From the NCBI GenBank assembly GCA_019637855.1, contig JAHBUX010000001.1, positions 209,337 to 273,336 on the forward strand: 64,000 bases of DNA. Reading direction: 5' to 3'. The stretch is from Bdellovibrionales bacterium. GTDB lineage: Bacteria > Bdellovibrionota > Bdellovibrionia > Bdellovibrionales > UBA1609. Shown here piece after piece: positions 1 through 64,000 of this stretch (its first letter is position 1; every line of letters starts with the position of its first letter). Below the pieces are notes generated by a model, which worked only from the letters and a program-made list of their open reading frames with translations, searched no databases and was not told the origin of the DNA. Made by a program: the position numbers and the translations under genes.

Positions 1-2
1 TT

Positions 3-605
3 GCATCCGCGACTTCATTTGCCGCCGACAGCAAAGACGCGAAGAAAACTGAACCCAAAGCTAAAGACAAAGGAAAGCAAATGTTCGCTGTGTTCAATAC
101 CTCTTTAGGAACATTCAAAACCAAACTCTTCGCCGATAAGGCTCCGAACTCCGTCGAAAATTTCGTGGGCTTGGCCGAAGGCACTAAGGAATGGACAGAT
201 CCTAAATCAGGCAAAAAGCAAAAGAAGCCGCTTTATGACGGCACGACCTTTCATCGCGTGATCGATGGATTTATGATTCAAGGCGGCGATCCGCTCGGTA
301 ACGGTACCGGAGGTCCAGGTTTTGCCAATAAAACGGAACGCCATCCCGATTTGAAGCATAACAAGGCCGGCATCCTAGCCATGGCCAACTCGGGCCCTGA
401 TACAGACGGCAGCCAGTTTTATGTAACAGTCGCACCCACTGCTTGGTTGGACGACGCTCCTCCGCCCAGCAAAGGTTATTCAGTATTTGGCGAGGTCGTA
501 GAAGGTATGGACGTGGTGAATAAGATCGCCAAAGTCAAAACTGCAGGTGCCGATCGCCCGGTTGAGGCTGTCGTTATCAAATCGATCAAAATCGAGAGAA
601 AATAG
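3..605 (+). CDS. Secreted cyclophilin-type peptidyl-prolyl isomerase (5' end outside window)
   Basis: Catalyses cis-trans isomerisation of prolyl bonds, probably in the periplasm. The domain starts at the Met at 81 (FAVFNTSLGTF) and carries the cyclophilin signatures FHRVIDGFMIQGGDP and DGSQFYVT, with TAWLD near the active site. The frame stays open upstream of that Met to the window edge and reads ASATSFAADSK, which looks like the end of a signal peptide with a cleavage site followed by a Lys-rich linker. The true start is therefore probably upstream of position 1, and the Met at 81 is internal. The isomerase family is certain; export is inferred from the partial leader. Confidence 0.93.
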   Translation, partial: ASATSFAADSKDAKKTEPKAKDKGKQMFAVFNTSLGTFKTKLFADKAPNSVENFVGLAEGTKEWTDPKSGKKQKKPLYDGTTFHRVIDGFMIQGGDPLGNGTGGPGFANKTERHPDLKHNKAGILAMANSGPDTDGSQFYVTVAPTAWLDDAPPPSKGYSVFGEVVEGMDVVNKIAKVKTAGADRPVEAVVIKSIKIERK

Positions 606-623
606 TCACTAGACCAAGGGCCA

Positions 624-647
624 AAGCCTGTTCAGTTGGACAGGCTT
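624..647 (+). terminator. Hairpin after the cyclophilin gene
   Basis: Perfect 8-bp inverted repeat (AAGCCTGT / ACAGGCTT) with an 8-nt loop, lying 19 nt after the cyclophilin stop and 20 nt before the next start. There is no T-run behind it, so it may be a weak terminator or an mRNA 3'-end stabiliser. Confidence 0.35.
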
Positions 648-667
648 CCCGCCGATCAGTTGTTCGT

Positions 668-1411
668 ATGAACCTACTATTCATCATCATCTTAGGCGTC
701 TCGGCAGGAATTATCTCTATCGTTGGAGCGGCCTTCTCTATCGCCGGACTGATGAAGCTCTTCGCTGGAGCCCCACTCGCGGTTGGAACGATGGCCGGCG
801 CTCTTGAGTTCTGCAAAATGATGGCTGCTAGCTTTTTGCATCGCAATTGGCGTCAGTTGCACTTTGTAATGAAGATCTATATGACCTTAGCGGTCGCGGT
901 CCTTATGTGTATCACCAGCATGGGAATCTTTGGTTACTTGTCCTACGCCTATCAGCGTACGGCCTCGGAACTGAAAAACACCCTGGTTCGTATCGATTAC
1001 CTGGAATCACAACAGCGCAAAGTGCAGGGCGAGATCGATCGCGTACAAAAAGCGTTGGATGAAATCCCTGCCAGCCGCATCACCAAAAAAATGGAAGCTC
1101 AGAAAGAAGCTGAGCCGCATATTCAAGATCTGCAAAAGCAGGTCATCGAAGTGCAGATGCAACTGCGCAACGAAAACCTCAAGAAACTGTCCTTCCAAAT
1201 GGAAATCGGCCCAGTGGTCTATGTGGCCGAGCTATTGAACGCCAACACCGACAAAGTGGCGACCTACTTGATCTTGCTGTTCGTATTCGTGTTCGACCCG
1301 CTTGCCGTCTGCATGGTTTTAGCTACCAGCTTCGCGCTTAGAATGCGTGAGGAGGAGCTGAAGGCCGCGACCCGTCCAAGTGCGGCGGTTCAGCAGAGCC
1401 CTGCGGCGTAG
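668..1411 (+). CDS. Membrane protein with central coiled coil, unknown function
   Basis: 247 residues, family not recognised. Hydrophobic helices are visible at about 3-33, 38-58 and 67-96 (MKIYMTLAVAVLMCITSMGIF). They are followed by a charged coiled coil at about 97-175 (RIDYLESQQRKVQGEIDRVQ) and a last membrane segment at about 200-226, then a short cytoplasmic tail. The block GALEFCKMMAASFLHRNW resembles membrane/coil proteins often seen in phage genomes, but no other phage gene is nearby. No strong ribosome site is seen before the ATG. The last 74 bp overlap the 3' end of the convergent RND gene. Confidence 0.7.
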   Translation: MNLLFIIILGVSAGIISIVGAAFSIAGLMKLFAGAPLAVGTMAGALEFCKMMAASFLHRNWRQLHFVMKIYMTLAVAVLMCITSMGIFGYLSYAYQRTASELKNTLVRIDYLESQQRKVQGEIDRVQKALDEIPASRITKKMEAQKEAEPHIQDLQKQVIEVQMQLRNENLKKLSFQMEIGPVVYVAELLNANTDKVATYLILLFVFVFDPLAVCMVLATSFALRMREEELKAATRPSAAVQQSPAA

Positions 1412-4400
1412 TCGTAAAGTGATGCACGTTCTCTTTCAATTCTAAACGCGACAACACCTTATACAACGATGGCACCACAAACAGCGTGAGAATGGTCGAC
1501 AAGATCGTTCCGCCCACGATGGTCAAGCCCATAGGGGTGCGTGTCTCTTGCCCCAATGAATTCCCGAAAATCAAAGGTGTCGCGGCAACGACCGTCGCCA
1601 CCGATGTCATTAAGATCGGGCGCAACCGTACCGGACAGCCTTCCAATAAAGATTCGGTAACGCCTTTTCTTGTGGCGTGCCGAACTTTATTGGTGAACTC
1701 CACCAGCAAAATCGAGTTTTTCTTGGCAATACCCATCAGCACGATCAGTCCGATAAAGCTAAACAGGTTCAAAGAAACATTGAAAGCCCATAGTGCCAAT
1801 AGCGCTCCGGTCACACTGAACGGCAAGGCCACCAGAACGGAAATCGGGTGGATGAACGAGTTGAACTGCACAGCCAAAACCATGTAGGCCACCAGAATAC
1901 CGAGCAACAGAGCCACCGTTAAGCTCTTGAAGCTTTCAGTCAGACCGGCGGAAGCACCTTCCAGCGACATTGTGTACCCTGCCGGCAATACTTCACGCGC
2001 GATCTGCGAAGCGCGATCCAAAACCTTGGCTTGTGATTGCCCTTTGGTGAGCTGGCCATAAACCCCGATTGCGCGCTGACGGTTGATACGCGAAATCGAC
2101 TGCACGGTGCCTTGCTCAGTGATCTTCACAAGATCGCCAAGCTGAACGATGTTACCGAACTGGTTGCGCACGCCAATGCGTTGAATATCCTGGCGGCTGG
2201 TCACTTCATTGTCGGGAACCTTGACCCGAATATCATAACGACGTCCACCCGAGGTGAATGTGTTCACCCGCATACCGGCCACAGCCACGTTCAGAGTGTT
2301 GGCCACGGCCTCTACGCTAACCCCGCGCGATGCAAGCTTTTGGCGCAACGGCTCGATTTCCAACTCGGGGATTCCCAGGCGGAAATCAGTGTCCATATCC
2401 TGCGCCAAACCTTCGCTCTCAAGACGCTTTATGATCTCTTGAGCTTTCTCATTGAGAAGCTTCAGATCCGGTCCCATCAAGTTCATGGAGATGGGAAACT
2501 GACGGCCCGTAGTCAAACCGCGCGACGAAATATCCCGCAGTGAAATGCGCAGCCCGCTGATCCCCTTCAGGCCCGCACGTAACCTGTCCATAATTTCCAA
2601 GTGTGTGGCTTTGCGATCCTCACGCGGGATCAAGCTGATCGGAACGGTGAACTGGTTCACCGAAGTCGCGCCCGGCCCACCACCGACGGAAAGAAGATAA
2701 CTGCCAATTTCGGGGACTTCCTGCAGAACCTTTTCGACCTGCTCGGCAACCTGTGCGGTTGCTTCCAAGGAGGTTCCAGGAGCCAACTGTCCCGTCATAA
2801 GAATGATGTTTTGATCCTGAGGCGGCAAAAACTCTTGGCGTACCTGCCGAACTAAAAGCATCGAGGCGCAGAACAACACCAGTGATACGACAACAACCAT
2901 TCCCGAGTGACGCAGGGTTTTAGCCAGAATCCTCTGGTAAAAATGAGCCAGATTCTCGAACTTATGATCCAACCAGATTTCAAACTTGCCGACTTTTGGA
3001 GAGGTGCTCATAAAGGCAGCCGCGCGCATCGGTGTGATCGTTACGGCTTCGAGCAGCGACAGTAACACGGCAGCTGACATCGCCACGCCGAATTGAAAGA
3101 AGAACTTACCGGTAATACCGCTCATAAAGATCACCGGCGCAAACACGGCCACAACGGCCAATGTCGCCGCTGTCGCCGCAGGCAAAATCTCCATCGAGCC
3201 ATCGTAGGCGGCTTGATAGGGATTTTTTCCCATCCGGTAATGGCGCACGATGTTTTCAAGCAACATGATCGCATCATCCACTACAATAGAGATTGCGAGG
3301 GTTAACGCGAGCAAAGTGAACAGGTTCAACGTGAATCCGCAGAAATAAATGATCAGGAACGTACCGACAATGGAAGTCGGAATGCTGAACAAAATGTTAA
3401 CGGCGGCCTGAAAACTTCCAAGGAATAGAAAGCAGATCACGATGGTGACCGCGGCTGCCACAAGGAGTTTCTCCATGGTGGTGTTGACGACCGCTCGCGT
3501 GCTGGAAGTGAAATTTACGCGCACGCTGAGCTCATAGCCTTCCGGCAGCTGAGTTTGCAGCTCTTTAACCTTAGCTAGAACGCGATCCGCAAGCTCGACC
3601 TCATTGCTACCTCGCTGTTTGCGGATGGAAAATGAAACCGCGGGCACCCCCTGAATACGCGCGATACGACGAATATCGGAAAGATCGTCATAGACGTCCG
3701 CCACATCGCTGATCTTGTACACGGCATCTTGGATAGTGCTTCCACCGCGAGTGAGAATACGCAGGTTGCCCATCTCTTCAGGCGTGTTGGCCTGTCCCAA
3801 CCAACGCACGCGCAGCTCACGATTGCCTTCCACATATTGGCCGGCGGCGGCTTCCATATGTTGGGACTCGATGGTTTGCACCACGTCCATCACTGTCAAG
3901 TCTGCTTTGCGCAGTTTATCCAAATGCGGATAGATACGCAGGTTGCGCTTACTGAACCCGGCCAAAGACACTTCGCCGATGTCCTTAATAAAGCGAAACT
4001 GATCGATCAAAAATTCATCGGAAAAATTGAGCATTTCGCGTAGCGATTTGTCTTTCGCGGTCAGCCCAAGGAACATGATCGGATCTTCTTCTGGGTTCTG
4101 CTTGCGTACGACGGGCGGGTCCATATTTGTCGGCAAACGCACTTGTCCTAAAGCCGTTTGCACCTCTTGTAAAGCTACATCGACGTTACGATTGATGTCG
4201 AACTCGAGACGAATATTACCCGTGCCTTGAGAAACGCTGGTGCGCATCTCCTTGACGCCTTCGATACTCAGCAGGCTTTCTTCGAACTCATCGGCCTGCT
4301 CCTCCACAACTTCCGGGTTGGCGCCTTCCATAACGAAGGAAACGTTCACAATCGGAAAATCGACATCAGGCAATTGGCTGACGCCTAGTTTGCTAAGGGA

Positions 4401-4481
4401 GAATCCGCCAAAAGTGATTAAGGCGGCCATCAAGATCCAGGCGAAGACGGTGCGACGAAGTGATATTGCGATCAAATTCAT
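1338..4481 (-). CDS. RND-family multidrug efflux transporter (AcrB/HAE1-like inner-membrane pump)
   Basis: A 1047-residue proton-driven exporter of full family length (AcrB is 1049). TM1 is FAWILMAALITFGGFSLSKL. Porter domains follow (EGVKEMRTSVSQGTG). The TM4 proton-relay region reads LAISIVVDDAIMLLENIV with the paired Asp residues. The second half repeats the layout, ending in the TM10-12 block (IGLIVLMGIAKKNSILLVEF). It lies 6 nt downstream of a TolC-like gene in the same operon. No membrane-fusion (HlyD/AcrA) gene is adjacent, so the adaptor must come from elsewhere. The final ~24 residues (Pro/Ser/His-rich) are encoded antisense to the end of the convergent membrane-protein gene. Substrate unknown. 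Confidence 0.95.
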   Translation of the reverse strand: MNLIAISLRRTVFAWILMAALITFGGFSLSKLGVSQLPDVDFPIVNVSFVMEGANPEVVEEQADEFEESLLSIEGVKEMRTSVSQGTGNIRLEFDINRNVDVALQEVQTALGQVRLPTNMDPPVVRKQNPEEDPIMFLGLTAKDKSLREMLNFSDEFLIDQFRFIKDIGEVSLAGFSKRNLRIYPHLDKLRKADLTVMDVVQTIESQHMEAAAGQYVEGNRELRVRWLGQANTPEEMGNLRILTRGGSTIQDAVYKISDVADVYDDLSDIRRIARIQGVPAVSFSIRKQRGSNEVELADRVLAKVKELQTQLPEGYELSVRVNFTSSTRAVVNTTMEKLLVAAAVTIVICFLFLGSFQAAVNILFSIPTSIVGTFLIIYFCGFTLNLFTLLALTLAISIVVDDAIMLLENIVRHYRMGKNPYQAAYDGSMEILPAATAATLAVVAVFAPVIFMSGITGKFFFQFGVAMSAAVLLSLLEAVTITPMRAAAFMSTSPKVGKFEIWLDHKFENLAHFYQRILAKTLRHSGMVVVVSLVLFCASMLLVRQVRQEFLPPQDQNIILMTGQLAPGTSLEATAQVAEQVEKVLQEVPEIGSYLLSVGGGPGATSVNQFTVPISLIPREDRKATHLEIMDRLRAGLKGISGLRISLRDISSRGLTTGRQFPISMNLMGPDLKLLNEKAQEIIKRLESEGLAQDMDTDFRLGIPELEIEPLRQKLASRGVSVEAVANTLNVAVAGMRVNTFTSGGRRYDIRVKVPDNEVTSRQDIQRIGVRNQFGNIVQLGDLVKITEQGTVQSISRINRQRAIGVYGQLTKGQSQAKVLDRASQIAREVLPAGYTMSLEGASAGLTESFKSLTVALLLGILVAYMVLAVQFNSFIHPISVLVALPFSVTGALLALWAFNVSLNLFSFIGLIVLMGIAKKNSILLVEFTNKVRHATRKGVTESLLEGCPVRLRPILMTSVATVVAATPLIFGNSLGQETRTPMGLTIVGGTILSTILTLFVVPSLYKVLSRLELKENVHHFTTTPQGSAEPPHLDGSRPSAPPHAF

Positions 4482-4487
4482 AGTTGT

Positions 4488-5900
4488 TTAGCGCGCAAAC
4501 AAACGAGCTTGCGCCTCCTGTTTACGAGCCGACGCGTTCAGGCTGGTCAACGCGATCTCGGCATTTACGGCGTCTTGTTCATAGCTAATGGCTTGGAAAG
4601 CGGTGGTTCGACCCATGCGATAGCGTTGGCGCTCGGCATTGGCTTTCTTCACTTGCAGCGAAGCCAACTCAGTAGCCCGCTGAACACGCTCTTGCATATC
4701 TTTGATATTACGTTCGACTTGAGACCAAGCGGTGTGCGCTTCCGACTCTAAAGCCTGACGTTTGAACTTGGCCGATTCGCGTGCCGCTCTTGCTGCTTCG
4801 ACTTTCTTATACTCAAGACCGAGATCCAAACCCGTGCTAAACACCACTGCCACCGTCGACTGCTCGTGGTTCTCGCTGAATGACTGGCTAAGCGCCTTGT
4901 TGCCATTTGGATCGATGGCGTTTTTTCCATAGCCCAATTGCAGTTCAAGATCGGGACGAATACCGTCACGCGTTTCGTCCGCGCGTTTTTCTGCCGCCAT
5001 AGCAGCATTACGCGCCGATACCAGCTCCAGGCGCTCAACCCGGCTTAGGTCATCCAAATTCCAGCGTGTCACAAGAGAGTTCACATCACGCGGGCGAGAA
5101 AGTTCCGCCACATCCGGTTGGAAGTTCACGATAGGCACATAGCGAGACATGTTGGACTGCGCTGTGCGAATGGACTGTTCCACCGTGGCCAACTGCAACT
5201 CCTCATTGGCAAGCATCGCTTCGGCTTGCAAGACATCGCTGGCCTCAGCCGCCGAACGTGCAAGGCGGCCGCGAATCCATTTTAGAATTTCACGACCGCG
5301 AGTGACGTTCTTCAACCGCAGCTCGCGCTCGCGCAAGGCATTCGCCCAATCCCAATACACCGTTTCAAATTTTACTGCTGTCTCCGCCTGAGTCTGCAAG
5401 GCCGAGGCGATCTGTTGGCGCTTTTCAAAACTTTCGCGCGCCCAACGCAAACGCGTCGCGTGCCCAAAAGAATCGCGCCACAAGCTTTGTGAGATGCTGA
5501 CTTCCCAGTTGAAATTGGCGTTCTCGCTCGGCGTACGCGCCGGCGACAGTGCGTTTTCATAGCTGGGAATCACACGCAAAGTCGTTCCCGTCGAAAATGG
5601 TTTGGTCAAAGTCGCGACCATCGTATCGGCAAGCGTCTTATACACCGGCGAAACGAATTCGCGATGTTCGTTAAATCGTTTAGCGGTCAACCCCAACTGT
5701 GGTTGCAAAACCAGGTCCGTGGTCTCGAAGTTTAGTTCGATCGAGCGCAGATTGGCCGCAGTCGATTGGAACTCCGGAGCTTTGGTGAATTCGGACAATA
5801 CATCGGCAAACTTACGGGCCGGCAGGTTACCGGCATTGGGCTCCGCCGCTTGAGTTGCTTGCGCTATCAAGCAAACGAGCACCATGATGGCTCTGTTCAT
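4488..5900 (-). CDS. TolC-like outer-membrane efflux protein
   Basis: Outer-membrane channel partner of the RND pump encoded 6 nt downstream. From the ATG at 5900 it begins MNRAIMVLVCLIAQATQA, a clean signal peptide, followed by two OEP repeats rich in long Ala/Glu/Arg helices (LRERELRLKNVTRGREILKW and the C-terminal ALESEAHTAWSQVERN). A GTG 36 nt upstream could also start the frame, but it would put the start codon inside the operator palindrome and add a non-signal N-terminus, so I prefer 5900. About 470 residues, normal for the family. Confidence 0.92.
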   Translation of the reverse strand: MNRAIMVLVCLIAQATQAAEPNAGNLPARKFADVLSEFTKAPEFQSTAANLRSIELNFETTDLVLQPQLGLTAKRFNEHREFVSPVYKTLADTMVATLTKPFSTGTTLRVIPSYENALSPARTPSENANFNWEVSISQSLWRDSFGHATRLRWARESFEKRQQIASALQTQAETAVKFETVYWDWANALRERELRLKNVTRGREILKWIRGRLARSAAEASDVLQAEAMLANEELQLATVEQSIRTAQSNMSRYVPIVNFQPDVAELSRPRDVNSLVTRWNLDDLSRVERLELVSARNAAMAAEKRADETRDGIRPDLELQLGYGKNAIDPNGNKALSQSFSENHEQSTVAVVFSTGLDLGLEYKKVEAARAARESAKFKRQALESEAHTAWSQVERNIKDMQERVQRATELASLQVKKANAERQRYRMGRTTAFQAISYEQDAVNAEIALTSLNASARKQEAQARLFAR

Positions 5901-5930
5901 TCTTCTAGAGCTACACGGGAAACTAAATGA

Positions 5931-5954
5931 GGTCACGTCATGTCTGACGTGACC
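5931..5954 (-). promoter_or_regulatory. Perfect 10-bp inverted-repeat operator upstream of the OMF-RND operon
   Basis: Arms GGTCACGTCA (5931-5940) and TGACGTGACC (5945-5954) are exactly complementary around the spacer TGTC, 30 nt upstream of the chosen ATG at 5900. Size, symmetry and placement fit a dimeric TetR- or MarR-type repressor site controlling the efflux operon. No such regulator is encoded within the nearest 6 kb. Confidence 0.7.
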
Positions 5955-5996
5955 GGATGAGTATCTACTCTAGTCTAGTCGTGTAATTAAATTACG

Positions 5997-6644
5997 TTAA
6001 TTGCAGTCGATGTAACCAGCTTCGCTGGTGATGTGGCGAATGAGCGCTGTCACGGGCAACGAATTGTTGCGGTCTTTATTGTACTCGGTGCGCAGGAAGT
6101 CTTGATATTCGCGGGCCGAATACCTCACGGCACTGAAACCCATGTATTCGCCATCCACGATCTTCCAGCCATTGGGCCCGTTATAGGAAACCACCGTACC
6201 GTTGTAGCTTTTGCCTTTTGCATCGGTGATTGTCACTCTGGTTGCAAAAAGGTTCCCGCCACGCGCCGTGGACTTCGGGTTCACCACGTAGCTCCCACTG
6301 ACTTCACCGCCACCAATACCTTTCACCGCCTTGGTCATGAGGATATTGGGAATAATGTTATAAAACTGGTTTACCGCCGCACGCTCACGGGCCAACTTGG
6401 AGTACTCACCCAACCAAACCACGCCAATTTCAGCCTTACCGGCGCGTGCTTTCACCAGCGCACACATCTGCCGCAAGCGCTCCTCGTCACTCTTCAACTC
6501 CATAATCTGCTTCCCGCGATTCAGGGTCTGCAAAATGAAGTCAGAAGCTGGATCATTAACTAAGGACAGGTCAAATTCATGAAATGGAATAGCCGAAGCC
6601 GAAAAAGAAACGAAAGCCACCAACGAAACAAAAAGGCTCTTCAT
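5997..6644 (-). CDS. MlaC/Ttg2D-like secreted phospholipid-binding family protein
   Basis: 215 residues with a signal peptide (MKSLFVSLVAFVSFSASA). The C-terminal half has the MlaC-family flow: YNGPNGWKIVDGEYMGFSAV followed by YSAREYQDFLRTEYNKDRNN and ALIRHI. MlaC carries phospholipids across the periplasm between outer- and inner-membrane Mla parts. No mlaA, B, D, E or F gene is adjacent, so it is a stand-alone copy and its partner is unknown. It stands downstream of rpoD on the same strand after a ~190-nt gap, and ends shortly before the efflux operator. Confidence 0.72.
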   Translation of the reverse strand: MKSLFVSLVAFVSFSASAIPFHEFDLSLVNDPASDFILQTLNRGKQIMELKSDEERLRQMCALVKARAGKAEIGVVWLGEYSKLARERAAVNQFYNIIPNILMTKAVKGIGGGEVSGSYVVNPKSTARGGNLFATRVTITDAKGKSYNGTVVSYNGPNGWKIVDGEYMGFSAVRYSAREYQDFLRTEYNKDRNNSLPVTALIRHITSEAGYIDCN

Positions 6645-6834
6645 AAGACAAACTCCCCCTTAACCAGGTTGTTGTAAACCAGACGTTAAGAGGAAGTATC
6701 CACCAAGACCAAGGCCAAGCTCAACGCGACCAAGGTCCAGACCATCAAAACAAATTATATATACTGATGCAATTCAACGAAAGCCAACGGGCCGAGGGCA
6801 TGCGGCCCCTGGCCCAAAACCTGAAACGAAGGTT

Positions 6835-8664
6835 CTATTCAATAAACGCTTTAAGCTTATTCGACCGGCTAGGATGCCGCAATTTACGCAAAGCCTTCGC
6901 CTCAATCTGACGGATCCGCTCACGAGTAACGTTAAAGTCCTGACCCACTTCTTCCAAAGTATGATCCGACTCTTCACCAATCCCGAAACGCATGCGCAAA
7001 ACCTTCTCTTCACGCGCCGTCAAAGTGGCCAATACGCGACGAGTCTGCTCAGCCAAGTTCAAGTTAACAATGGCTTCAGCCGGATTGATAACCTTCTTGT
7101 CCTCGATAAAATCGCCCAAGTGGGAATCTTCCTCTTCACCCACCGGGGTTTCGAGCGAGATCGGCTCTTTAGCAATTTTCAAAACCTTACGGACTTTATC
7201 GACCGGCATATCCATTTTAGCCGCAATCTCTTCGGGATTCGGCTCGCGACCAAGCTCTTGCACCAGGTAGCGCGAAGTGCGCACCAGTTTGTTGATCGTT
7301 TCGATCATATGCACCGGGATACGAATCGTGCGAGCCTGATCCGCGATGGCGCGGGTAATGGCCTGACGAATCCACCAAGTGGCATAAGTCGAGAACTTGT
7401 AACCGCGGCGGTATTCAAACTTATCCACGGCTTTCATAAGACCGATATTGCCTTCTTGGATTAGATCCAAGAACTGCAAACCACGGTTGGTGTATTTCTT
7501 CGCGATCGACACCACCAAACGCAAGTTGGCTTCAACAAGTTCTTTCTTCGCCTCATCCGCCTCACGCTCACCTTTCCAAACAGCGGTGTACGTGTCGCGG
7601 ATCCACTCAAAGGTCATTTCGGTTTCGTTGTTGGTGCGATCCAAGCGCTCTTGCGCATCGGAGGCCAACAAGAAGTAGGTGCGGAATTGATCAAAGCGCA
7701 TACCGCCGGTTTCGCGGATCATCTTGGTGACTTCAGCATCGGAAGTCTCCATCGCTTTAAACCGCGCGGCCACGTGCGCCAGATCCTTCGAGAAGGTCTT
7801 TTCAACGGCCGTCTTTACACGCTTGCGCAAGTCCACGTAGCGCGACACCAGGTTTTTGAACTTGATGACGATGCGGTTAATGGTCTTACGGTTGAAGTTG
7901 ATGCTTTCGAAGTTCTGCATCAGCTCGGTGTTCATCTCTTCGAGCTCTTTTTGAGCCGCTTTGTACTCTGGCGAATTATGGGTCACCGTCTTCAAGGTCG
8001 TAAACGGCTTAGCCGCTTTTTTACGATATTTCTGCACATGACCGATGAGCTCATGGATCTTTTGGATGTATTCTTGTTCGTCGTATTGAGTCTCTTCATC
8101 TTCCAAACCACGGAAGATGGCCTTAACTTTAATACGGCCTTCATCCAAGCGTTTGCCCAGCTGAATGATCTCATTGGTGCCGATGGGAGACATTGTGATG
8201 GCGCGCACGATTTCGCGCTCACCAAATTCGATACGACGGGCGATCTCGACTTCACCTTCACGGGTGAGGAGCGAGACGCTACCCATTTTCCGCAAATATA
8301 GGCGCACGGGATCGTTCGACTTGGCGTCGCCTTCGGACTCTTTTTCTTCTTCGTCTTCTTCCGAAGTCTCTTTATCCGGGTCGGAAAGGAAGAACTGATC
8401 TTCTTCGTCCTCTTTCTTATTTTCCGACACTTCTGTAATTGCTACACCATTGACCTCGAGCGCCTGCATGAAGGTGTCGAGAACGGAGGGAGCAATGATT
8501 TCCGGCGGCAGCAGCTCGTTGATTTCCTCAATGGAAAGCGCCGGGCGCTCTTTGGCCAGTTTGACAAATCTCTGGATTTCCTCGCGAATCAGCTCTTCTT
8601 GCTGGGCAAGCGTGAGCTCTTTCACGGGCTGTTCAGAGTCTTTGTCAGACGTGTTTTTTGACAT
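6835..8664 (-). CDS. rpoD: RNA polymerase primary sigma factor (sigma-70)
   Basis: 609 residues, the housekeeping sigma. Region 1.1 is at the N-terminus ([15 protein letters not shown]), then an acidic stretch and region 1.2 ([21 protein letters not shown]). The large non-conserved region precedes region 2 ([20 protein letters not shown], then [19 protein letters not shown]). Region 3 follows ([16 protein letters not shown]), and region 4 ends the protein ([20 protein letters not shown]). The strong helix-turn-helix for -35 contact is intact. It is the last gene of a rpsU-yqeY-dnaG-rpoD unit, 29 nt after dnaG. Confidence 0.98.
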
Positions 8665-8693
8665 TACGGAGCACTCCTCTAAGTCTCGAGGTT

Positions 8694-10520
8694 CTAAGAA
8701 TCGCGGCTAAGTGACCGGCGAGTCTTTTGAACATTCATTATCTGTTCCAGTTGTTCGGTCGAGTTTGCAGGACCCGCGCCACGCAACTTTTTAACCATTT
8801 CTTTGGATTGCGAGCGCAAGCTGTTTTCCTTCACGCGTTTTATACAGTCCTGTAACAGCTTGGTGGCGGCGTCCGCACTCAAGCTTGTGTACGCTTCCGA
8901 CAAATGTCTAGTGATAGACTCCGCCGGCTTAACTTCGCCTGTCAACAAAGCGGATAAAGTATCAAATTTACTTGGCATTTGTCTATACACTTCCGCCAGT
9001 CTTTCAAACACCGCACGAGCTCCAGGATGACTGAATTTATCACCGACTTCGGCGGCCAAGGCCTCTTTTAAATAGACCTCTTTCATCAGGATTACGTTTA
9101 AAAGTTCCAGCTCTACGCGCGGGAGTTTAGTCAAATCGAATTTAACACCTTCTGAGGGCGCCACCACAGGCGCCGCTGCAGGTCTTACGACCTTTTGTAT
9201 CGGCACTGAGGCACCTGTCGAATTGGCCGCGCGAGCAACACTCTGCTCGACAAGGCGCAGCTCAACATCGAGCATCACAGCCACGTTCTGCGCATAGAGC
9301 CGACGCAACCGCGGGTCGGACGTTAGCGCGAGGATCGGACCGATTTCGTCCAAGGCCTGAATTTTCCCAGTCGGTGAACCTTTGTGCCCCAACCAAACCT
9401 CGGCACACACTAGGTCAAAAAGATCCGGTGCGCCCTGAATCAGCTGCCGTAGTGCAGGCTCACCGCGCTCTTGCAAAAACTCATCGGGATCGAGTTCGTC
9501 AGGCAAAAACAATCCACGGGCATGTACACCCTCAGCCAACAAAATCGGAAGACTGCGACGAGCGGCAGTTTTACCGGCACTGTCACCGTCGAACAAAAGT
9601 AACGCGCGGTTAGTATACCGTTTCAGAGCCTTGGCATGATCGGTCGTGAGCGCAGTCCCTAATGTAGCCACGATATTGTTGATGCTAGCTTTAGCAAGCG
9701 CCAGCCAATCCATGTAGCCTTCGACGACGATGGCTTCGTCTTCGCTGCGGATAAACTTGGCCGAGTGATCGAGGCCGTAAAACACTTTGCCTTTATGGAA
9801 GACGGGCGAATCGAGGCTGTTTAAATATTTTGGATTTTGCTCTTTGCTCAATACGCGACCGCCGAAGCCAATGCATTGGCCCGCGGGAGAGAAGATCGGA
9901 AACATCAAACGGTGACGAAAAAAATCGTAGTGGCCGCTTTTGCCGCCCGTGCGGCGCTTAACAATGCCGAGCTGTTCGGCGGCATTCATTGGCGTGCGCT
10001 TATCTTCCAAATGGCGGGCCAGCATCGACCAATCGTCGGGGGCGTAGCCAAGTTTATAAGCCATCACGAGCTCTTCATTGAGGTGACGGGCTTTGAGATA
10101 TTTTTTTACGTCGTGCGATTCGGGCAAACGCAACAGCTCTTCGTGATAGAAACGCGCAGCTAGCGAGTTGATCTTGTAAAAGGTGTGCTTGATGTCCTTT
10201 GCTTGCGAGCCACCGCCCTCACCACTGAGCTCTGGGATCGGGATCGCGGCGCGACGAGCGAGATACTCTATGCTCTCGGGAAACGTAAGGCCCTGATAGT
10301 TTTGCAAGAAGGTGAAGACGTTGCCCGAGGCCTTGCAGCCGAAGCAGTGGTAAACTTGTTTATCTTCGCTGACGGAAAAGCTTGGGGACTTTTCATTGTG
10401 AAAGGGGCACAGGCCCTGGAAGTTACCGCCAGTGCGACGAAGCTGGACATACTGGCCGATGATATCGACCAGGTTGTTGGCTTCGCGGACTTTTTCTATG
10501 AATTCTTGCGGGAACTTCAC
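8694..10520 (-). CDS. dnaG: DNA primase
   Basis: 608 residues; makes RNA primers at the replication fork. The N-terminal CHC2 zinc finger has Cys38, His41, Cys59 and Cys62 ([12 protein letters not shown] ... YHCFGC). The catalytic core has the TOPRIM acidic motifs ([14 protein letters not shown] and [13 protein letters not shown]). A Pro/Val-rich linker leads to the C-terminal helicase-binding region. The start is GTG ([11 protein letters not shown]), with a G-rich stretch about 12 nt upstream. It is followed 29 nt later by rpoD and preceded by yqeY with a 57-nt gap. Confidence 0.97.
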
Positions 10521-10577
10521 TGGAGTACGGATCCCCCTGCGGTTGCTTTTTCCGGTCTCGGACCTCTGGTGCTGTCG

Positions 10578-11024
10578 CTACTGTAGCTTGGAGCGGACTA
10601 GGTCGCTGATTACTTTTCCGTCGGCGTTGCCTCCGGTTTTGGCCATGACCTCTTTAATTACGGCGCCCATTTGTTTTTGGGTGGTGGCTCCGGTGGACTT
10701 GATCACTTCGTCTACGATTTTGGCTACGTCTTCGGCCGACATTTGAGCCGGAAGATATTCTTCCATGATCTTGAGTTCAAATTTCTCTTTGTCGGCCAAA
10801 TCGTTACGGCCAGCTTTTTCATATTCGGAGATGGAGTCTTTGCGTTGCTTGGTCATTTTTTTGACCACGCCAATGATGTCTTGTTCGCTCATCGGGTTGG
10901 GGCGCAATTCGATCTCGCGATACTTCAATGCGGATTGTAGGAAGCGGATGGCGCTGAGACGGTCGGCGTCCTTGTTTTTCATCGCGGTCTTAATGTCTTC
11001 CAGGATTTTTTCTTTGAGACCCAT
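10578..11024 (-). CDS. yqeY: GatB/YqeY-domain protein
   Basis: 148 residues from the ATG at 11024 (MGLKEKILEDIKTAMKNKDA), which has a GGTGG ribosome site. Upstream in-frame codons do not belong to the family. Motifs RLSAIRFLQSALKYREIEL and GAVIKEVMAKTGGNADGK are typical of YqeY, a small protein sharing the tRNA-binding tail domain of the GatB amidotransferase subunit; its own role is not settled. It sits between rpsU and dnaG, a common arrangement. Confidence 0.93.
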   Translation of the reverse strand: MGLKEKILEDIKTAMKNKDADRLSAIRFLQSALKYREIELRPNPMSEQDIIGVVKKMTKQRKDSISEYEKAGRNDLADKEKFELKIMEEYLPAQMSAEDVAKIVDEVIKSTGATTQKQMGAVIKEVMAKTGGNADGKVISDLVRSKLQ

Positions 11025-11058
11025 TTGTGAAACCACCTTTGGCAAAGGATGTCGCCGC

Positions 11059-11086
11059 CCCCAGCTTCCATTTTTGGAGGCTGGGG
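11059..11086 (-). terminator. Long hairpin between rpsU and yqeY (attenuator candidate)
   Basis: Stem of 12 bp with one mismatch (CCCCAGCTTCCA / TGGAGGCTGGGG on the plus strand) and a 4-nt loop, placed 30 nt after the rpsU stop and before the yqeY ribosome site. No T-run follows on the minus strand. In E. coli the rpsU-dnaG gap also has a partial terminator that lowers dnaG expression; a similar role here is inference. Confidence 0.5.
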
Positions 11087-11116
11087 CACGGTGAGCATTT
11101 CGATTCAACGGAATTA

Positions 11117-11314
11117 CTAGTACGGGCCTTTACGCTGCTTCTTGAGCAAACGCTTGCGAGCCGCCATCGATTTCTTCTTCTTGCGGACGCTGGGCTTTTC
11201 GTAGTGCTCGCGCTTTTTCACTTCCGACAAGATGCCGGACTTCTCGCAAGCCTTTTTGAAGCGACGGAAAGCCTGTTCGAAAGCTTCATTGTCGCGAATT
11301 CTGACTAATGCCAT
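11117..11314 (-). CDS. rpsU: 30S ribosomal protein S21
   Basis: 65 residues, typical length. It begins [20 protein letters not shown] and ends in a very basic tail ([20 protein letters not shown]). S21 binds the 30S platform near the 16S 3' end and helps start-site selection. First gene of the macromolecular-synthesis unit, with ribosome site GGCAGGTGAT before the ATG. Confidence 0.97.
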
Positions 11315-11345
11315 GAAATATCACCTGCCTTTACATGGCTCATGT

Positions 11346-11364
11346 ATGGACTTTTAAAGTCCAT
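11346..11364. promoter_or_regulatory. 19-nt perfect palindrome between rpsU and tadA
   Basis: ATGGACTTT-T-AAAGTCCAT, 9-bp arms around one base, in the 90-nt divergent gap between rpsU and tadA, 32 nt upstream of the rpsU ATG. Could be an operator or a leader hairpin of the rpsU transcript. No matching regulator identified. Confidence 0.5.
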
Positions 11365-11404
11365 CAGGTGTAACAAAGCTCAACGCAATTGAGGAGCCTA
11401 TTTT

Positions 11405-11863
11405 TTGATCACGGAGAGCGATTTCAGCTTTATGCGTCAAGCCCTGGCCTTAGCGGCGCAGGCCGAGGCCCGTGGAGAAGTGCCGGTGGGCGCCCTTATT
11501 GTTCATGATAACTCTGTGATTGCAGAGGCTTACAATGAGCGTGAGACGCAACCCTCGGCCCTTGCACACGCGGAGTTGAGCGCGATTCGACAAGCCTGTG
11601 AGAAGCTGGGGCGCTGGCGTTTGAGCGGCTGCACCCTTTATGTGACGTTAGAGCCCTGTGTAATGTGTGCCGGTGCTCTGGTTCAGGCGCGTGTTGATCG
11701 CGTGGTTTATGGAGCGCGCGATCCGAAGGCCGGGGCGGTCGAATCTCTATATCAGGTTCTAAGCGACACTCGCTTGAATCACCGCCCTCAAGTCGACGCG
11801 GGAGTGCTGGGTGAAGAGTGCGGCAAGATTTTGTCTGACTTTTTCCGCCGCCGCCGCGCCTAA
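11405..11863 (+). CDS. tadA: tRNA-specific adenosine deaminase
   Basis: 152 residues. Converts adenosine 34 to inosine in the tRNA-Arg(ACG) anticodon. The zinc-dependent deaminase motifs are present: His55 and the catalytic Glu57 in LAHAELSAIR, and the ligands Cys85 and Cys88 in TLEPCVMCAGAL. The start is TTG, fixed by a GAGGAG site 8 nt upstream. Divergent from rpsU. Confidence 0.95.
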   Translation: MITESDFSFMRQALALAAQAEARGEVPVGALIVHDNSVIAEAYNERETQPSALAHAELSAIRQACEKLGRWRLSGCTLYVTLEPCVMCAGALVQARVDRVVYGARDPKAGAVESLYQVLSDTRLNHRPQVDAGVLGEECGKILSDFFRRRRA

Positions 11864-11945
11864 CGCCTGGTCAGACGAGCAGACCTTTATCGAGCAAGAC
11901 CCCATCCCTGTTTTGTTTTTTGCACAGCTCTGAAATGATTAAGAC

Positions 11946-13391
11946 GTGGGCATTCCCCTAACTGTTAGGTTTTGGTCAACTTTTTCTGCCTCTCTGCTTT
12001 TGGTGAATGCCGGATCGGTATTTGCCAAACCCCTTTATCCGCTGGGCAACTCTCCGCCGCACCCGATCGAAGAAGGAACTACCCGGCAAATCGAACGCGA
12101 TTGGAATAGAGCAAAGAGTCTAATTCTCGGTGGCAAGCCCGACCGTACCTTCAATTCCATTTGGGTAAGGATCTTTCCACTGGTGTCGCTGCCACTTGGC
12201 GATCCTTATCCCGACACTCAGAATTACAGGCACATTTCTTTAAGCAATGCGGGCGGAATAAAGGTCTTCACTTTAGCCGGTGAGGTTTTGATCGGCACCG
12301 GTAAGCAGCTGGAGTTCGATTTCGCCGCCGGGACTTTGAAACTCGACAAATACAATGTGCCGCTCGAACCATTTTGGTTGGAGCCGGCGGGAACTACGTA
12401 TACCGAACTGCACTGGGACAAGGGCCTGAAGCTACCAAATGGCAAGCCCGCAGAGGTGCGAACGCGTATGCGCGGCGGTTTTGTAGTGAAGAAGTCCGTT
12501 CATCAGCCGAAGGACAAGCCGTTTCCCTCAGAACATTGGTCGGTGATCAATGTGGTGACGATCAATGAATACATCCAGTCCGTCGTACCGTCGGAAGTGA
12601 TCGCCTCTTGGCATCGCGAAACTCTGCGCGCCCAAGCAATCGCAGCGCGCACCTACGGAATGTACGAAGTGGCCACCGCACGCCTGGCCGGACAAGATTT
12701 TGATGTCGACCCGTCGACCTGGTTTCAGTCATACCAAGGCATTTCGTTTTGGAATCGCGAAACGCAGAAATGGCGAGATGTCGAACTCCCCGCCACAACC
12801 GAAGCCGTAAAATCCACTAAAGGTGAAGTGATCACCCATAAGGGTGAAGTCATCAAAGCTTACTTCTCCTCGAACTCAGGCGGTCGCACTTGCTTAGTGA
12901 CAGAGTGTCTAGAGCAGAACTTCAATCCCGACTACATTCAAGAGATCAATGATCATGCGCAAGTGAAGAGCCAACCAGGCGGCAGTTGGGGCTCGCGAGC
13001 CACACTCACGCCCGACAACATCATGACGGTACTGCGCGCGTGGGGAGTAAATCCGGCAGCACCGGTTCGGCGAATCGAGTCGTTAGAAAAAGGCCCGAGC
13101 GGTCGCACTTGGCGCTTACGGGTGATTTTGCAAAATGGTTCACATATCGATCTTGATCGCTTAGTCACACGTAAGATCATGCATCTGTATGGTCCGATCC
13201 GCAGCTTTCTCTATGATCTGGGTGCGGTGGGTACCGACGGCAAGCAAGCCATCAAAGGCTATGGTTACGGCCATGCGGTGGGAATGTCGCAGTGGGGAGC
13301 GCAGCTCTTCGCCAAGAGCGGTTGGAGCGCGCATAAGATTTTAGAGTTCTATTACAACCAGGTCAGCATCGTCGACCTGAGTGGCAATTGA
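11946..13391 (+). CDS. Secreted SpoIID/LytB-domain protein
   Basis: 481 residues from a GTG start, with a signal peptide ending around NAGSVFA. The SpoIID domain spans about 190-330 and includes NEYIQSVVPSEVIASWHRET, LRAQAIAARTYGMYEVA and YFSSNSGGRT. The end carries KGYGYGHAVGMSQWGAQLFA, another family block. SpoIID acts on denuded peptidoglycan glycan strands; LytB stimulates amidases. In a non-sporulating Gram-negative it is presumably a cell-wall remodelling enzyme of the periplasm. Its stop falls 17 nt before the HAD gene start. Confidence 0.9.
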   Translation: MGIPLTVRFWSTFSASLLLVNAGSVFAKPLYPLGNSPPHPIEEGTTRQIERDWNRAKSLILGGKPDRTFNSIWVRIFPLVSLPLGDPYPDTQNYRHISLSNAGGIKVFTLAGEVLIGTGKQLEFDFAAGTLKLDKYNVPLEPFWLEPAGTTYTELHWDKGLKLPNGKPAEVRTRMRGGFVVKKSVHQPKDKPFPSEHWSVINVVTINEYIQSVVPSEVIASWHRETLRAQAIAARTYGMYEVATARLAGQDFDVDPSTWFQSYQGISFWNRETQKWRDVELPATTEAVKSTKGEVITHKGEVIKAYFSSNSGGRTCLVTECLEQNFNPDYIQEINDHAQVKSQPGGSWGSRATLTPDNIMTVLRAWGVNPAAPVRRIESLEKGPSGRTWRLRVILQNGSHIDLDRLVTRKIMHLYGPIRSFLYDLGAVGTDGKQAIKGYGYGHAVGMSQWGAQLFAKSGWSAHKILEFYYNQVSIVDLSGN

Positions 13392-13407
13392 TGCTATTGT
13401 CCCTTCA

Positions 13408-14070
13408 ATGAAATCACACGGTTTGGTGTTCGATTGCGACGGTACGCTGGTGGACTCTCTCGGTGCCGCGATGGAATCTTTTAATTACGCTTTAGACAAA
13501 ATGGGCGAACCGCCGCGCACCGAAGAGGAGATCAAGCGCTACTTCGGCGCCGGGGCGGATCGCATTCTCACACGCTTGCTGGGTGATGAGAAAAAGGGCC
13601 TAGCGGCGTTTGAATTGTATGTTGACCATCAATCCGAGCTGGCTTTGCAAATGCGCCTGCACGACGGCGTACGCGAATTGTTGGAACGAGCGGCAGCCGC
13701 CGAAGTGCCGATGGCCGTCGTGACTGGCCGACATGCGCGCGACTTAGACGTAGTCTTAAGGCCACACAAGATTTCGGATTACTTCACCGCTCTTGTGGCT
13801 GACAACCACCTACCGAATTCGAAGCCAGCGCCCGACGGCATTTTGTTGGCGCTAAAGCAGATGGGTATGCAAGCGGCGCAGATTTGTTATGTGGGTGATT
13901 CGGTGATGGACATGCAGGCCGCTCACCGTGCGGGTTCGGTGGCGATCGCCGCTTTGTGGGATCCGTTAGTGAAACCCGAAGCCATGCTGGCTGAGAAGCC
14001 ACGTTTTATGGCACAGACGCCGAAGGATGTGTGGACGGCGTTTTGCGACTTCGCGGGCCGTAAACTTTAG
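13408..14070 (+). CDS. HAD-superfamily phosphatase (phosphoglycolate phosphatase-like)
   Basis: 220 residues from the ATG at 13408; an in-frame GTG at 13381 would overlap the preceding gene, and neither start has a clear ribosome site. Motif I FDCDGTLVDS holds the nucleophile Asp9 and Asp11. A cap helix region follows, then motif II VVTGRHARD, the Lys of SKPAPDGI, and motif IV YVGDSVMDMQAA. This layout matches Gph/PpaX-type hydrolases of small phosphorylated metabolites; the exact substrate cannot be read from sequence. Confidence 0.88.
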   Translation: MKSHGLVFDCDGTLVDSLGAAMESFNYALDKMGEPPRTEEEIKRYFGAGADRILTRLLGDEKKGLAAFELYVDHQSELALQMRLHDGVRELLERAAAAEVPMAVVTGRHARDLDVVLRPHKISDYFTALVADNHLPNSKPAPDGILLALKQMGMQAAQICYVGDSVMDMQAAHRAGSVAIAALWDPLVKPEAMLAEKPRFMAQTPKDVWTAFCDFAGRKL

Positions 14071-14158
14071 TCGTTAGAATTCATTCTTTCCGCTAGCCAA
14101 GGTGCGAATTCCCGTTAGAGTTGGAAGTGTCACTTTTAACATCTAAGGGGAATTCATC

Positions 14159-14737
14159 ATGTTAAAGAAAATAGGTTTTGCAATCATAGCTGTTCTTGTT
14201 GTCATCGGCGGTTTGGCCGCGATGCAGCCGTCGGAATTCACAATCACTCGTTCGGCCACTATCAACGCGGCACCCGCTCTGGTATTTCCGATGATCAACA
14301 ATCTGAAAAACTGGCCGCAGTGGTCACCGTACGCGGAAATGGACCCCAATATGAAGGCCACGTTCGAGGGCCCGGATGAAGGTGAGGGCGCGATTCACGC
14401 ATGGGACGGGGAAAAGATCGGTCAGGGCAAAATGACCATCACTAAAAGCACGCCGGCTGAAAAAGTAGAAATGGTTTTGGAGTTCAAAAAGCCGATGGAG
14501 GCCACCAACACCGCTCTCTTTACGTTCGTACCGGAAGGCACGGCCACTAACGTGACTTGGTCGATGAGTGGCAAAAACAGTTTCATGGGCAAAGTGTTTG
14601 GTCTGTTTATGAACATTGAGAAGATGGTCGGCTCAGATTTCGAAAAAGGCTTAGCTAATATTAAGTCGAAACTTGAGGCCGCAACCCCCGCTGCACCGGC
14701 AGACGCCGCAGCACCCGCAGCCACAGAAACGAAATAA
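14159..14737 (+). CDS. SRPBCC-fold (polyketide cyclase/START-like) protein with N-terminal membrane anchor
   Basis: 192 residues. One hydrophobic helix at about 4-24 (IGFAIIAVLVVIGGLAAM), then the SRPBCC pattern: ITRSATINAAPALVFPMI, NNLKNWPQWSPYAEMDP, and FGLFMNIEKMVGSDFEKGL near the end. The Ala/Pro-rich tail looks unstructured. The family binds hydrophobic ligands in a deep cavity; the ligand is unknown. Start supported by AAGGGG before the ATG. Confidence 0.85.
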   Translation: MLKKIGFAIIAVLVVIGGLAAMQPSEFTITRSATINAAPALVFPMINNLKNWPQWSPYAEMDPNMKATFEGPDEGEGAIHAWDGEKIGQGKMTITKSTPAEKVEMVLEFKKPMEATNTALFTFVPEGTATNVTWSMSGKNSFMGKVFGLFMNIEKMVGSDFEKGLANIKSKLEAATPAAPADAAAPAATETK

Positions 14738-14823
14738 GCCACTTTTGACAGCTGGGCGCATTTTCCCGTTTGCACCGCGCCCAGCGTCAATGCTAACGTG
14801 CCCACTCATTTTCGTTCCAATGC

Positions 14824-14913
14824 GGAGAGGTGGCCGAGTGGTTTAAGGCATACGCCTGGAACGCGTACGTAGTAGAAATACTACCGTGAGTTCGAATCTC
14901 ACCTTCTCCGCCA
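14824..14913 (+). tRNA. tRNA-Ser (anticodon GGA)
   Basis: 90 nt including encoded CCA. The acceptor stem GGAGAGG pairs with CTTCTCC, the D stem is GCC/GGC, and the anticodon stem TACGC/GCGTA encloses the loop CTGGAAC with anticodon GGA. The long class-II variable arm GTAGTA/TACTAC and the T arm GTGAG-TTCGAAT-CTCAC are complete. It marks the edge of the accessory region that follows. Confidence 0.97.
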
Positions 14914-14942
14914 ATTCCCTCAAGCTTAGATCAGAAAAATTG

Positions 14943-14996
14943 GGTTCTTCGGTTCTTCGGTTCTTCGGTTCTTCGGTTCTGGTTCTTCGGTTCTTC
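14943..14996 (+). repeat. Tandem array of the octamer GGTTCTTC
   Basis: Four full units, one 6-nt partial unit and two more full units in direct succession, starting 30 nt after the tRNA-Ser CCA end. A further single copy lies at 15033-15040. This is a simple-sequence expansion, likely slippage-prone, with no coding frame across it. Confidence 0.9.
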
Positions 14997-15082
14997 TCAC
15001 TTCATGGTGGGCGTGCGCCTGAAACGCTCTACGGTTCTTCTAATTAGTGGGTCGTATTGCATTAATCACGAGTGGTATCTTT

Positions 15083-15385
15083 TTATATCACTCCGAGCTC
15101 ACTCATGATCGCCATCACGGCACGAACCGTTGGCGCGTTGACGCGCTTTCGCTTACCCTTCTTCAATTGAACCAGTGTGGCATTGGTTATGCCCGCACGG
15201 CGCGCCAAAGCACGACCGGAAATAAGACCGCTCTTAACAGCCTTATCGATAAGAATCGCTAGCGCAGCTGGTTTCACGACGGCGGTCGCTTTACGCTCTT
15301 TAGTTGCCAAAGCAGGCTTCGCTAGTTTGACTAACCGATACTTGGTCCCGTCCGGTCCAATAATCACTGCGTCGTTAAGTTCCAC
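15083..15385 (-). CDS. Small XRE-like helix-turn-helix protein
   Basis: 100 residues from a GTG start with AAAGG just upstream. The N-terminal ~45 residues are a short beta-like segment plus a basic linker. The C-terminal half holds the DNA-binding fold (ISGRALARRAGITNATLVQL) followed by basic KKGKRKRVNAPTVRAVMAIM. Likely a repressor or a solo antitoxin; no toxin is recognised beside it. Related AT-rich imperfect inverted copies (TGATATA-N5-ATACCA) lie at 15073-15090 over its stop and at 15436-15453 upstream of its start and may be its sites. Confidence 0.7.
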   Translation of the reverse strand: MELNDAVIIGPDGTKYRLVKLAKPALATKERKATAVVKPAALAILIDKAVKSGLISGRALARRAGITNATLVQLKKGKRKRVNAPTVRAVMAIMSELGVI

Positions 15386-15517
15386 ATGACCTTTACGGCC
15401 AGTGCGGTACGATTTTTAAGCACGAAAAATTGAAATGATATATTTTTATACCAGTGGCTAGTCTCGTAGTTTAAGAGCTTAGCCCGTGATCTAATCCCCT
15501 TGCTGTGGAGGTGAAAG

Positions 15518-15697
15518 TTGGCTAAAAAAACCGCAATGTCACAACCGCGCAAAGAAACCGAAAACTCGACGGGCTCTTTTAACTTCGGTCGCAAGGTCGC
15601 TGTTAGGCCTTTGCCCAGTACCGGTGGAGAGCAGATACCGACCGCTCTCACGACCGAAGATCTGCGTAAGCTTGTGAGAAAAAAAACGGGCGGATAG
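15518..15697 (+). CDS. Small 59-residue basic ORF with TTG start
   Basis: Reads MAKKTAMSQPRKETENSTGS at the N-terminus and ends TALTTEDLRKLVRKKTGG. The start is TTG with an excellent GGAGGTG site 4 nt upstream, much better than any alternative. It looks soluble and mostly disordered. It ends in TAG, yet the same frame stays open afterwards and runs straight into the membrane-protein ORF, so it may be either a separate small gene or the interrupted N-terminus of that protein. Confidence 0.55.
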   Translation: MAKKTAMSQPRKETENSTGSFNFGRKVAVRPLPSTGGEQIPTALTTEDLRKLVRKKTGG

Positions 15698-15817
15698 CGC
15701 CTGAATCCCTATACATCACTTCTATTTGTTGGCGTCTTTGTCGTTCCGATTTTCCTTTCGATTGCGGCCTTTAAGATTTTTTTCCCTAAGCACACGCTTC
15801 GGGTAGGCGATGTAAAC

Positions 15818-16690
15818 TTGATCCCGCTCGGCGTCGGATTTGTCATTGCCTCGAACAGCTGGATTGTCTTCCACATCGTCGACAGAATTTATCCGCTCTA
15901 CTCCATGGAAGGCGCACAGCTAGCGAATGAAACAATAGCTGCGATGCGATTCCAGCAATCGATGTTCTACTGGCATCTCGCGCTGTTCATGCTTATTCCT
16001 CCGCTTTTGAGTGCAGTGATTGGCTTCTTATTACTCAATTGTTGGACTTGCTACAGCAGGCAGGGTCGCGGCAGAAAGCCATCTTGGCTACGGCAACCGC
16101 TTCATCGGCTTAGATATAGAGTGGGCGACGCCGTTGGTAGGCTCTTTGTCAATTATATGGCAGAGCTCACGGCACATGATGAGCGCGCTTCGGCGCTGAT
16201 GGCCGATATTCTTGACGACAAGGATACCCTTTACTCGGGGATTTACCGCGAATACCACACCGAAGACGGTAAACTGGCGAGCATTTCACTTTCCAATGTG
16301 ATTTGTTTTGGGTTTCATTCGGAAAAAGACAGGCGAGAGTCTAAAGCGTCGGACGACGGAAAATACATTCCTTATATCCTGCCAAATCAGGGCGACATGT
16401 GCTTTCCAATTCAAAAGATTCAGAACTTCCACTTTTGGAAAATTAATGATTCGCAAGAGTTTCTCTTTGATATTCATAAGCCCGCGGCCCAAGTGCGTGC
16501 CGCGTGGTACGCAGGGCTCAAGTACTCCTTAGCCGACAAGATCACGATGAACGTTACGGCGATTGTTCCTAAGGAAGATACGAACTTGGAAAACTTTGTT
16601 CGCGAGTTTAAGAAACTTCGTCTAGAAATCGATGACATCGACTACGTCAACCCCGACGACAGCGATGGAAAACCTCGTTTACAAAACTAA
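15818..16690 (+). CDS. Membrane protein with soluble C-terminal domain, unknown; true start uncertain
   Basis: At least 290 residues from TTG at 15818. Helices are visible at about 1-28 (LGVGFVIASNSWIVFHIVD) and 47-78 (FYWHLALFMLIPPLLSAVIG), then a basic stretch and a soluble domain of about 190 residues rich in alternating beta-like segments (LASISLSNVICFGFHSEKD). The frame is open back to the TAG at 15695 and encodes another hydrophobic helix (SLLFVGVFVVPIFLSIAAF) with no ATG, GTG or TTG before it; a CTG stands at 15701. Either translation starts at CTG or the TAG interrupts one longer gene. Family not recognised. Confidence 0.6.
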   Translation: MIPLGVGFVIASNSWIVFHIVDRIYPLYSMEGAQLANETIAAMRFQQSMFYWHLALFMLIPPLLSAVIGFLLLNCWTCYSRQGRGRKPSWLRQPLHRLRYRVGDAVGRLFVNYMAELTAHDERASALMADILDDKDTLYSGIYREYHTEDGKLASISLSNVICFGFHSEKDRRESKASDDGKYIPYILPNQGDMCFPIQKIQNFHFWKINDSQEFLFDIHKPAAQVRAAWYAGLKYSLADKITMNVTAIVPKEDTNLENFVREFKKLRLEIDDIDYVNPDDSDGKPRLQN

Positions 16691-16700
16691 AGTACTTCGA

Positions 16701-16731
16701 ATGAGGGCAATTCCGCCCGAAAAGCCCTCAT
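16701..16731 (+). terminator. Hairpin after the membrane protein gene
   Basis: Perfect 8-bp inverted repeat ATGAGGGC / GCCCTCAT with a 15-nt loop, 10 nt after the stop. The following bases are T-rich but lack a clean T-run, so it may be a weak terminator. Confidence 0.4.
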
Positions 16732-16794
16732 CTGCATTCGTGCTCTTGTTTAATTGTATTTAAAAATTCATATGCTTGGGTTTAGTGAACGCCA

Positions 16795-17079
16795 TCAATT
16801 CAAGTGTTCAAGCTCGTTTTTTAAGGACTGAGCCAAAAGGCCAAGCGACTGTTCGATCGAAATCTTTCCTTGAATCAGCCGTAAAAACAACAGCGCCTCC
16901 CTACAGTGAAGGGCGCGCCAGTAGTCTAGCAGCTCAGCCAGCGCCTTAATGTGCATCCACTGCTGACCGACCATAGCCACAGCCGGTTGATATTTCGGAT
17001 CAACAATTTGCAAATCCGCTGGCGACTGCGCTCCGGCAGCCACATAGCTGCATGTCTCAATGCCATTTTCGATGGTCAA
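16795..17079 (-). CDS. Hypothetical 94-residue protein, possibly part of a decayed gene
   Basis: TTG start. Helical sequence (HIKALAELLDYWRALHCREA ... SIEQSLGLLAQSLKNELEHL) with no recognised family. The frame stays open upstream (WTPQEIL) and overlaps the end of the integrase fragment in another frame, so it may be debris joined at a rearrangement rather than a working gene. Confidence 0.3.
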   Translation of the reverse strand: MTIENGIETCSYVAAGAQSPADLQIVDPKYQPAVAMVGQQWMHIKALAELLDYWRALHCREALLFLRLIQGKISIEQSLGLLAQSLKNELEHLN

Positions 17080-17335
17080 AATTTCTTGCGGTGTCCAACG
17101 ATTCTGCTTTGGCGGACTGCTGAATTCGTAGCTTGCCGTCTTTTCCTTTTACGTCAAAATCAATATCACCCCAAACTAATCCGTATGCCTCGCCGGACCT
17201 TAAACCGCTTCTGGCACTTGGCAGGATGGGAATGCTGAACAATGTCATTGGGTTCATACTCTCATCGTGAAGGCTTGCTATGGCCTTTTCTACAATCCAG
17301 GACGCACCCAACAGTTTACTTGCATTGGCGTACAT
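17057..17335 (-). pseudogene. Fragment of a tyrosine recombinase (phage-type integrase)
   Basis: The segment SARSGLRSGEAYGLVWGDID matches the first catalytic box of tyrosine recombinases, where the Arg of GLRSGE is the first active-site residue. The later boxes (HxxR and the Tyr) are absent: the frame degenerates after LRIQQSAK and stops. The N-terminal DNA-binding domain is also missing. Its position 2.1 kb from tRNA-Ser fits a dead integrase of an island that once inserted there. Confidence 0.7.
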
Positions 17336-17380
17336 TTTGTCTGTATTCGGTCGTGACCAATTACAAACAAAGGAGTTTTT

Positions 17381-17668
17381 ATGAAATTAGCTTTTGCTGC
17401 TATTACCGTTTTCTTGTCCGTAAACGCGCACGCCGCCTTGTCAGGCTATTATGATTCTGCAAAGAAAATTGAAGCCGTTATGAGCAATTCAACGGTTGCC
17501 AATAGCCTTCGTCAAGCAGCCATCAAAAAAATTGAAGTCAATGGATTGAACGTAACGATTGAAACTGAGTCCTGCACTCGTGCCGTTACTTTGATTGCTA
17601 TTCCGCCTCAAGGCCTTGGCGCTACTCAATATGAAGTTGAGAGCCTTACTATGAATCAGTGCAATTAA
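17381..17668 (+). CDS. Small secreted protein, unknown
   Basis: 95 residues with a clean signal peptide (MKLAFAAITVFLSVNAHA) and the ribosome site AAGGAG. The mature part of ~77 residues has two Cys (ESCTRAV and the C-terminal NQCN) that could form a disulfide. No family recognised. It sits between the integrase fragment and a hairpin followed by the 23-bp direct repeat. Confidence 0.65.
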   Translation: MKLAFAAITVFLSVNAHAALSGYYDSAKKIEAVMSNSTVANSLRQAAIKKIEVNGLNVTIETESCTRAVTLIAIPPQGLGATQYEVESLTMNQCN

Positions 17669-17675
17669 CTTTGCT

Positions 17676-17697
17676 GGGGCTGGCTAATGTCGGCCCC
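17676..17697 (+). terminator. Hairpin after the small secreted gene
   Basis: GGGGC ... GCCCC stem with a 12-nt interior, 8 nt after the stop, followed by GTTTCC. Probable terminator of the 95-residue gene. Confidence 0.45.
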
Positions 17698-17706
17698 GTT
17701 TCCAGC

Positions 17707-17729
17707 TTTAATAAATCATCCAAACTTCA
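17707..17729 (+). repeat. 23-bp direct repeat, copy 1
   Basis: TTTAATAA-A-TCATCCAAACTTCA; differs at one base from copy 2 at 19686-19708. Lies just after a terminator-like hairpin and just outside the IS3 remnant. Confidence 0.75.
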
Positions 17730-17751
17730 GTCGTTGATTTAGCTTAATTAC

Positions 17752-18072
17752 TCACCAGCGTCTTCGGCTCGCGCCTTGAAGACCGAGCTCTTTCATCAAT
17801 CGCTGAACACGCTTTTTGCTCACGCGAACTCCTAAAAACTTAAGCTCAGCCAAGACCCTCGGCGCTCCATACGTGCCCCGAGACCTGTGGTGGATCTCCT
17901 TGATCTGAACTTTAAGCTTTTCGTCTTGTCGCTTGCGCTTCGAGAGTTGGCGCTTAAGCCAAGCGTAAAAACCACTCGATGAGACACCGACCAACTTATA
18001 TAGCCGTCTGACGGAACGCTTAGCCTGATTTGCCTTTATGAGCTTGAACGCTTCGAGGACAGCGTGCCGGTC
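17752..18072 (-). pseudogene. IS3-family transposase OrfB, N-terminal remnant
   Basis: Reads DRHAVLEAFKLIKANQAKRS, then VGVSSSGFYAWLKRQLSKRK (the HTH_21 region) and HHRSRGTYGAPRVLAELKF, ending GLQGASRRRW at a TGA. A complete OrfB continues here into the integrase core with its D, D, E residues; all of that is lost. It overlaps orfA in the -1 frame, as is normal for IS3 elements that make a fused OrfAB by frameshifting. Confidence 0.85.
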
Positions 18073-18354
18073 TCCTGCGCAAACCAGGCCGCAGCCTTTT
18101 TTAGAAAATCTCGTTCCTCGCGTAGGATCAGATTCTCTTTGCGGAGCCGCTTGAGCTCCTCTTGCTCTGAAAACGCAATCGCCTCGGGCGAAGCTGGGTT
18201 CTCAATGCGGTTCGCTTTTTTTGACCCAGCTGCGGATGGCTGGCTCAGACACTTTGAACTCCGCAGCAAGTTCATGGAGCTTCCGGCCTGACCTCACGAG
18301 GTCTACCATCTTTTGGCGAAACTCAGGCGCATACGCTGGTCTTGTCTTTGGCAT
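18036..18354 (-). pseudogene. IS3-family OrfA with internal frameshift
   Basis: From the ATG at 18354 the protein starts MPKTRPAYAPEFRQKMVDLV and holds the helix-turn-helix (LHELAAEFKVSEPAIRSWVK). At a run of seven A (minus strand, 18216-18222) the frame shifts; the leucine-zipper half (EELKRLRKENLILREERDFL) continues in the next frame to 18036. Programmed IS3 frameshifting occurs at the orfA end, not between these domains, so this is more likely a mutation. Confidence 0.8.
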
Positions 18355-18383
18355 TTTGGACTCCTACCGCTAAAGCGGAAATG

Positions 18384-18408
18384 TGTCCACTAAACCGGGG
18401 CAACTTCA
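18384..18408 (-). repeat. Left terminal inverted repeat of the IS3 remnant
   Basis: On the minus strand it starts TGAAGTTGCCCCGG and continues TTTAGTGGACA, 29 nt upstream of the orfA ATG. The matching right end is not present at the truncated side. Confidence 0.75.
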
Positions 18409-18440
18409 AGACGCGTTAACTTGATTTAATTGTGGCCGTT

Positions 18441-19604
18441 TTATTGCCCGCAAGTGAATGAATTACGTTGCGCCACGGCTCCACAATTTGAGAGATCGTT
18501 TGGCCCAATATCCACGCCTGCGCTCATTTTAGAAAACACCTGAGCAGAGCAATTCGCCATATTGTATTTCAGTGGTGTATGGCCACCACGCGGAACACAA
18601 ATCACTTCTTTGCTGCTGTTGGTTTGGTTTTCAAAATGGTAGCGGGCTTGCGCCAGTGGCGTAAAATTATCAGAGGTGCCTACCACATAATAAGTTTTTG
18701 TCTTAACTTGCCAAGCCTTGCTATCAAATGGTTGGTCTCTCTTTTGGTCTTTGCAACTTCCGCCAGAGGGGCCCGTTAATTCGCCTTTGCTATATGTGGT
18801 ATCAGTGATGCCCTTTAAAAAATACTCTTTACAAGCTATTGAATTATAGACTCGCAACTCATTTGGTCCCAGTGGCTTCGCATTTTCTTTGCCCATCTCT
18901 GTGAGCTGCTCAGTTGTATAGCCTTTTACAACACCTGCTGCGGTGTCTTTACCTAGGGACTGGAGCGTTTCCATAAGATTGCCGATTTGAGTTGGTGAAA
19001 GCGGGCCCTGAAGTGAATCAAGTTTACAGGTTATGCAAAATCCGGCTTCAGTTTTAATCTCATCAAAAACTTTTCGCGTAGCAGAGCTTTGTTCGCCTTC
19101 TTGTTCGGCTCTTCCTACAACGCCTTCTAAAATTATGGATTTGGGCAAGAAATTTGATTTTGCTTTCTCAAGTTTGCTTGCCGCTACGGTTGCTACCGCC
19201 GTTCCAAATGAACTCCCGTGAAGAGAATAATTTTTTAACTTTTGGCTTTCTATGATTGCGATAATATCGTCTGCTACTTTTTCGGTGGAAAGGTTTTTCT
19301 CTTTTCCTCCTGCAGTCCAATAGTTTGCATTTGCTCCTGAGCCTCGCGGGTCAGTTGAAATGACGTTTACATTCATATTTGCTAAAGGGTTGGACCCAAT
19401 AGACGAAAGGCCTGGGCCGCCAGGTATATGAATGACCGTTGGCAACGATGGATTTTTGCAGTTGTATTCGTAGGTATACGGAAAGGTTTTATTCCCTTCA
19501 CCCGTCGGACGGTTGATCGTGAGAATGCTTTTGCCAGGACAGTTGATTTGTGCCTGGGCAAAATTCGTTAAAAATAAAATGAGAAAAACCAAAGGGCTGC
19601 GCAT
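18441..19604 (-). CDS. Secreted alpha/beta-hydrolase (proline-iminopeptidase/TAP-like)
   Basis: About 387 residues from the Met at 19604 (MRSPLVFLILFLTNFAQAQ, a signal peptide); an ATG 24 nt upstream is also possible. The alpha/beta-hydrolase core is visible: oxyanion region HIPGGPGLSS, nucleophile elbow LHGSSFGTAVA, acidic residue in VVGTSDNFTPLA and the catalytic His in PRGGHTPL. Similar secreted enzymes cleave N-terminal residues from peptides. Eight Cys in the mature part suggest disulfides. Codon use is AT-richer than the core genes. It lies between the IS3 remnant and the second 23-bp repeat, so it may be acquired cargo. Confidence 0.85.
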   Translation of the reverse strand: MRSPLVFLILFLTNFAQAQINCPGKSILTINRPTGEGNKTFPYTYEYNCKNPSLPTVIHIPGGPGLSSIGSNPLANMNVNVISTDPRGSGANANYWTAGGKEKNLSTEKVADDIIAIIESQKLKNYSLHGSSFGTAVATVAASKLEKAKSNFLPKSIILEGVVGRAEQEGEQSSATRKVFDEIKTEAGFCITCKLDSLQGPLSPTQIGNLMETLQSLGKDTAAGVVKGYTTEQLTEMGKENAKPLGPNELRVYNSIACKEYFLKGITDTTYSKGELTGPSGGSCKDQKRDQPFDSKAWQVKTKTYYVVGTSDNFTPLAQARYHFENQTNSSKEVICVPRGGHTPLKYNMANCSAQVFSKMSAGVDIGPNDLSNCGAVAQRNSFTCGQ

Positions 19605-19685
19605 ACTTACTATTCGGTATTTATTCAAATTTCTGTAGTGGAGGTTGTCTTTGGAGATAACCCAGATAAAAGCCCAGAGGGCGCT

Positions 19686-19708
19686 TTTAATAACTCATCC
19701 AAACTTCA
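19686..19708 (+). repeat. 23-bp direct repeat, copy 2
   Basis: TTTAATAA-C-TCATCCAAACTTCA, 22 of 23 bases identical to the copy at 17707. It overlaps the T-rich tail of a small hairpin (AAAAGCCC / GGCGCTTTT, 19668-19688). The two copies bracket the IS3 remnant and the hydrolase. Confidence 0.75.
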
Positions 19709-19818
19709 ACCAACAAAATTAATAACAGGCTAACCCATTAAAAATGCTTAGTTTATCTGCCTATCAAAATTATTAAAAACTTCTCCGCCAAATTGAGCTG
19801 GCCTGATAGGTTCTGACT

Positions 19819-20253
19819 ATGCAGCAATACTCCATCAGTGATCCATTGAAAGACGACTATGATTTTCTAAAGAGCGTTCATCACGAGACGCTACGGGAGC
19901 ATATCGAAAAAATTTGGAGTTGGAACGAGGCTGCCCAGGATGACTTCTTCAAGAAAGAATTCGAATTCGGACAGATAAAGCTAATTCGCGCATTTAACCA
20001 CGCCGTCGGCTACCTGCATGTACGTGAACAGAAACATGTTGTCACAATCGTAAATCTCCTAATTTTACCTGAGTTCCAGCGCCGCGGGCTGGGTTCGCAA
20101 ATTCTTCTGGATATCTTGAAAAACGCGAAAGCGGGCCAGCGTCTCGTGAAGCTAGGGGTACTCAAAGTAAATCTGGACGCGAAAAAACTCTATGAAACTC
20201 TCGGCTTCAAAATGTATGAGGAAACTAAAACTCATTTTTTGATGAGCAGATGA
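19819..20253 (+). CDS. GNAT-family N-acetyltransferase
   Basis: 144 residues. The acetyl-CoA-binding motif A is clear: VVTIVNLLILPEFQRRGLGS then QILLDILKNAKAG, followed by LYETLGFKMYEETKTHFLMS. Acceptor substrate unknown. The start is ATG after the sequence TGATAGGTTCTGACT. It is a single gene in the accessory patch, read towards the convergent minus-strand gene. Confidence 0.85.
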   Translation: MQQYSISDPLKDDYDFLKSVHHETLREHIEKIWSWNEAAQDDFFKKEFEFGQIKLIRAFNHAVGYLHVREQKHVVTIVNLLILPEFQRRGLGSQILLDILKNAKAGQRLVKLGVLKVNLDAKKLYETLGFKMYEETKTHFLMSR

Positions 20254-20273
20254 CAGTACCCTGCTCGTAAAAC

Positions 20274-20726
20274 TTATTTTCCATACTTTGAAGCCGGCTT
20301 GCGTTCGCCCTTCAGCAATCCGCCTTTGCGATCAACAGGAACAAGTTTGCCAGATCCGGGGGCGCTTAAGCCGCGCAGCTGAACTGTCGTCATCGGAGCT
20401 TTCGGCTTTGCGCCGGTTTTGTCGAACAGAGAATCCAAGTTGCGATTGATGTTGTTGATTTGCAGTTTTGCAAAGGCCTCGAATTCAGACTGCTTGTTTG
20501 TGGCGGTAGCAATAACGGGATGGATGGTTTTATTGTATTCAGAAATACTTTTGTCAGCGGCCTCTTTGCACTCGTAGGCCACCTTTCCAAGCCGCATCTC
20601 TAAGTAGATACCGCCGGCCAAAGCGGCCAATATGAAAAAACCATACATGATGTGCAGTGCCTGCTTGGGGTGAGTTTCAGCTACCGAAGCGACGCTCTCA
20701 ACAGTTTCTTTTGTGATTTTGTCCAT
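20274..20726 (-). CDS. Single-pass membrane protein, unknown
   Basis: 150 residues. One helix at about 28-47 (IMYGFFILAALAGGIYLEMR), a helical region to about 100 (KSISEYNKTIHPVIATATNK), and a basic Gly/Pro-rich tail (GGLLKGERKPASKYGK). No family recognised. Convergent with the GNAT gene. Confidence 0.55.
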   Translation of the reverse strand: MDKITKETVESVASVAETHPKQALHIMYGFFILAALAGGIYLEMRLGKVAYECKEAADKSISEYNKTIHPVIATATNKQSEFEAFAKLQINNINRNLDSLFDKTGAKPKAPMTTVQLRGLSAPGSGKLVPVDRKGGLLKGERKPASKYGK

Positions 20727-20879
20727 ACAGACTTATCGACAAAATCTTGTTTGTATTTAAAGCCCAGGACTTGGGTCGAGGCGTGAAAGCCTCAGCTAGA
20801 TAACGCCGATGACCGTACCACTCTTGCCTTTCTCCCATCACTTAAGTAAGTTCCGCACTCAAGAAATATAGGACAACTT

Positions 20880-21404
20880 ATGCGAGGCTTAAAAAATAGC
20901 TCATCTTTGTTTTTTCTTTGTCTTTTAGTATCTGCCTGCCAATCTCACAGAACATTCAGTCTCAAGACTTTTATGGCGATCCCAGAAAGCCATCGCGACG
21001 ATCTTCATATCATCGACGTACGTTCCAATCGCGTAAGACAAGAATGTCTCTTCCTCGGCGCGGAAGCGGAAAATAGCTGGAGACATCAATATTTGATGTA
21101 TATTTTAAACGACAAAAATGAAGTATTGGAGATCATGCAGCCAACAAATCAAGACAAAGAAGCCTGCTACTCCCAGATTCGGGCAGCTGAGGAAATACTT
21201 CGTGACGATCCGCGCGTAAAAGTATGCGTACGTGATCGCCTACAGGAAACGAAGGATAAGGCCAAAAAACCTTTGATTGAATTTGGCTCCTTCGGCACCC
21301 ACAAGGTTGCCTATGAAGCGCTAACCTTGGATTCAGTCTGTAATTCCAAGAAATGTCTCCGCAATAACGATATCTGGGTCAACACCTGCCCCGGCTTCAA
21401 TTAA
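20880..21404 (+). CDS. Putative lipoprotein, unknown
   Basis: 174 residues. The N-terminus LFFLCLLVSACQSH has a lipobox (VSAC), so the Cys at about residue 20 would be lipidated. The mature part has several Cys (EACYSQI, VKVCVRD, SVCNSKKC, NTCPGFN) spaced for disulfides. No family recognised. Its TAA overlaps the stop of the convergent DUF2239 gene (shared TTAA). Confidence 0.65.
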   Translation: MRGLKNSSSLFFLCLLVSACQSHRTFSLKTFMAIPESHRDDLHIIDVRSNRVRQECLFLGAEAENSWRHQYLMYILNDKNEVLEIMQPTNQDKEACYSQIRAAEEILRDDPRVKVCVRDRLQETKDKAKKPLIEFGSFGTHKVAYEALTLDSVCNSKKCLRNNDIWVNTCPGFN

Positions 21405-21985
21405 GCACGTTCCCACACCGGCCCAGCGAGGCGCTTTGTATAGTCACGAATATCGCCGGGCCATTCGCGTGTAAGCGCTTGGAACTTCCTTTTATCCTTC
21501 GCGTACAACGCGCGCAGCGCCTCCTCGTAGTTCGGTAAGTCGCCCGCCAACGTCGACATCACCTTGTAGGTACGCTCTTGTGCAGCCTTAATGGCCTCTT
21601 TTCCACCGGCACCTTTTTTTGCCTCTTCAACCAAACGACGAAGGGTGGCTGAAGCCCCCCCGGATTGCGTGGCCAACCATTCCCAGTGGCGCGGCAAGAG
21701 TGAAACCTCACGCGCCACCACCCCTAGTTTGGGACGGCCAGGACCGGTAGACACCAGGGTCTCTGTTTTCGCGGGCACAAAAATCTTTAGTCGCTCCAAA
21801 GCGTCGGCCTCTGAGCCGCGCAAATCCAAATCCATCTCTCGGCCCGTGGCATCCGCAAAGAGCAACACGGAAGCCGAAGGGTTGGTCCTCAACCTTCGCA
21901 ACATCTTTAGTGCTACGTCCTGCAACTGACCAGTGGCTAGAAGCTTGTGGCCCTCAAAGGCCGTATATAAGAGAGTGGATTCCAT
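21401..21985 (-). CDS. DUF2239 family protein
   Basis: 194 residues. The family pattern is clear: LLFADATGREMDLDLRGSEA, then GPGRPKLGVVAREVSLLPRH followed by WEWLATQSGGASATLRRLVE, and GDLPNYEEALRALYAKD. No biochemical role is known to me for the family. The start ATG has a GGAGG site. Immediately upstream are two palindromic sites with a 12-nt repeated core, so the gene is likely under a dedicated repressor. The family has sometimes been found beside regulator genes, but none is adjacent here. Confidence 0.85.
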   Translation of the reverse strand: MESTLLYTAFEGHKLLATGQLQDVALKMLRRLRTNPSASVLLFADATGREMDLDLRGSEADALERLKIFVPAKTETLVSTGPGRPKLGVVAREVSLLPRHWEWLATQSGGASATLRRLVEEAKKGAGGKEAIKAAQERTYKVMSTLAGDLPNYEEALRALYAKDKRKFQALTREWPGDIRDYTKRLAGPVWERA

Positions 21986-22002
21986 ATTGAACCTCCACTT
22001 AT

Positions 22003-22051
22003 AATATTACCCGGGTATAATTAGAATGTCAATATTACCCGGATAATATTG
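22003..22051 (-). promoter_or_regulatory. Paired palindromic operators upstream of the DUF2239 gene
   Basis: The dodecamer AATATTACCCGG occurs at 22003-22014 and again at 22031-22042, 28 nt apart. Copy 1 contains the perfect palindrome TACCCGGGTA (22008-22017). Copy 2 is an inverted repeat with 8-bp arms CAATATTA / TAATATTG around CCCGGA (22030-22051). They lie 18-66 nt upstream of the ATG at 21985. Confidence 0.75.
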
Positions 22052-22162
22052 GGTCGCAGGCTTGGGCGCCGATGGGTGCACCCTATCCCCATCTGAAATA
22101 TAAACATAGATGAGGCGCGCTTTTAAATGGCGGACACCGGGCTCTCCACTGCCAAGCAAGTC

Positions 22163-22204
22163 TTTACAAAAGATTGCTATATATTACACTATACGGTATA
22201 GTGT
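22163..22204 (+). promoter_or_regulatory. higBA promoter with autoregulatory palindrome
   Basis: TTTACA (22163-22168) and TACACT (22185-22190), 16 nt apart, make a plausible sigma-70 promoter. The -10 overlaps a perfect palindrome ACACTATAC-G-GTATAGTGT (22186-22204) that ends 17 nt before the toxin ATG. This is the expected place for HigA (or HigBA complex) to bind and repress. Confidence 0.7.
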
Positions 22205-22221
22205 AGTTAAGTGGGGAGCCA

Positions 22222-22512
22222 ATGATTCGCAGCTTTGGTAACAAGATCGCGCACGATATGTGGGAAACTGATAGTTCAAAATCTCTACCAAGAGAGTTAT
22301 GGATTCGGGCAAAAGCATTGTTGACGATTATGCATGCGACGACTGAACTGAATGATCTAAAGCTGAAGGGACAGCCACCTAATATCCGCTTGCATAAACT
22401 TAAAGGTGATAGAAAAAACGACTGGAGCGTTACCATTAAGCTCCCTTGGTGCATCACCTTTAAGTTCAAAAATGGCGAATTCATTGATGTAAAAATTGAG
22501 AATTATCATTGA
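22222..22512 (+). CDS. higB: HigB/RelE-type toxin
   Basis: 96 residues of the ParE/RelE fold, HigB branch: PPNIRLHKLKGDRKNDWSVT, then ITFKFKNGEFIDVKIENYH matches the C-terminal strand pattern ending in the usual YH. HigB toxins are ribosome-dependent mRNA endonucleases. The toxin-first gene order, with the antitoxin 9 nt downstream, is the hallmark of higBA modules. Confidence 0.9.
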   Translation: MIRSFGNKIAHDMWETDSSKSLPRELWIRAKALLTIMHATTELNDLKLKGQPPNIRLHKLKGDRKNDWSVTIKLPWCITFKFKNGEFIDVKIENYH

Positions 22513-22521
22513 GAGGTAGTT

Positions 22522-22782
22522 ATGATCAAAAATCCTAAGCCGATGCACCCGGGGACGGTTCTTAACGCAGTTTACTTGCATGAACTGGGGCTTAATCAGT
22601 CTCAGTTCGCAGAAAAATGCGGTTGTTCACCAAGAAAAATTAATGAGATTGTTAACGGCAAACGCGCCATCTCTCCTGACTTTGCGCTTGTGCTCGAAAA
22701 AGTTCTTGGGACGACAGCAGAAATGTGGGTCCGTATCCAAGCGGAGTATGACCTGTGGCTGGCAAGAAAGCGAGCCGCCTAA
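22522..22782 (+). CDS. higA: HigA-type antitoxin (XRE family)
   Basis: 86 residues. It begins PKPMHPGTVLNAVYLHELGL and has the helix-turn-helix LNQSQFAEKCGCSPRKINEI then VNGKRAISPDFALVLEKVL; the end TTAEMWVRIQAEYDLWLARK is typical of HigA. It neutralises the HigB toxin and represses the operon, probably through the palindrome at 22186. The ribosome site GAGAGGTAG precedes the ATG. Confidence 0.93.
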   Translation: MIKNPKPMHPGTVLNAVYLHELGLNQSQFAEKCGCSPRKINEIVNGKRAISPDFALVLEKVLGTTAEMWVRIQAEYDLWLARKRAA

Positions 22783-22791
22783 AACCAGCCA

Positions 22792-23205
22792 CTACTGTGG
22801 CATGTTCAATTTACGCCATTCCTCGAGATCCCGATGCCTTGCCTCACACTCGGGCTCTGCCTTACGGCTGTTGCGGAAAGCGGCATCGAAAGTCGCCCAT
22901 CGACATTGGGAAACTGTGGGGCCGGTCAGGCGGCCCGGCGGTAAGTTCATTTTCTTCAACACGTCCTGACAGGTGCTGGCCGAGTTCTCCCACACCATAT
23001 TGCACAGCTTTTCCGTCACGTAATAACAACGGCCGGGGTAACCCTTCGACGAACAAGGTGTGATCTCGACATTCAAGCTGGCCTGTTCACGAAAGTAGAT
23101 CAGGAACAAAACGATGGCGGCAAAAAACCCAACGATCTTTAAAATCGCGGGAAGGTTTCCGCCCAAGCCCAGCTGCCGATCTATCCACTCGATTAGTCTT
23201 TTCAC
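22792..23205 (-). CDS. Membrane-anchored protein, unknown
   Basis: 137 residues. One helix at about 20-41 (AILKIVGFFAAIVLFLIYF), then a soluble part with six Cys (ITPCSSKGYPGRCYYVTEKL, CNMVW, TCQDVL, SQCRW, PECEAR). The cysteine count and topology point to a disulfide-bonded periplasmic domain. Family not recognised. Convergent with higA. Confidence 0.6.
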   Translation of the reverse strand: MKRLIEWIDRQLGLGGNLPAILKIVGFFAAIVLFLIYFREQASLNVEITPCSSKGYPGRCYYVTEKLCNMVWENSASTCQDVLKKMNLPPGRLTGPTVSQCRWATFDAAFRNSRKAEPECEARHRDLEEWRKLNMPQ

Positions 23206-23359
23206 CTTGTCTCAAGTGTGAGCACCTGAAAACCAATTGTCACTTAGAACCTTATAGCACCCCCGTCGGCATCATTGCACCGTGGCGGAAAGCGTTGGCT
23301 CCCTACTTGCTTGATAAACACTAAGAATTTAGTTCAAAAACCGCAGCCTTGAGGTGCTT

Positions 23360-24799
23360 ATGAAAAAAATCTTGGTTAGTTTGCTCGTGTTGTCATTGTG
23401 GCCGAGCTTGGGTTTCGATTTTAAAGCCCAAGTGCTCTTCAACGGAAGCTTCCCTACTCGGGAGAGATCCACCGCAGCCCAAGACGAGCAACTCTTTCGT
23501 CAGGCCCTCACGGCTTATCACTATTTTTATCCCACGGTATCCATGGAAGCGGTGATGAGCGGCGCTCGCGCGTTGGGAGCGGTGGACAACGAAAGCATTT
23601 TTGTGCTGTCAGGCAGCCCGAGACAGGTGGCCTTCACGGCCAACTCAGACACTCCGTATTCCACCAGCGTGGTCAACTTTGCGACAGTCAACGAACCTCT
23701 GGTGATTGAGCTCCCACCGGGACAACTGATCGGCCTGGTAAATGACCACAACCAAGGATGGATCGCCGACATGGGACTGCCTGGCCCCGATAAGGGCCAA
23801 GGCGGCAAACACCTGATACTCCCGCCCGGCTATTCGGGAGCAATTCCCAATGGCTACTATGTCAGTCGTGCGACCACGAACAAGATTCTCTGGGTGCTAA
23901 GATCCATGCCTGAAAAAGGTGATGTAAGCGGAGCCATACAGGCTTTGCTCACCGTCAAAGCGCACTTTCTGTCGACTCCCGATCGCCTATTTAACTTTAT
24001 CGACGGCACGCAAAGAGACCTCGACGCCAGCGCGCTCAGATGGGAAGACAATCTGCAGTTCTGGGAGATCTTGCACAAAATCATCAATGACGAACCCATA
24101 CTCGAAGAGCAAAAGGTGATGTTTGGATTTCTGCAAGCGCTGGGCATTGAGAAAGGCCAACTCTTCACACCTGATGACCGCAGCAAAGATATGTTAACGA
24201 AAGCCGCCCGCACGGCGCGCGATGAAATGCTGGTAGCCGCTTACTCCAGCACCCGCCCCGATCGCTTGGCCTGGGGAGAGCGACGCTGGGAGTGGGTGAG
24301 CCTTACTCCTGATAGCCCATTCTTCGACACTCAATCGGGAATCGATCTGGAAGCGCGCGATCGTTGGTTTATCCAGGCCATCCTCACCTCTCCCGCCATG
24401 TTTCGCCGCACGCCGGGCACGGGATCACTGTATTGGCTAGGTGTACGCGATGCGGACGGAGAATTCCTAGATGGTGGCAAAGCCTATAAACTCAATATTC
24501 CCATGCCTGTTCCCGCCGGACTGTTTTGGTCCGTGACCGTGTATGACTCGCACACGCGCTCGCAGGTACAAACAGATCAGAACAAGGCCGCCCTAAGCTC
24601 ACACTTGCAGGAACTTAAACCCAACGCCGACGGCTCGCTGACTCTCTACTTCGGCCCCGAAGCGCCGAAAGAAAACCAAGGTCAGTGGATCAAAACCAAT
24701 CCTGGCAAGCCCTGGTTCGCCTACTTCCGCATATACGGTCCACAAGCGAAAGCTTTCAACAGTGAGTGGAAACCAGGTGATTTTGAGTTGGCTCAATAA
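23360..24799 (+). CDS. Secreted DUF1254/DUF1214 protein
   Basis: About 479 residues from the ATG at 23360 (ribosome site GAGGTG 4 nt upstream); a GTG 6 nt earlier is in frame but badly placed. The signal peptide is MKKILVSLLVLSLWPSLG. The N-terminal DUF1254 part includes YHYFYPTVSMEAVMSGARAL and FTANSDTPYSTSVVNF. The C-terminal DUF1214 part includes NIPMPVPAGLFWSVTVYDSH and the ending WFAYFRIYGPQAKAFNSEWK. These two domains commonly occur together; their function is not established. Single gene. Confidence 0.9.
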   Translation: MKKILVSLLVLSLWPSLGFDFKAQVLFNGSFPTRERSTAAQDEQLFRQALTAYHYFYPTVSMEAVMSGARALGAVDNESIFVLSGSPRQVAFTANSDTPYSTSVVNFATVNEPLVIELPPGQLIGLVNDHNQGWIADMGLPGPDKGQGGKHLILPPGYSGAIPNGYYVSRATTNKILWVLRSMPEKGDVSGAIQALLTVKAHFLSTPDRLFNFIDGTQRDLDASALRWEDNLQFWEILHKIINDEPILEEQKVMFGFLQALGIEKGQLFTPDDRSKDMLTKAARTARDEMLVAAYSSTRPDRLAWGERRWEWVSLTPDSPFFDTQSGIDLEARDRWFIQAILTSPAMFRRTPGTGSLYWLGVRDADGEFLDGGKAYKLNIPMPVPAGLFWSVTVYDSHTRSQVQTDQNKAALSSHLQELKPNADGSLTLYFGPEAPKENQGQWIKTNPGKPWFAYFRIYGPQAKAFNSEWKPGDFELAQ

Positions 24800-24856
24800 A
24801 AGGCACTGGCAACTTCCGAAGAGCTATATTAGATACGTTTGACCTAGGAGTTGCCC

Positions 24857-25057
24857 GTGTCCGATCAGCGTTTAATCGATATTGAATTCAAACTGGCTCA
24901 TCAAGAGGCTTTGATTGATGAGCTCAACGCTGTGGTGACCAAACAGCAAACCACCATCGACACCCTGGAGGCGGCTTTGAAAATCTTGGCCAAGCGCCAG
25001 CGCAATCCAGATGAAAAACCGATTGGCCCAGCCAACCAAAAGCCGCCACACTATTAA
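24857..25057 (+). CDS. slyX: SlyX family protein
   Basis: 66 residues: SDQRLIDIEFKLAHQEALID then ELNAVVTKQQTTIDTLEAAL, the full-length coiled-coil pattern of SlyX, ending in PPHY. Start GTG at 24857 is fixed by AGGAG 6 nt upstream; a TTG at 24851 abuts that site and is unlikely. It ends 2 nt before hflX. Role unknown even in E. coli. Confidence 0.9.
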   Translation: MSDQRLIDIEFKLAHQEALIDELNAVVTKQQTTIDTLEAALKILAKRQRNPDEKPIGPANQKPPHY

Positions 25058-25059
25058 GA

Positions 25060-26514
25060 ATGAGCTCGATTAAAAACACGGCGGCGCCTTTACCTAAAGT
25101 TTTACTCCTTGGGATTCAACTGCCCAAAGTGAGCCCTATTGAGCATCAAGCCTCTCTGGCCGAGCTTGAGCGTTTGGTCAATACCCTTGGTTATGAGGTC
25201 GTGGGCACTATCAGTCAGAAGCGCAGTTCGTCCTCAAGCGCCCTCGTTGTGGGAGAAGGCAAGCTGCGTGAGCTTGCCGAGTGGACAGGCGGGCCAGGCC
25301 ACGTCGTTCCGACTGTGCGGAAGAAGAAGAGTAAAGCAGCGGAGCGCTTTGAGGGTTTTTTGGAAGAAGAGGTCGCAGAAGAAGAAACGAATGATTTCGG
25401 GAATGAGACTGACGATGGGGATCTAGTTGAAGATTTAGATCTTGAGGCTGCAGCTCACCCACCTGAAGGCGTGCGGGCTGGGATGATCGTCTTCGACGGC
25501 GAACTTACTCCTTCACAGCTTCGCAATCTTGAATCTGCTACCGGTGTTGAGGTTCTTGACCGCACGGGTGTTATTATTGAGATCTTTTCGCGCCATGCTC
25601 GCACACGCATGGCGCGCTTGCAGGTCGAAATCGCCCGACTCAAATACTTAGCTCCCCGTCTGCGTGAAACCGGTGGTGGGGGCGACCGTCAAGGCGGAGG
25701 CATCGGCGGTAAAGGCTCTGGCGAAAGCTCGCAAGAACTAGATCGGCGTCATATTCGCGACCGTATCGCCGAACTGCGCGTGGAACTCAGCGCAGTGCAA
25801 GCCGAAGGTTCTGTGCGCCGACAACGGCGCTCCGATGAAAATGCCGTGGCCCTTGTCGGCTATACCAACGCAGGTAAATCGTCTTTGATGCGCGCCATGA
25901 CTGGCAGTCAAATCCTTGTGGCCGACAAACTATTTGCCACACTCGACACCACCGTGCGCCCGCTTGATCCGCCCTCAGTTCCACGCGTGCTGATGTCCGA
26001 CACCGTGGGCTTTATTAAAAAACTTCCGCATGATCTGGTCGCCTCCTTTCACTCGACGCTGGAAGAAGCCTTGAACGCCGATCTTTTACTCTATGTGGTC
26101 GACTCCTCCGATCCGACGTTTCGCCAGCAGCTCGAAGTCACCCGCCAGGTGCTAGGCGAAATTCACGCCGAGGACGTCGACAGCCTACTGATTTTAAACA
26201 AGCGTGATCGCTTAAGCGCCGAAGAAGCCGAGAGCCTGCGCCGCGAATTCCCCGACGCCATTCAACTCTCCACCCGTTCGCCTGACGATCTCAGCGAGCT
26301 GCGGGAAACCCTGCTGCGCTTTTTTGAAAGCGATATGGTTGACGCCGATCTGCTGATCCCCTTCACCGTGCAAGGAGCGATTGGCGAAATTCGCCGACAA
26401 ATGCGCGTGCTTGCCGAGACGTACAGCGAAAAGGGCGTGACTTTAAAAGTGCGGGCCCGCGAAGCCGATCTCAATCGACTGCGTGCCCGTTTCAAACTTC
26501 CGGAGACCCCATGA
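25060..26514 (+). CDS. hflX: Ribosome-associated GTPase HflX
   Basis: 484 residues. HflX splits or rescues stalled 70S ribosomes. The N-terminal domain includes IVFDGELTPSQLRNLESATG; the glycine-rich linker GGGGDRQGGGIGGKGSGES leads into the G domain with G1 GYTNAGKSSL, G3 DTVGFIKKLPHDLVASFHST and G4 LNKRD. An unusual acidic insertion at about 76-137 (RFEGFLEEEVAEEETNDF then DDGDLVEDLDLE) interrupts the N-terminal domain. It overlaps the following SUI1-like gene by ATGA. Confidence 0.96.
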   Translation: MSSIKNTAAPLPKVLLLGIQLPKVSPIEHQASLAELERLVNTLGYEVVGTISQKRSSSSSALVVGEGKLRELAEWTGGPGHVVPTVRKKKSKAAERFEGFLEEEVAEEETNDFGNETDDGDLVEDLDLEAAAHPPEGVRAGMIVFDGELTPSQLRNLESATGVEVLDRTGVIIEIFSRHARTRMARLQVEIARLKYLAPRLRETGGGGDRQGGGIGGKGSGESSQELDRRHIRDRIAELRVELSAVQAEGSVRRQRRSDENAVALVGYTNAGKSSLMRAMTGSQILVADKLFATLDTTVRPLDPPSVPRVLMSDTVGFIKKLPHDLVASFHSTLEEALNADLLLYVVDSSDPTFRQQLEVTRQVLGEIHAEDVDSLLILNKRDRLSAEEAESLRREFPDAIQLSTRSPDDLSELRETLLRFFESDMVDADLLIPFTVQGAIGEIRRQMRVLAETYSEKGVTLKVRAREADLNRLRARFKLPETP

Positions 26515-26873
26515 GTAAATCCGACACCCGCCTAGTTTGGTCCGATGACCCAAAAGACAAAGCCAAAGTGGACGACGGCAAAAAGAAGAAGCCCGAGCAG
26601 GCCTCCAGTGAATACGTCAAGAGCACCAATTGGGTAGCTGTGTTTCGCATCGAGAAGAACGGCCGCGGCGGCAAAACCGTCACCGTCATCGATCAACTGC
26701 CCAAACACGAGATGTTCTTGAGCGAACTATGCAAAGAGCTGAAATCCAAATGCGGTTCCGGTGGAACCTATTCGATGGAAGGCAAAGAAGGCCTGATCGA
26801 AATCCAAGGCGACAAGCGCGCACCGATCAAAGCCATCTTTGATAAAAAAGGTTACAAGTATAAAGGCATGTGA
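26511..26873 (+). CDS. SUI1/eIF1-domain translation factor (YciH-like)
   Basis: 120 residues. A charged N-terminus of about 40 residues, then the SUI1 fold: VFRIEKNGRGGKTVTVIDQL, LSELCKELKSKCGSGGTYSM, and the C-terminal IEIQGDKRAPIKAIFDKKGY. Bacterial YciH-type proteins bind the 30S subunit and affect initiation fidelity. It starts inside the hflX stop (ATGA), so translation is coupled, and both products act on ribosomes. Confidence 0.9.
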   Translation: MSKSDTRLVWSDDPKDKAKVDDGKKKKPEQASSEYVKSTNWVAVFRIEKNGRGGKTVTVIDQLPKHEMFLSELCKELKSKCGSGGTYSMEGKEGLIEIQGDKRAPIKAIFDKKGYKYKGM

Positions 26874-26876
26874 GCC

Positions 26877-27368
26877 CTAGTGCCGGAACAGAGCTTTCTC
26901 TAACGTCAGCAGAAAATCTTTGCTCTTCAAACCGCCGGCATAACCCGTCAGAGTGCCATTGGCGCCGATCACGCGGTGACAAGGAACCAAGATACTAATG
27001 GGATTGCGACCATTGGCCATACCGACAGCTCGCGAAGCGCTGGGGCGGCCGATCTTTTCAGCCAACTCTTTGTACGAGGTCGTTTTGCCATACGGAATGC
27101 TTAAAAGTCCGCGCCACACCTTCTTTTGAAACTCTGTACCTTGCATGTCGATAGGCACATCGAACTGCGTGCGCTTTCCCGCAAAATACTCTTTCAACTC
27201 GTCCATCAATTGCAGCAAAAACGGATTGCTAGGATCTTGGCGAGCGCCTTTGAAACGCAATTGCTCCGGGTTTTTTATATTCCACAACACCCCGGCCACG
27301 CCTTTTTCACTGGCCACTAAGTACATCTCACCTGCCGGCGACGGCATAACCGTGTACGCATAATTCAT
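26877..27368 (-). CDS. ogt: Methylated-DNA--protein-cysteine methyltransferase
   Basis: 163 residues from the ATG at 27368, which has an AAAGGAG site; longer upstream frames are antisense to nothing useful and lack the family N-terminus. Transfers alkyl groups from O6-alkylguanine to Cys130 in the PCHRV motif (ISILVPCHRVIGANGTLTGY). The DNA-binding helix-turn-helix is YGKTTSYKELAEKIGRPSAS. The ATG overlaps the TGA of the Ada/AlkA gene, forming a two-gene alkylation repair operon. Suicide enzyme: one repair per molecule. Confidence 0.96.
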   Translation of the reverse strand: MNYAYTVMPSPAGEMYLVASEKGVAGVLWNIKNPEQLRFKGARQDPSNPFLLQLMDELKEYFAGKRTQFDVPIDMQGTEFQKKVWRGLLSIPYGKTTSYKELAEKIGRPSASRAVGMANGRNPISILVPCHRVIGANGTLTGYAGGLKSKDFLLTLEKALFRH

Positions 27369-28795
27369 TTTGTAACTCCTTTGCTGAGTTGCGCTTGTTC
27401 TTTCCATAAATACAGAGCCGCGTACGCGCGCCACGGCCTTACGGATTCCAAATCGACTCCGCCCCGCGTTTGCAAGGCCCGTTTCAAAACCAAATCCGCC
27501 GCGGGAAACGCATCTGTGTCTCCTAGAGCACGTAGCGCCATATACTCCACCGACCACGGTCCAATGCCTTTGATCGTCAAAAGGCGACGACGAAACTCTT
27601 TTGGGTCCTGATGCACTGAGAGCGAGAAGTCTCCTTGCGCCACGGCCCGGCTGAATTCACGAATGCTCTCTTTGCGGGCCTGAGTGGTTTTCACCTCGTT
27701 TAAATCCGCCAGCGCCAAAACCTCAGGTGCGGGAAACAGCGTGAATTCGCGCTCGCTGCCGGGAAGACGCACCTTCTCACCGTAAGCCTGCACCAGCTGC
27801 GCGACCAAGCGCCCGGCCTGAGCCTGAGACACCAGCTGACCAAGAATGGTCGTAATCACTCCTTCATAGATATCCCAGCTACATGGCAGGCGTAGGCCCG
27901 GATCGCGCGTCCATAACTTGCCAAGCTGCCTATGCCCGGCAAACGCATTGGCTACCAATAGCGGGTCGGAATCCAAATCGAACATCCGGCGCACGCGCTG
28001 AGTGAGGGCGAACAGCACGGAGGCGTCTGCACCGGTCACCTCCACGCACAGCTTCGCCGAGTCGAGTTGCGCAGTGATACGCAAAACGCCCGCCTTACCT
28101 TGAAGGCGAAACACCCTCTGATAAAAATCTTCGCCCACTTCCTCCACACCGACAATACGATGGCGGCGGTAGTAATCTAAAATCGTGGTGAAATCATAAG
28201 GCGGTCTTAAAGATAACGAAAGACGCAAGCCAGGCGCAGCTTCGGCCTTGCGGCGCAAAGCCGAAGGCGCGCGATGAAAGCGCTTTTTAAAAGCATCGTT
28301 AAAGCGGCGAAGAGAGGAGAATCCGGAGGTCATCGCAATCACCGTCAATGGCAACGCTGTTTCCACCACCAGGCCGCGGGCGAAGTTCAAACGATTGCCG
28401 TCCGAGATCTGCTTAGGTGTTCGACCAAGCTCATTTAAAAACAAACGCCGCAAGTGACGTGAAGTCACCCCGAAGCGCGACGCAAACTCCTCACCGTCTG
28501 ACGGGATATGGCCATGTTGCCCAATCTCACGCAAAGCCCGTTGTACGACCGCACTCTTGCCAATCCATGCGGGTGAGGCCGGCGCCGCTTCGGGGCGACA
28601 GCGCAGACAGGGCCGAAAACCCGCACGTTCAGCACTTAAAGCGCTGGGAAAAAACTGCACATTCTCGCGTTTTGGTTTTGCTGGACAGATCGGGCGGCAA
28701 TAGATTCCTGTGGTCTTCACACCAACAAAAAACTTACCGTCAAAGCGGTAATCACGGGCCAACATGGCTTTATAAAAGACGTCCGCAGAGCGCAT
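27365..28795 (-). CDS. alkA: Ada-like regulator fused to AlkA 3-methyladenine DNA glycosylase
   Basis: About 476 residues from the Met at 28795. Domain 1 (1-80) is the Ada zinc/methyl-acceptor module with Cys33, Cys37, Cys63 and Cys66 (TTGIYCRPICPAKPKRENVQ ... FRPCLRCRPEA). Domain 2 (about 95-190) is an AraC-type DNA-binding domain (FASRFGVTSRHLRRLFLNEL). Domain 3 (about 200-476) is AlkA: an N-terminal beta domain, then the HhH-GPD motif LLTIKGIGPWSVEYMALRAL with the Asp of PAADLVLK. It senses phosphotriester methylation and excises alkylated bases in one protein, co-transcribed with the MGMT gene. Confidence 0.95.
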   Translation of the reverse strand: MRSADVFYKAMLARDYRFDGKFFVGVKTTGIYCRPICPAKPKRENVQFFPSALSAERAGFRPCLRCRPEAAPASPAWIGKSAVVQRALREIGQHGHIPSDGEEFASRFGVTSRHLRRLFLNELGRTPKQISDGNRLNFARGLVVETALPLTVIAMTSGFSSLRRFNDAFKKRFHRAPSALRRKAEAAPGLRLSLSLRPPYDFTTILDYYRRHRIVGVEEVGEDFYQRVFRLQGKAGVLRITAQLDSAKLCVEVTGADASVLFALTQRVRRMFDLDSDPLLVANAFAGHRQLGKLWTRDPGLRLPCSWDIYEGVITTILGQLVSQAQAGRLVAQLVQAYGEKVRLPGSEREFTLFPAPEVLALADLNEVKTTQARKESIREFSRAVAQGDFSLSVHQDPKEFRRRLLTIKGIGPWSVEYMALRALGDTDAFPAADLVLKRALQTRGGVDLESVRPWRAYAALYLWKEQAQLSKGVTK

Positions 28796-29068
28796 GAAGG
28801 CACCATACCCTCGCTCCGGAACCTTGGCTCGCCATTTTCGGACATGGTCGTTAGGCATTGCACCGCTTCAGTGATCTCAACCACTTAGGTGCAGGCGAAC
28901 TCTCAACTTCCTTTATATAGTGAATTAACCGGGTAGACTCCGCTGAAATTCCTTCGCCAATCCGGGCGTAATTTTCACTGTCAGCCAAACTTTAACACAA
29001 CGAGTTGATCACTCCCAGAGCCGGTGGTATCGCCCTCCTGTCAGGCATTTAACCAAAGGAGTTTTCAA

Positions 29069-29782
29069 ATGCGTTATGCCGTACTCTCCCTGGCGTTGGT
29101 TTTCGGAACCGCCGCCGTAGCAAGTGAATTGGACAACGAGCGCACGGTTGCCGCAGCACCGGCTGCTCCCTCGGCGGATCAAATCGCCAAAGCCGCTGCA
29201 CTTCCGCAGACCACGATCGTTCGCGTCTCCAAGACCGACCCGAACAAAATGGAAGTGGTTTTCTTGAAAGACAAATTGGCTGCCGGCAAGAAGTTGAAAG
29301 GCGCCAAATTCGAAGAATTGGCTCTGAACAACGAAAAAACTCTGGCTAGCAAAACTGGTATCGCCTATGCATCCGCCGCCGATGAGCTGGATGGCTCTTC
29401 ATCGACGTCGTCCTGGAGCTTCGGCTATGCCCGCGGTCCCTGGGGTGGTTCGGCCGGTTATGTGCGCGGTCCGTGGGGCGGCGCTGGCTTTGTGCGCGGT
29501 CCTAATGGCGGCGTGATTGCCGGTGGCTATCGCAACTATCCGTACTACGGTGGCGGCGGCTATTACGGCGGCAACTATGGTTACGGATATGGCTACGGTG
29601 CCGGTTATGGCGCTGGCTACGGCTACAATAACGGCTGTTACAACAACTATGGCTGCGGTAACGGTTGCTATAACAACTGCTACCAACCGACGTACGTTTA
29701 CTCCGGCTATAACTACAACTGCACTCCCTACTACGGCTATTCCGACAACAACTGGAACTACACGTACTACGGACTGTACTAG
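29069..29782 (+). CDS. Secreted Gly/Tyr/Asn-rich low-complexity protein
   Basis: 237 residues from the ATG at 29069 (AAGGAG site). Signal peptide MRYAVLSLALVFGTAAVAS, a helical segment to about 110, then three near-repeats YARGPWGG, YVRGPWGG and FVRGPNGG, and a tail almost entirely Gly, Tyr and Asn with paired Cys (NNGCYNNYGCGNGCYNNC). The tail resembles surface-layer or adhesive proteins rather than an enzyme. It ends with a strong hairpin. Unknown family. Confidence 0.75.
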   Translation: MRYAVLSLALVFGTAAVASELDNERTVAAAPAAPSADQIAKAAALPQTTIVRVSKTDPNKMEVVFLKDKLAAGKKLKGAKFEELALNNEKTLASKTGIAYASAADELDGSSSTSSWSFGYARGPWGGSAGYVRGPWGGAGFVRGPNGGVIAGGYRNYPYYGGGGYYGGNYGYGYGYGAGYGAGYGYNNGCYNNYGCGNGCYNNCYQPTYVYSGYNYNCTPYYGYSDNNWNYTYYGLY

Positions 29783-29791
29783 ATCTGATCA

Positions 29792-29837
29792 GTCGTGTGA
29801 GAGTTTCAGCGCTCCCACACGACCCTTCCGGTTTTTT
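29792..29837 (+). terminator. Terminator of the Gly/Tyr-rich gene
   Basis: 12-bp stem with one mismatch (GTCGTGTGAGAG / CTCCCACACGAC) and 8-nt loop, starting 10 nt after the stop, then six T at 29832-29837 after a short GC-rich spacer. Confidence 0.65.
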
Positions 29838-29852
29838 CAAAGTTAAGGTAAT

Positions 29853-29889
29853 AATGCGCCGTGATAAAAATACGGCGCATTCTTTTTTT
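29853..29889 (+). terminator. Perfect terminator-like hairpin spanning the protease start codon
   Basis: 10-bp perfect stem AATGCGCCGT / ACGGCGCATT, 9-nt A-rich loop, then C and seven T (29883-29889). The GTG start codon of the subtilase gene (29861-29863) is at the top of the left arm, and the T-run encodes part of its signal peptide. It could be attenuation, translational occlusion, or the second terminator of the upstream gene. Confidence 0.7.
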
Positions 29890-31768
29890 GGGGTTGTTCC
29901 TTCCATTCACCGTCTCGGCCGAGCCGAAACTTCCCGGGCCTTATGAAGCCCCGGCTAAAGAGACTGCGGTAGCTGAAGAGGCTTCAGAAACCAGTAGTAA
30001 CGCTCAAGAGCCCACTAAGGCAGCCGCCGAGGACGCTAAAGTTCCAAAAACTGATGCCGATGGCTGTGTCGAGGCTAAACCCAATGCAGCTGCTCCCGAT
30101 GTGAAGATCCCCGCGATCACCAAAGCTTCACTGGCCCAGATCAGCAAAGCTCTCAAGCTGAGCGAGTTCAAAGGCCGCAAATTCACCCGCAAGATCAAGA
30201 TCGCTATTTTAGACAACGGCTTTAATGGCTGGGAGTCCGAAGTGGGCAAGTCACTTCCCGCCGGCACCAAGTACTGCCCAGGCAAAGCCAGCCGCGCCGA
30301 TGAAATCACTGACCCTTCCCTGCACGGTTTGTTTATGGCCCAGGTCGTAGCGGCCGTGGTCAAGAACAGCGGCGCTGAGGCTGACTACGAAATGCGCCTG
30401 TTCAATGCTTACGGCATCACTAAGTTTGGCGATGCCGTGGATACTCTGGTGCGTGAGAAGTTTGACCTGGTTCTGTACTCACAGGTTTGGGAGTACGGCG
30501 GTAACGGGGATGGCAAAGGATTTATCAACGCCATCGTCGACAAAGCTCTCGCCGCCGGTGTGATCTGGATCAATGCTTCCGGCAACTACGGTCACCTGAC
30601 CAAACTGGCTCCGGTAGACGGTAGACCCGAAGGCTTGAACGAATACATCATGTTCAAAAACAAAGACGGCAAGACCTCCGACTCAGCCATATTCCATTGC
30701 AAACCGGCCCCGGGCAAAAAGAAATGCTCCTTGCGCTTGGTACTGTCATGGAACGACTTCAAAGACGATCCCGAAGCCGGTACCGACAAAGATCTCGATG
30801 TGATCGTACAAGATGACGCCGGTAAAGAGATCGCCGTCGGTGATCGCAATCAGGTGTTGGCCGGTTTAGCCAATGATCCCAAAGCATCCAAAGTACCGCG
30901 AGAGTTGATTGAAACGGATGTCGTGCCCGGTAAGTACAAGGTGCGCATCAAAATCAAGTCCAAGAACTTTTCCGCTTCGCAAGATGTTGCGCGCATCACG
31001 GTCTCTGGACCGGGCATCGAACTAGCGGATGCCTCCGTCGGTGAGACGCTGCTGCCTCCGGGCGACAATCCGGGTGTGCTGACTGTCGGCGCCGCCGATG
31101 ACTTTCAAACCAATGTGTCTGAGAAACTGAAACGTCCTGATATCTATCTGACTTCGGCAATCGCTCTGGACAACGATTCAATTCCGTTTTCGACTTCAAA
31201 CGCTGCCGCATTGACCGCCGGTGTTTCTGTTCTGCAATTGGGTACGGGAGTCGATAAGACTCGCGCCGCTCTGTTGGAGAAACTCAAAGTTCTGACAGTG
31301 AAGCCGATCAAAGAACCGCCGGCCAATGTTCCGCCGCCGCAAGGCCAAAGCCCCAACGTTCGAGTGGCACAACCGCGCGCTCCGCGCGGCTACGATCAAT
31401 TAGATTTCGATGTGTATCGCCGCCGTCCCTATATGGGTGAGCCGATGCCAGATCAGAGAATGGTCCCGCGCCAAGGTCAACCGCGACCGCCGCAAAACTG
31501 CGTACGCCGCGTGCGCATGCGCTACCTCTATCCGGTTTTACAAGGTCTGTTGGAGCAAGGCGGAGCAGAGGCGATTATGATGCGTGGTCGCGTGGCCATT
31601 CTGGTGAACTACAACTACGCCTGCTATCAGAATCTTTGCCCGCAACCGGGACAACGTCTGGTGATCACACCGCAAGGTCTGACGCTGATGTGGGAACAAC
31701 AGATGGCTTATGGTTTGCCGCAAGACACGTATGAAGTCATCACGCGCGCGATTCCGGTTTGCCGCTAG
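29861..31768 (+). CDS. Secreted subtilase-like (S8) serine protease
   Basis: 635 residues from GTG; signal peptide IKIRRILFLGLFLPFTVSA, then an Ala/Glu/Pro-rich stretch. The S8 core shows Asp118 (KIAILDNGFNGWE), His155 (SLHGLFMAQVV), the oxyanion Asn region (NASGNYG) and Ser446 in FSTSNAAALTAGV. The usual GTSMA box is degenerate (TSNAA), so activity is likely but not certain. Between Asn and Ser lies a beta-sandwich-like insert (TDKDLDVIVQDDAGKEIAVG) of the PPC type. The C-terminal ~130 residues are Pro/Arg-rich and then Cys-containing. Its TAG overlaps the stop of the convergent gene. Confidence 0.82.
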   Translation: MIKIRRILFLGLFLPFTVSAEPKLPGPYEAPAKETAVAEEASETSSNAQEPTKAAAEDAKVPKTDADGCVEAKPNAAAPDVKIPAITKASLAQISKALKLSEFKGRKFTRKIKIAILDNGFNGWESEVGKSLPAGTKYCPGKASRADEITDPSLHGLFMAQVVAAVVKNSGAEADYEMRLFNAYGITKFGDAVDTLVREKFDLVLYSQVWEYGGNGDGKGFINAIVDKALAAGVIWINASGNYGHLTKLAPVDGRPEGLNEYIMFKNKDGKTSDSAIFHCKPAPGKKKCSLRLVLSWNDFKDDPEAGTDKDLDVIVQDDAGKEIAVGDRNQVLAGLANDPKASKVPRELIETDVVPGKYKVRIKIKSKNFSASQDVARITVSGPGIELADASVGETLLPPGDNPGVLTVGAADDFQTNVSEKLKRPDIYLTSAIALDNDSIPFSTSNAAALTAGVSVLQLGTGVDKTRAALLEKLKVLTVKPIKEPPANVPPPQGQSPNVRVAQPRAPRGYDQLDFDVYRRRPYMGEPMPDQRMVPRQGQPRPPQNCVRRVRMRYLYPVLQGLLEQGGAEAIMMRGRVAILVNYNYACYQNLCPQPGQRLVITPQGLTLMWEQQMAYGLPQDTYEVITRAIPVCR

Positions 31769-32475
31769 AGTTTTCCGAAAATCTCTTCGACTCCGGCCTG
31801 CAGCTGAAGCTTGCCGCCGGAGTCTAAAATCGCTCCATGATTTACAATCACACGGTCAAAATCCGCTGCCAGTAAGCGACGATAGGATTCGCGCAATTCG
31901 CGTTTGCTGCTGGTGAACAACCAGCGGGTGAGGCGGCTGGGACCGAAACGCACACCCACTTTGTTCCAATCCATAATAAACTTCTCGATGCCGAGGAAGC
32001 TGTCACTCTCCATATTGAAGGCCAGGTCGCACAGAATCAGCGTGCGCGAAGGCTTGTGTACAAAGGCAGCTTCATGCATGCGGGTACCGTGCATAGGAAC
32101 ACACTCGAGTTCCGAAGCGAGCTCTAGAGGAAATTCGCGGTTCACATCGAGAATGTTATAACCCTGCTCTTGGAGCGAGGTCAGCTTCGCTAACGGCGCA
32201 TAAAGCTGTGCCTCGGGATAGTGGCGGGCCATCCACAACAGATCAGAACAATGAAAAATGTTGGGCGCGACGATGTGGCGCACTTGCCCCAGTCCCGAGA
32301 GCCATTCCAGTTCGTCTTCATGCAGACGGATCGGATTGTGAACCACGACGCCGCCATCACGCAGAACCACAACGGTCATACGGCGGCCCAGTTTGTTTTT
32401 CCAGGCGCCTCGCACTTCCCACAACCCCACCGCGAGCATACGCGGAGGTTCATAGCCGAACTGAATATCGCTCAT
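31765..32475 (-). CDS. DUF4336 protein (metallo-beta-lactamase-like fold)
   Basis: 236 residues from the ATG at 32475, which overlaps the TGA of the upstream gene as ATGA. MTVVVLRDGGVVVHNPIRLH, then VRHIVAPNIFHCSDLLWMAR and VPMHGTRMHEAAFVHKPSRT are typical of DUF4336, a family with a metallo-hydrolase fold of undefined activity. Translational coupling to the outer-membrane barrel gene suggests a shared role. Confidence 0.8.
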   Translation of the reverse strand: MSDIQFGYEPPRMLAVGLWEVRGAWKNKLGRRMTVVVLRDGGVVVHNPIRLHEDELEWLSGLGQVRHIVAPNIFHCSDLLWMARHYPEAQLYAPLAKLTSLQEQGYNILDVNREFPLELASELECVPMHGTRMHEAAFVHKPSRTLILCDLAFNMESDSFLGIEKFIMDWNKVGVRFGPSRLTRWLFTSSKRELRESYRRLLAADFDRVIVNHGAILDSGGKLQLQAGVEEIFGKL

Positions 32476-33704
32476 CAGAACTCCGCGCGGAACATGCCAT
32501 TGCCACCTTCGAAAGTTGGCACCGGAGTCCACTCGTCCATGTCAAAGTTGAAAGCTAACGATAACCGAGCTCCGTTATTGAAAGCAAATTCGTAGGCAGT
32601 TTGCAGGCGCTGCTCCATAGGCCGCCGCTTTTGATCGGCACCCAAACTCAAGTCGCCACCACGACCGAACCACGCCACTTCATATTCGGCGCGAATATGG
32701 TCAAAGCCCTGCGCCCGGCGCAAGCCACGCCAGTTGACGGCCACACTCGGCATGTCATTGAAGTGCGACAGCCGACGGGCGCCGTGATCGGTCCACTGTC
32801 TTTGCACATGAGTAAAAGCCCCTTCGTAGGTAATGACATCTTCAGGGGCACCGTGCAGGTAGGACAGCCGTGTCTGTAAACGTTGAAGACGCCAGCTTTC
32901 CGGTACTACGGCACTTGCTTGACCGTCCTTCTCCTGTCCTTCAAAGGTGTCGTCCCATTGAGCTCTTAAACCCCAACGACCCCGCTCCTCGTTCTGCAAA
33001 ATGGCGTCCACGAAGAGCAACTTCTTGTTGTAGAGGAACAAACGTTGCTCTTGTGGTCGTTGCCAACGCACCGGCTGGTCATAGCGCCCACCCCATCGCG
33101 CCCAGAGTCTCTGACTATCCAACATGCCCGTGTACCCTACGGAATATGGATCGTGGCCGGATTCAAAGCGATCCTGCATATCGTTGTGATCGGCCCGAGT
33201 GAGATCATGCATTGTGTAGTACAAACGATGGTTGAAGCCCTCATGCTGAACGAGCAGCGCCACTCCCATGTCGTTCTCGCGTTTGTAAAGTGAAGGCTCA
33301 CCATACAGATTCAAACGTAGGCCGGGCACCAAACGCCAACTGAGCTCAAGGATATTGCGGTTTTGATCCATCTCGCGATCGCGCTGATGGAAAGATGTGA
33401 ACTGGAAGTCGAGCGAATCAAGAAGCTGGGTCTGCAGCTTTAGGCGATTGTAGATCAAGAACAGCTTGTTGCTAAGGCTACCAACAGTGAGATCCAAAAC
33501 TTTGGGTTTTGTTTGAAATGTACGTTCCCATTCCAACGAAGGCGCAAAGCCATTGACGATGATTTGATATTCGGAGTCTAGATCTTCTGGGCGCTCGAAT
33601 TTCTGTGCGTCGGCTTCATTCAATCCCTGATACTCGGGCAGAATATCGAAAGCGGCCGCCGGCCAAGAGAACAGAGCGAAAATCGTCCAACGCAAGAAGC
33701 TCAT
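32475..33704 (-). CDS. Predicted outer-membrane beta-barrel protein, unknown
   Basis: 409 residues. Signal peptide FLRWTIFALFSWPAAA. The mature part alternates short amphipathic strands with charged loops (LDLTVGSLSNKLFLIYNRLK, LELSWRLVPGLRLNLYGEPS, RLQTRLSYLHGAPEDVITYE) and ends GMFRAEF, with the terminal Phe expected by the BAM complex. No specific family recognised. Confidence 0.75.
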   Translation of the reverse strand: MSFLRWTIFALFSWPAAAFDILPEYQGLNEADAQKFERPEDLDSEYQIIVNGFAPSLEWERTFQTKPKVLDLTVGSLSNKLFLIYNRLKLQTQLLDSLDFQFTSFHQRDREMDQNRNILELSWRLVPGLRLNLYGEPSLYKRENDMGVALLVQHEGFNHRLYYTMHDLTRADHNDMQDRFESGHDPYSVGYTGMLDSQRLWARWGGRYDQPVRWQRPQEQRLFLYNKKLLFVDAILQNEERGRWGLRAQWDDTFEGQEKDGQASAVVPESWRLQRLQTRLSYLHGAPEDVITYEGAFTHVQRQWTDHGARRLSHFNDMPSVAVNWRGLRRAQGFDHIRAEYEVAWFGRGGDLSLGADQKRRPMEQRLQTAYEFAFNNGARLSLAFNFDMDEWTPVPTFEGGNGMFRAEF

Positions 33705-33746
33705 AGGCTATGAGCTTACCGCTGTGTTTTTGGGTCGGCAACGATC

Positions 33747-34403
33747 TCAGTTATCCTGGCTCACCAGAAATGCGGCGCAAGCACCGATTTTCCGACCGTG
33801 AGCTCTGTAGGATCGCAGTTCCGCAACGGTGGATGCCAAAGCATCTTGTAGATACGCTTTAGTCTCGAAGTCGAGCAATGCATAGCGCTCTTGAAGAGGC
33901 AACTGACGCAAAAATTTAAGCATTACCGTGAGCACGTGAATGTTCTCTTCCACAAACTGCACCTGGGGTTTGACTTGCGGTTGCCTGTCAACGGCCACGC
34001 TTCCCAAAATTTCACGTGCCAGTGCTAAGATTAACAACGCCTGAGGAGACTCCGATTGCGCGATCTGATCCCAAAAGATCACCACGCCATTTCTGTGAGC
34101 GTCAACGGAACTCGACTGCTCAAAACTAAAGGACACTGTGTCCGGACCAAGTTCGGCTCCGCCTTGATGCAAGAGCTCTTCGGTAAAGTGAGCATCAGAC
34201 GTGGTCAAATACACCGTTGCCTCGTACTCGCCGGCAAGCGGGGATTCTCTCACTAGGTTCAGTGCCTGTAAGTAAATCTGCCATTCATCAAAGGAGAAAA
34301 ACTCCAAGGCTTGTTGATCAACTTCCGTCGCGGTTGCAAATTGCGCCGCCGATGTTGACCACGTGAATAGGAAGATTATAACGCTAACAAATAGTCGCCA
34401 CAT
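33747..34403 (-). CDS. Secreted protein, unknown
   Basis: 218 residues from the ATG at 34403 (MWRLFVSVIIFLFTWSTSAA, signal peptide). Longer upstream reading adds a non-signal N-terminus and overlaps the divergent gene. The mature part is mixed alpha/beta (LAGEYEATVYLTTSDAHFTE, LALAREILGSVAVDRQPQVK). No family recognised. Divergent from the next gene with 81 nt between starts. Confidence 0.65.
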   Translation of the reverse strand: MWRLFVSVIIFLFTWSTSAAQFATATEVDQQALEFFSFDEWQIYLQALNLVRESPLAGEYEATVYLTTSDAHFTEELLHQGGAELGPDTVSFSFEQSSSVDAHRNGVVIFWDQIAQSESPQALLILALAREILGSVAVDRQPQVKPQVQFVEENIHVLTVMLKFLRQLPLQERYALLDFETKAYLQDALASTVAELRSYRAHGRKIGACAAFLVSQDN

Positions 34404-34484
34404 ATGGCCGTCATAGTTCCAAACTGGGTACCGCACAAGGTGCCATGAAAAAATGACCAGCCCCGCAGTGGCGCTGGAGATTGT

Positions 34485-35534
34485 ATGCGTTTTATCCTCC
34501 TTTTTTTCCTTCTGATTTCCGCCACTCACGTTTATGGCGCCGACGAGGAGGAAACGCAGCTAACGGCCTGGCAAACCACGCTTTTGCAACGTCACATTGA
34601 AGATTACTTCGATCCTAGAAAACCTGCGGACCTAAGCGCTCTGAAAACACTGCGGCCATGGCTACCAACCATCGATCTGTTGCTGCGGGAGCTTCATACA
34701 AAACAGGTGTCGTTCTCCTCTGCGGCGGTCAGGAAACGTGTATTGCCATTGATGACGGTCATTCACAACCTGGCGGCTCAAGCGCCCGCACCGCGCTCGA
34801 TAGGGCTACTAACCTCCTTACATGAAAGCCTATTTCGGCTGTTGCGCAACACGCCGGCTCCCAGCGAGATGCGGCATTTGATTTTAGAGCTCTATGATCG
34901 CTGGCACCTTTGGGGCATACGCGACCTTTGGTACATCCTCAATTTGCGCGAACTGCGCGACATCGTCGACAACTCCCATCGTTTAAGAGCCGTCTTACAA
35001 CACGCCAATCCAGAGGAGTCGGGTGAGATCGCCAATATGCTTCGTGCAGCGCGCCCGCATGATCTGGCCACTTACGCCCTGCTTATGGATACCGGTCATA
35101 TGGAAGAACGCGAACTTGTCGCATTTTTGCGGATGGCCTCCGTACAATTCGCAACATCGCTAGCACGTACTCCCAACGACGAATCGCGAGATTTCCGTTT
35201 AGGCGATATCCGTTCACGCCTGGTGGCGGGCAAACTCAATGTGATCATGGGACGCCTCGTGGGTGGTGATATGGTGGTTGGGTCCGCCTTTATCAAGGCC
35301 GCCAAAGTGGCGGAACGTGCGCAACCCCTGGGCTACGACCGCATGGATCGCCTGTTCTTCTTCACTCTGCTACAAGAGGGGCGTCTGGATTGGTATGACC
35401 GTGTCTCGTGGCGTCTGCGCGTGGATGAAGTGGCATATCAAAATATCCGCCTGCGCGATCGTTACCGTGTGCAAGACAATGTGATTGTGGTGAATTTCAC
35501 ACCAGCTGATCGTTGCGAGGACGACCTGGAGTAA
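34485..35534 (+). CDS. Secreted helical protein, unknown
   Basis: 349 residues. Signal peptide MRFILLFFLLISATHVYG. The rest is strongly helical and leucine/arginine-rich (LLTSLHESLFRLLRNTPAPS, LWYILNLRELRDIVDNSHRL), suggesting a helical-repeat periplasmic protein. No catalytic motif or family recognised. Ends 2 nt before the stop of the convergent FHA gene. Confidence 0.68.
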   Translation: MRFILLFFLLISATHVYGADEEETQLTAWQTTLLQRHIEDYFDPRKPADLSALKTLRPWLPTIDLLLRELHTKQVSFSSAAVRKRVLPLMTVIHNLAAQAPAPRSIGLLTSLHESLFRLLRNTPAPSEMRHLILELYDRWHLWGIRDLWYILNLRELRDIVDNSHRLRAVLQHANPEESGEIANMLRAARPHDLATYALLMDTGHMEERELVAFLRMASVQFATSLARTPNDESRDFRLGDIRSRLVAGKLNVIMGRLVGGDMVVGSAFIKAAKVAERAQPLGYDRMDRLFFFTLLQEGRLDWYDRVSWRLRVDEVAYQNIRLRDRYRVQDNVIVVNFTPADRCEDDLE

Positions 35535-35536
35535 AA

Positions 35537-37798
35537 CTACTCGGTCGCGGCTGTGCCGCCTTGACTGTGACGTTCAAAGAACTGTTTCTCGAATTTTTTA
35601 AAAGATTCCAAACGCACCTGAGATCCAAGCAGCGTGCGCATGCGATTCATGGCCTCAGTCTCATCCTGCTTCATTTTCTCCAGGCCTTGATTCACAAAAT
35701 CCGGATGTATGTTGGCGCGCTTGTCAGCCAATGTCTTCACTAAAGTGACCGAGATTCCCATCAGCTCGATGACTTTGCTTTCATCGGTCTTCCAGGTCTT
35801 GAGCATATAGGGCACCAAACCCTTTAAGAATTTTTTCTGAAAATCGTCGCTGGTGTAAGTCCCAGTGAAGTTTTCGGTGTACACCACATTGTCCACATAA
35901 GTGGCCTTGAAATCCGAGGTCTGTGGCGGATTGAAACGACGCGACTCTAGGTCGGCCTTGCGCTGCTCTTGCAAAGCCGCCACCTGACGTTGTACCGGAG
36001 ACTGTTCGTTCTTTAAAAAGAAGTACGCGTGTTCACCGATCAAAGCCATGGCCATCCCGACCATCGCGCCGGTCATACCGGTCATCCATTTTTGCCGGCG
36101 CTTAAGTTCAATCAAGGATGCCTGTTTGGCTTTGGCCGAGTCATCTTTGGTGATGGTGACGATCTGCTTTTCCAAAAGACTCCGCATCTCGTCCTGCAGG
36201 GGCTTAAGGTTTTTGGCTTTCGCGCTTGGATCTTCTTTCAAATAGGTCTCAACGGTCAGCGCCAGCTCGCGGCTCATCAGGTCTTTTTTGTCATGCAGCT
36301 CATCAACTAGTGACAGTTCCATCTCGCGAATCTTGCGCGTGGTTTGAAGCTTCAGCTCTTCCATATGCGCGATCTCTTCTTTACCGATCTTCGCCTTGTC
36401 GTCTTCAAGCTTGGCGCGCAACTGCAACAGCTCATTGGCGGCGTCATCTTGCGCGTCTTTGACGCGATTGTTGGCCGCGCGAATTTCATCATTCAATTTC
36501 GTCAAGGCGTCTTGCGAAGTCTTCACCTGTTTGTCGGTGATTTCGCGCTCATTTTTCATCTTTTCGATATCGGCGCGAAGATTGAGCAACTCCTGTTGGC
36601 CTTGCTCAGCCGCCTTGCTCGCCGCTTCGACCTGGTCAAGGAGACGTTTGGACTCCTCGGTTTTGCCCTTCAGCAAAGCCTCAACCTCGGTCAAGCGAGC
36701 GTCCTCTTGTTGGCGGGCCGCAGTCAGCTGTTGCGCCTGTGCCTTCAACGTCTTTATGGACTCAAGCTTGTCTTTGAGTTCGTTTTCGACTCCGGTACGC
36801 CGCTCTTCTAATTCAATGCGCAGCTCTTGGCGCTGATGGGCAGCCTCTTTCATAAGGTCTTCATCAAAACGTGCCAGGCGCTCGTCCATCACGACACGCG
36901 TTTTAGCCACCAACTCTTCTTCTTTTTTCTTCGAAATGTCTTCGGCTTCGACCAAGCGTTGCTCTTTGAGATCACGCGCGGTCTGCTGCGCCTCTTCGAG
37001 CATGCGTTCGCAATCTTCCTCAGTGCGTTTGCGCAGATCGGTCACGAAATTCTCCGTTTGCTGACGGATATCACCGGCTTTCTGACGGGCAACGTCCAGA
37101 ATGCGCACAGACTCTTCTTGTGACTTCTGATAAATCTGCTCGGAAGCCAGGTAGGCTTCGTTCATGCGACGCTGATAGACCTCGTCCATTTTGGCTTGCG
37201 TTTCGTGGGCCCGACGATAGATCTCTTCGACCCTGCGCTCGGCCTCGACTTCAGCCTCTTGTAAAAGCACGGCCGCCTTCTTCTGCGCCTCTTGCACTAC
37301 GCGTTCCGCCTGCTGCTGGGCATCGTCGGCCGGGCGAGCTAGGGGTGTAACGACCGAGCGACGCAATTCACGACGGTGAGTCGAGGTGCTGGTCACAATC
37401 GTATCCGAAACGGCACCACGTTCTTCTTGGCGCGGCACCGGGGGCGCACCCTCTTTGCGCATCAACGCTTCGATCGAAACGCTTAAGCGCACTCCCGCCT
37501 GGCCCATGGTCACTTGATCTTCGGGCTGCACGCGCGTCATCACATGCGGCTTCACGCGCTTGCCGTTCACGAATGTGCCGTTGGAAGACCCATGATCTTC
37601 GATCCAGCAAAACCCATCTTTTGTGCTGATGGTAAGGTGACGGCGACTGAGAGTTTCGTGTGAGATGGTCAAATGACAATCGTCGGCCCGGCCCACGGTG
37701 AGCATATCCCCGTCCACCTTCTTTGTGGTGGATCCCGCCGCTGTGGCGATTGTCACATAAAAGCCACCGGGTTTGCCGGTGGTGTTCTCACCTTTCAA
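35537..37798 (-). CDS. FHA-domain protein with long coiled coil and C-terminal membrane helix
   Basis: 753 residues; TTG start with AAGGTG 6 nt upstream, 10 nt after the TolQ/ExbB-like gene. The FHA domain at about 25-105 has the phosphothreonine-binding pattern LTVGRADDCHL, SRRHLTI and GSSNGTFVNG. A coiled coil of ~400 residues follows (QQAERVVQEAQKKAAVLLQE onward), then one membrane helix at about 570-595 (MTGMTGAMVGMAMALIGEHA) and a ~150-residue domain on the far side. It would present a phosphopeptide reader in the cytoplasm joined through the membrane to the periplasm. Last gene of a three-gene motor-like unit. Confidence 0.88.
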   Translation of the reverse strand: MKGENTTGKPGGFYVTIATAAGSTTKKVDGDMLTVGRADDCHLTISHETLSRRHLTISTKDGFCWIEDHGSSNGTFVNGKRVKPHVMTRVQPEDQVTMGQAGVRLSVSIEALMRKEGAPPVPRQEERGAVSDTIVTSTSTHRRELRRSVVTPLARPADDAQQQAERVVQEAQKKAAVLLQEAEVEAERRVEEIYRRAHETQAKMDEVYQRRMNEAYLASEQIYQKSQEESVRILDVARQKAGDIRQQTENFVTDLRKRTEEDCERMLEEAQQTARDLKEQRLVEAEDISKKKEEELVAKTRVVMDERLARFDEDLMKEAAHQRQELRIELEERRTGVENELKDKLESIKTLKAQAQQLTAARQQEDARLTEVEALLKGKTEESKRLLDQVEAASKAAEQGQQELLNLRADIEKMKNEREITDKQVKTSQDALTKLNDEIRAANNRVKDAQDDAANELLQLRAKLEDDKAKIGKEEIAHMEELKLQTTRKIREMELSLVDELHDKKDLMSRELALTVETYLKEDPSAKAKNLKPLQDEMRSLLEKQIVTITKDDSAKAKQASLIELKRRQKWMTGMTGAMVGMAMALIGEHAYFFLKNEQSPVQRQVAALQEQRKADLESRRFNPPQTSDFKATYVDNVVYTENFTGTYTSDDFQKKFLKGLVPYMLKTWKTDESKVIELMGISVTLVKTLADKRANIHPDFVNQGLEKMKQDETEAMNRMRTLLGSQVRLESFKKFEKQFFERHSQGGTAATE

Positions 37799-37808
37799 TA
37801 CTTACACC

Positions 37809-38738
37809 TTATGACGCTTTAGGCGCCTCTGCGGCGGGAGCGCCGCGCTGATGCGCATAACGCTTGGCCTCCGCGTTCACTGCGTCCTCGGCCAAAGCCT
37901 CGACCGGGTCGCGATGTTCATCAAAGTCTTTGTCGCCATGCGGGTATTCATTGTTGTCCGCGCGGTACCAAAGGAGATCGAGCGAAGTTTCGAAGCGATC
38001 CACCATCGAGAAAAACACACGTTCGGGGGAGAACAGCGTATTCCAGATGTGCATGCCAAGAGAAAACACGATGCCCACAATAGAGGTCTTCATAGCGAAG
38101 GCGATCTCTTGTAGGAAGCGATCCATAATGTTCTTGGTGTTTTCAAGGTCCTGGAGGTTCATACCGCCAAGCTCTTGCAAACCACCGGCGATACCGACGA
38201 AGGTTCCTAAGATACCAGTGATAACGAAGAGACCCGGCAGGAGGGAAACCAAGTCGTTCGCCGCCGCAACCGGCACCAAACCAAATACGCGATTGAAACA
38301 CGGGTTCTTGTGAAAGGTCGAACGCGTGATCTGCAAGAGTTTAGGAGTGTCGTTGGTCCACTTCAAAAACTTCAACTGATTCAAAATGTCACGCACCATA
38401 TAGGCGCAACCCGGCTTCACCAAAAAGATGCGATCGCTCAAGGCCATCATCTTGTCGCCTTTACGGCGTTTCAAACGATCACGCAGAGCGAAGGATTCGT
38501 AATAGGTGCGCTCGAGCAAGCGCTTCGACAGCGTGTAGAACGAAACGTTCTTCACCGGGCCAGGCTTTTCCGCGTCGATGTAGCGAGTGACTCGCTTTTC
38601 GAACTCCGCAGAGAACCATTCGTGACGTTTGGTGGTGTACCAAATCATATAGCGGCAGAACATGCCGGCCACGAAGACCAACCCCATCAGATAGGGCAAG
38701 CCGAGGATAAAATACTCAGCGAATTGTCTTGAACTCAT
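37809..38738 (-). CDS. TolQ/ExbB/MotA-type proton-channel protein
   Basis: 309 residues with three membrane helices, the TolQ/ExbB topology: about 10-35 (LGLPYLMGLVFVAGMFCRYM), 168-195 (LFVITGILGTFVGIAGGL, with the family LGT-xxG pattern) and 213-240 (FAMKTSIVGIVFSLGMHIWN). A cytoplasmic domain of ~130 residues separates helices 1 and 2; the Ala/Glu-rich tail is cytoplasmic. Such proteins form the pentamer that carries protons and turns around a TolR/MotB-type dimer. It lies between the MotB-like gene (9 nt upstream) and the FHA gene, so all three are likely made together. Confidence 0.88.
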   Translation of the reverse strand: MSSRQFAEYFILGLPYLMGLVFVAGMFCRYMIWYTTKRHEWFSAEFEKRVTRYIDAEKPGPVKNVSFYTLSKRLLERTYYESFALRDRLKRRKGDKMMALSDRIFLVKPGCAYMVRDILNQLKFLKWTNDTPKLLQITRSTFHKNPCFNRVFGLVPVAAANDLVSLLPGLFVITGILGTFVGIAGGLQELGGMNLQDLENTKNIMDRFLQEIAFAMKTSIVGIVFSLGMHIWNTLFSPERVFFSMVDRFETSLDLLWYRADNNEYPHGDKDFDEHRDPVEALAEDAVNAEAKRYAHQRGAPAAEAPKAS

Positions 38739-38747
38739 ACCATCCCC

Positions 38748-40472
38748 CTACTTCTTCCCGTCCATACTGAAACGGACGATCACCTTTTGAGCTTTCTTAC
38801 AATCGTTGACCTTACAGAATTCGGCGGCGCTTGACGGACTACGTCCCTGCACCTTCATCACTTCCAAAAAGCTACGACCCGAGACCTTCATCAAAGCCAA
38901 CAGGTCCTGCTGATGGGCGAACTCACCGTCTTTGTTGTTCACGAGATATGTGAAAATCGAGTTAGCTCGGCGGTAGCTGAGATCCATATTGTATTTCAAA
39001 GCGGCTTTGTCTTCGGCCTTGCCACTGCGTGGATCTACGAACCGTCCTTTATATGTAGGCGAAGCGAAGCCCACGACCTCGACCGAGGAGATCTTGTTGG
39101 CCACCTTGGAATTCCCAAAAAGAGACTTTGAATAGACGGGCATCGCGCGTTCGATCACGTCTTTCATCTGCGGCTTCAGGTTGGCCGAGTCGCTATCGAA
39201 GTAAGAGTCGCCGAAGTCCAATACGACTTCGCCCGTCCCCATATCCACATCGGCCTTGATCCCCGCCGCGGCAAAACCTTTTTTGATTTCACGGGCGATA
39301 TCGCGGCGAGCGTCCATCTCCTCTTTGGCTTTGGCTAACTGTCCTTCGGTGTCTTTCAGCTGACCGCTAAGACCGGCGATCTTGCCCTGCATCTCAGACT
39401 CTTTGCGAGCCGCGGCGGCGCGAAATTCACCTTCACGGCGGGCGCGTTCAGCGGCGTCCATTTTACCTTTACGAATCTCGGCGTCCAGAGCGGCGCGGGC
39501 CGACGCGCGATCAGCTGCATACTGACCTTTGATGGCGTCGATCTGACCTTTCAAGCCTTCAGCTTCTCCACGCGCGGCAGCCGCTTCGCCGCGAGCAGCC
39601 TGAGCATCACCGCGCGCCGCTTGCGCCTCTTGAGCCTTACGTTCCAACGCCGCTTGGGTTCCAGTCAAAGCTTGCTGAGTACCTAGCAGAGCTTTCTGCG
39701 TACCCTGGAGATCCGAAGAGAGTTTATCCAGCTGCTGCGAGTAGGTCTGATTGACCGCTTGCATCTGCTCGATTTTCTCTTGCGCTTGTTCCTGCAGCTT
39801 GCGAGTTTTCTCTTCAAACTGCTTTTTGGTCAGCTGCTTTTCTTTGTAAGCCGATAGCAACCGCTTCTTGTTTTGCTCCAAAGCCTCTTTGGCATCTTCG
39901 ATCTTGCGCTCTTGCGCTTCGATCGCGGCTTTCTTCTGGGCCACTTCGGACTCTAGACCTTCAATATTCTGCTGCTGTTCATCGATCGTTTGATCTTGTT
40001 CGTGAATAACCACGTTGCGATTTTGAATCTTGGTCTTCGCCACTTTGTTGGCGTTGATAATATTGCGGACCATCTGCTGATACTTGGTCAGAGCCACGGC
40101 CTTCTTGTCGTTCTCGAGAGCTTCACGGGCCAAACGCTCTTGATCACTTTTGGCCTCTTCCTTCAGCAAAGTGAGCTTATCCATGAGCTCGTTATATTCC
40201 TGCATTTCATCTTTGCTAGCGGACTTTTCGAGATAGTCAGTCTTCACTTGTTCATACATTTTGAGCTGGCTACGCAGCTCTTCGACCTGCATGGTGAGCT
40301 TTTGATTGTCGACTTGCGCTTTAATTGCATCGGTTCCAGTGCGTAAACTGGAGGTGACGTACAGAAGCAAAAAGATCGTGCTGAGACCGAGAAACAAATC
40401 GGAATACGACGTCCAAAAGCTGTCGCCGCTGCTACCGTGTCCGCCTTTATTTCTGTTGTAATCGAAAGCCAT
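38748..40472 (-). CDS. MotB/OmpA-like stator protein with extended coiled coil
   Basis: 574 residues, first gene of the unit. A single N-terminal helix reads FWTSYSDLFLGLSTIFLLLY; Asp25 sits where MotB has its proton-carrying Asp. A very long coiled coil (about 45-390) includes the repeated block AARGDAQAARGEAAAARGEA. The C-terminal OmpA-like peptidoglycan-binding domain (about 405-570) has VVLDFGDSYFDSDSANLKPQ and VVGFASPTYKGRF. MotB itself has only ~100 residues between helix and OmpA domain, so this arm would reach far across the periplasm. Confidence 0.88.
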   Translation of the reverse strand: MAFDYNRNKGGHGSSGDSFWTSYSDLFLGLSTIFLLLYVTSSLRTGTDAIKAQVDNQKLTMQVEELRSQLKMYEQVKTDYLEKSASKDEMQEYNELMDKLTLLKEEAKSDQERLAREALENDKKAVALTKYQQMVRNIINANKVAKTKIQNRNVVIHEQDQTIDEQQQNIEGLESEVAQKKAAIEAQERKIEDAKEALEQNKKRLLSAYKEKQLTKKQFEEKTRKLQEQAQEKIEQMQAVNQTYSQQLDKLSSDLQGTQKALLGTQQALTGTQAALERKAQEAQAARGDAQAARGEAAAARGEAEGLKGQIDAIKGQYAADRASARAALDAEIRKGKMDAAERARREGEFRAAAARKESEMQGKIAGLSGQLKDTEGQLAKAKEEMDARRDIAREIKKGFAAAGIKADVDMGTGEVVLDFGDSYFDSDSANLKPQMKDVIERAMPVYSKSLFGNSKVANKISSVEVVGFASPTYKGRFVDPRSGKAEDKAALKYNMDLSYRRANSIFTYLVNNKDGEFAHQQDLLALMKVSGRSFLEVMKVQGRSPSSAAEFCKVNDCKKAQKVIVRFSMDGKK

Positions 40473-40726
40473 GCGACCCCCGTGACCATTCGAAGAATGT
40501 ATCCAGCCTTGCCCTAATGTCTTTTCGACTTATATATGCCGCACCTTAAGTGCCGGTCGAAAGCCCGGTCCAAAGTCGGACACGTAAAGAAGTTCGACAC
40601 AACCAAGTGTAGTTTTGAGAGAGAAAACGTCGAAGTTTTGGACAGTTCGGCTAAACATTTCCTATAGGGAATTCGAGTACTTTGAGGTAAAAAGACCCCG
40701 TTCAACAAACACTTTGGAGGCAATGA

Positions 40727-41386
40727 ATGCGTACCCCTTTACTTAAGTCCGTGCTTGCACTGAGCGTGGTTTTCTCTGCGACAGGTGCATGGGCCGATTC
40801 CGACGGATCGAGCGGCGGACCTGTGGGCCGTCCCGGCCAACAACAACCTTATGTCGACACTGACGAAGGCTATGACCAAGGTTACGACCAGCCGGTCGAG
40901 CAACCCTACGTTCAGCAACAACCACAAATGCAAAACAATGTTGTGATCCAAAACCAAGGCTATCAGTTCAGCCCCGGCGCAGCTTACCTGTTCGCAGGTC
41001 GCGGCTTGCCGAACAATTTCGTTTGCCAATCTTGCATCGTGAACGTATTCGGCCCTATGGCAGACATCATCGCCGTCAGTCCCTACGGCGCATACCGCAT
41101 TTGGCAAGGCCCGCGCGGTTGCAACAATGTGAATCTGATCCAAACTGTGAATCAGATCAAAGTTCAAACTGGTATGTGCGGTAACTTACCGTTCTTGCCG
41201 GTTCAGCCGTGTGTGTACGGCGGTGCGCCTCCTGTCCTTCCTCCGGGCGGCGGTTGCTTTAACGGTGGTTGCGGTGGCGGCGGTATCAGACCTCCCTATA
41301 TCCCGGGCGGCGGTGGCGGATATCCGGCCCCCGTATACGGTCCCGGCGGCGGCGGATACGCTCCAGGCGGCGGCCCCCTGTTCTAG
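40727..41386 (+). CDS. Secreted Gly/Pro/Gln-rich protein, unknown
   Basis: 219 residues; signal peptide ending around SATGAWA, with GGAGG before the ATG. A Tyr/Gln/Pro-rich segment (EGYDQGYDQPVEQPYVQQQP) precedes a compact Cys-containing core (NFVCQSCIVNVFGPMADIIA, GCNNVNLIQTVNQIKVQTGM) and a Gly-rich tail. Divergent from the motor operon with a 254-nt gap holding no other visible gene. Followed by a textbook terminator. Confidence 0.7.
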   Translation: MRTPLLKSVLALSVVFSATGAWADSDGSSGGPVGRPGQQQPYVDTDEGYDQGYDQPVEQPYVQQQPQMQNNVVIQNQGYQFSPGAAYLFAGRGLPNNFVCQSCIVNVFGPMADIIAVSPYGAYRIWQGPRGCNNVNLIQTVNQIKVQTGMCGNLPFLPVQPCVYGGAPPVLPPGGGCFNGGCGGGGIRPPYIPGGGGGYPAPVYGPGGGGYAPGGGPLF

Positions 41387-41393
41387 TTAGCTA

Positions 41394-41918
41394 TTAGTGA
41401 GTCATTGAATTGCGCGAAGCAAGCGCAGAAGCGGGCTTAACAGGCCCGCTTTTTTTTGCGTAAATGGCGTCACGCTCGCGCGTATACACCGCAACCAGAT
41501 CATTGAGCTGCTCCATGCTTAAGCGTTTGGTGAGTTCCGGGAAGAAGTCCTCTTGCTCGCCTTCAAGATGACGATGCAGAAGGTCCTTCACTACCTTGAG
41601 TTTGGCACGGAATTGATCCGTCAGCTCTTCCGCCTGCCCCATTTCTTTGAGCAATAGGTCTATAAGATCGTTTTCGACGTAGCTTTCTAAGACAAACTTG
41701 CGCAGAGGCCAGAAGATTTTGGACATATTCTCTTCGAGTAAGGCGTACAGAGTGTACTCTTCGGCTTTTGTACAGGCGCTGACGAGAGCTTTGAAGGTGC
41801 GGAAGCTATTGAAGCAGCCACCCTCACTGGGTTCGGGGCGGCCACAGTCTTCAGTCAAATGATCGGCCGCGCTTAGAATCCGCCGATGATCGGCGCGCAG
41901 CACTTCCACTAGCGTCAT
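41394..41918 (-). CDS. Hemerythrin-like HHE-domain protein
   Basis: 174 residues from the Met at 41918 (MTLVEVLRADHRRILSAADH). Di-iron hemerythrin pattern: His in DHRRIL, then further His/Glu ligands ending with LLHRHLEGEQEDFFPELTKR (HxxxE). Such proteins bind oxygen or nitric oxide, or sense redox state. The last ~20 codons include the terminator of the convergent gene (encoding KKSGP). Confidence 0.85.
   Translation of the reverse strand: MTLVEVLRADHRRILSAADHLTEDCGRPEPSEGGCFNSFRTFKALVSACTKAEEYTLYALLEENMSKIFWPLRKFVLESYVENDLIDLLLKEMGQAEELTDQFRAKLKVVKDLLHRHLEGEQEDFFPELTKRLSMEQLNDLVAVYTRERDAIYAKKSGPVKPASALASRNSMTH
41430..41457 (+). terminator. Rho-independent terminator of the Gly-rich secreted gene
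   Basis: 7-bp perfect stem AGCGGGC / GCCCGCT, loop TTAACAG, then seven further T. It is 44 nt after the stop and lies inside the 3' end of the convergent hemerythrin coding region. Confidence 0.85.
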
Positions 41919-42105
41919 TGCAACACCTCCGCGCAACAGCAATGAGCAAGGCGAATGCCACGAAGAGACAGGGATAGAACGGTCGCCGCCTTGAGGGTTT
42001 CGCCACCGACGAGGAAATTTGCCTCTGTAGCTTGGGCCTCATGCGTGCTCGCGGTGGTCTTTTGTTTGCACCGAGAGTTCACGAAATTCGACGGAGGAAT
42101 ATGGC

Positions 42106-43212
42106 ATGCGAGCAAAGCAAATTCGTTATGGCGTCGTCGGCGTCGGTCACATCGCTCAAGTGGCGATGCTTCCCGCCTTCACGCGGGCACGGAAGAATTC
42201 GATTCTCACAGCTTTGGTGACCGGAGATCCAAAGAAGGCCAGCAAAGTGGCCCGCAAGTACAATGTGCATGCAGTTTACGATTACGATCAATTTGATGAT
42301 CTACTGACCTCGGACGTAGTGGATGCGCTGTACATTGCTTTGCCCAATGACCAACACAAAGAGTTCACGGTGCGAGCCTTGCGCCACGGCATTCACGTGC
42401 TGTGCGAAAAACCCCTAGCTCTAAGTGAGGCGGATTGCAAAGAGATGGAAGAGGCCGCAAAGTTCTCAGGGGCCAAGTTGATGACCGCCTACCGTCTTCA
42501 CTTTGAAGAATCGAATTTGAAAGCGCTCGAGCTATGCAAACGCGGCAAGCTCGGTGATCTGCGCTACTTCTCTTCATGCTTTTCCTATCAGGTGACCGAT
42601 CCGGAGAATATCCGCCTGCAACGCGAAGCCGGTGGTGGACCGCTTTGGGACATCGGTATCTATTGCATCAACGCCGCACGCACTCTGTTTCAAGCCGAAC
42701 CCATTGAAGTGTTTGCTATGGCCGAGTATGGCAAAGATAAGCGCTTTGCCGAGGTCGAAGAGACAGTGACGGCGACCATGCGCTTTCCAGACAAACGCTT
42801 GGCAACGTTCACCTGCAGCTTTGGCTCCGACACGTCGGGTGTGTATGAAATCTATGGCACCAAAGGCGGCTTGCGCCTGGAGAACGCATTTGAATATGTG
42901 AACGAACGCAAGCTCTACCTCACCAAGGACGCTAAGGTCTCTAAGACCATGCGTTTTAAAAAGGTCGATCAATTCGCGCCGGAGCTCGATTACTTTTCTG
43001 ATTGCATATTAAAAGACCGTGAGCCTGAACCCTCCGGCCGAGAGGGAGCGAATGACGTGCGTGTGATTGAGGCTTTATATCGTTCAATCAAAAGCCGTAA
43101 GGCCGTGGCTCTTAAGCCTACTAGGCATGGCGGGCCGAGCGAAGATATGGCGAAGCATTTCCGACCACACTCAGAACCGAGTGTGGTGAACGCAAACTCG
43201 CCACATAATTAG
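42106..43212 (+). CDS. Gfo/Idh/MocA-family NAD(P)-dependent oxidoreductase
   Basis: 368 residues. Rossmann start RYGVVGVGHIAQVAMLPAFT, then the EKP motif in GIHVLCEKPLALSEADCKEM, whose Lys is catalytic in the family. Typical substrates are sugars or cyclitols; here unknown. The Met at 42106 has GGAGG 8 nt upstream. Its TAG overlaps the stop of the convergent gene. Confidence 0.92.
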   Translation: MRAKQIRYGVVGVGHIAQVAMLPAFTRARKNSILTALVTGDPKKASKVARKYNVHAVYDYDQFDDLLTSDVVDALYIALPNDQHKEFTVRALRHGIHVLCEKPLALSEADCKEMEEAAKFSGAKLMTAYRLHFEESNLKALELCKRGKLGDLRYFSSCFSYQVTDPENIRLQREAGGGPLWDIGIYCINAARTLFQAEPIEVFAMAEYGKDKRFAEVEETVTATMRFPDKRLATFTCSFGSDTSGVYEIYGTKGGLRLENAFEYVNERKLYLTKDAKVSKTMRFKKVDQFAPELDYFSDCILKDREPEPSGREGANDVRVIEALYRSIKSRKAVALKPTRHGGPSEDMAKHFRPHSEPSVVNANSPHN

Positions 43213-43670
43213 AAGGGATTTAAAACGTCATTCCACGAGTTGGCGGAGTACGATACGGGCGTTACTAGATCTACAACTCCATTTACCATCTGCAATTGGA
43301 ACTCACCCAACGGACCACTACAAATCACGGCAGCGGCGCGCTCGCTCAATGGGCGAGTGGGAGAGTAGCTGGCGGCAGACACATGCGTTCTACCTGCATT
43401 TTCGAGCTTAAGCTCCTTATTGCTGTCGCGTGGATCAGGGTAAACGATCTGCGGTTGCTCGGTTAAGCTTTCGAACCAACCGGGGCATTTGAAGCCCACA
43501 GGCGGGCGCTTCGAACCGTCCGTTGTAAAACCAATAAGTTTACCGTCAACCTTGGCGGTCTGAATGGTGAACTGAGATCCATAGCCTACGCGGTCTGCAG
43601 CTGAAGCCGAAACCGAAAAGGCCAACAACAGAGTCAGAGAAAACCAGGCTTTGAAGAATTTCGTGTTCAT
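43209..43670 (-). CDS. Secreted protein, unknown
   Basis: 153 residues from the ATG at 43670 (MNTKFFKAWFSLTLLLAFSV then SASAADR, signal peptide). Mature part about 130 residues with two Cys (GFKCPG and VICSGPL). No family recognised. Its stop overlaps that of the Gfo/Idh gene. Confidence 0.6.
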   Translation of the reverse strand: MNTKFFKAWFSLTLLLAFSVSASAADRVGYGSQFTIQTAKVDGKLIGFTTDGSKRPPVGFKCPGWFESLTEQPQIVYPDPRDSNKELKLENAGRTHVSAASYSPTRPLSERAAAVICSGPLGEFQLQMVNGVVDLVTPVSYSANSWNDVLNPF

Positions 43671-43814
43671 GGAAACACTCCTTATATCCGCGAGGATCTT
43701 GAGCAAGGGCTATGCCCAGGAAAGGCTGCGCCACAGTGAATTTGAGGCCCAAGAGAGGCCGTAAAACGTCATTTTAAACGAGAACTTCCGCTATTTTTGG
43801 GCTATAGACCACCC

Positions 43815-45311
43815 ATGATGACAAGCTACGAGAAACTAGAAGCCCGCTTTCTGCAAATCTCCCGACTCAATGATGCCCGTTCGATTCTGGGGTGGGACGA
43901 AGCTGTGATGATGCCCACCGGCTCCAGCGACTCGCGAAATCAGACCCTGGCCGAACTGGCCGGAGTGATTCAAAACCTCTCGATCAGTCCGGAGATCGGT
44001 GACTGGCTAGGTGAGGCCGAAGGCGACCCACAGCTCCTGCCCGCGCAAAAGGCCAACGTGCGTGAGATGAAACGCATCTATACCGAGATGACCGCGGTAC
44101 CGTCTGAGTTGAATCAAAAGCTGGTTGTGGCGCGCATGACTTCTGAACAGAAGTGGCGCACCCTACGCGGGCAGAACGATTGGGCGGGATTCATGCCTTA
44201 TATGGAAGAGGTTTTGAAACTCACCCGCGAAGCTACACGCCTACTGGCGGAAAAGCGGGGCCTGTCGCTGTACGATGCGGCTTTGTCGACCTTCTCCAAC
44301 GGCTTAACCACGCAGGTGGTTGAAAAGTTATTCACCGAAATCAAAAGCTTTTTGCCCGACACTATCAACGCCGTATTGCATAAGCAAAAAAGTGAAACCG
44401 TGATCATGCCTGAGGGTTCCTACCCAATTGCAGCTCAAAAAGCGTTAGCCAAAGAGCTAATGGGAGCCGTCGGCTTCAATTTTGAAAACGGGCGCTTGGA
44501 TGAAAGCCATCATCCGTTCTGCGGGGGTACTCAGCGCGACGTACGCATCACCACCCGTTATAGTGAAAAAGAATTTTTGTCGGCCCTAATGGGCGTTCTG
44601 CATGAAACCGGCCATGCTATGTATGAGCAACATTTGCCGCTGAAGTGGTTGGGCCAACCGGTCGGCGCCGCCGCCGGCATGGCGATTCATGAGAGCCAGA
44701 GTCTGTTGATGGAGATGCAAGTCAGCCGTTCGGCCGAGTTCATGCATTTCGCAGGTCCCGCCATCCGCAAGCACTTCGCGGTTCACACCAAAAATCCGGA
44801 AGCGCTGAGCGATGAGAATCTCGCCAAGCTGGTCACTCGCGTGAAGCGCGGTTATATTCGCGTCGATGCCGATGAGGTTACCTATCCAGCTCATGTGATT
44901 TTGCGTTTTGAACTCGAACGCGATCTGCTTGAAGACCGTTTGCAGGTCAAAGATGTACCCGCCGCGTGGAACGAGAAAATGAAGGCCTATCTAGGCCTTT
45001 CGACCGAAGGAAACTACAAAGACGGCTGCATGCAAGACGTGCATTGGCCGGCCGGCCTGTTTGGCTACTTCCCCGCGTACACATTCGGCGCGATTATTGC
45101 CGCTCAGTTCTTTGCTCGCATTGAACAAGTCCGTCCCGGTGTGCGTAGTGAGATTGCGAAGGGCAATTTATCCGGCGTACAGAGCTGGCTGACCGACAAT
45201 GTGTGGTCCAAAGGATCGGAACTAACCACTCTGGACCTAGTGACCGCAGTTTCAGAACCACTTTCGGTCGCAAGCTTCCGCGCGCATATTCAGAAACGTT
45301 ATTTGTCTTAA
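43815..45311 (+). CDS. M32-family carboxypeptidase (Taq-type)
   Basis: 498 residues, normal length. Zinc metallocarboxypeptidase removing C-terminal residues. The HExxH motif is at His263-Glu264-His267 (LMGVLHETGHAMYEQHLP), followed by the family Glu in AIHESQSLLMEMQVSRS. Other M32 blocks are HHPFCGGTQRDVRITTRYSE, RVDADEVTYPAHVILRFELE and QDVHWPAGLFGYFPAYTFGA. Two adjacent ATGs (43815 and 43818) fit; a TTG at 43797 is also in frame. Confidence 0.96.
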   Translation: MMTSYEKLEARFLQISRLNDARSILGWDEAVMMPTGSSDSRNQTLAELAGVIQNLSISPEIGDWLGEAEGDPQLLPAQKANVREMKRIYTEMTAVPSELNQKLVVARMTSEQKWRTLRGQNDWAGFMPYMEEVLKLTREATRLLAEKRGLSLYDAALSTFSNGLTTQVVEKLFTEIKSFLPDTINAVLHKQKSETVIMPEGSYPIAAQKALAKELMGAVGFNFENGRLDESHHPFCGGTQRDVRITTRYSEKEFLSALMGVLHETGHAMYEQHLPLKWLGQPVGAAAGMAIHESQSLLMEMQVSRSAEFMHFAGPAIRKHFAVHTKNPEALSDENLAKLVTRVKRGYIRVDADEVTYPAHVILRFELERDLLEDRLQVKDVPAAWNEKMKAYLGLSTEGNYKDGCMQDVHWPAGLFGYFPAYTFGAIIAAQFFARIEQVRPGVRSEIAKGNLSGVQSWLTDNVWSKGSELTTLDLVTAVSEPLSVASFRAHIQKRYLS

Positions 45312-45315
45312 AATT

Positions 45316-45954
45316 CTATTTGAGCGAAGGACAGTTCAAGTCCTTCGCTTGTTGCAGTTTGGCTTTGAATGTATTGAAGTCTTCCGTGAGTTCGGCGCTC
45401 AAGCCCTTAGGGGCCGTGGCAAAAAAGTCTTGTGCGTTTTTGTCTCCAGTCAAAGCTTGCGCCCAAATATCTTCCAATAGGTTTTCAGCCACATCGCCAT
45501 GCGGGATCTTCTTTTGGAAACTGGCAAGAGCTTTCGGATGCGGGTTCTTTTTAAGTTTCAACACGCAAGTGGCCACCGAGACCTCACAAGCTGCCGGCGT
45601 ACACGTCACTTGACGAGTCAGCGCCGCCTGCGGCTTGTCGGCGAAGAACCACACCTCTTCCAGCTCTAAGCCTTTGTCTTCAACCACGCGGGCCCAATAG
45701 GTGTCGATGGGATCGGCGGCAAAAACTTTGGCCGGCTCTTTAGCGCCGGCGGGCCAGCCATACACCGTGAAGTCCGTGAAGGTTTTCTTGCCCTTCACGG
45801 TCTCTTCGCGATCCTCAAAACCACATACGACCACCACCGGACCTGCAGCCGTTTTTACCTTCATGGCCGGCTCATCATCGGCCCCTGGGCAAGTTTCGCC
45901 ATGAGCACGGCCGGCCAAAAGAAGAATCGAAACAAAAATAAGACGTTTCAACAT
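45316..45954 (-). CDS. Secreted protein, unknown
   Basis: 212 residues from the ATG at 45954 (MLKRLIFVSILLLAGRAHG, signal peptide), which lies 3 nt past the livF stop. The mature part has Cys pairs (ETCPGADDEP ... VVVVCGFEDR; TCTPAACEVSVATCVLKL). No family recognised. It is on the same strand as, and directly after, the liv transporter operon and could be co-transcribed. Confidence 0.62.
   Translation of the reverse strand: MLKRLIFVSILLLAGRAHGETCPGADDEPAMKVKTAAGPVVVVCGFEDREETVKGKKTFTDFTVYGWPAGAKEPAKVFAADPIDTYWARVVEDKGLELEEVWFFADKPQAALTRQVTCTPAACEVSVATCVLKLKKNPHPKALASFQKKIPHGDVAENLLEDIWAQALTGDKNAQDFFATAPKGLSAELTEDFNTFKAKLQQAKDLNCPSLK
45324..45348 (+). terminator. Hairpin terminating the M32 gene
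   Basis: Perfect 9-bp stem GCGAAGGAC / GTCCTTCGC with a 7-nt loop, 12 nt after the M32 stop, followed by TTGTTGC. It lies wholly within the last codons of the convergent gene. Confidence 0.5.
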
Positions 45955-45956
45955 GA

Positions 45957-46682
45957 TCAATGCCCCAAGTATGCCGCCTGAATCTGCGGGTCAGCCAAAA
46001 GCACACGTCCCTCACCGGAAACACGGACTTTTCCAGTTTCCAAAACATAGGCGCGGTGACTAACTTTCAATGCCATACGCGCATTTTGTTCTACCAGTAG
46101 AATCGTTATGCCTTCGGAATTCAATTTCTGAACAATCTGAAAAATCTGCTGCACGATCCTCGGAGCCAAGCCCAAAGAAGGCTCGTCCAACATCAGCACT
46201 TGCGGTTTAGACAAAAGCGCGCGACTGATCGACAGCATCTGCTGCTCGCCTCCCGAAAGAGTTCCAGCCGAAGCTTTTAAGCGCTCTTTCAAACGGGGAA
46301 ACAACTCAAAGCAATGCTCCATCTCGCGTGGCAGGTCCTGCGTGTCTTTGCGGCGATAGGCGCCAAGTTTCAAGTTCTCTTCGACCGTGAGATTCAGAAA
46401 AATCCCGCGGCCTTCGGGAGAATGCACCAAACCATGCGTCACCAGATTGTAGGGAGCAATCGATGAGGTCGGGCGACCATTCAAAAGAATCTCCCCCCGA
46501 CAGGGCAGCAGACCTGAGATGGCCCGCAATGTGGTCGTCTTACCAGCGCCGTTGGCCCCGATCAAAGAGACGATCTCACCAGCGAAGATTTCAAAAGAAA
46601 TCCCCTTCACCGCGGAGATAGCTCCGTAACTGACATGCAGATCTTTGACCGAGAGCACGGACTTACGCGGCGCTGAGCTCAT
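45957..46682 (-). CDS. livF: Branched-chain amino-acid ABC transporter ATP-binding protein LivF
   Basis: 241 residues. Walker A LIGANGAGKTT, signature LSGGEQQMLSISRAL, Walker B VLMLDEPSLGLAP. The start ATG overlaps the livG stop (ATGA). Fifth gene of livKHMGF; one of two ATPases that drive uptake. Confidence 0.96.
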   Translation of the reverse strand: MSSAPRKSVLSVKDLHVSYGAISAVKGISFEIFAGEIVSLIGANGAGKTTTLRAISGLLPCRGEILLNGRPTSSIAPYNLVTHGLVHSPEGRGIFLNLTVEENLKLGAYRRKDTQDLPREMEHCFELFPRLKERLKASAGTLSGGEQQMLSISRALLSKPQVLMLDEPSLGLAPRIVQQIFQIVQKLNSEGITILLVEQNARMALKVSHRAYVLETGKVRVSGEGRVLLADPQIQAAYLGH

Positions 46683-47446
46683 GCCGGCTCCTCAACGCCC
46701 AAATAGGCTTCGATCACTTTCGGATTGTTTTGAATATCCTTCGGCAAGCCCTCAGCGATCACTACACCATGATCTAAAACGACAATGCGTTCGCAAATGC
46801 CCATCACTAGCTTCATATCGTGCTCGATCAACAGCACGGCCAGCTTGAAGTCCTTACGGATCTTTTCGATGAGATGCATAAGCTCATTGGTCTCATTGTG
46901 GTTCATGCCGGCAGCCGGCTCATCAAGCAGCAAGAGCTGTGGACTTCCGGCCAAAGCGCGCACAATCTCCACCTTGCGCTGCATACCGTAGGGCAAAGAG
47001 CCGGCCTCATGTTCGGCAACACCTTCAAGATTGAAGATCTTCAGGAGTTCCATAGCTTGCTGACGATAGCTTTTCTCGCCAGTGAAGAACTTGGCTGAAT
47101 TCAAAAATGACGACATCAGCCCGTAACTGCAGTTCTTGTGCATCGACACCATGATGTTGTCGATCACCGAAAGAGTGGCGAACAGGCGGATGTTCTGAAA
47201 GGTACGAATCACCCCTTGTCGGGCAATCTCATAAGCTTTTAGGCGATTGACCGACCGACCGTGCAAAAGGATCTCGCCGGCTGTCGGTTTGTAGATTCCG
47301 CTGATAAGATTGAACGCCGTTGTCTTGCCCGCACCGTTGGGACCGATCAAGCCCACCAGCTCGCCCGGCTGAATGCGAAAGCACATCTTCTCGATCACTT
47401 TCAAGCCGCCAAACTGAATGCATACATCTTTCATTTCAAGCAGCAC
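46679..47446 (-). CDS. livG: Branched-chain amino-acid ABC transporter ATP-binding protein LivG
   Basis: 255 residues from GTG at 47446, overlapping the livM end by 11 nt; an ATG at 47434 is an alternative. Walker A LIGPNGAGKTT, signature-like SLPYGMQRKVEIVRAL, Walker B LLLLDEPAAGMNHNE, and the long insert typical of LivG (NIMVSMHKNCSYGLM). Pairs with LivF. Confidence 0.95.
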   Translation of the reverse strand: MLLEMKDVCIQFGGLKVIEKMCFRIQPGELVGLIGPNGAGKTTAFNLISGIYKPTAGEILLHGRSVNRLKAYEIARQGVIRTFQNIRLFATLSVIDNIMVSMHKNCSYGLMSSFLNSAKFFTGEKSYRQQAMELLKIFNLEGVAEHEAGSLPYGMQRKVEIVRALAGSPQLLLLDEPAAGMNHNETNELMHLIEKIRKDFKLAVLLIEHDMKLVMGICERIVVLDHGVVIAEGLPKDIQNNPKVIEAYLGVEEPA

Positions 47447-48401
47447 GGCGCGGCCTCCGGAACTGAGTCCACTCTTTCATACCGAACAGTCCGCTCGGCC
47501 GCCATATCATCAACAAGATCAACGTCAGCGAGTAGATCACCATGCGCAGATCGACACCAGTATACTCTTGTAGAGGACGCAAAGCCTCAGGCAGAATCGT
47601 CACCAGAACCGCGCCTACCACCGAGCCCGAAATGCTACCCATGCCCCCCAGCACCACCATAATGACCACATCCACACTCTTTACGAATTGAAAGCTGGCT
47701 GGGTTCAGTGAGTTGGTGGTGTAAGCGAAGATCGAACCCGCCGCCCCGGCGAAGAAGGCAGAAATCACAAAAGCCGAAACCTTGGTGCGAGTCGTATTGA
47801 TACCCATGCATTCCGAAGCGATCTCATCTTCGCGCACACTTAGGAAGGCTCGACCAAAAGAAGAGTGCACCAAGCGCCAAAGCAGCAGCACTGTGGCTCC
47901 GGCCCAAAAGAAGGCGTGAAAACACATGCCAAAATCCTGTGTGCCGGGAATACCATAGAGTCCGCGGGCACCGCCCACCACCTCCAGGTTCAAAAGGATC
48001 ACGCGGATAATTTCGCCAAAACCTAAAGTGACGATAGCCAGGTAGTCTCCGCGCAGACGCAAACTCGGCATCCCCACTAGAAAACCTGCGACGCCCGCAC
48101 AAAGGCCTCCGGCAATCGCATACAAAGGAAAGTTAAAATAATGAAACGGCTCTGGGAACAGTGACCAATTCAAGCTTAGCAAGGCGCTCACATAAGCACC
48201 TACGGCCATAAAGCCAGCTTGGCCTAAGGAGAACTGTCCGCAGAATCCCATTACCAAATTCAGGCTGCAGGCCAACATCACGTTGATGGCGATATAAAAC
48301 AGAATCTGCTGCATGTACGCATTCAGAACAAAACTCGACAGTGTCGCGATCGACAGGGCCACCAGCACAACCAGGATCCAACCCCGCCAAGCACCCATCA
48401 C
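47436..48401 (-). CDS. livM: Branched-chain amino-acid ABC transporter permease LivM
   Basis: 321 residues, multi-helix. LivM blocks are present: ACSLNLVMGFCGQFSLGQAG, DYLAIVTLGFGEIIRVILLN and FAYTTNSLNPASFQFVKSVD, then GGMGSISGSVVGA. Start GTG or the ATG right after it, in the livH stop. Forms the membrane channel with LivH. Confidence 0.95.
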   Translation of the reverse strand: MMGAWRGWILVVLVALSIATLSSFVLNAYMQQILFYIAINVMLACSLNLVMGFCGQFSLGQAGFMAVGAYVSALLSLNWSLFPEPFHYFNFPLYAIAGGLCAGVAGFLVGMPSLRLRGDYLAIVTLGFGEIIRVILLNLEVVGGARGLYGIPGTQDFGMCFHAFFWAGATVLLLWRLVHSSFGRAFLSVREDEIASECMGINTTRTKVSAFVISAFFAGAAGSIFAYTTNSLNPASFQFVKSVDVVIMVVLGGMGSISGSVVGAVLVTILPEALRPLQEYTGVDLRMVIYSLTLILLMIWRPSGLFGMKEWTQFRRPRRAA

Positions 48402-49300
48402 ACCTTCTCCACCTTCGATTGACCAAACAGTCCCGAAGGTTTCACCAGAAGAATAAAGATCAACAGGCCAAAGGCCAGAGCGTCACGATAGGTGCTAGAC
48501 AGATAGGCCACCACCATCTCTTCACTTAGACCCATCAACAGGCCACCGACGACCGCGCCTGGTAAATTGCCGATGCCACCGAGAACCGCGGCCACAAAAG
48601 CTTTCAATCCGATCAACGTGCCCATCAAGGGATCGATCTTCGAATATTTTAAACCTAAAAGCACAGAGCCCACGCCAGCCAAAGCGCTACCGACGATAAA
48701 GGTTACCATAATGATGGTATTGACATTGATCCCCATCAAAGTGGCGGAGCGAAACGAAAAACTCACCGCACGCATGGCCGTGCCGACTCGCGTGCGCTGA
48801 ATAAAGAAATTCAGCAACAACATCGCCACACAAGCCACAGACAAAATCGTCACGTCAAACAGACGCAGCTGCACATTTCCGTAGGTCCAAAGGGCGTAAT
48901 CCTCCAAAACGCTGGGGAAAAGCTTGGGATCCGCGCCAAACACCACCTGACCGGAGAACTGCAAAAACAAACTCACGCCAATAGCGGTGATCAAAGCATT
49001 GGTTTTGGGTGAGTTGCGTAAAGGACGATAAGCAAAACGTTCAATCAATAAACCGAGCGAAGAACACGCCACAATGGCGAGCGCCAAAGCAGCAAAGAAC
49101 GAACCCCAGCCGGGATGTTCCGTGAGGTTGAAGAAGCGCGAACCATAGAAGGCAGAGAAGGCCCCGATCATATAAACTTCGGAGTGCGCGAAGTTGATCA
49201 TCTGCAAGATGCCATACACCATAGTGTAGCCGAGCGCGATCAGCGCATAGCCGGCACCTAAATTGAGGCCGTTAATTATATGCTGGAGGAATTCTTCCAT
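48398..49300 (-). CDS. livH: Branched-chain amino-acid ABC transporter permease LivH
   Basis: 300 residues. LNLGAGYALIALGYTMVYGI and LQMINFAHSEVYMIGAFSAF open the protein; GLKAFVAAVLGGIGNLPGAV near the end is the family coupling region. Membrane partner of LivM. Follows livK by 10 nt. Confidence 0.95.
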   Translation of the reverse strand: MEEFLQHIINGLNLGAGYALIALGYTMVYGILQMINFAHSEVYMIGAFSAFYGSRFFNLTEHPGWGSFFAALALAIVACSSLGLLIERFAYRPLRNSPKTNALITAIGVSLFLQFSGQVVFGADPKLFPSVLEDYALWTYGNVQLRLFDVTILSVACVAMLLLNFFIQRTRVGTAMRAVSFSFRSATLMGINVNTIIMVTFIVGSALAGVGSVLLGLKYSKIDPLMGTLIGLKAFVAAVLGGIGNLPGAVVGGLLMGLSEEMVVAYLSSTYRDALAFGLLIFILLVKPSGLFGQSKVEKV

Positions 49301-49310
49301 CCGCAGTCTT

Positions 49311-50459
49311 TTAAGGGCCGAGCAAAGTAATGAACTTAAGTGTTTTACCGTCGACCTTCACGATAAACGCATCTTTGTCGGCATTGCGCTCACCATTGAT
49401 GGTGATCTTACCGGTAGCGCCGTCAAAGTCTTTGGTTTTCGCCAACTCATCGCGAATAGCGGCAGGAGTTAGCTCCGGCGCGCGTTCCATCGCATTGAGC
49501 AAGATCATCGCGGCATCGTAACCGGCGGCAGAAAGGCCGTCCGGACCTTCGTTGAATTTGGCTTTGAAGTTTTTAATAAAATCTTGCGTGGCTTTGTTGG
49601 GGCTTTCGCTGGCGTAATGGTTAGAGAAATACGAGCCTTCCACAGCTTTTTGGCCGATCTCAAACAGCTTAGGGCTGTCCCAACCATCCCCACCGAGCAA
49701 AATCGCTTTCAAGCCGAGTTCGCGCGCTTGGCGGGCGATCAAACCCACTTCGGTGTAATAAGCAGGAATAAAAATAGCTTCGGGATTGGTGCTGCGAATG
49801 CGGGTCAGCTGGGCTTTGAAATCCGAATCACCGGTTTGAAAGGTCTGCTCGGAAACAATCTCCCCACCCAACTCTTTGAACTTCTTCTGAAAGAAATCCG
49901 AAAGACCCAAACTGTAATCCGATTTTAGATCCTTAAGTACAGCCACCTTTTTGAGTTTCAAATTGTCGTGTGCAAAGCGAGCCATCACCGGCCCTTGAAA
50001 GGGATCGATAAAGCAAACGCGAAACACATAGTCGCCGACCTGAGTGACCTTGGGATTCGTCGAGCTCGGTGTGATCATGGGGATCTTGAATTGCTGAGCG
50101 ATCGGCGCGGCCGCGAGCGAACGCGTGCTCGCCACTTCGCCCAAGATCGCAATGACCTTATCCTGTGAGATCAGTTTTTTAACGACGGCCGCAGCCTCTT
50201 CGGGTTTACCTTGATTGTCTTCGGTGATCAGTTTGATCTTTTTGCCCTTGATACCACCCGCGGCGTTCTTAGTGTCGATGGCTAAGCGCACGCCCTTATC
50301 GGTGCTCTGACCGAAAGTGGCCTCACCACCGGTCATCGAACCGAACTGTCCTATGCGGATCTCATCCACTGCAGGGGCATTGCCCTCATTTTTTTTGGTG
50401 CAAGCTTGAGCGACCAAGGCGGCCGCGAAAATTACCAGAACATGGCGCAGTTGACGCAT
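49311..50459 (-). CDS. livK: Branched-chain amino-acid ABC transporter binding lipoprotein LivK-like
   Basis: 382 residues from the ATG at 50459, which has AGGAGG 8 nt away; an ATG 6 nt upstream is too close to that site. N-terminus VLVIFAAALVAQACTKK has a lipobox (AQAC), so this periplasmic binding protein is tethered as a lipoprotein. IRIGQFGSMTGGEATFGQST and YDAAMILLNAMERA are Leu/Ile/Val-binding family blocks. First gene of livKHMGF, so likely the most abundant product. Confidence 0.94.
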   Translation of the reverse strand: MRQLRHVLVIFAAALVAQACTKKNEGNAPAVDEIRIGQFGSMTGGEATFGQSTDKGVRLAIDTKNAAGGIKGKKIKLITEDNQGKPEEAAAVVKKLISQDKVIAILGEVASTRSLAAAPIAQQFKIPMITPSSTNPKVTQVGDYVFRVCFIDPFQGPVMARFAHDNLKLKKVAVLKDLKSDYSLGLSDFFQKKFKELGGEIVSEQTFQTGDSDFKAQLTRIRSTNPEAIFIPAYYTEVGLIARQARELGLKAILLGGDGWDSPKLFEIGQKAVEGSYFSNHYASESPNKATQDFIKNFKAKFNEGPDGLSAAGYDAAMILLNAMERAPELTPAAIRDELAKTKDFDGATGKITINGERNADKDAFIVKVDGKTLKFITLLGP

Positions 50460-50513
50460 GCTCATCCCCTCCTGAATGTGATCTAATTGCGTATCGCGAC
50501 AGGCAGCGCCCGG

Positions 50514-51113
50514 TCAACCCGTGGTGATCCGTCCCGTGATTAAATCATTGAGAACCTTAGGGTAAAACGCAGTTTCTTGGGTCTTCACACGGGCCGCCAA
50601 AAGCTCAGGAGTGTCGCCCGGCAGGACCGCCACGCGCTCTTGAGCAAGAATAGCCCCGCGGTCATAGACCTCATCGATCAAATGCACCGTGATCCCTGTC
50701 TCGCGCTCACCCGCCGCCAGGACGGCCGCATGGACCCGATCACCGTACATGCCCGCCCCCCCGAACTTGGGAAGCAGAGCGGGGTGGCTGTTCACGATGC
50801 GGTGCTGATAGGCCGTCAACACCTGTGGACCCACTAAAGCCAGATAGCCTGCCAAAACCACCCAGTCTGCGCTCCAAGTGCGCAAGCGAGCCACCATGGC
50901 GGCATCCCATTCCTCACGGGAGGCGAAACCTTTAGGGCTAATGATCGCCACGGGTACTTTGAGGCGTTCCGCCCGTTCGAGTACACCGATTCCGCCCCGA
51001 TTGACGATAAGACCACTCACTTCGGCTTGTAGAAGGCCCGAGCGCGAAGCCCGAACAATTGCTTCGAAATTGGAGCCGTCACCCGAGGCACATATGACCA
51101 GTTTGGAAGTCAT
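50514..51113 (-). CDS. purN: Phosphoribosylglycinamide formyltransferase
   Basis: 199 residues. Purine biosynthesis step 3, using 10-formyl-THF. Catalytic Asn and His in IVNSHPALLPKFGG, the Asp in VHLIDEVYDRGAILAQERVA, and the phosphate loop CASGDGSNFEAI. Stands alone on the minus strand 48 nt upstream of livK. Confidence 0.95.
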   Translation of the reverse strand: MTSKLVICASGDGSNFEAIVRASRSGLLQAEVSGLIVNRGGIGVLERAERLKVPVAIISPKGFASREEWDAAMVARLRTWSADWVVLAGYLALVGPQVLTAYQHRIVNSHPALLPKFGGAGMYGDRVHAAVLAAGERETGITVHLIDEVYDRGAILAQERVAVLPGDTPELLAARVKTQETAFYPKVLNDLITGRITTG

Positions 51114-51278
51114 GGGCGGAGGCTAAGCGACTCGGCCCATGGATGCAAGCGCCCCGGCTTTCGACGAGAGTGAAAAAATTCGCGTGCACCGAGCCTCCTG
51201 CGGAGGGAAATCGGGTTTCCGCCTGGCACCCGCTCTGCATAAGGAAACTCTGAACGTATATTTGTTTTGTGGGGTTGC

Positions 51279-52925
51279 ATGCGGGTAGGACTATGGCTGG
51301 TCACCTTCGGTATGTGCTGGCAAGTCGCAGCTAAGGATATTCAGGGCGAAGCCGCTCAGTGGGCGGACGTGAATCTCAGCCAAGACTATCTCAGTCAATT
51401 CATTAACAATGAGATCTGCTATAGCACCGAAACGTACCTGCTCTCTTGCGTGAGCGCCATTAGCAGCGCGGGGGCTTTGCTCCCTGCCCCTCTTGATCCC
51501 GCACTGAAAGAGTTGGTCTTTGTTGCGGAGCCGGGCGCCGAATCCACCACGACCTGGGAACGCTTTTACGCAGAAAAGCGGCGACAGAGCGAACGCATGC
51601 GTGAGTTCGCTCTCGCGCATTACCCCCTGGCCAAGCAGCATCCAGCCGATCGTTTGGATTTCGAAGCCCTTCTTACTACCATCATGCTCGCGCTGCCGCC
51701 CCATCTTCCGGCCACCATGGTCCGCGGTTACGCTCTTACGGGTCACCTGCAGATCTTCGATCCACACGCCTACGTAGTGCCGGCCCGTTTGCTGGAATCC
51801 ATGCAAAGCACTTCGCAAAAACGCTTTGTTGGTATTGGTTTGAACCTGGATTTCCTCAGTGAAGGTGTTTTGGTTCACGAAGTGTTCGCGGGTTCACCCG
51901 CCGCAGAAGCAGGCCTCATGCCTGACGACCGTATCCTAGCGGTTGCTCCCGACGGACAAGAGATGAAATCCGTCGCCGGCATTAGTCCCGAGATGCTCTA
52001 TGACCTTTTGCCCGGAGAACAAGGTTCACTAGTGGCTCTGCGCATCCAACGCGGCAACACCGTTCATACTTTTACTTTGCGTCGTGGCGCTGTTCAGATA
52101 GCGGCGGTCAGCAGCCAGCTGATCGGAAGCGACGGCAGAACGGGTTATATCCAGCTGCGCAGCTTCGCCGCACTCGACACTTGCCGGAAAGTGAAAGAGA
52201 GCATCGATCAGCTGACTGCCGCTGGAGCGAAGAGCTTGATCTTAGATTTGCGCGGCAATTTGGGTGGCGAAAAATTGATGGCCCTATGCGTGGCCGGCTT
52301 GTTCGTGGGGCAGAAAACCAAAATCGTCGGCACCAAGGCTTTGGAGCTTGAGATCCCAAGTCTGGGAAAAATGTTTCGGCCAGTTCTTGACCCCAATTCT
52401 GAAATTCTATGGGAAAATGGCGCCGCTCCTCAGATCACGCGCCTTCCGCTCGTGGTGTTGATCAACGCTTTGTCAGCCAGTGCCTCGGAGCTCGTTGCCG
52501 GCGCGCTACAAGATGAAGGGCGTGCCTACCTGGTGGGTGAAACCTCCGCAGGAAAAGCCTCAGTGCAGGTTTTACGCTCCCCGCCCGACAATCCGACCAT
52601 CTCGATCGCCCGCACGATTGCCCGCTTTTATCAGCCCAGCTTGCGCAGCAATCAGATTGTTGGCGTCCGTCCTAACTTCGATCAGCCGTTACGTTTTGGT
52701 GCTCAAGAGGTCGATCGTTTCTATCCACGCGAAGGCGATATGTACCCCAATGCTCTACCGGCCGTAGTTCCGGAATGGCAGGACCCACGCCACAAGAAAG
52801 TGCAGCGTATCAGCAAATGTGTCGAGAAGAACGGTTATGACTTGCGTGAAGTAACCGCCCTTGGCCTACGCGGACGAGCCGACTATCAAAAGGCTTATGC
52901 ATTGGCCGTATTGAAATGCCTTTAA
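51279..52925 (+). CDS. Secreted S41 peptidase with PDZ domain (C-terminal processing protease type)
   Basis: 548 residues from the ATG at 51279 (MRVGLWLVTFGMCWQVAA, signal peptide). The PDZ domain at about 180-275 contains VHEVFAGSPAAEAGLMPDDR. The S41 core has TGYIQLRSFAALDTCRKVKE and SLILDLRGNLGGEKL. The nucleophile Ser is in ALSASASELVAGALQDEG and the general-base Lys in GETSAGKASVQVL. A ~150-residue N-terminal helical region resembles Prc-type proteins. Periplasmic trimming of proteins is likely. Its TAA overlaps the fah stop (shared TTAA). Confidence 0.92.
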   Translation: MRVGLWLVTFGMCWQVAAKDIQGEAAQWADVNLSQDYLSQFINNEICYSTETYLLSCVSAISSAGALLPAPLDPALKELVFVAEPGAESTTTWERFYAEKRRQSERMREFALAHYPLAKQHPADRLDFEALLTTIMLALPPHLPATMVRGYALTGHLQIFDPHAYVVPARLLESMQSTSQKRFVGIGLNLDFLSEGVLVHEVFAGSPAAEAGLMPDDRILAVAPDGQEMKSVAGISPEMLYDLLPGEQGSLVALRIQRGNTVHTFTLRRGAVQIAAVSSQLIGSDGRTGYIQLRSFAALDTCRKVKESIDQLTAAGAKSLILDLRGNLGGEKLMALCVAGLFVGQKTKIVGTKALELEIPSLGKMFRPVLDPNSEILWENGAAPQITRLPLVVLINALSASASELVAGALQDEGRAYLVGETSAGKASVQVLRSPPDNPTISIARTIARFYQPSLRSNQIVGVRPNFDQPLRFGAQEVDRFYPREGDMYPNALPAVVPEWQDPRHKKVQRISKCVEKNGYDLREVTALGLRGRADYQKAYALAVLKCL

Positions 52926-53911
52926 TCAGGCGGACTGCTCTTCGCCACTTTCTGAAAAATAGTCCCGAAAATATTGTGACCTTCTTGGTCGTGCATTTCG
53001 ATCTTGATGGTGTCGCCAGCTTTCATAAAGGGTGTTTTAATCACGCCCTCATGGATTTTCTCTAACATGCGCTTCTCGGCCAAACAGCTGCTGCCCCGGG
53101 TTTGATCTTCATTGCTCACAGTACCGCTACCGATGATCGTACCGGCAGCCAAAGGCCGCGTACGAGCGGCATGAGCGATCAACTGACCAAAGTGAAAATG
53201 CATCGCGCCCGCGTCGGCGTTGCCAAAAAACTCGCCATTGTATTCGACCTTTAAAGGCAAATGCACACGACCGTTGAGCCAAGCACCCGACAGCTCATCT
53301 TCGGTCACGGCAAAGGGCGCAAATGCCGACGATGGCTTGCTTTGAAAAAAACCAAAGCCCTGCGCGAGCTCTTCCGGAATCAGACCGCGCAACGACACAT
53401 CGTTAACGATCATAAACAGAATGATATGCTGCAAGGCCTTTTCTGGCGTCACACCCATCGGTACGTCATCCGTGATCACGGCGACTTCGCCTTCGAAATC
53501 GGTGCCATGATTAAAATCGACCTGCGGAATGTCTTCTAACGGAGTTAAAAAAGAATCGCTACCACCTTGATACATCAAAGGCACGGTCTCAAGCGTTTCA
53601 GGCAGGGGAGCATTGCGAGCCATGCGCACAAGCTTGATGTGATGAATAAAGGATGAACCATCGGCCCATTGAAAACTGCGCGGCAAAGGCGAATGCAACT
53701 GGTCAACCTTGAGGACAAAACTATTATCCGCCTTCCCACTATTGAGCTGGGCGTAGAGCTTCTCCAATTGAGGCTTTGCCGCCGACCAGCTCTCGATTGC
53801 TTCGCGTAGCGACGGGGCGACGTGATTGGCACGAATCGCTCTTTGATTGTCCTTGGAAACGACGATAAGTTCACCGTCACGGGCGGCAGTCTTAAGAGTT
53901 GCAAGTTTCAT
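52922..53911 (-). CDS. fahA: Fumarylacetoacetate hydrolase family protein (fumarylacetoacetase)
   Basis: 329 residues. Begins MKLATLKTAARDGELIVVSK as bacterial FahA proteins do. Metal and substrate blocks are DFEGEVAVITDDVP and GFFQSKPSSAFAPFAVTEDE, with GSGTVSNEDQTRGSSCLAEK near the end. Cleaves fumarylacetoacetate to fumarate and acetoacetate, the last step of tyrosine breakdown. The divergent neighbour is maiA, the preceding step, which supports this substrate over other FAH-family activities. Confidence 0.9.
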   Translation of the reverse strand: MKLATLKTAARDGELIVVSKDNQRAIRANHVAPSLREAIESWSAAKPQLEKLYAQLNSGKADNSFVLKVDQLHSPLPRSFQWADGSSFIHHIKLVRMARNAPLPETLETVPLMYQGGSDSFLTPLEDIPQVDFNHGTDFEGEVAVITDDVPMGVTPEKALQHIILFMIVNDVSLRGLIPEELAQGFGFFQSKPSSAFAPFAVTEDELSGAWLNGRVHLPLKVEYNGEFFGNADAGAMHFHFGQLIAHAARTRPLAAGTIIGSGTVSNEDQTRGSSCLAEKRMLEKIHEGVIKTPFMKAGDTIKIEMHDQEGHNIFGTIFQKVAKSSPPD

Positions 53912-53938
53912 GGGGCCGATTTAAGCACGGGAGAACAT

Positions 53939-54580
53939 ATGTTGAAACTGTATTCCTACTTTCGCAGCAGCGCTTCGTATCGAGTTCGCATCGCTCTTCA
54001 CTGGAAACAGTTGGACTTTGAATACATGCCCGTGCACCTGGTAAAAGATGGTGGTCAACAACATAGCGAGGCCTATCGCCGCATCAATCCCATGGGTCAC
54101 GTGCCCGCCCTGGACCATGACGGCTTTGTAGTAGCTGAAAGCGTCGCCATAATTCAGTACTTGGACGCGATTTTTCCCCAACACCGGCTGTTTCCCGCTG
54201 ACCCACAGGCAGCCGCCACCGTCACTCAGCTGGTCGAAGTGATCAATAGCGGTATCCAACCTCTACAGAATCTAAAAGTCGCCAAAGCTTTGGAGGGCGA
54301 ATTCGGGCTGACGACGGCCGATAGCCAACGCTGGATTGTACGTTGGATTGAAGACGGCTTCAGGAACCTTGAGCGCCTTTTGGAACGTACTTCAGGCACT
54401 TACAGCTTTGGTGGAGAAATCTCTGCAGCCGATGCTTTTCTGGTACCTCAGTGTTTCGCCGCACGTCGTTTTGGCGTGCAGTTGGAAAACTTTCCCGTGA
54501 TTGCACGCATCGAAGCAAACGCTACACGGCTTGAGGCCTTCAAAAAGGCTCATCCGTCGGCTCAACCCGATTTCGTTTAG
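53939..54580 (+). CDS. maiA: Maleylacetoacetate isomerase (zeta-class GST)
   Basis: 213 residues from the ATG at 53939 with GGGAGA upstream; earlier in-frame Mets are antisense to fahA and not family-like. The zeta-class motif SSASYRVRIALHWKQ stands where the canonical enzyme has SSCxWRVRIAL: the usual Cys is Ala and the Trp is Tyr. NPMGHVPALDHDGFVVAESV and IIQYLDAIFP are GST N-domain blocks. Converts maleylacetoacetate to fumarylacetoacetate using glutathione. Starts 27 nt from the divergent fahA start. Confidence 0.9.
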   Translation: MLKLYSYFRSSASYRVRIALHWKQLDFEYMPVHLVKDGGQQHSEAYRRINPMGHVPALDHDGFVVAESVAIIQYLDAIFPQHRLFPADPQAAATVTQLVEVINSGIQPLQNLKVAKALEGEFGLTTADSQRWIVRWIEDGFRNLERLLERTSGTYSFGGEISAADAFLVPQCFAARRFGVQLENFPVIARIEANATRLEAFKKAHPSAQPDFV

Positions 54581-54622
54581 AATTCTCTTCCCGCAGCCGA
54601 AGGCTGTTGATAGGACACTTGC

Positions 54623-56557
54623 ATGTTGGGCCTGTTACTCGCGGTGACTCTGGCTACCGCAGCCGAAAGCGCAGTGTTCTTAGGACCGTCGACGAATGAT
54701 ATTTCCGTCGGCACCCCGGGAGATATTTCTTATGCCTTCGGGCAACCCAACGAACCACCTCCTCTTTCTGACTTTAAACCACTGCCGCGCTGGCAGTTAG
54801 GCAGCCATGCAGAGACCCTTTGGCTAAGGGTACGCGTGCGTTTTGATCCTGACCTTCAAGATCAACAATCCTACTGGATCGAAGTCGACGAGCATCCTGA
54901 TCGCGCGCGGTTATATCGTGAAGGCAGCTATGATCTGCCTATCTCTAGTACGGGCGCACTGATCCCGCCACCAGAACGGCCCTTAAACAACCAACGTGTA
55001 CTTCTGCGCCTACCCGCCCAACCCGGTGATGGCGTCCACTACCTAATTGCCATAGAGAGCGTATTGCCATTGAGTGGCTACTTGCGCGTGTTTTCACCTT
55101 TAGGACTCGAGGCCGCCGATCATCTGCGCGACGTGTACATGGCCCTGTTCGTCGGCTTTATGATCGCCATGCTGCTATTGAACCTGCTGATGTTCCGCTA
55201 TACGCGCGAGAATCTCTACCTATACTACGCCGCCCTACAGCCCTGGTACTTTCTCTTTCCTATTTGGGAACTCGGTTATGGTCAGCGGTTGTTTCCGGAT
55301 TCGGCACCCTACTATCAGTTCATCGGGAATTTCTCTGGTCTGGCCTGCATCCTAGCCATGGCCATCTTCGCGACACGGATCTCAGACCTGCGCAAGAGCC
55401 ACCCCAATCTGAACGCGGTGATCTTGGGATTGTCGACTTTGAACATTTTCATTTTGTTTCTCATACAAACGCCCAATCTGATTTTTGCAATGATCTCTGT
55501 CGTCGTTTTGTTGCTGCTGTTGTCTGGCGGAATTCTTTCTATCCGCAATGGCGACCGTGCTTCGCGCTTTTGGACCGCGGGAATCACGATGGTTTTGTGC
55601 TGTGGGATTTTCTTTATCCTAACAGAGCAGGGATTCCTTGGCGTGAATCTTAACCTCGAAAACATCGTCACCATATTGGCCATTGCCGCCATCTTCGATT
55701 CTGTGGCCTTTGCCTTGTCTATCTCCGAACGCTTGAATCAGAACATGCAAAATCTGATCGACAAGCAGAGCGAATTGATTCGTCGCCTCGAAGTGCAACG
55801 ACAAGCGGCTGAGGTTTCCAATATCGCCAAAGAGCAATTCCTGATGAATACCAATCACGAATTGCAAACCCCGCTGACCGCCATCATTGGCTTTGCCGAC
55901 ATGATCTTGGAGAAAGTGGGCGATCACGAACGACACGCGTCTGTGATCAAGAAAAGCGCAGTCCGGCTGACTCAAATCCTGAAGGACATTGTGGACTTCT
56001 CGAGCACGAAGCGTGGAACCATTGTTCTTTCCCTCAGTGAATTTAATGTTTGCCAAGTCTTGTGCGAAGTTATGGAGCTGCTTGCACCTGAAGCCGAGCG
56101 ACGCAAAATCCATTTGCAAAATGAATGCGCAGAGGATCACGAAGCTATAGTGCGCGCCGATCGCGCCCGCACTCGGCAAATCCTGTGGAATCTCTTAGGC
56201 AATGCCGTACGCTTTACCGAACGCGGTCAAATCTACGTGGGCGTCAAGCTGGCCGAGGACCATGTTTGTATATGGGTTAAGGACAGCGGTTCGGGGATCG
56301 AAAACAGTCTGCAAGATCAGATTTTTGTCGGCTTTATGCAGGCCGATGGCACGACCAAACGTGCGCAGCATGGATTAGGTCTAGGCCTCGCCCTCTCGCG
56401 TGAGCTCGCACAAATCCAGGGTGGCGAAGTTCGCTTGGTGTGGAGCGAAGTAGATCGCGGTAGCGAATTTGAAGTCCGCCTACCCACACCGGAAGCCGCA
56501 GCAAAATCGGTTGAAATACGTGAGACTAACCTGCGCGCCTCTTGGCTGCGCCTTTAA
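54623..56557 (+). CDS. 7TMR-DISM hybrid-type sensor histidine kinase
   Basis: 644 residues. N-terminal signal-like segment, then a periplasmic 7TMR-DISMED2 sensory domain (about 20-165), a seven-helix 7TMR-DISM region (about 170-375), a short coiled coil, and the HisKA domain with the phospho-accepting His412 (FLMNTNHELQTPLTAIIGFA). HATPase motifs are N box LWNLLGNAVRF, G1 KDSGSGIE and G2 GLGLGLALSRELAQ. No receiver domain and no adjacent response regulator, so it is an orphan kinase. Ligand unknown; DISMED2 domains are thought to bind carbohydrates. Confidence 0.92.
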   Translation: MLGLLLAVTLATAAESAVFLGPSTNDISVGTPGDISYAFGQPNEPPPLSDFKPLPRWQLGSHAETLWLRVRVRFDPDLQDQQSYWIEVDEHPDRARLYREGSYDLPISSTGALIPPPERPLNNQRVLLRLPAQPGDGVHYLIAIESVLPLSGYLRVFSPLGLEAADHLRDVYMALFVGFMIAMLLLNLLMFRYTRENLYLYYAALQPWYFLFPIWELGYGQRLFPDSAPYYQFIGNFSGLACILAMAIFATRISDLRKSHPNLNAVILGLSTLNIFILFLIQTPNLIFAMISVVVLLLLLSGGILSIRNGDRASRFWTAGITMVLCCGIFFILTEQGFLGVNLNLENIVTILAIAAIFDSVAFALSISERLNQNMQNLIDKQSELIRRLEVQRQAAEVSNIAKEQFLMNTNHELQTPLTAIIGFADMILEKVGDHERHASVIKKSAVRLTQILKDIVDFSSTKRGTIVLSLSEFNVCQVLCEVMELLAPEAERRKIHLQNECAEDHEAIVRADRARTRQILWNLLGNAVRFTERGQIYVGVKLAEDHVCIWVKDSGSGIENSLQDQIFVGFMQADGTTKRAQHGLGLGLALSRELAQIQGGEVRLVWSEVDRGSEFEVRLPTPEAAAKSVEIRETNLRASWLRL

Positions 56558-57450
56558 GCTGAGCGAATCAGGTCACGCGCATGATGATTCATGTAAAGCT
56601 GACGCACAGCCAGCGACAAGATCGCGGTCGCCAAAGCCAAATGCAAAACCGAAATCAATGGTGGCGTGTGCAAAAAGACGTTGGCAATGCCTAAGCCAAT
56701 CTGTGCCAACACCATAGCGAGCATTCCACTGGCCAAGCTCTTGGCACGCGGAGAGGCATCGCGATTCAACACCCAGTTTACAGCGATAAGAATAAAGAGC
56801 AGATAGGCATTCAAGCGATGAATGACTTGCAGACCTACAGGTCCTTTTAAGGTCGGAATCCATTGGCCTTGGCAAGTCGGGAAATCGGGACACACATTGG
56901 CCGCGTAGTGCGAAGCCACCAAACCACCGAGTAGGATCTGTGCAAACACACCCGCAATCACCACAACCGACCAGATACGCTGCCAATCCGAAGTGACCGC
57001 GGCCTCTCGCCCTTTCTTCACTCCCAAGTACAGCCACAACAGTAAGCCAAAGAATCCCGTGCCCATCCCTAAGTGCGTAGCCACCACCCCAGCATGCAAT
57101 TGTAGAAGAACAGTCAATCCGCCAAACACGATCTGGGCTAAGAGGAGCACGACGGTAAAGGCCATCACGTATTTCGAACTCTTGGGAGCATCACTGCGCC
57201 ACAGATAGATGGCCAGCACTCCCGTCGTAATCGCAACTATCCCGGCCATCGCCCGATGTAGGAATTCTAAGTAGACTTGCGGGTGATAATCGGGAATCAC
57301 GTCGCCAAAACACAACGGCCAATCAGGGCAGGCTAAACCGGCGTTCATGGTGCGAACCGCACCGCCAAGAGCGATAAGAAAAAAAACTTCGACCACCAGT
57401 CCGCCCAGTACGGGAGCGAACCAGTCAGGCAGTCGCCTTGTGGAGGACAT
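56554..57450 (-). CDS. ctaA: Heme A synthase
   Basis: 298 residues, eight helices. Oxidises the heme O methyl group to heme A. Four conserved His are visible in EFLHRAMAGI, VATHLGMGTGF, QVIHRLNAYL and SVLHLALATA. Last gene of the cox operon, 8 nt after ctaB. Its stop overlaps that of the convergent histidine kinase (shared TTAA). Confidence 0.95.
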   Translation of the reverse strand: MSSTRRLPDWFAPVLGGLVVEVFFLIALGGAVRTMNAGLACPDWPLCFGDVIPDYHPQVYLEFLHRAMAGIVAITTGVLAIYLWRSDAPKSSKYVMAFTVVLLLAQIVFGGLTVLLQLHAGVVATHLGMGTGFFGLLLWLYLGVKKGREAAVTSDWQRIWSVVVIAGVFAQILLGGLVASHYAANVCPDFPTCQGQWIPTLKGPVGLQVIHRLNAYLLFILIAVNWVLNRDASPRAKSLASGMLAMVLAQIGLGIANVFLHTPPLISVLHLALATAILSLAVRQLYMNHHARDLIRSA

Positions 57451-57458
57451 GTTTTACC

Positions 57459-58343
57459 TCAAGCGTAGGTCAGGGCCCAGTGCAGCCATTTATCCATGAC
57501 TGGCACTGCAAGATAGATGAGCAGGCTAAGGTTGGTCCACAGAAAGAAGGGTAACCAGGCTTTTGCTTCGCGAGCCTGGAAGTATTTATAGAATTCCCAA
57601 ATCACTTTGAGCGAAACTGGAACCACCAACAACACATAGAGAACGTGGGCCTGCAGGAATAAAGGCGCCATTAGAGCCACGCCCACATAAGTGAACAAAT
57701 AAAGACCGATATGATAGAGCGCACGGTTCACGCCTAAGCTCACCGGCAGAACGGGAAAGCCACCGTTCTGATAATCCTCACGAAAGCGAATGGCCAGCGA
57801 CCAGAAGTGCGGCATTTGCCACAGGAACATCACCAGGAACAAGTAGATGCACTCGGGGCGCCAAATCTCGGGAGTATTGGCGGAATAACCTATGACTACC
57901 GGCATCGCTCCCGGGATAGCGCCCGGAACAGCGCCAAAAACCCAATAACGCTTCCACAACAAAGTGTAGACGCCGTTATACAGAACGAGAGTCAACAGGC
58001 CTAAAAGCGCCGGAGCTTGGCCCAACAAAAGCAAGGTCAACAGACCAAACAGCGAAAGTAGAAAGCCAAGCACGTAACCTTGAGCGGGAGAAAAGAGCCC
58101 ACGCGGAATCGGACGGCCACGGGTACGTGCCATGCGCGCATCGATCTTCCACTCTTGCGCTTGATTCAAAGCGAAGCCTCCGGCCGCCGTCAGATACAAT
58201 CCAACAATCAACAACACCGGCTGCAAAGGATCAAAGGCCTGTCCCAAATGAAAACTGACGGCATAGCCAGCCAGAGCGCTGACTACAGAAAACAGGATGA
58301 TCCCTGTTTTCGTCAGTTGCGAATAGGCCTTTAACAAACTCAT
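57459..58343 (-). CDS. ctaB: Protoheme IX farnesyltransferase (heme O synthase)
   Basis: 294 residues from the ATG at 58343, which overlaps the ctaF TGA (ATGA); the longer in-frame N-terminus is antisense filler. UbiA-family motif ALNQAQEWKIDARMARTRGR, where the first acidic ligand is Glu rather than the usual Asp. Second motif region FREDYQNGGFPVLPVSLG. Adds farnesyl to heme B, feeding CtaA. Confidence 0.94.
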   Translation of the reverse strand: MSLLKAYSQLTKTGIILFSVVSALAGYAVSFHLGQAFDPLQPVLLIVGLYLTAAGGFALNQAQEWKIDARMARTRGRPIPRGLFSPAQGYVLGFLLSLFGLLTLLLLGQAPALLGLLTLVLYNGVYTLLWKRYWVFGAVPGAIPGAMPVVIGYSANTPEIWRPECIYLFLVMFLWQMPHFWSLAIRFREDYQNGGFPVLPVSLGVNRALYHIGLYLFTYVGVALMAPLFLQAHVLYVLLVVPVSLKVIWEFYKYFQAREAKAWLPFFLWTNLSLLIYLAVPVMDKWLHWALTYA

Positions 58344-58645
58344 AGAATCGGGCCTTGAAACACTCGCGTGTAAAAGTCCGTCCAGCAGAACAGCCACAGC
58401 ACCACTAGGAAAAATACGGCTGAGCCAAACCACACGACATAGAGTTTATCGTCGTACTTTAAGTGCATAAAGATCGCCAGAACCAGACCCGCCTTGATCG
58501 ACGCGATCAGCATCGCGATCACCGTGTTGAAAGCGCCAAAATGCACCTGCGCGACCAAAACCGTAACTACGGTCAGGGCAAGCAAGGCAAGCAGCACCTT
58601 AATGTACACGTTGAAGGGAATAATATGTTTTCCGCCGGACGCCAT
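58340..58645 (-). CDS. ctaF: Cytochrome c oxidase subunit IV (prokaryotic type)
   Basis: 101 residues, three helices: VYIKVLLALLALTVVTVLVA, NTVIAMLIASIKAGLVLAIF and WFGSAVFFLVVLWLFCW. The block MHLKYDD between helices 2 and 3 is typical of the COX4_pro family. 9 nt after ctaE. Confidence 0.9.
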   Translation of the reverse strand: MASGGKHIIPFNVYIKVLLALLALTVVTVLVAQVHFGAFNTVIAMLIASIKAGLVLAIFMHLKYDDKLYVVWFGSAVFFLVVLWLFCWTDFYTRVFQGPIL

Positions 58646-58654
58646 GTTCGCTCC

Positions 58655-59335
58655 TTATCCCACAAGATAAAGCAAAGGAAAGAGGTAAATCCAAATCAAG
58701 TCGACCAAATGCCAAAATAGACCCACACACTCTACCGGTGTGTAATAACCGGAGTGAAATTCACCTTTATGCGCGCGATAGATCAACCAGCCGATCAGGC
58801 CCATACCCACCAAAACGTGCGAGCCGTGCAAGCCGGTCATGGTGAAGTAGAATGAAAAGTACTGAGCCAAATCCGGGAACTGCTGGTGCAGCTGGATCGC
58901 ATGCGGCTCGTGCGGATTGAAATACTTGCCGGGGAACAAACCGTGGCTAAACTTGCTGGTGTATTCAAAGGCCTTAACGATCATGAATACGAAACCGCAA
59001 GCTAAAGTGATGTACAGATTGATCAGCACTTTGCGCTTATCGTTCATCTGAGCGTAGTAAATGCTCAAGGCCATCGTCAGCGAGCTAAACAACAGCACAA
59101 CCGTGTTCAAAGCCCCTAAGCGCCAGTCGAGGAATGTCGAACCGGCGTGGAACATCTGCGGATATCGCTCGTGATAGAGGATATAGCCAACAAACAATCC
59201 GCCAAACATCAGTATCTCGGTCACCAGGAAAGTCCAGGTGCCGAATTTGCTCGCGTGGTACTCGGCCTCCGCGCTCTCAAAGTGATGCGCGTGATGGTGG
59301 CCGTTGTTATGCTGTGAGGAACTAACGGTACTCAT
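58655..59335 (-). CDS. ctaE: Cytochrome c oxidase subunit III
   Basis: 226 residues, five helices (the shorter caa3-type form). A His-rich N-terminus ([12 protein letters not shown]), then [40 protein letters not shown] and the C-terminal [20 protein letters not shown]. Overlaps the ctaD end by 14 nt. Confidence 0.95.
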
Positions 59336-60911
59336 ATGGACCTGCCGTGACTACGGGTTGAACAAGGAAGTTTTCATGCGGCGGCGGCGAGGCTGTCGTC
59401 CACTCGAGAGTTTTAGCTCCCCAGGGATTCGGACCCGCGGGCTTACCGCGCAACAAACCATGTATGATAACGCCGAGGCCGATTAAGAAACCGACACCGA
59501 TCGTCCAAGCACCGAAGGACGAGATGCGATTTAGCGGCTCGTACTCGGGCAAGTAATCAAAGTAGCGACGGGGCATGCCCATCGCTCCCAATACGAACTG
59601 CGGGAAGAACGTCACGTTAAAGCCGATGAAAATGAATACAAAGCTCAGACGCGCCCAGAATTCATTGACCAGTTTGCCGAACATCTTAGGGAACCAGTAG
59701 TAGATACCGCCCATGATGGCCATTAAGGTTCCACCCACCATCACGTAGTGGAAGTGCGCCACCACGAAGTAAGTGTCGTGGAAATGCACATCGATACCGA
59801 CCGTGGCCAAAATAATTCCCGTCACACCGCCGATGGTGAAGAGGAACAAGAAACCCAGAGCGAAGAGCAACGGCGAATCAAAGCGCACCGAGCCGCGATA
59901 CAGTGTCGCCACCCAGTTGAAACATTTAATGGCCGTCGGCACGCCCACCAACATGGTGATGAACGAGAAGATGATACCGGCGATTTCAGACTGGCCGGAC
60001 ACAAACATGTGGTGTCCCCACACGAAGAAGCTCACCGCCGCAATACCCACAGAGGACAGTGCGATGGCTTTGTAACCGAAAATCGTTTTATGCGAGAACG
60101 CCGTGATGATCTCCGAAACCACGCCCATGGCCGGCAAGATCATGATGTACACAGCCGGGTGAGAGTAGAACCAGAAAAAGTGCTGGAACAAGACTGGGTC
60201 ACCGCCCAAATTCGGATCAAAGACCCCAATGCCGAGCAAACGCTCCATCGCCAGCAGCAGCAACGTGATGGCCAAAACCGGAGTGGCCAAAACCTGCAAC
60301 AGTGCGGTTGAATACAGAGCCCATACAAACAACGGCATACGCCAGAAGCTCATTCCAGGTGCGCGCAGCTTGTGCGTGGTCACGATAAAGTTCAGACCGG
60401 TCAAGATGGATGAGAACCCGATAATGAAGGCTCCGAACACTAACCAGATCGTGCCGTTTTGTGTGGTCACCGAGTAAGGCGTGTAGAAGGTCCATCCGGT
60501 ATCCGAGCCGTGGTAGAACAACGACCAGAAGGCGATGGCCGAGCCGACCATCAAACAGTACCAACTCATCAAGTTGACCCGCGGAAAAGCCACGTCCTTA
60601 GCGCCTAGATGCAGCGGCAATATAAAGTTGCCGAGAAAGGCTGGAATCCCCGGGATGATCACCATGAACACCATGATCGCACCGTGGAACGTCATCGTTT
60701 GATTGTACTGATGGGCGTTCATGATCGTGGGGCCGGCGCCGAACAGTTCCCAGCGCAAAAGCATAGCGAAGGTTCCGCCGATGGCGAAGAAGATCATCAC
60801 CGAAATCATGTACATGATGCCGATGCGCTTATGATCCAGCGAGGTGAGCCAAGACCAGAGCCCGCTTTTTTCGTTGAGATAATTTTTGCCTGAATGTGCT
60901 GCGGTTGCCAT
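59322..60911 (-). CDS. ctaD: Cytochrome c oxidase subunit I, A2-type heme-copper oxidase
   Basis: 529 residues, twelve helices, holding heme a and the heme a3-CuB site. Heme ligand regions are [11 protein letters not shown] and [11 protein letters not shown]; the CuB His/Tyr loop reads [18 protein letters not shown]. In A1-type enzymes this loop is GHPEVYI with the proton-channel Glu; here it is YSHPAVY, the Tyr-Ser pattern of A2-type oxidases such as Thermus caa3. 11 nt after ctaC. Confidence 0.97.
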
Positions 60912-60922
60912 CTCGGCTCCTC

Positions 60923-61867
60923 CTACTTCACTGTCTTAATGAAATCGATGATACCCATGAGCTCTTGCTCGTTCAGCTGACCCGCGAAGGTCGGCATCAC
61001 GCCGGCCGGGTAACCCTCGACCACGTGAGCGTTAGGGTTAAGAATCGATTCACGGATGTAATTTTCGTCAGCGGTTATAGTCGAGCCGTCAGCCATTTTT
61101 TCACTACGACCGAACATGCCCTTCCACCCCGGTCCTACGCCCTTGGCGTCAGTCAGTTGATGGCAAGCCACGCAACGAGCCGCGTAGACTTTTTGGCCGA
61201 TGTCGACAGAGCTCAACCCTTTATAAGGATCGTTGGACAACCATTCATCGAATTGTTCGCGCGTGACTACGTGGACTTTGGCCAACATGCCCGAGTGTTT
61301 GTCGCCGCAGTACTCGGCGCAGAACACTTGATAGTTGCCCAGCGCATTGGCTTGGAACCAGTAGGTCGTGTAGCGACCCGGCACCACGTCCTGCTTGTTA
61401 CGGAACGCGGGAACGAAAAAGCTGTGCAGGACATCCTTGGACGTCATCACCAACTTCACAGGCTCATTGATCGGAACGTAAAACTCGCCCGACACGCGAC
61501 GACCGCTCTTGTAACCAAACGTCCAATCCCATTTCTGTGCTTCGACGGCGATCTCAAGCGCGTTCTCAGGCATCTTGCGGAAGTCATGGAACAGCTTCCA
61601 GCCCCACACGAACACAACCATAAAGATCACGAAGGGGATAAAGCTCCACAGGAATTCCAAAGTCGTGCTGTGCGAGATGTAAGGCGTCTTCTCACCTTCG
61701 ACTTTGCGACGATACTTAATTACGAAAACAATAAGTCCGCCGATAACGAGAATGCAGGAGATCAAACTCGCAATCAGCAAGAACGCGTAAAGCGCGTCCC
61801 AGCCTTTCGCGATTTCCGTCGCCGCGTACGGGGTGAATCGACTTGCGGTGGATGCTGCCGGTGACAT
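60923..61867 (-). CDS. ctaC: Cytochrome c oxidase subunit II with fused cytochrome c (caa3-type)
   Basis: 314 residues. Two N-terminal helices ([20 protein letters not shown] and [20 protein letters not shown]), then the CuA cupredoxin domain with [10 protein letters not shown] and [12 protein letters not shown] supplying His, Cys, Cys, His, Met. A C-terminal cytochrome c with CVACHQL and the Met of [10 protein letters not shown] makes it a caa3-type subunit that takes electrons directly from cytochrome c. Confidence 0.97.
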
Positions 61868-61882
61868 GAGTGTCGCTCTCCT

Positions 61883-62707
61883 TTATGTCCGTGTACGCTT
61901 GTGTAGATCCCGCCGCCACAGGGGGACCAATAGAACCGCGAGCAGAAGAACCATCAGAATAGCTCCTATGCGCATTAAGTTCCAAGCGTACAGTGTGTAT
62001 TTGTTCTTTTGCGGATCGAACTGAAAGCAGAACATCATGGCCTGCTCAATCATGTTGCCGATTTTCCCACTGGAAGCTTCGAGCAAGCTCAGCTTCAAAG
62101 TGGTGGGATCGGGCTGAATACCGTGAAGGTAACGTGAAATCTTGCCCTCGGGAGTGATCACATATGTGACCGAAGCATGGGCAAACTGCTTTTTCTCAGG
62201 CATCCAAGAAAAGCGGAAGCCGAGCTGATCGGCGATCTTCTGCACGTTCTCTTTGCTACCTGTTAAGAAGTGCCAGCCGGCATCGGTCTGCATGCGACCG
62301 TAGGCGGTCAAATAATTATGTTTCTTCTTGGCTGCTAGATCCGACTTTTCACTGTGATCCATGCTGATGGCGATCACGTCGAAATCCTGCCCGGCCGTCC
62401 ACTTCAAGGTCTTCATGGTGTCAGTCAAACCATTGAGATGATAGTTACACAGGCTCGGACAATCGTAATACACCATGGCCAGCACGGCCGGTTTGTTCTT
62501 GTCGAAGAAGTGGCGCAAAGGCGCCGTCACACCCTTGTCGTCGGTGAACTGCAGATCCATATCGAGCTGTGCGCCCAAGTGTTCTGTCACACCTACGCTC
62601 TGCAGCTCTTTAGGCAATTCATGCCCGGTTACGGTCACCTTCGTGTCGTAAGCCCATGCAGATCCAGAGATGATGGCTGCGCACAGCAGCCCAAGCCACG
62701 TCGTCAA
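61883..62707 (-). CDS. SCO1/SenC-family copper chaperone
   Basis: 274 residues from TTG with AGG upstream; N-terminal signal and one C-terminal helix (LMRIGAILMVLLLAVLLVPL). Thioredoxin-like fold with the copper motif YDCPSLCNYHL and the third ligand His in QFAHASVTYVI. Delivers copper to the CuA site of CtaC. 15 nt before ctaC. Confidence 0.94.
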   Translation of the reverse strand: MTTWLGLLCAAIISGSAWAYDTKVTVTGHELPKELQSVGVTEHLGAQLDMDLQFTDDKGVTAPLRHFFDKNKPAVLAMVYYDCPSLCNYHLNGLTDTMKTLKWTAGQDFDVIAISMDHSEKSDLAAKKKHNYLTAYGRMQTDAGWHFLTGSKENVQKIADQLGFRFSWMPEKKQFAHASVTYVITPEGKISRYLHGIQPDPTTLKLSLLEASSGKIGNMIEQAMMFCFQFDPQKNKYTLYAWNLMRIGAILMVLLLAVLLVPLWRRDLHKRTRT

Positions 62708-62716
62708 ATCACGTAC

Positions 62717-63253
62717 CTATTTTGCGGTTTTAGCAAAAGCTTCGAGCTTAGCCGCGTCGTCTTTAATTCTGTTCTTAGTGACCGAGTGAATGAATTGCAC
62801 CAAAGCCCAACGGTCATTGAGCGGCAAAGTTCCAAATGCCGCCATGCTTGTTCCGGGCATGCCATTTTTGATAGTCTCGAATAGCGCGATCGAATCGCCC
62901 CCGTGCTTCCACTTGCCCTCGACGAAGTTACGCGGCGGAGGAGTTAACCCTTTGCCGGCAGGTCCATCACCCATACCGGCAGGGCCGTGACAAACGGCGC
63001 AGACATTGCCGTAAACTTGTTTACCATGAGCTACCATATCGGGGTTATCTTCCCACGGTTTAGCAATCTTGCTGACATCGACAGCGCCACCACCGCCCGC
63101 CACCGTTTGCTCTGCACCGGGGGCTTGTTCTTTCACTTCTTTGAGATCAATTCCGGGATGAATCATGCTGATGTAAATAAAAAAAGTGAGAGAAAAGACC
63201 ATGGAAAACAGGAAGGCAATGAAGCCTCCGCGGTTGTAGCTGTCGTTCTGCAT
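62717..63253 (-). CDS. Membrane-anchored class I cytochrome c
   Basis: 178 residues from the ATG at 63253; the longer frame upstream is not exported-protein-like. One N-terminal helix (FIAFLFSMVFSLTFFIYISM), a Gly-rich linker, then a cytochrome c domain with NVCAVCHGPAGMGDGPAG and a Met ligand in MPGTSMAAFG. First gene of the cox operon, 9 nt upstream of the SCO gene; probably an electron donor to the oxidase or part of a respiratory complex. Confidence 0.92.
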   Translation of the reverse strand: MQNDSYNRGGFIAFLFSMVFSLTFFIYISMIHPGIDLKEVKEQAPGAEQTVAGGGGAVDVSKIAKPWEDNPDMVAHGKQVYGNVCAVCHGPAGMGDGPAGKGLTPPPRNFVEGKWKHGGDSIALFETIKNGMPGTSMAAFGTLPLNDRWALVQFIHSVTKNRIKDDAAKLEAFAKTAK

Positions 63254-63308
63254 ACAGTTCGCCCTTAGGTTGGATGTCTTACTGTTTGTGCACACTACCA
63301 TTAATGTA

Positions 63309-63343
63309 AAAACCAAGTCACGTATCTAGATTCACTTGGTTTT
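63309..63343. promoter_or_regulatory. 10-bp inverted repeat in the cox operon promoter region
   Basis: AAAACCAAGT (63309-63318) and ACTTGGTTTT (63334-63343) are exactly complementary with a 15-nt gap, 56-90 nt upstream of the first cox gene. It could be a regulator site or, on the minus strand, a leader hairpin followed by a short T-run. Confidence 0.55.
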
Positions 63344-63462
63344 CATCAGACAAGGTTCAGTGACGCCTGGCATCTTTCATGTCTCACCTTGAGACGCGGC
63401 AAGTGTGGCGCGTGTGAGGCCCCGGCAATTCGTATTACTATATATAGAGGAGCGATCATCCC

Positions 63463-63831
63463 ATGCGACTGCTTTTGCCTACACTCACATTTCTTCTGAT
63501 CACAGGCTGTGCTTCCATTCCGCAGCGCGATTTGGAAAATTTGCGCCCCGGAATGGACAAGGACATGGTCCTCAACAAAGTCGGCAATCCGAAGCGAACG
63601 TTTCGGGCAAATGGTCAGGATCATTGGATTTACGTGTATTTTGAGAACGACATTCAAATGTCACGGCAGCTGGATTTCGCTGATGGCAAGCTGTTGAAGG
63701 TTGGCCTCCCAATCTCAAAGCAGTCACTCGAGCGGGCCCTAGAAAACGCCGAGTCGATGGAAGAGTTCGAATCCAAAGCGCGTGAACATCAGCGTAAAAA
63801 TTCAAATTTTAAGGACGTTGACGGCGGCTAA
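63463..63831 (+). CDS. BamE/SmpA-like outer-membrane lipoprotein
   Basis: 122 residues; lipobox ITGC at about 13-16 (LLPTLTFLLITGCASI). The SmpA/OmlA pattern is LRPGMDKDMVLNKVGNPKRT followed by DHWIYVYFENDIQMS. BamE-type proteins help the beta-barrel assembly machine; a long charged tail makes the exact assignment uncertain. TATATATAG and GAGGAG lie just upstream. Confidence 0.8.
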   Translation: MRLLLPTLTFLLITGCASIPQRDLENLRPGMDKDMVLNKVGNPKRTFRANGQDHWIYVYFENDIQMSRQLDFADGKLLKVGLPISKQSLERALENAESMEEFESKAREHQRKNSNFKDVDGG

Positions 63832-63852
63832 CCCGAGGCATAAATCGGGTCC

Positions 63853-64000
63853 ATGTCCGCGTGGGCGACTTTCCTAACCACCATTCAGAATGAAAAAGAG
63901 GTGACCCTTGTCGGCCCCCTCTATCATCAACGCCACACGCCATTAATGCCGACTATATATGTAGATGGTGGCACCCGTTATCGGGCCGCCGGAGGATGGG
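63853..64000 (+). CDS. Start of a gene, possibly thiamine-pyrophosphokinase-like (3' end outside window)
   Basis: The first 49 codons from the ATG at 63853, which follows an in-frame TAA at 63841. Reads VTLVGPLYHQRHTPLMPTIY then VDGGTRYR at the edge. The VDGGT turn recalls the substrate loop of thiamine pyrophosphokinase-like proteins, but too little is visible to be sure. Confidence 0.45.
   Translation, partial: MSAWATFLTTIQNEKEVTLVGPLYHQRHTPLMPTIYVDGGTRYRAAGGW

What the first reader, a model, noticed from the sequence alone, without database searches (positions are those of the whole stretch)
35537..40472. Three-gene envelope motor candidate: MotB/OmpA coiled coil, TolQ/ExbB protein and FHA coiled-coil protein
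Seen: three packed minus-strand genes (9 and 10 nt gaps). The first encodes one helix with an Asp at the MotB position, ~350 residues of coiled coil and an OmpA domain. The second is a three-helix TolQ/ExbB-type protein with the LGT-xxG pattern. The third has an FHA domain, ~400 residues of coiled coil, one membrane helix and a further domain. Known: TolQ/MotA-type channels turn around TolR/MotB-type dimers using protons; FHA domains bind phosphothreonine. Inference: a proton-driven machine that pulls on peptidoglycan across a wide periplasm and is gated by Ser/Thr phosphorylation, perhaps for gliding, envelope constriction or prey attack. I know no named system with this exact trio.
Basis: partly seen in the sequence, partly recalled or inferred. 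Interest (0 to 1): 0.78.

Follow-up and report, generated by a model that had tools for sequence, protein, structure and literature searches.

The report
Zorya-like envelope motor with FHA partner
Three neighbouring genes encode what looks like an ion-driven rotary motor related to the Zorya anti-phage motor, fitted with a long tether to the cell wall and a phosphoprotein-reading partner; the set is widespread in predatory bacteria related to Bdellovibrio, is passed between them as a unit, and I found no description of it.

Summary
In detail: three packed minus-strand genes (gaps 9 and 10 nt) encode a MotB-like coiled-coil/OmpA protein, a TolQ/MotA-superfamily protein and an FHA/coiled-coil/one-helix protein. 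The order motB-motA-FHA is kept across families of the order and into Bacteriovoracia, with unrelated flanks. In 99 genomes of the order, MotA occurs in 62, MotB in the same 62 plus one fragment, and the FHA C-terminal domain in 57 of the 62.

The motor is neither Tol/Exb nor Glt. Both subunits independently match Zorya proteins best: the MotA profile hits only ZorA in the PDB (profile comparison: ZorA 95%, TolQ group 70%, flagellar MotA 8%), and the MotB C-terminal domain hits only ZorB. Channel residues match (Asp25, Thr179, Ser219). Yet the ZorA tail and recognisable Zorya effectors are missing, a ~350-residue coil is inserted in the ZorB-like subunit, and an FHA protein with an all-helical C-terminal domain without a PDB match is added. 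A GltG-like locus lies elsewhere in the genome.

Best reading: a wall-tethered, ion-driven rotary envelope motor with a phosphothreonine-binding adaptor, horizontally exchanged within Bdellovibrionota. Function is inferred. It is not strictly tied to intraperiplasmic predation. New variant of a known kind.

The parts
38748..40472 (-). Gene 1 (motB/zorB-like), 574 aa: short N-terminus, one membrane helix, long coiled coil, OmpA/ZorB-like wall-binding domain
40341..40400 (-). Membrane helix, residues 25-44, with invariant Asp25 (codon 40398-40400), the MotB/ZorB ion-carrying position
   Evidence: invariant W20, D25; hydropathy
39273..40337 (-). Coiled coil, residues about 46-400 (about 52 nm if one straight helix), with a Gly/Ala-rich segment near residues 280-320 where the heptad signal drops
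   Evidence: length varies among homologues
38751..39260 (-). OmpA-like peptidoglycan-binding domain, residues about 405-574, with invariant G-x-x-S-P-T-x-x-G and N-x-x-L-S-Y-x-R-A motifs and two invariant Cys
   Evidence: only PDB hit is type II ZorB 8vvi
37809..38738 (-). Gene 2 (motA/zorA-like), 309 aa: three membrane helices, short C-terminal tail; invariant Thr179 (codon 38202-38204) and Ser219 (codon 38082-38084) line the presumed ion path
35537..37798 (-). Gene 3, 753 aa: FHA domain, coiled coil, membrane helix, C-terminal helical domain
37484..37720 (-). FHA domain, residues about 27-105; G36, R37, S51, R52, H54, D68, G74 invariant in 24 homologues
36119..37330 (-). Cytoplasmic coiled coil, residues about 157-560; very variable length in homologues
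36014..36076 (-). Single membrane helix, residues about 575-595
   Evidence: 40 of 52 homologues above 1.5 on a 19-residue hydropathy window; most exceptions have longer tails, so the helix falls outside the piece tested
35540..36001 (-). Presumed periplasmic all-helical domain, residues about 600-753, motif P(x9)Y(T)DN(V)(L)YT
   Evidence: model pLDDT 93.8; no PDB match

Best explanation
The trio encodes a peptidoglycan-tethered, ion-driven rotary motor of the ZorAB class, adapted to an envelope task other than classical Zorya defence. Five copies of the ZorA-like protein surround two copies of the ZorB-like protein; ions pass at Asp25 against Thr179/Ser219 and turn the pentamer. The dimer's long coiled coil acts as a leash or lever whose end binds the wall. 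The FHA protein sits beside the motor as a one-helix membrane adaptor: outside, a helical domain; inside, a long coiled coil ending in an FHA domain that reads a phosphothreonine mark. It thus replaces the cytoplasmic tail that ZorA carries in one chain and couples the motor to a phosphorylation state or to a localised partner, much as GltG couples AglR. SHOWN here: the conserved unit, kinship of both motor subunits to ZorA/ZorB, channel residues, FHA binding residues, horizontal transfer of the unit. INFERRED: 5:2 assembly, rotation, wall binding, contact of the FHA protein with the motor, phospho-gating, and the cellular task (I favour sensing or relieving wall and envelope stress, or re-shaping the envelope).
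For: Fixed gene order with changing flanks in families of the order and in Bacteriovoracia. Co-occurrence in 99 genomes: MotA 62, MotB 62 plus one contig-end fragment, FHA C-domain 57 of the 62 and 1 of 37 without MotA. MotA profile: PDB hits only ZorA (E 2e-7); hhalign 95% to ZorA-type proteins, 70% to TolQ/ExbB/AglR-type, 8% to flagellar MotA; model matches ZorA with Z 12.3, ExbB 11.7, TolQ 10.9 (a tie by itself). MotB C-domain: only PDB hit ZorB 8vvi; all 27 members match PADLOC ZorB models, best 5e-34. Channel residues align with E. coli ZorA residues 147 and 184. FHA binding residues invariant. Whole-unit transfer to a Bacteriovoracia genus (G132): its MotA is 66% identical to that of a Bdellovibrionaceae genome while rpoB is 60%, and 46% to a member of its own family while rpoB is 82%; MotB 53% versus 36%. 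A GltG-type FHA protein elsewhere in the genome lies near an AglR/TolQ-type stator gene, and AglR-GltG contact is published (PMC3169522).
Against: No experiment. FHA is not strictly required: one genus (g33, 5 genomes) and a sister group in Bacteriovoracia keep only the two-gene motor, and in two genomes the FHA gene lies away from the motor. A straight 52-nm coil does not fit a normal periplasm, so it must fold back or lie flat. The MotA model has moderate confidence (pLDDT 81). No complex was modelled.
Confidence: 0.58

Rival explanations
1. An uncharacterised anti-phage (or anti-predator) defence system derived from Zorya: wall perturbation trips the motor and the FHA protein passes an alarm to a cytoplasmic effector.
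For: Both motor subunits are closest to Zorya; horizontal transfer and patchy loss are typical of defence genes.
Against: No nuclease, helicase or other obvious effector in the unit or conserved beside it; only 3 of 126 flanking genes match any defence model; long-term single-copy presence in most Bdellovibrio; no plasmid copy and no close viral copy.
Confidence: 0.17
2. A Tol/Ton-type force transducer: the FHA protein is the TolA/TonB equivalent whose periplasmic domain pulls on an outer-membrane partner.
For: One membrane helix followed by a periplasmic domain, beside a stator; GltG is such a protein for AglR. A paralogue of the C-domain protein lies in an operon with a heptosyltransferase and a PAP2 phosphatase, i.e. 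envelope genes.
Against: No conserved polar residue in the membrane helix, no Pro-rich arm, no TonB/TolA-type C-domain; the wall-binding arm is on MotB instead.
Confidence: 0.15
3. A paralogue of the Agl/Glt gliding machine.
For: FHA domain matches GltG (52 bits) and Bdellovibrio glides.
Against: Match covers only the N-terminal 177 residues; stator is not AglR-like; no GltD/E/C neighbours; a GltG with AgmX/PglI C-domain and TPR/GltE-like neighbour is elsewhere in the genome.
Confidence: 0.06
4. A structural scaffold linking inner membrane and wall in which the channel has lost motor activity.
For: Very long coiled coils in two of the three proteins.
Against: Asp25, Thr179 and Ser219 are invariant across families.
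Confidence: 0.04

Closest known systems
Zorya ZorAB (types I and II anti-phage motor; PDB 8qyd, 8vvn, 8vvi)
   Same: Core helices of the A subunit, polar ring residues, Asp in the B helix, and a B-subunit wall-binding domain with the same GHxS/GFASPT ... NxxLSxxR layout
   Different: A subunit lacks the long cytoplasmic tail; B subunit has an inserted ~350-residue coil; gene order is B-A, not A-B; no ZorC/ZorD/ZorE recognised; an FHA protein is added; persistent single-copy chromosomal unit rather than part of a defence island
AglRQS-Glt gliding machinery (Myxococcus, Bdellovibrio)
   Same: Stator gene accompanied by a one-helix FHA protein
   Different: Different stator family, one MotB-like protein instead of two TolR-like ones, different C-domain of the FHA protein, no Glt neighbours; a Glt-type locus exists separately in the genome
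TolQR-Pal / ExbBD-TonB
   Same: Superfamily of A subunit; OmpA-like wall domain reminiscent of Pal
   Different: A subunit not recognised by the TolQ/ExbB Pfam model in the window protein; no TolR/ExbD domain; wall domain is fused to the B subunit
Flagellar MotAB
   Same: Asp position and OmpA-like domain of the B subunit
   Different: A subunit not similar (hhalign 8%), three rather than four membrane helices, no torque domain, long coil in B

Membership tests
Zorya defence system | A subunit core related to ZorA | tested here: met
   scores are far below the curated ZorA cut-offs
Zorya defence system | B subunit wall domain related to ZorB | tested here: met
Zorya defence system | Long cytoplasmic tail on the A subunit (required for defence, PMC11890865) | tested here: not met
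   309 aa, about 70 residues after the last membrane helix; homologues 300-375 aa, few longer
Zorya defence system | Accessory genes ZorC/ZorD or ZorE in the locus | tested here: not met
   third gene is an FHA protein with no PADLOC match; flanking genes without Zorya matches
Zorya defence system | Protects against phage | not testable with these tools
   needs an experiment
MotA/TolQ/ExbB proton channel superfamily | Pfam MotA_ExbB (PF01618) match | tested here: inconclusive
   window protein no match; 9 of 64 homologues match, best E 1e-5; fold shared, Z 10-12 to ZorA, ExbB and TolQ
Agl/Glt gliding machinery | AglR-type stator with AglQ/AglS (TolR-like) partners | tested here: not met
   stator closest to ZorA; partner has an OmpA/ZorB domain
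Agl/Glt gliding machinery | GltG: FHA protein with AgmX/PglI-type C-domain | tested here: not met
   only residues 24-200 match GltG, 52 bits against a cut-off of 650; a GltG-like protein with that C-domain is elsewhere in the genome
Tol-Pal / Ton | TolR/ExbD-type and TolA/TonB-type partners | tested here: not met
   no such Pfam domains in the trio; C-domain of the FHA protein without PDB match
Flagellar stator | Flagellar MotA-type A subunit | tested here: not met
   hhalign 8%; flagellar MotA copies are separate genes in the genome
Phosphothreonine-binding FHA proteins | GR, SxxH and N-G-T binding residues | tested here: met
   G36, R37, S51, H54, G74 invariant; N73 in 21 and T75 in 23 of 24
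Phosphothreonine-binding FHA proteins | Dependence on a Ser/Thr kinase | tested here: inconclusive
   kinases in 99 of 99 genomes, with or without the trio

The most novel reading that the evidence does not exclude
A new lineage of wall-tethered rotary machine: a Zorya-class motor whose output is not phage defence but a phosphorylation-gated mechanical task in the envelope of predatory and related bacteria, built from a split motor-plus-FHA adaptor instead of a motor with its own tail, and exchanged between lineages as a ready-made module. It would place Zorya within a wider family of envelope motors.
Probability: 0.35. Interest if true: 0.82.

Novelty: new variant of a known kind. Interest (0 to 1): 0.63.

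Why it matters
Zorya is known as a defence motor with few described relatives. A widespread, chromosomal, tail-less relative with a wall leash and an FHA adaptor would show that ZorAB-type motors do other work, give a natural comparison for how the tail and effectors were added or lost, and offer a genetically tractable case: Bdellovibrio bacteriovorus HD100 carries the trio (1107724-1112616 in G032, whose length is that of HD100). It also tests whether Ser/Thr phosphorylation can gate a rotary motor.

Tried and rejected
(1) Lifestyle marker: loss in P. exovorus and B. qaytius first suggested a link to intraperiplasmic predation; rejected as strict because B. reynosensis (complete genome) also lacks all three genes, and two members of the genus g30 that holds those epibiotic species keep all or part of the trio. 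(2) Kinase co-occurrence: kinases are universal, no information. (3) Structure-based identity of the FHA C-domain: no PDB match by sequence or fold; absence from such lists does not prove a new fold. (4) Defence islands: 3 of 126 flanking genes match PADLOC. (5) Plasmids and viral contigs: no plasmid match, two distant core-only matches in viral contigs. (6) Genuine Zorya in the phylum: no match above the curated type I ZorA cut-off in 192 genomes; three long-tailed ZorA-like proteins found and used for comparison. (7) Literature: no paper pairs Bdellovibrio with a Zorya-like motor, and no HD100 locus tag for the trio could be tied to published Tn-seq results in the main texts; supplements could not be read. 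(8) First rpoB comparison used wrong frames for two genomes and was redone.
Full report
OBSERVATION. The three ORFs, strands, lengths and gaps are as described. The FHA gene starts with TTG and ends 2 nt from the stop codon of a convergent gene (34485-35534, plus strand), so the trio is probably a complete transcription unit; promoter and terminator scans gave nothing above chance.

CONSERVATION AS A UNIT. A protein search of 99 genomes of the order found the MotA-like protein in 62, one copy each except where split over contigs. Profiles of the other two proteins on the same genomes gave MotB in the same 62 plus one fragment at a contig end, and the C-terminal domain of the FHA protein in 57 of the 62; of the 37 genomes without MotA one has that domain, in a shorter paralogue. 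Fisher tests give p about 1e-26 and 1e-20, but the genomes are related, so these are descriptive only. Neighbourhoods show motB-motA-FHA in the same order and orientation, with different flanking genes almost everywhere. Exceptions: genus g33 (5 genomes) has the motor without the FHA domain; in two genomes (G044, G051) the FHA gene is elsewhere. A sister group in Bacteriovoracia has a two-gene motor with B subunits of 704 and 1057 aa and no FHA gene beside it, so the motor core is probably older than the FHA partnership. The family reaches the other classes of the phylum and a cultured marine strain, Bacteriovorax sp. BSW11_IV. No claim is made about other phyla, which were searched only with degenerate patterns in one collection scan.

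IDENTITY OF THE MOTOR. Pfam MotA_ExbB finds nine other proteins in the genome but not this one. PADLOC and NCBIfam matches are to ZorA; because PADLOC holds no TolQ models this alone would be biased. Two less biased tests agree: in the PDB, which holds many ExbB, TolQ and MotA chains, the family profile finds only ZorA; and hhalign against groups drawn from these genomes gives 95% for ZorA-like proteins, 70% for the TolQ/ExbB/AglR group and 8% for flagellar MotA. Structure comparison puts ZorA first but within 1 Z unit of ExbB, so it is a tie by itself. The OmpA-like domain of the partner finds only type II ZorB in the PDB, and all 27 homologues match ZorB models. In the printed alignment to E. 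coli ZorA, residues 147 (Thr) and 184 (Ser), the polar residues near the ZorB Asp (residue roles from my knowledge of the Zorya structures; the Ser/Thr ring is also stated in PMC11890865), fall on invariant Thr179 and Ser219. Asp25 of the partner is invariant. So it works like, and is related to, ZorAB; but it is not a Zorya system by the features tested: the tail shown to be needed for defence (PMC11890865) and recognisable accessory genes are missing.

THE ADDED PARTS. (a) The B subunit carries about 350 residues of coiled coil between membrane helix and wall domain, about 52 nm if straight (0.15 nm per residue), more than a usual periplasm, so it must fold back, lie along the membrane or be slack. 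Length varies (median 568 aa for the whole protein), and several homologues carry Gly-containing heptad repeats there. (b) The FHA protein has an invariant phosphothreonine-binding set, a coil of very variable length, a membrane helix with positive charges mostly before it, which suggests FHA inside and C-domain outside, and a C-domain predicted with high confidence as all-helical (pLDDT 93.8) with no sequence or fold match in the PDB. A paralogue with the same layout stands in an operon with a heptosyltransferase, a mannosyltransferase-like protein and a PAP2 phosphatase, which hints at the envelope.

HISTORY. MotA and rpoB identities correlate weakly (Spearman 0.33). The window genome's MotA is 64-74% identical to those of most family f8 genomes compared but 43-53% to those of other genera of its own family, although rpoB is as close or closer to several of the latter. 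A Bacteriovoracia genome (G132) has MotA 66% and MotB about 50% identical to Bdellovibrionaceae, against 46% and 36% to a member of its own family, while rpoB says the reverse (60% and 82%); the MotA tree agrees. The trio has therefore moved between lineages, apparently as a unit, and has been lost often. Flanks are not defence islands.

DISTRIBUTION AND LIFESTYLE. Contig lengths identify HD100 (3782950), Tiberius, exovorus JSS (2657893), qaytius (3348710) and reynosensis LBG001 (3582323): exact lengths from memory, sizes in Mb confirmed by the table in PMC11656739. The last three lack all three genes. Two of them are epibiotic, but reynosensis is counted as intraperiplasmic, so the link to invasion is at most loose.

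MECHANISM. Shown: the items above. Inferred by analogy with ZorAB and MotAB: ions flow past Asp25 when the B dimer is held by the wall, and the A pentamer turns. Inferred by analogy with AglR-GltG, which interact in a two-hybrid assay (PMC3169522): the FHA protein's membrane helix docks on the pentamer. Speculative: a phosphothreonine mark recruits or releases the motor; the task is wall or envelope remodelling, or stress sensing.

VERDICT. Real, conserved, apparently undescribed; a new variant of the ZorAB/MotAB kind.

Noticed in passing
L222:6900-8528 (G000 contig 10); also L223:4886-6475 and L224:4403-6037: A shorter FHA/coiled-coil/one-helix paralogue with the same C-terminal domain stands in an operon with a heptosyltransferase, a mannosyltransferase-like protein and a PAP2 phosphatase; same gene-size pattern in two relatives.
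   Followed up: partly
L186:5803-9890, L187:5839-8847: Sister two-gene motors in Bacteriovoracia with B subunits of 1057 and 704 aa and no FHA gene beside them; their wall domain motif (GHSSP, GHASPRYGGKY) is intermediate between ZorB and the trio.
   Followed up: partly
window 39273-40337 and L078:7243-8943: Gly-containing heptad repeats (GQLSGELGKTKGEL-like) in the coil of the MotB-like protein, with changing copy number among homologues.
   Followed up: no
L236, L237: ZorA-like proteins of about 285 aa without a tail in family f17, distinct from the trio (GVLLMTF in place of GTF-type motif); unknown partners.
   Followed up: no
L084, L118, L120: Contigs filed under Actinomycetota, Thioalkalivibrio and Streptomyces MAGs carry Bdellovibrionota-type trio genes; probably misbinned.
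   Followed up: no
L230:6883-13960 (G000 contig 21): A GltG-like protein (287 bits) near a TolQ-type stator gene and a large TPR protein: a Glt-type locus separate from the trio.
   Followed up: yes
window 41394-41942: Hemerythrin-like protein matching the PA2171 persister family weakly (45 bits, below cut-off).
   Followed up: no
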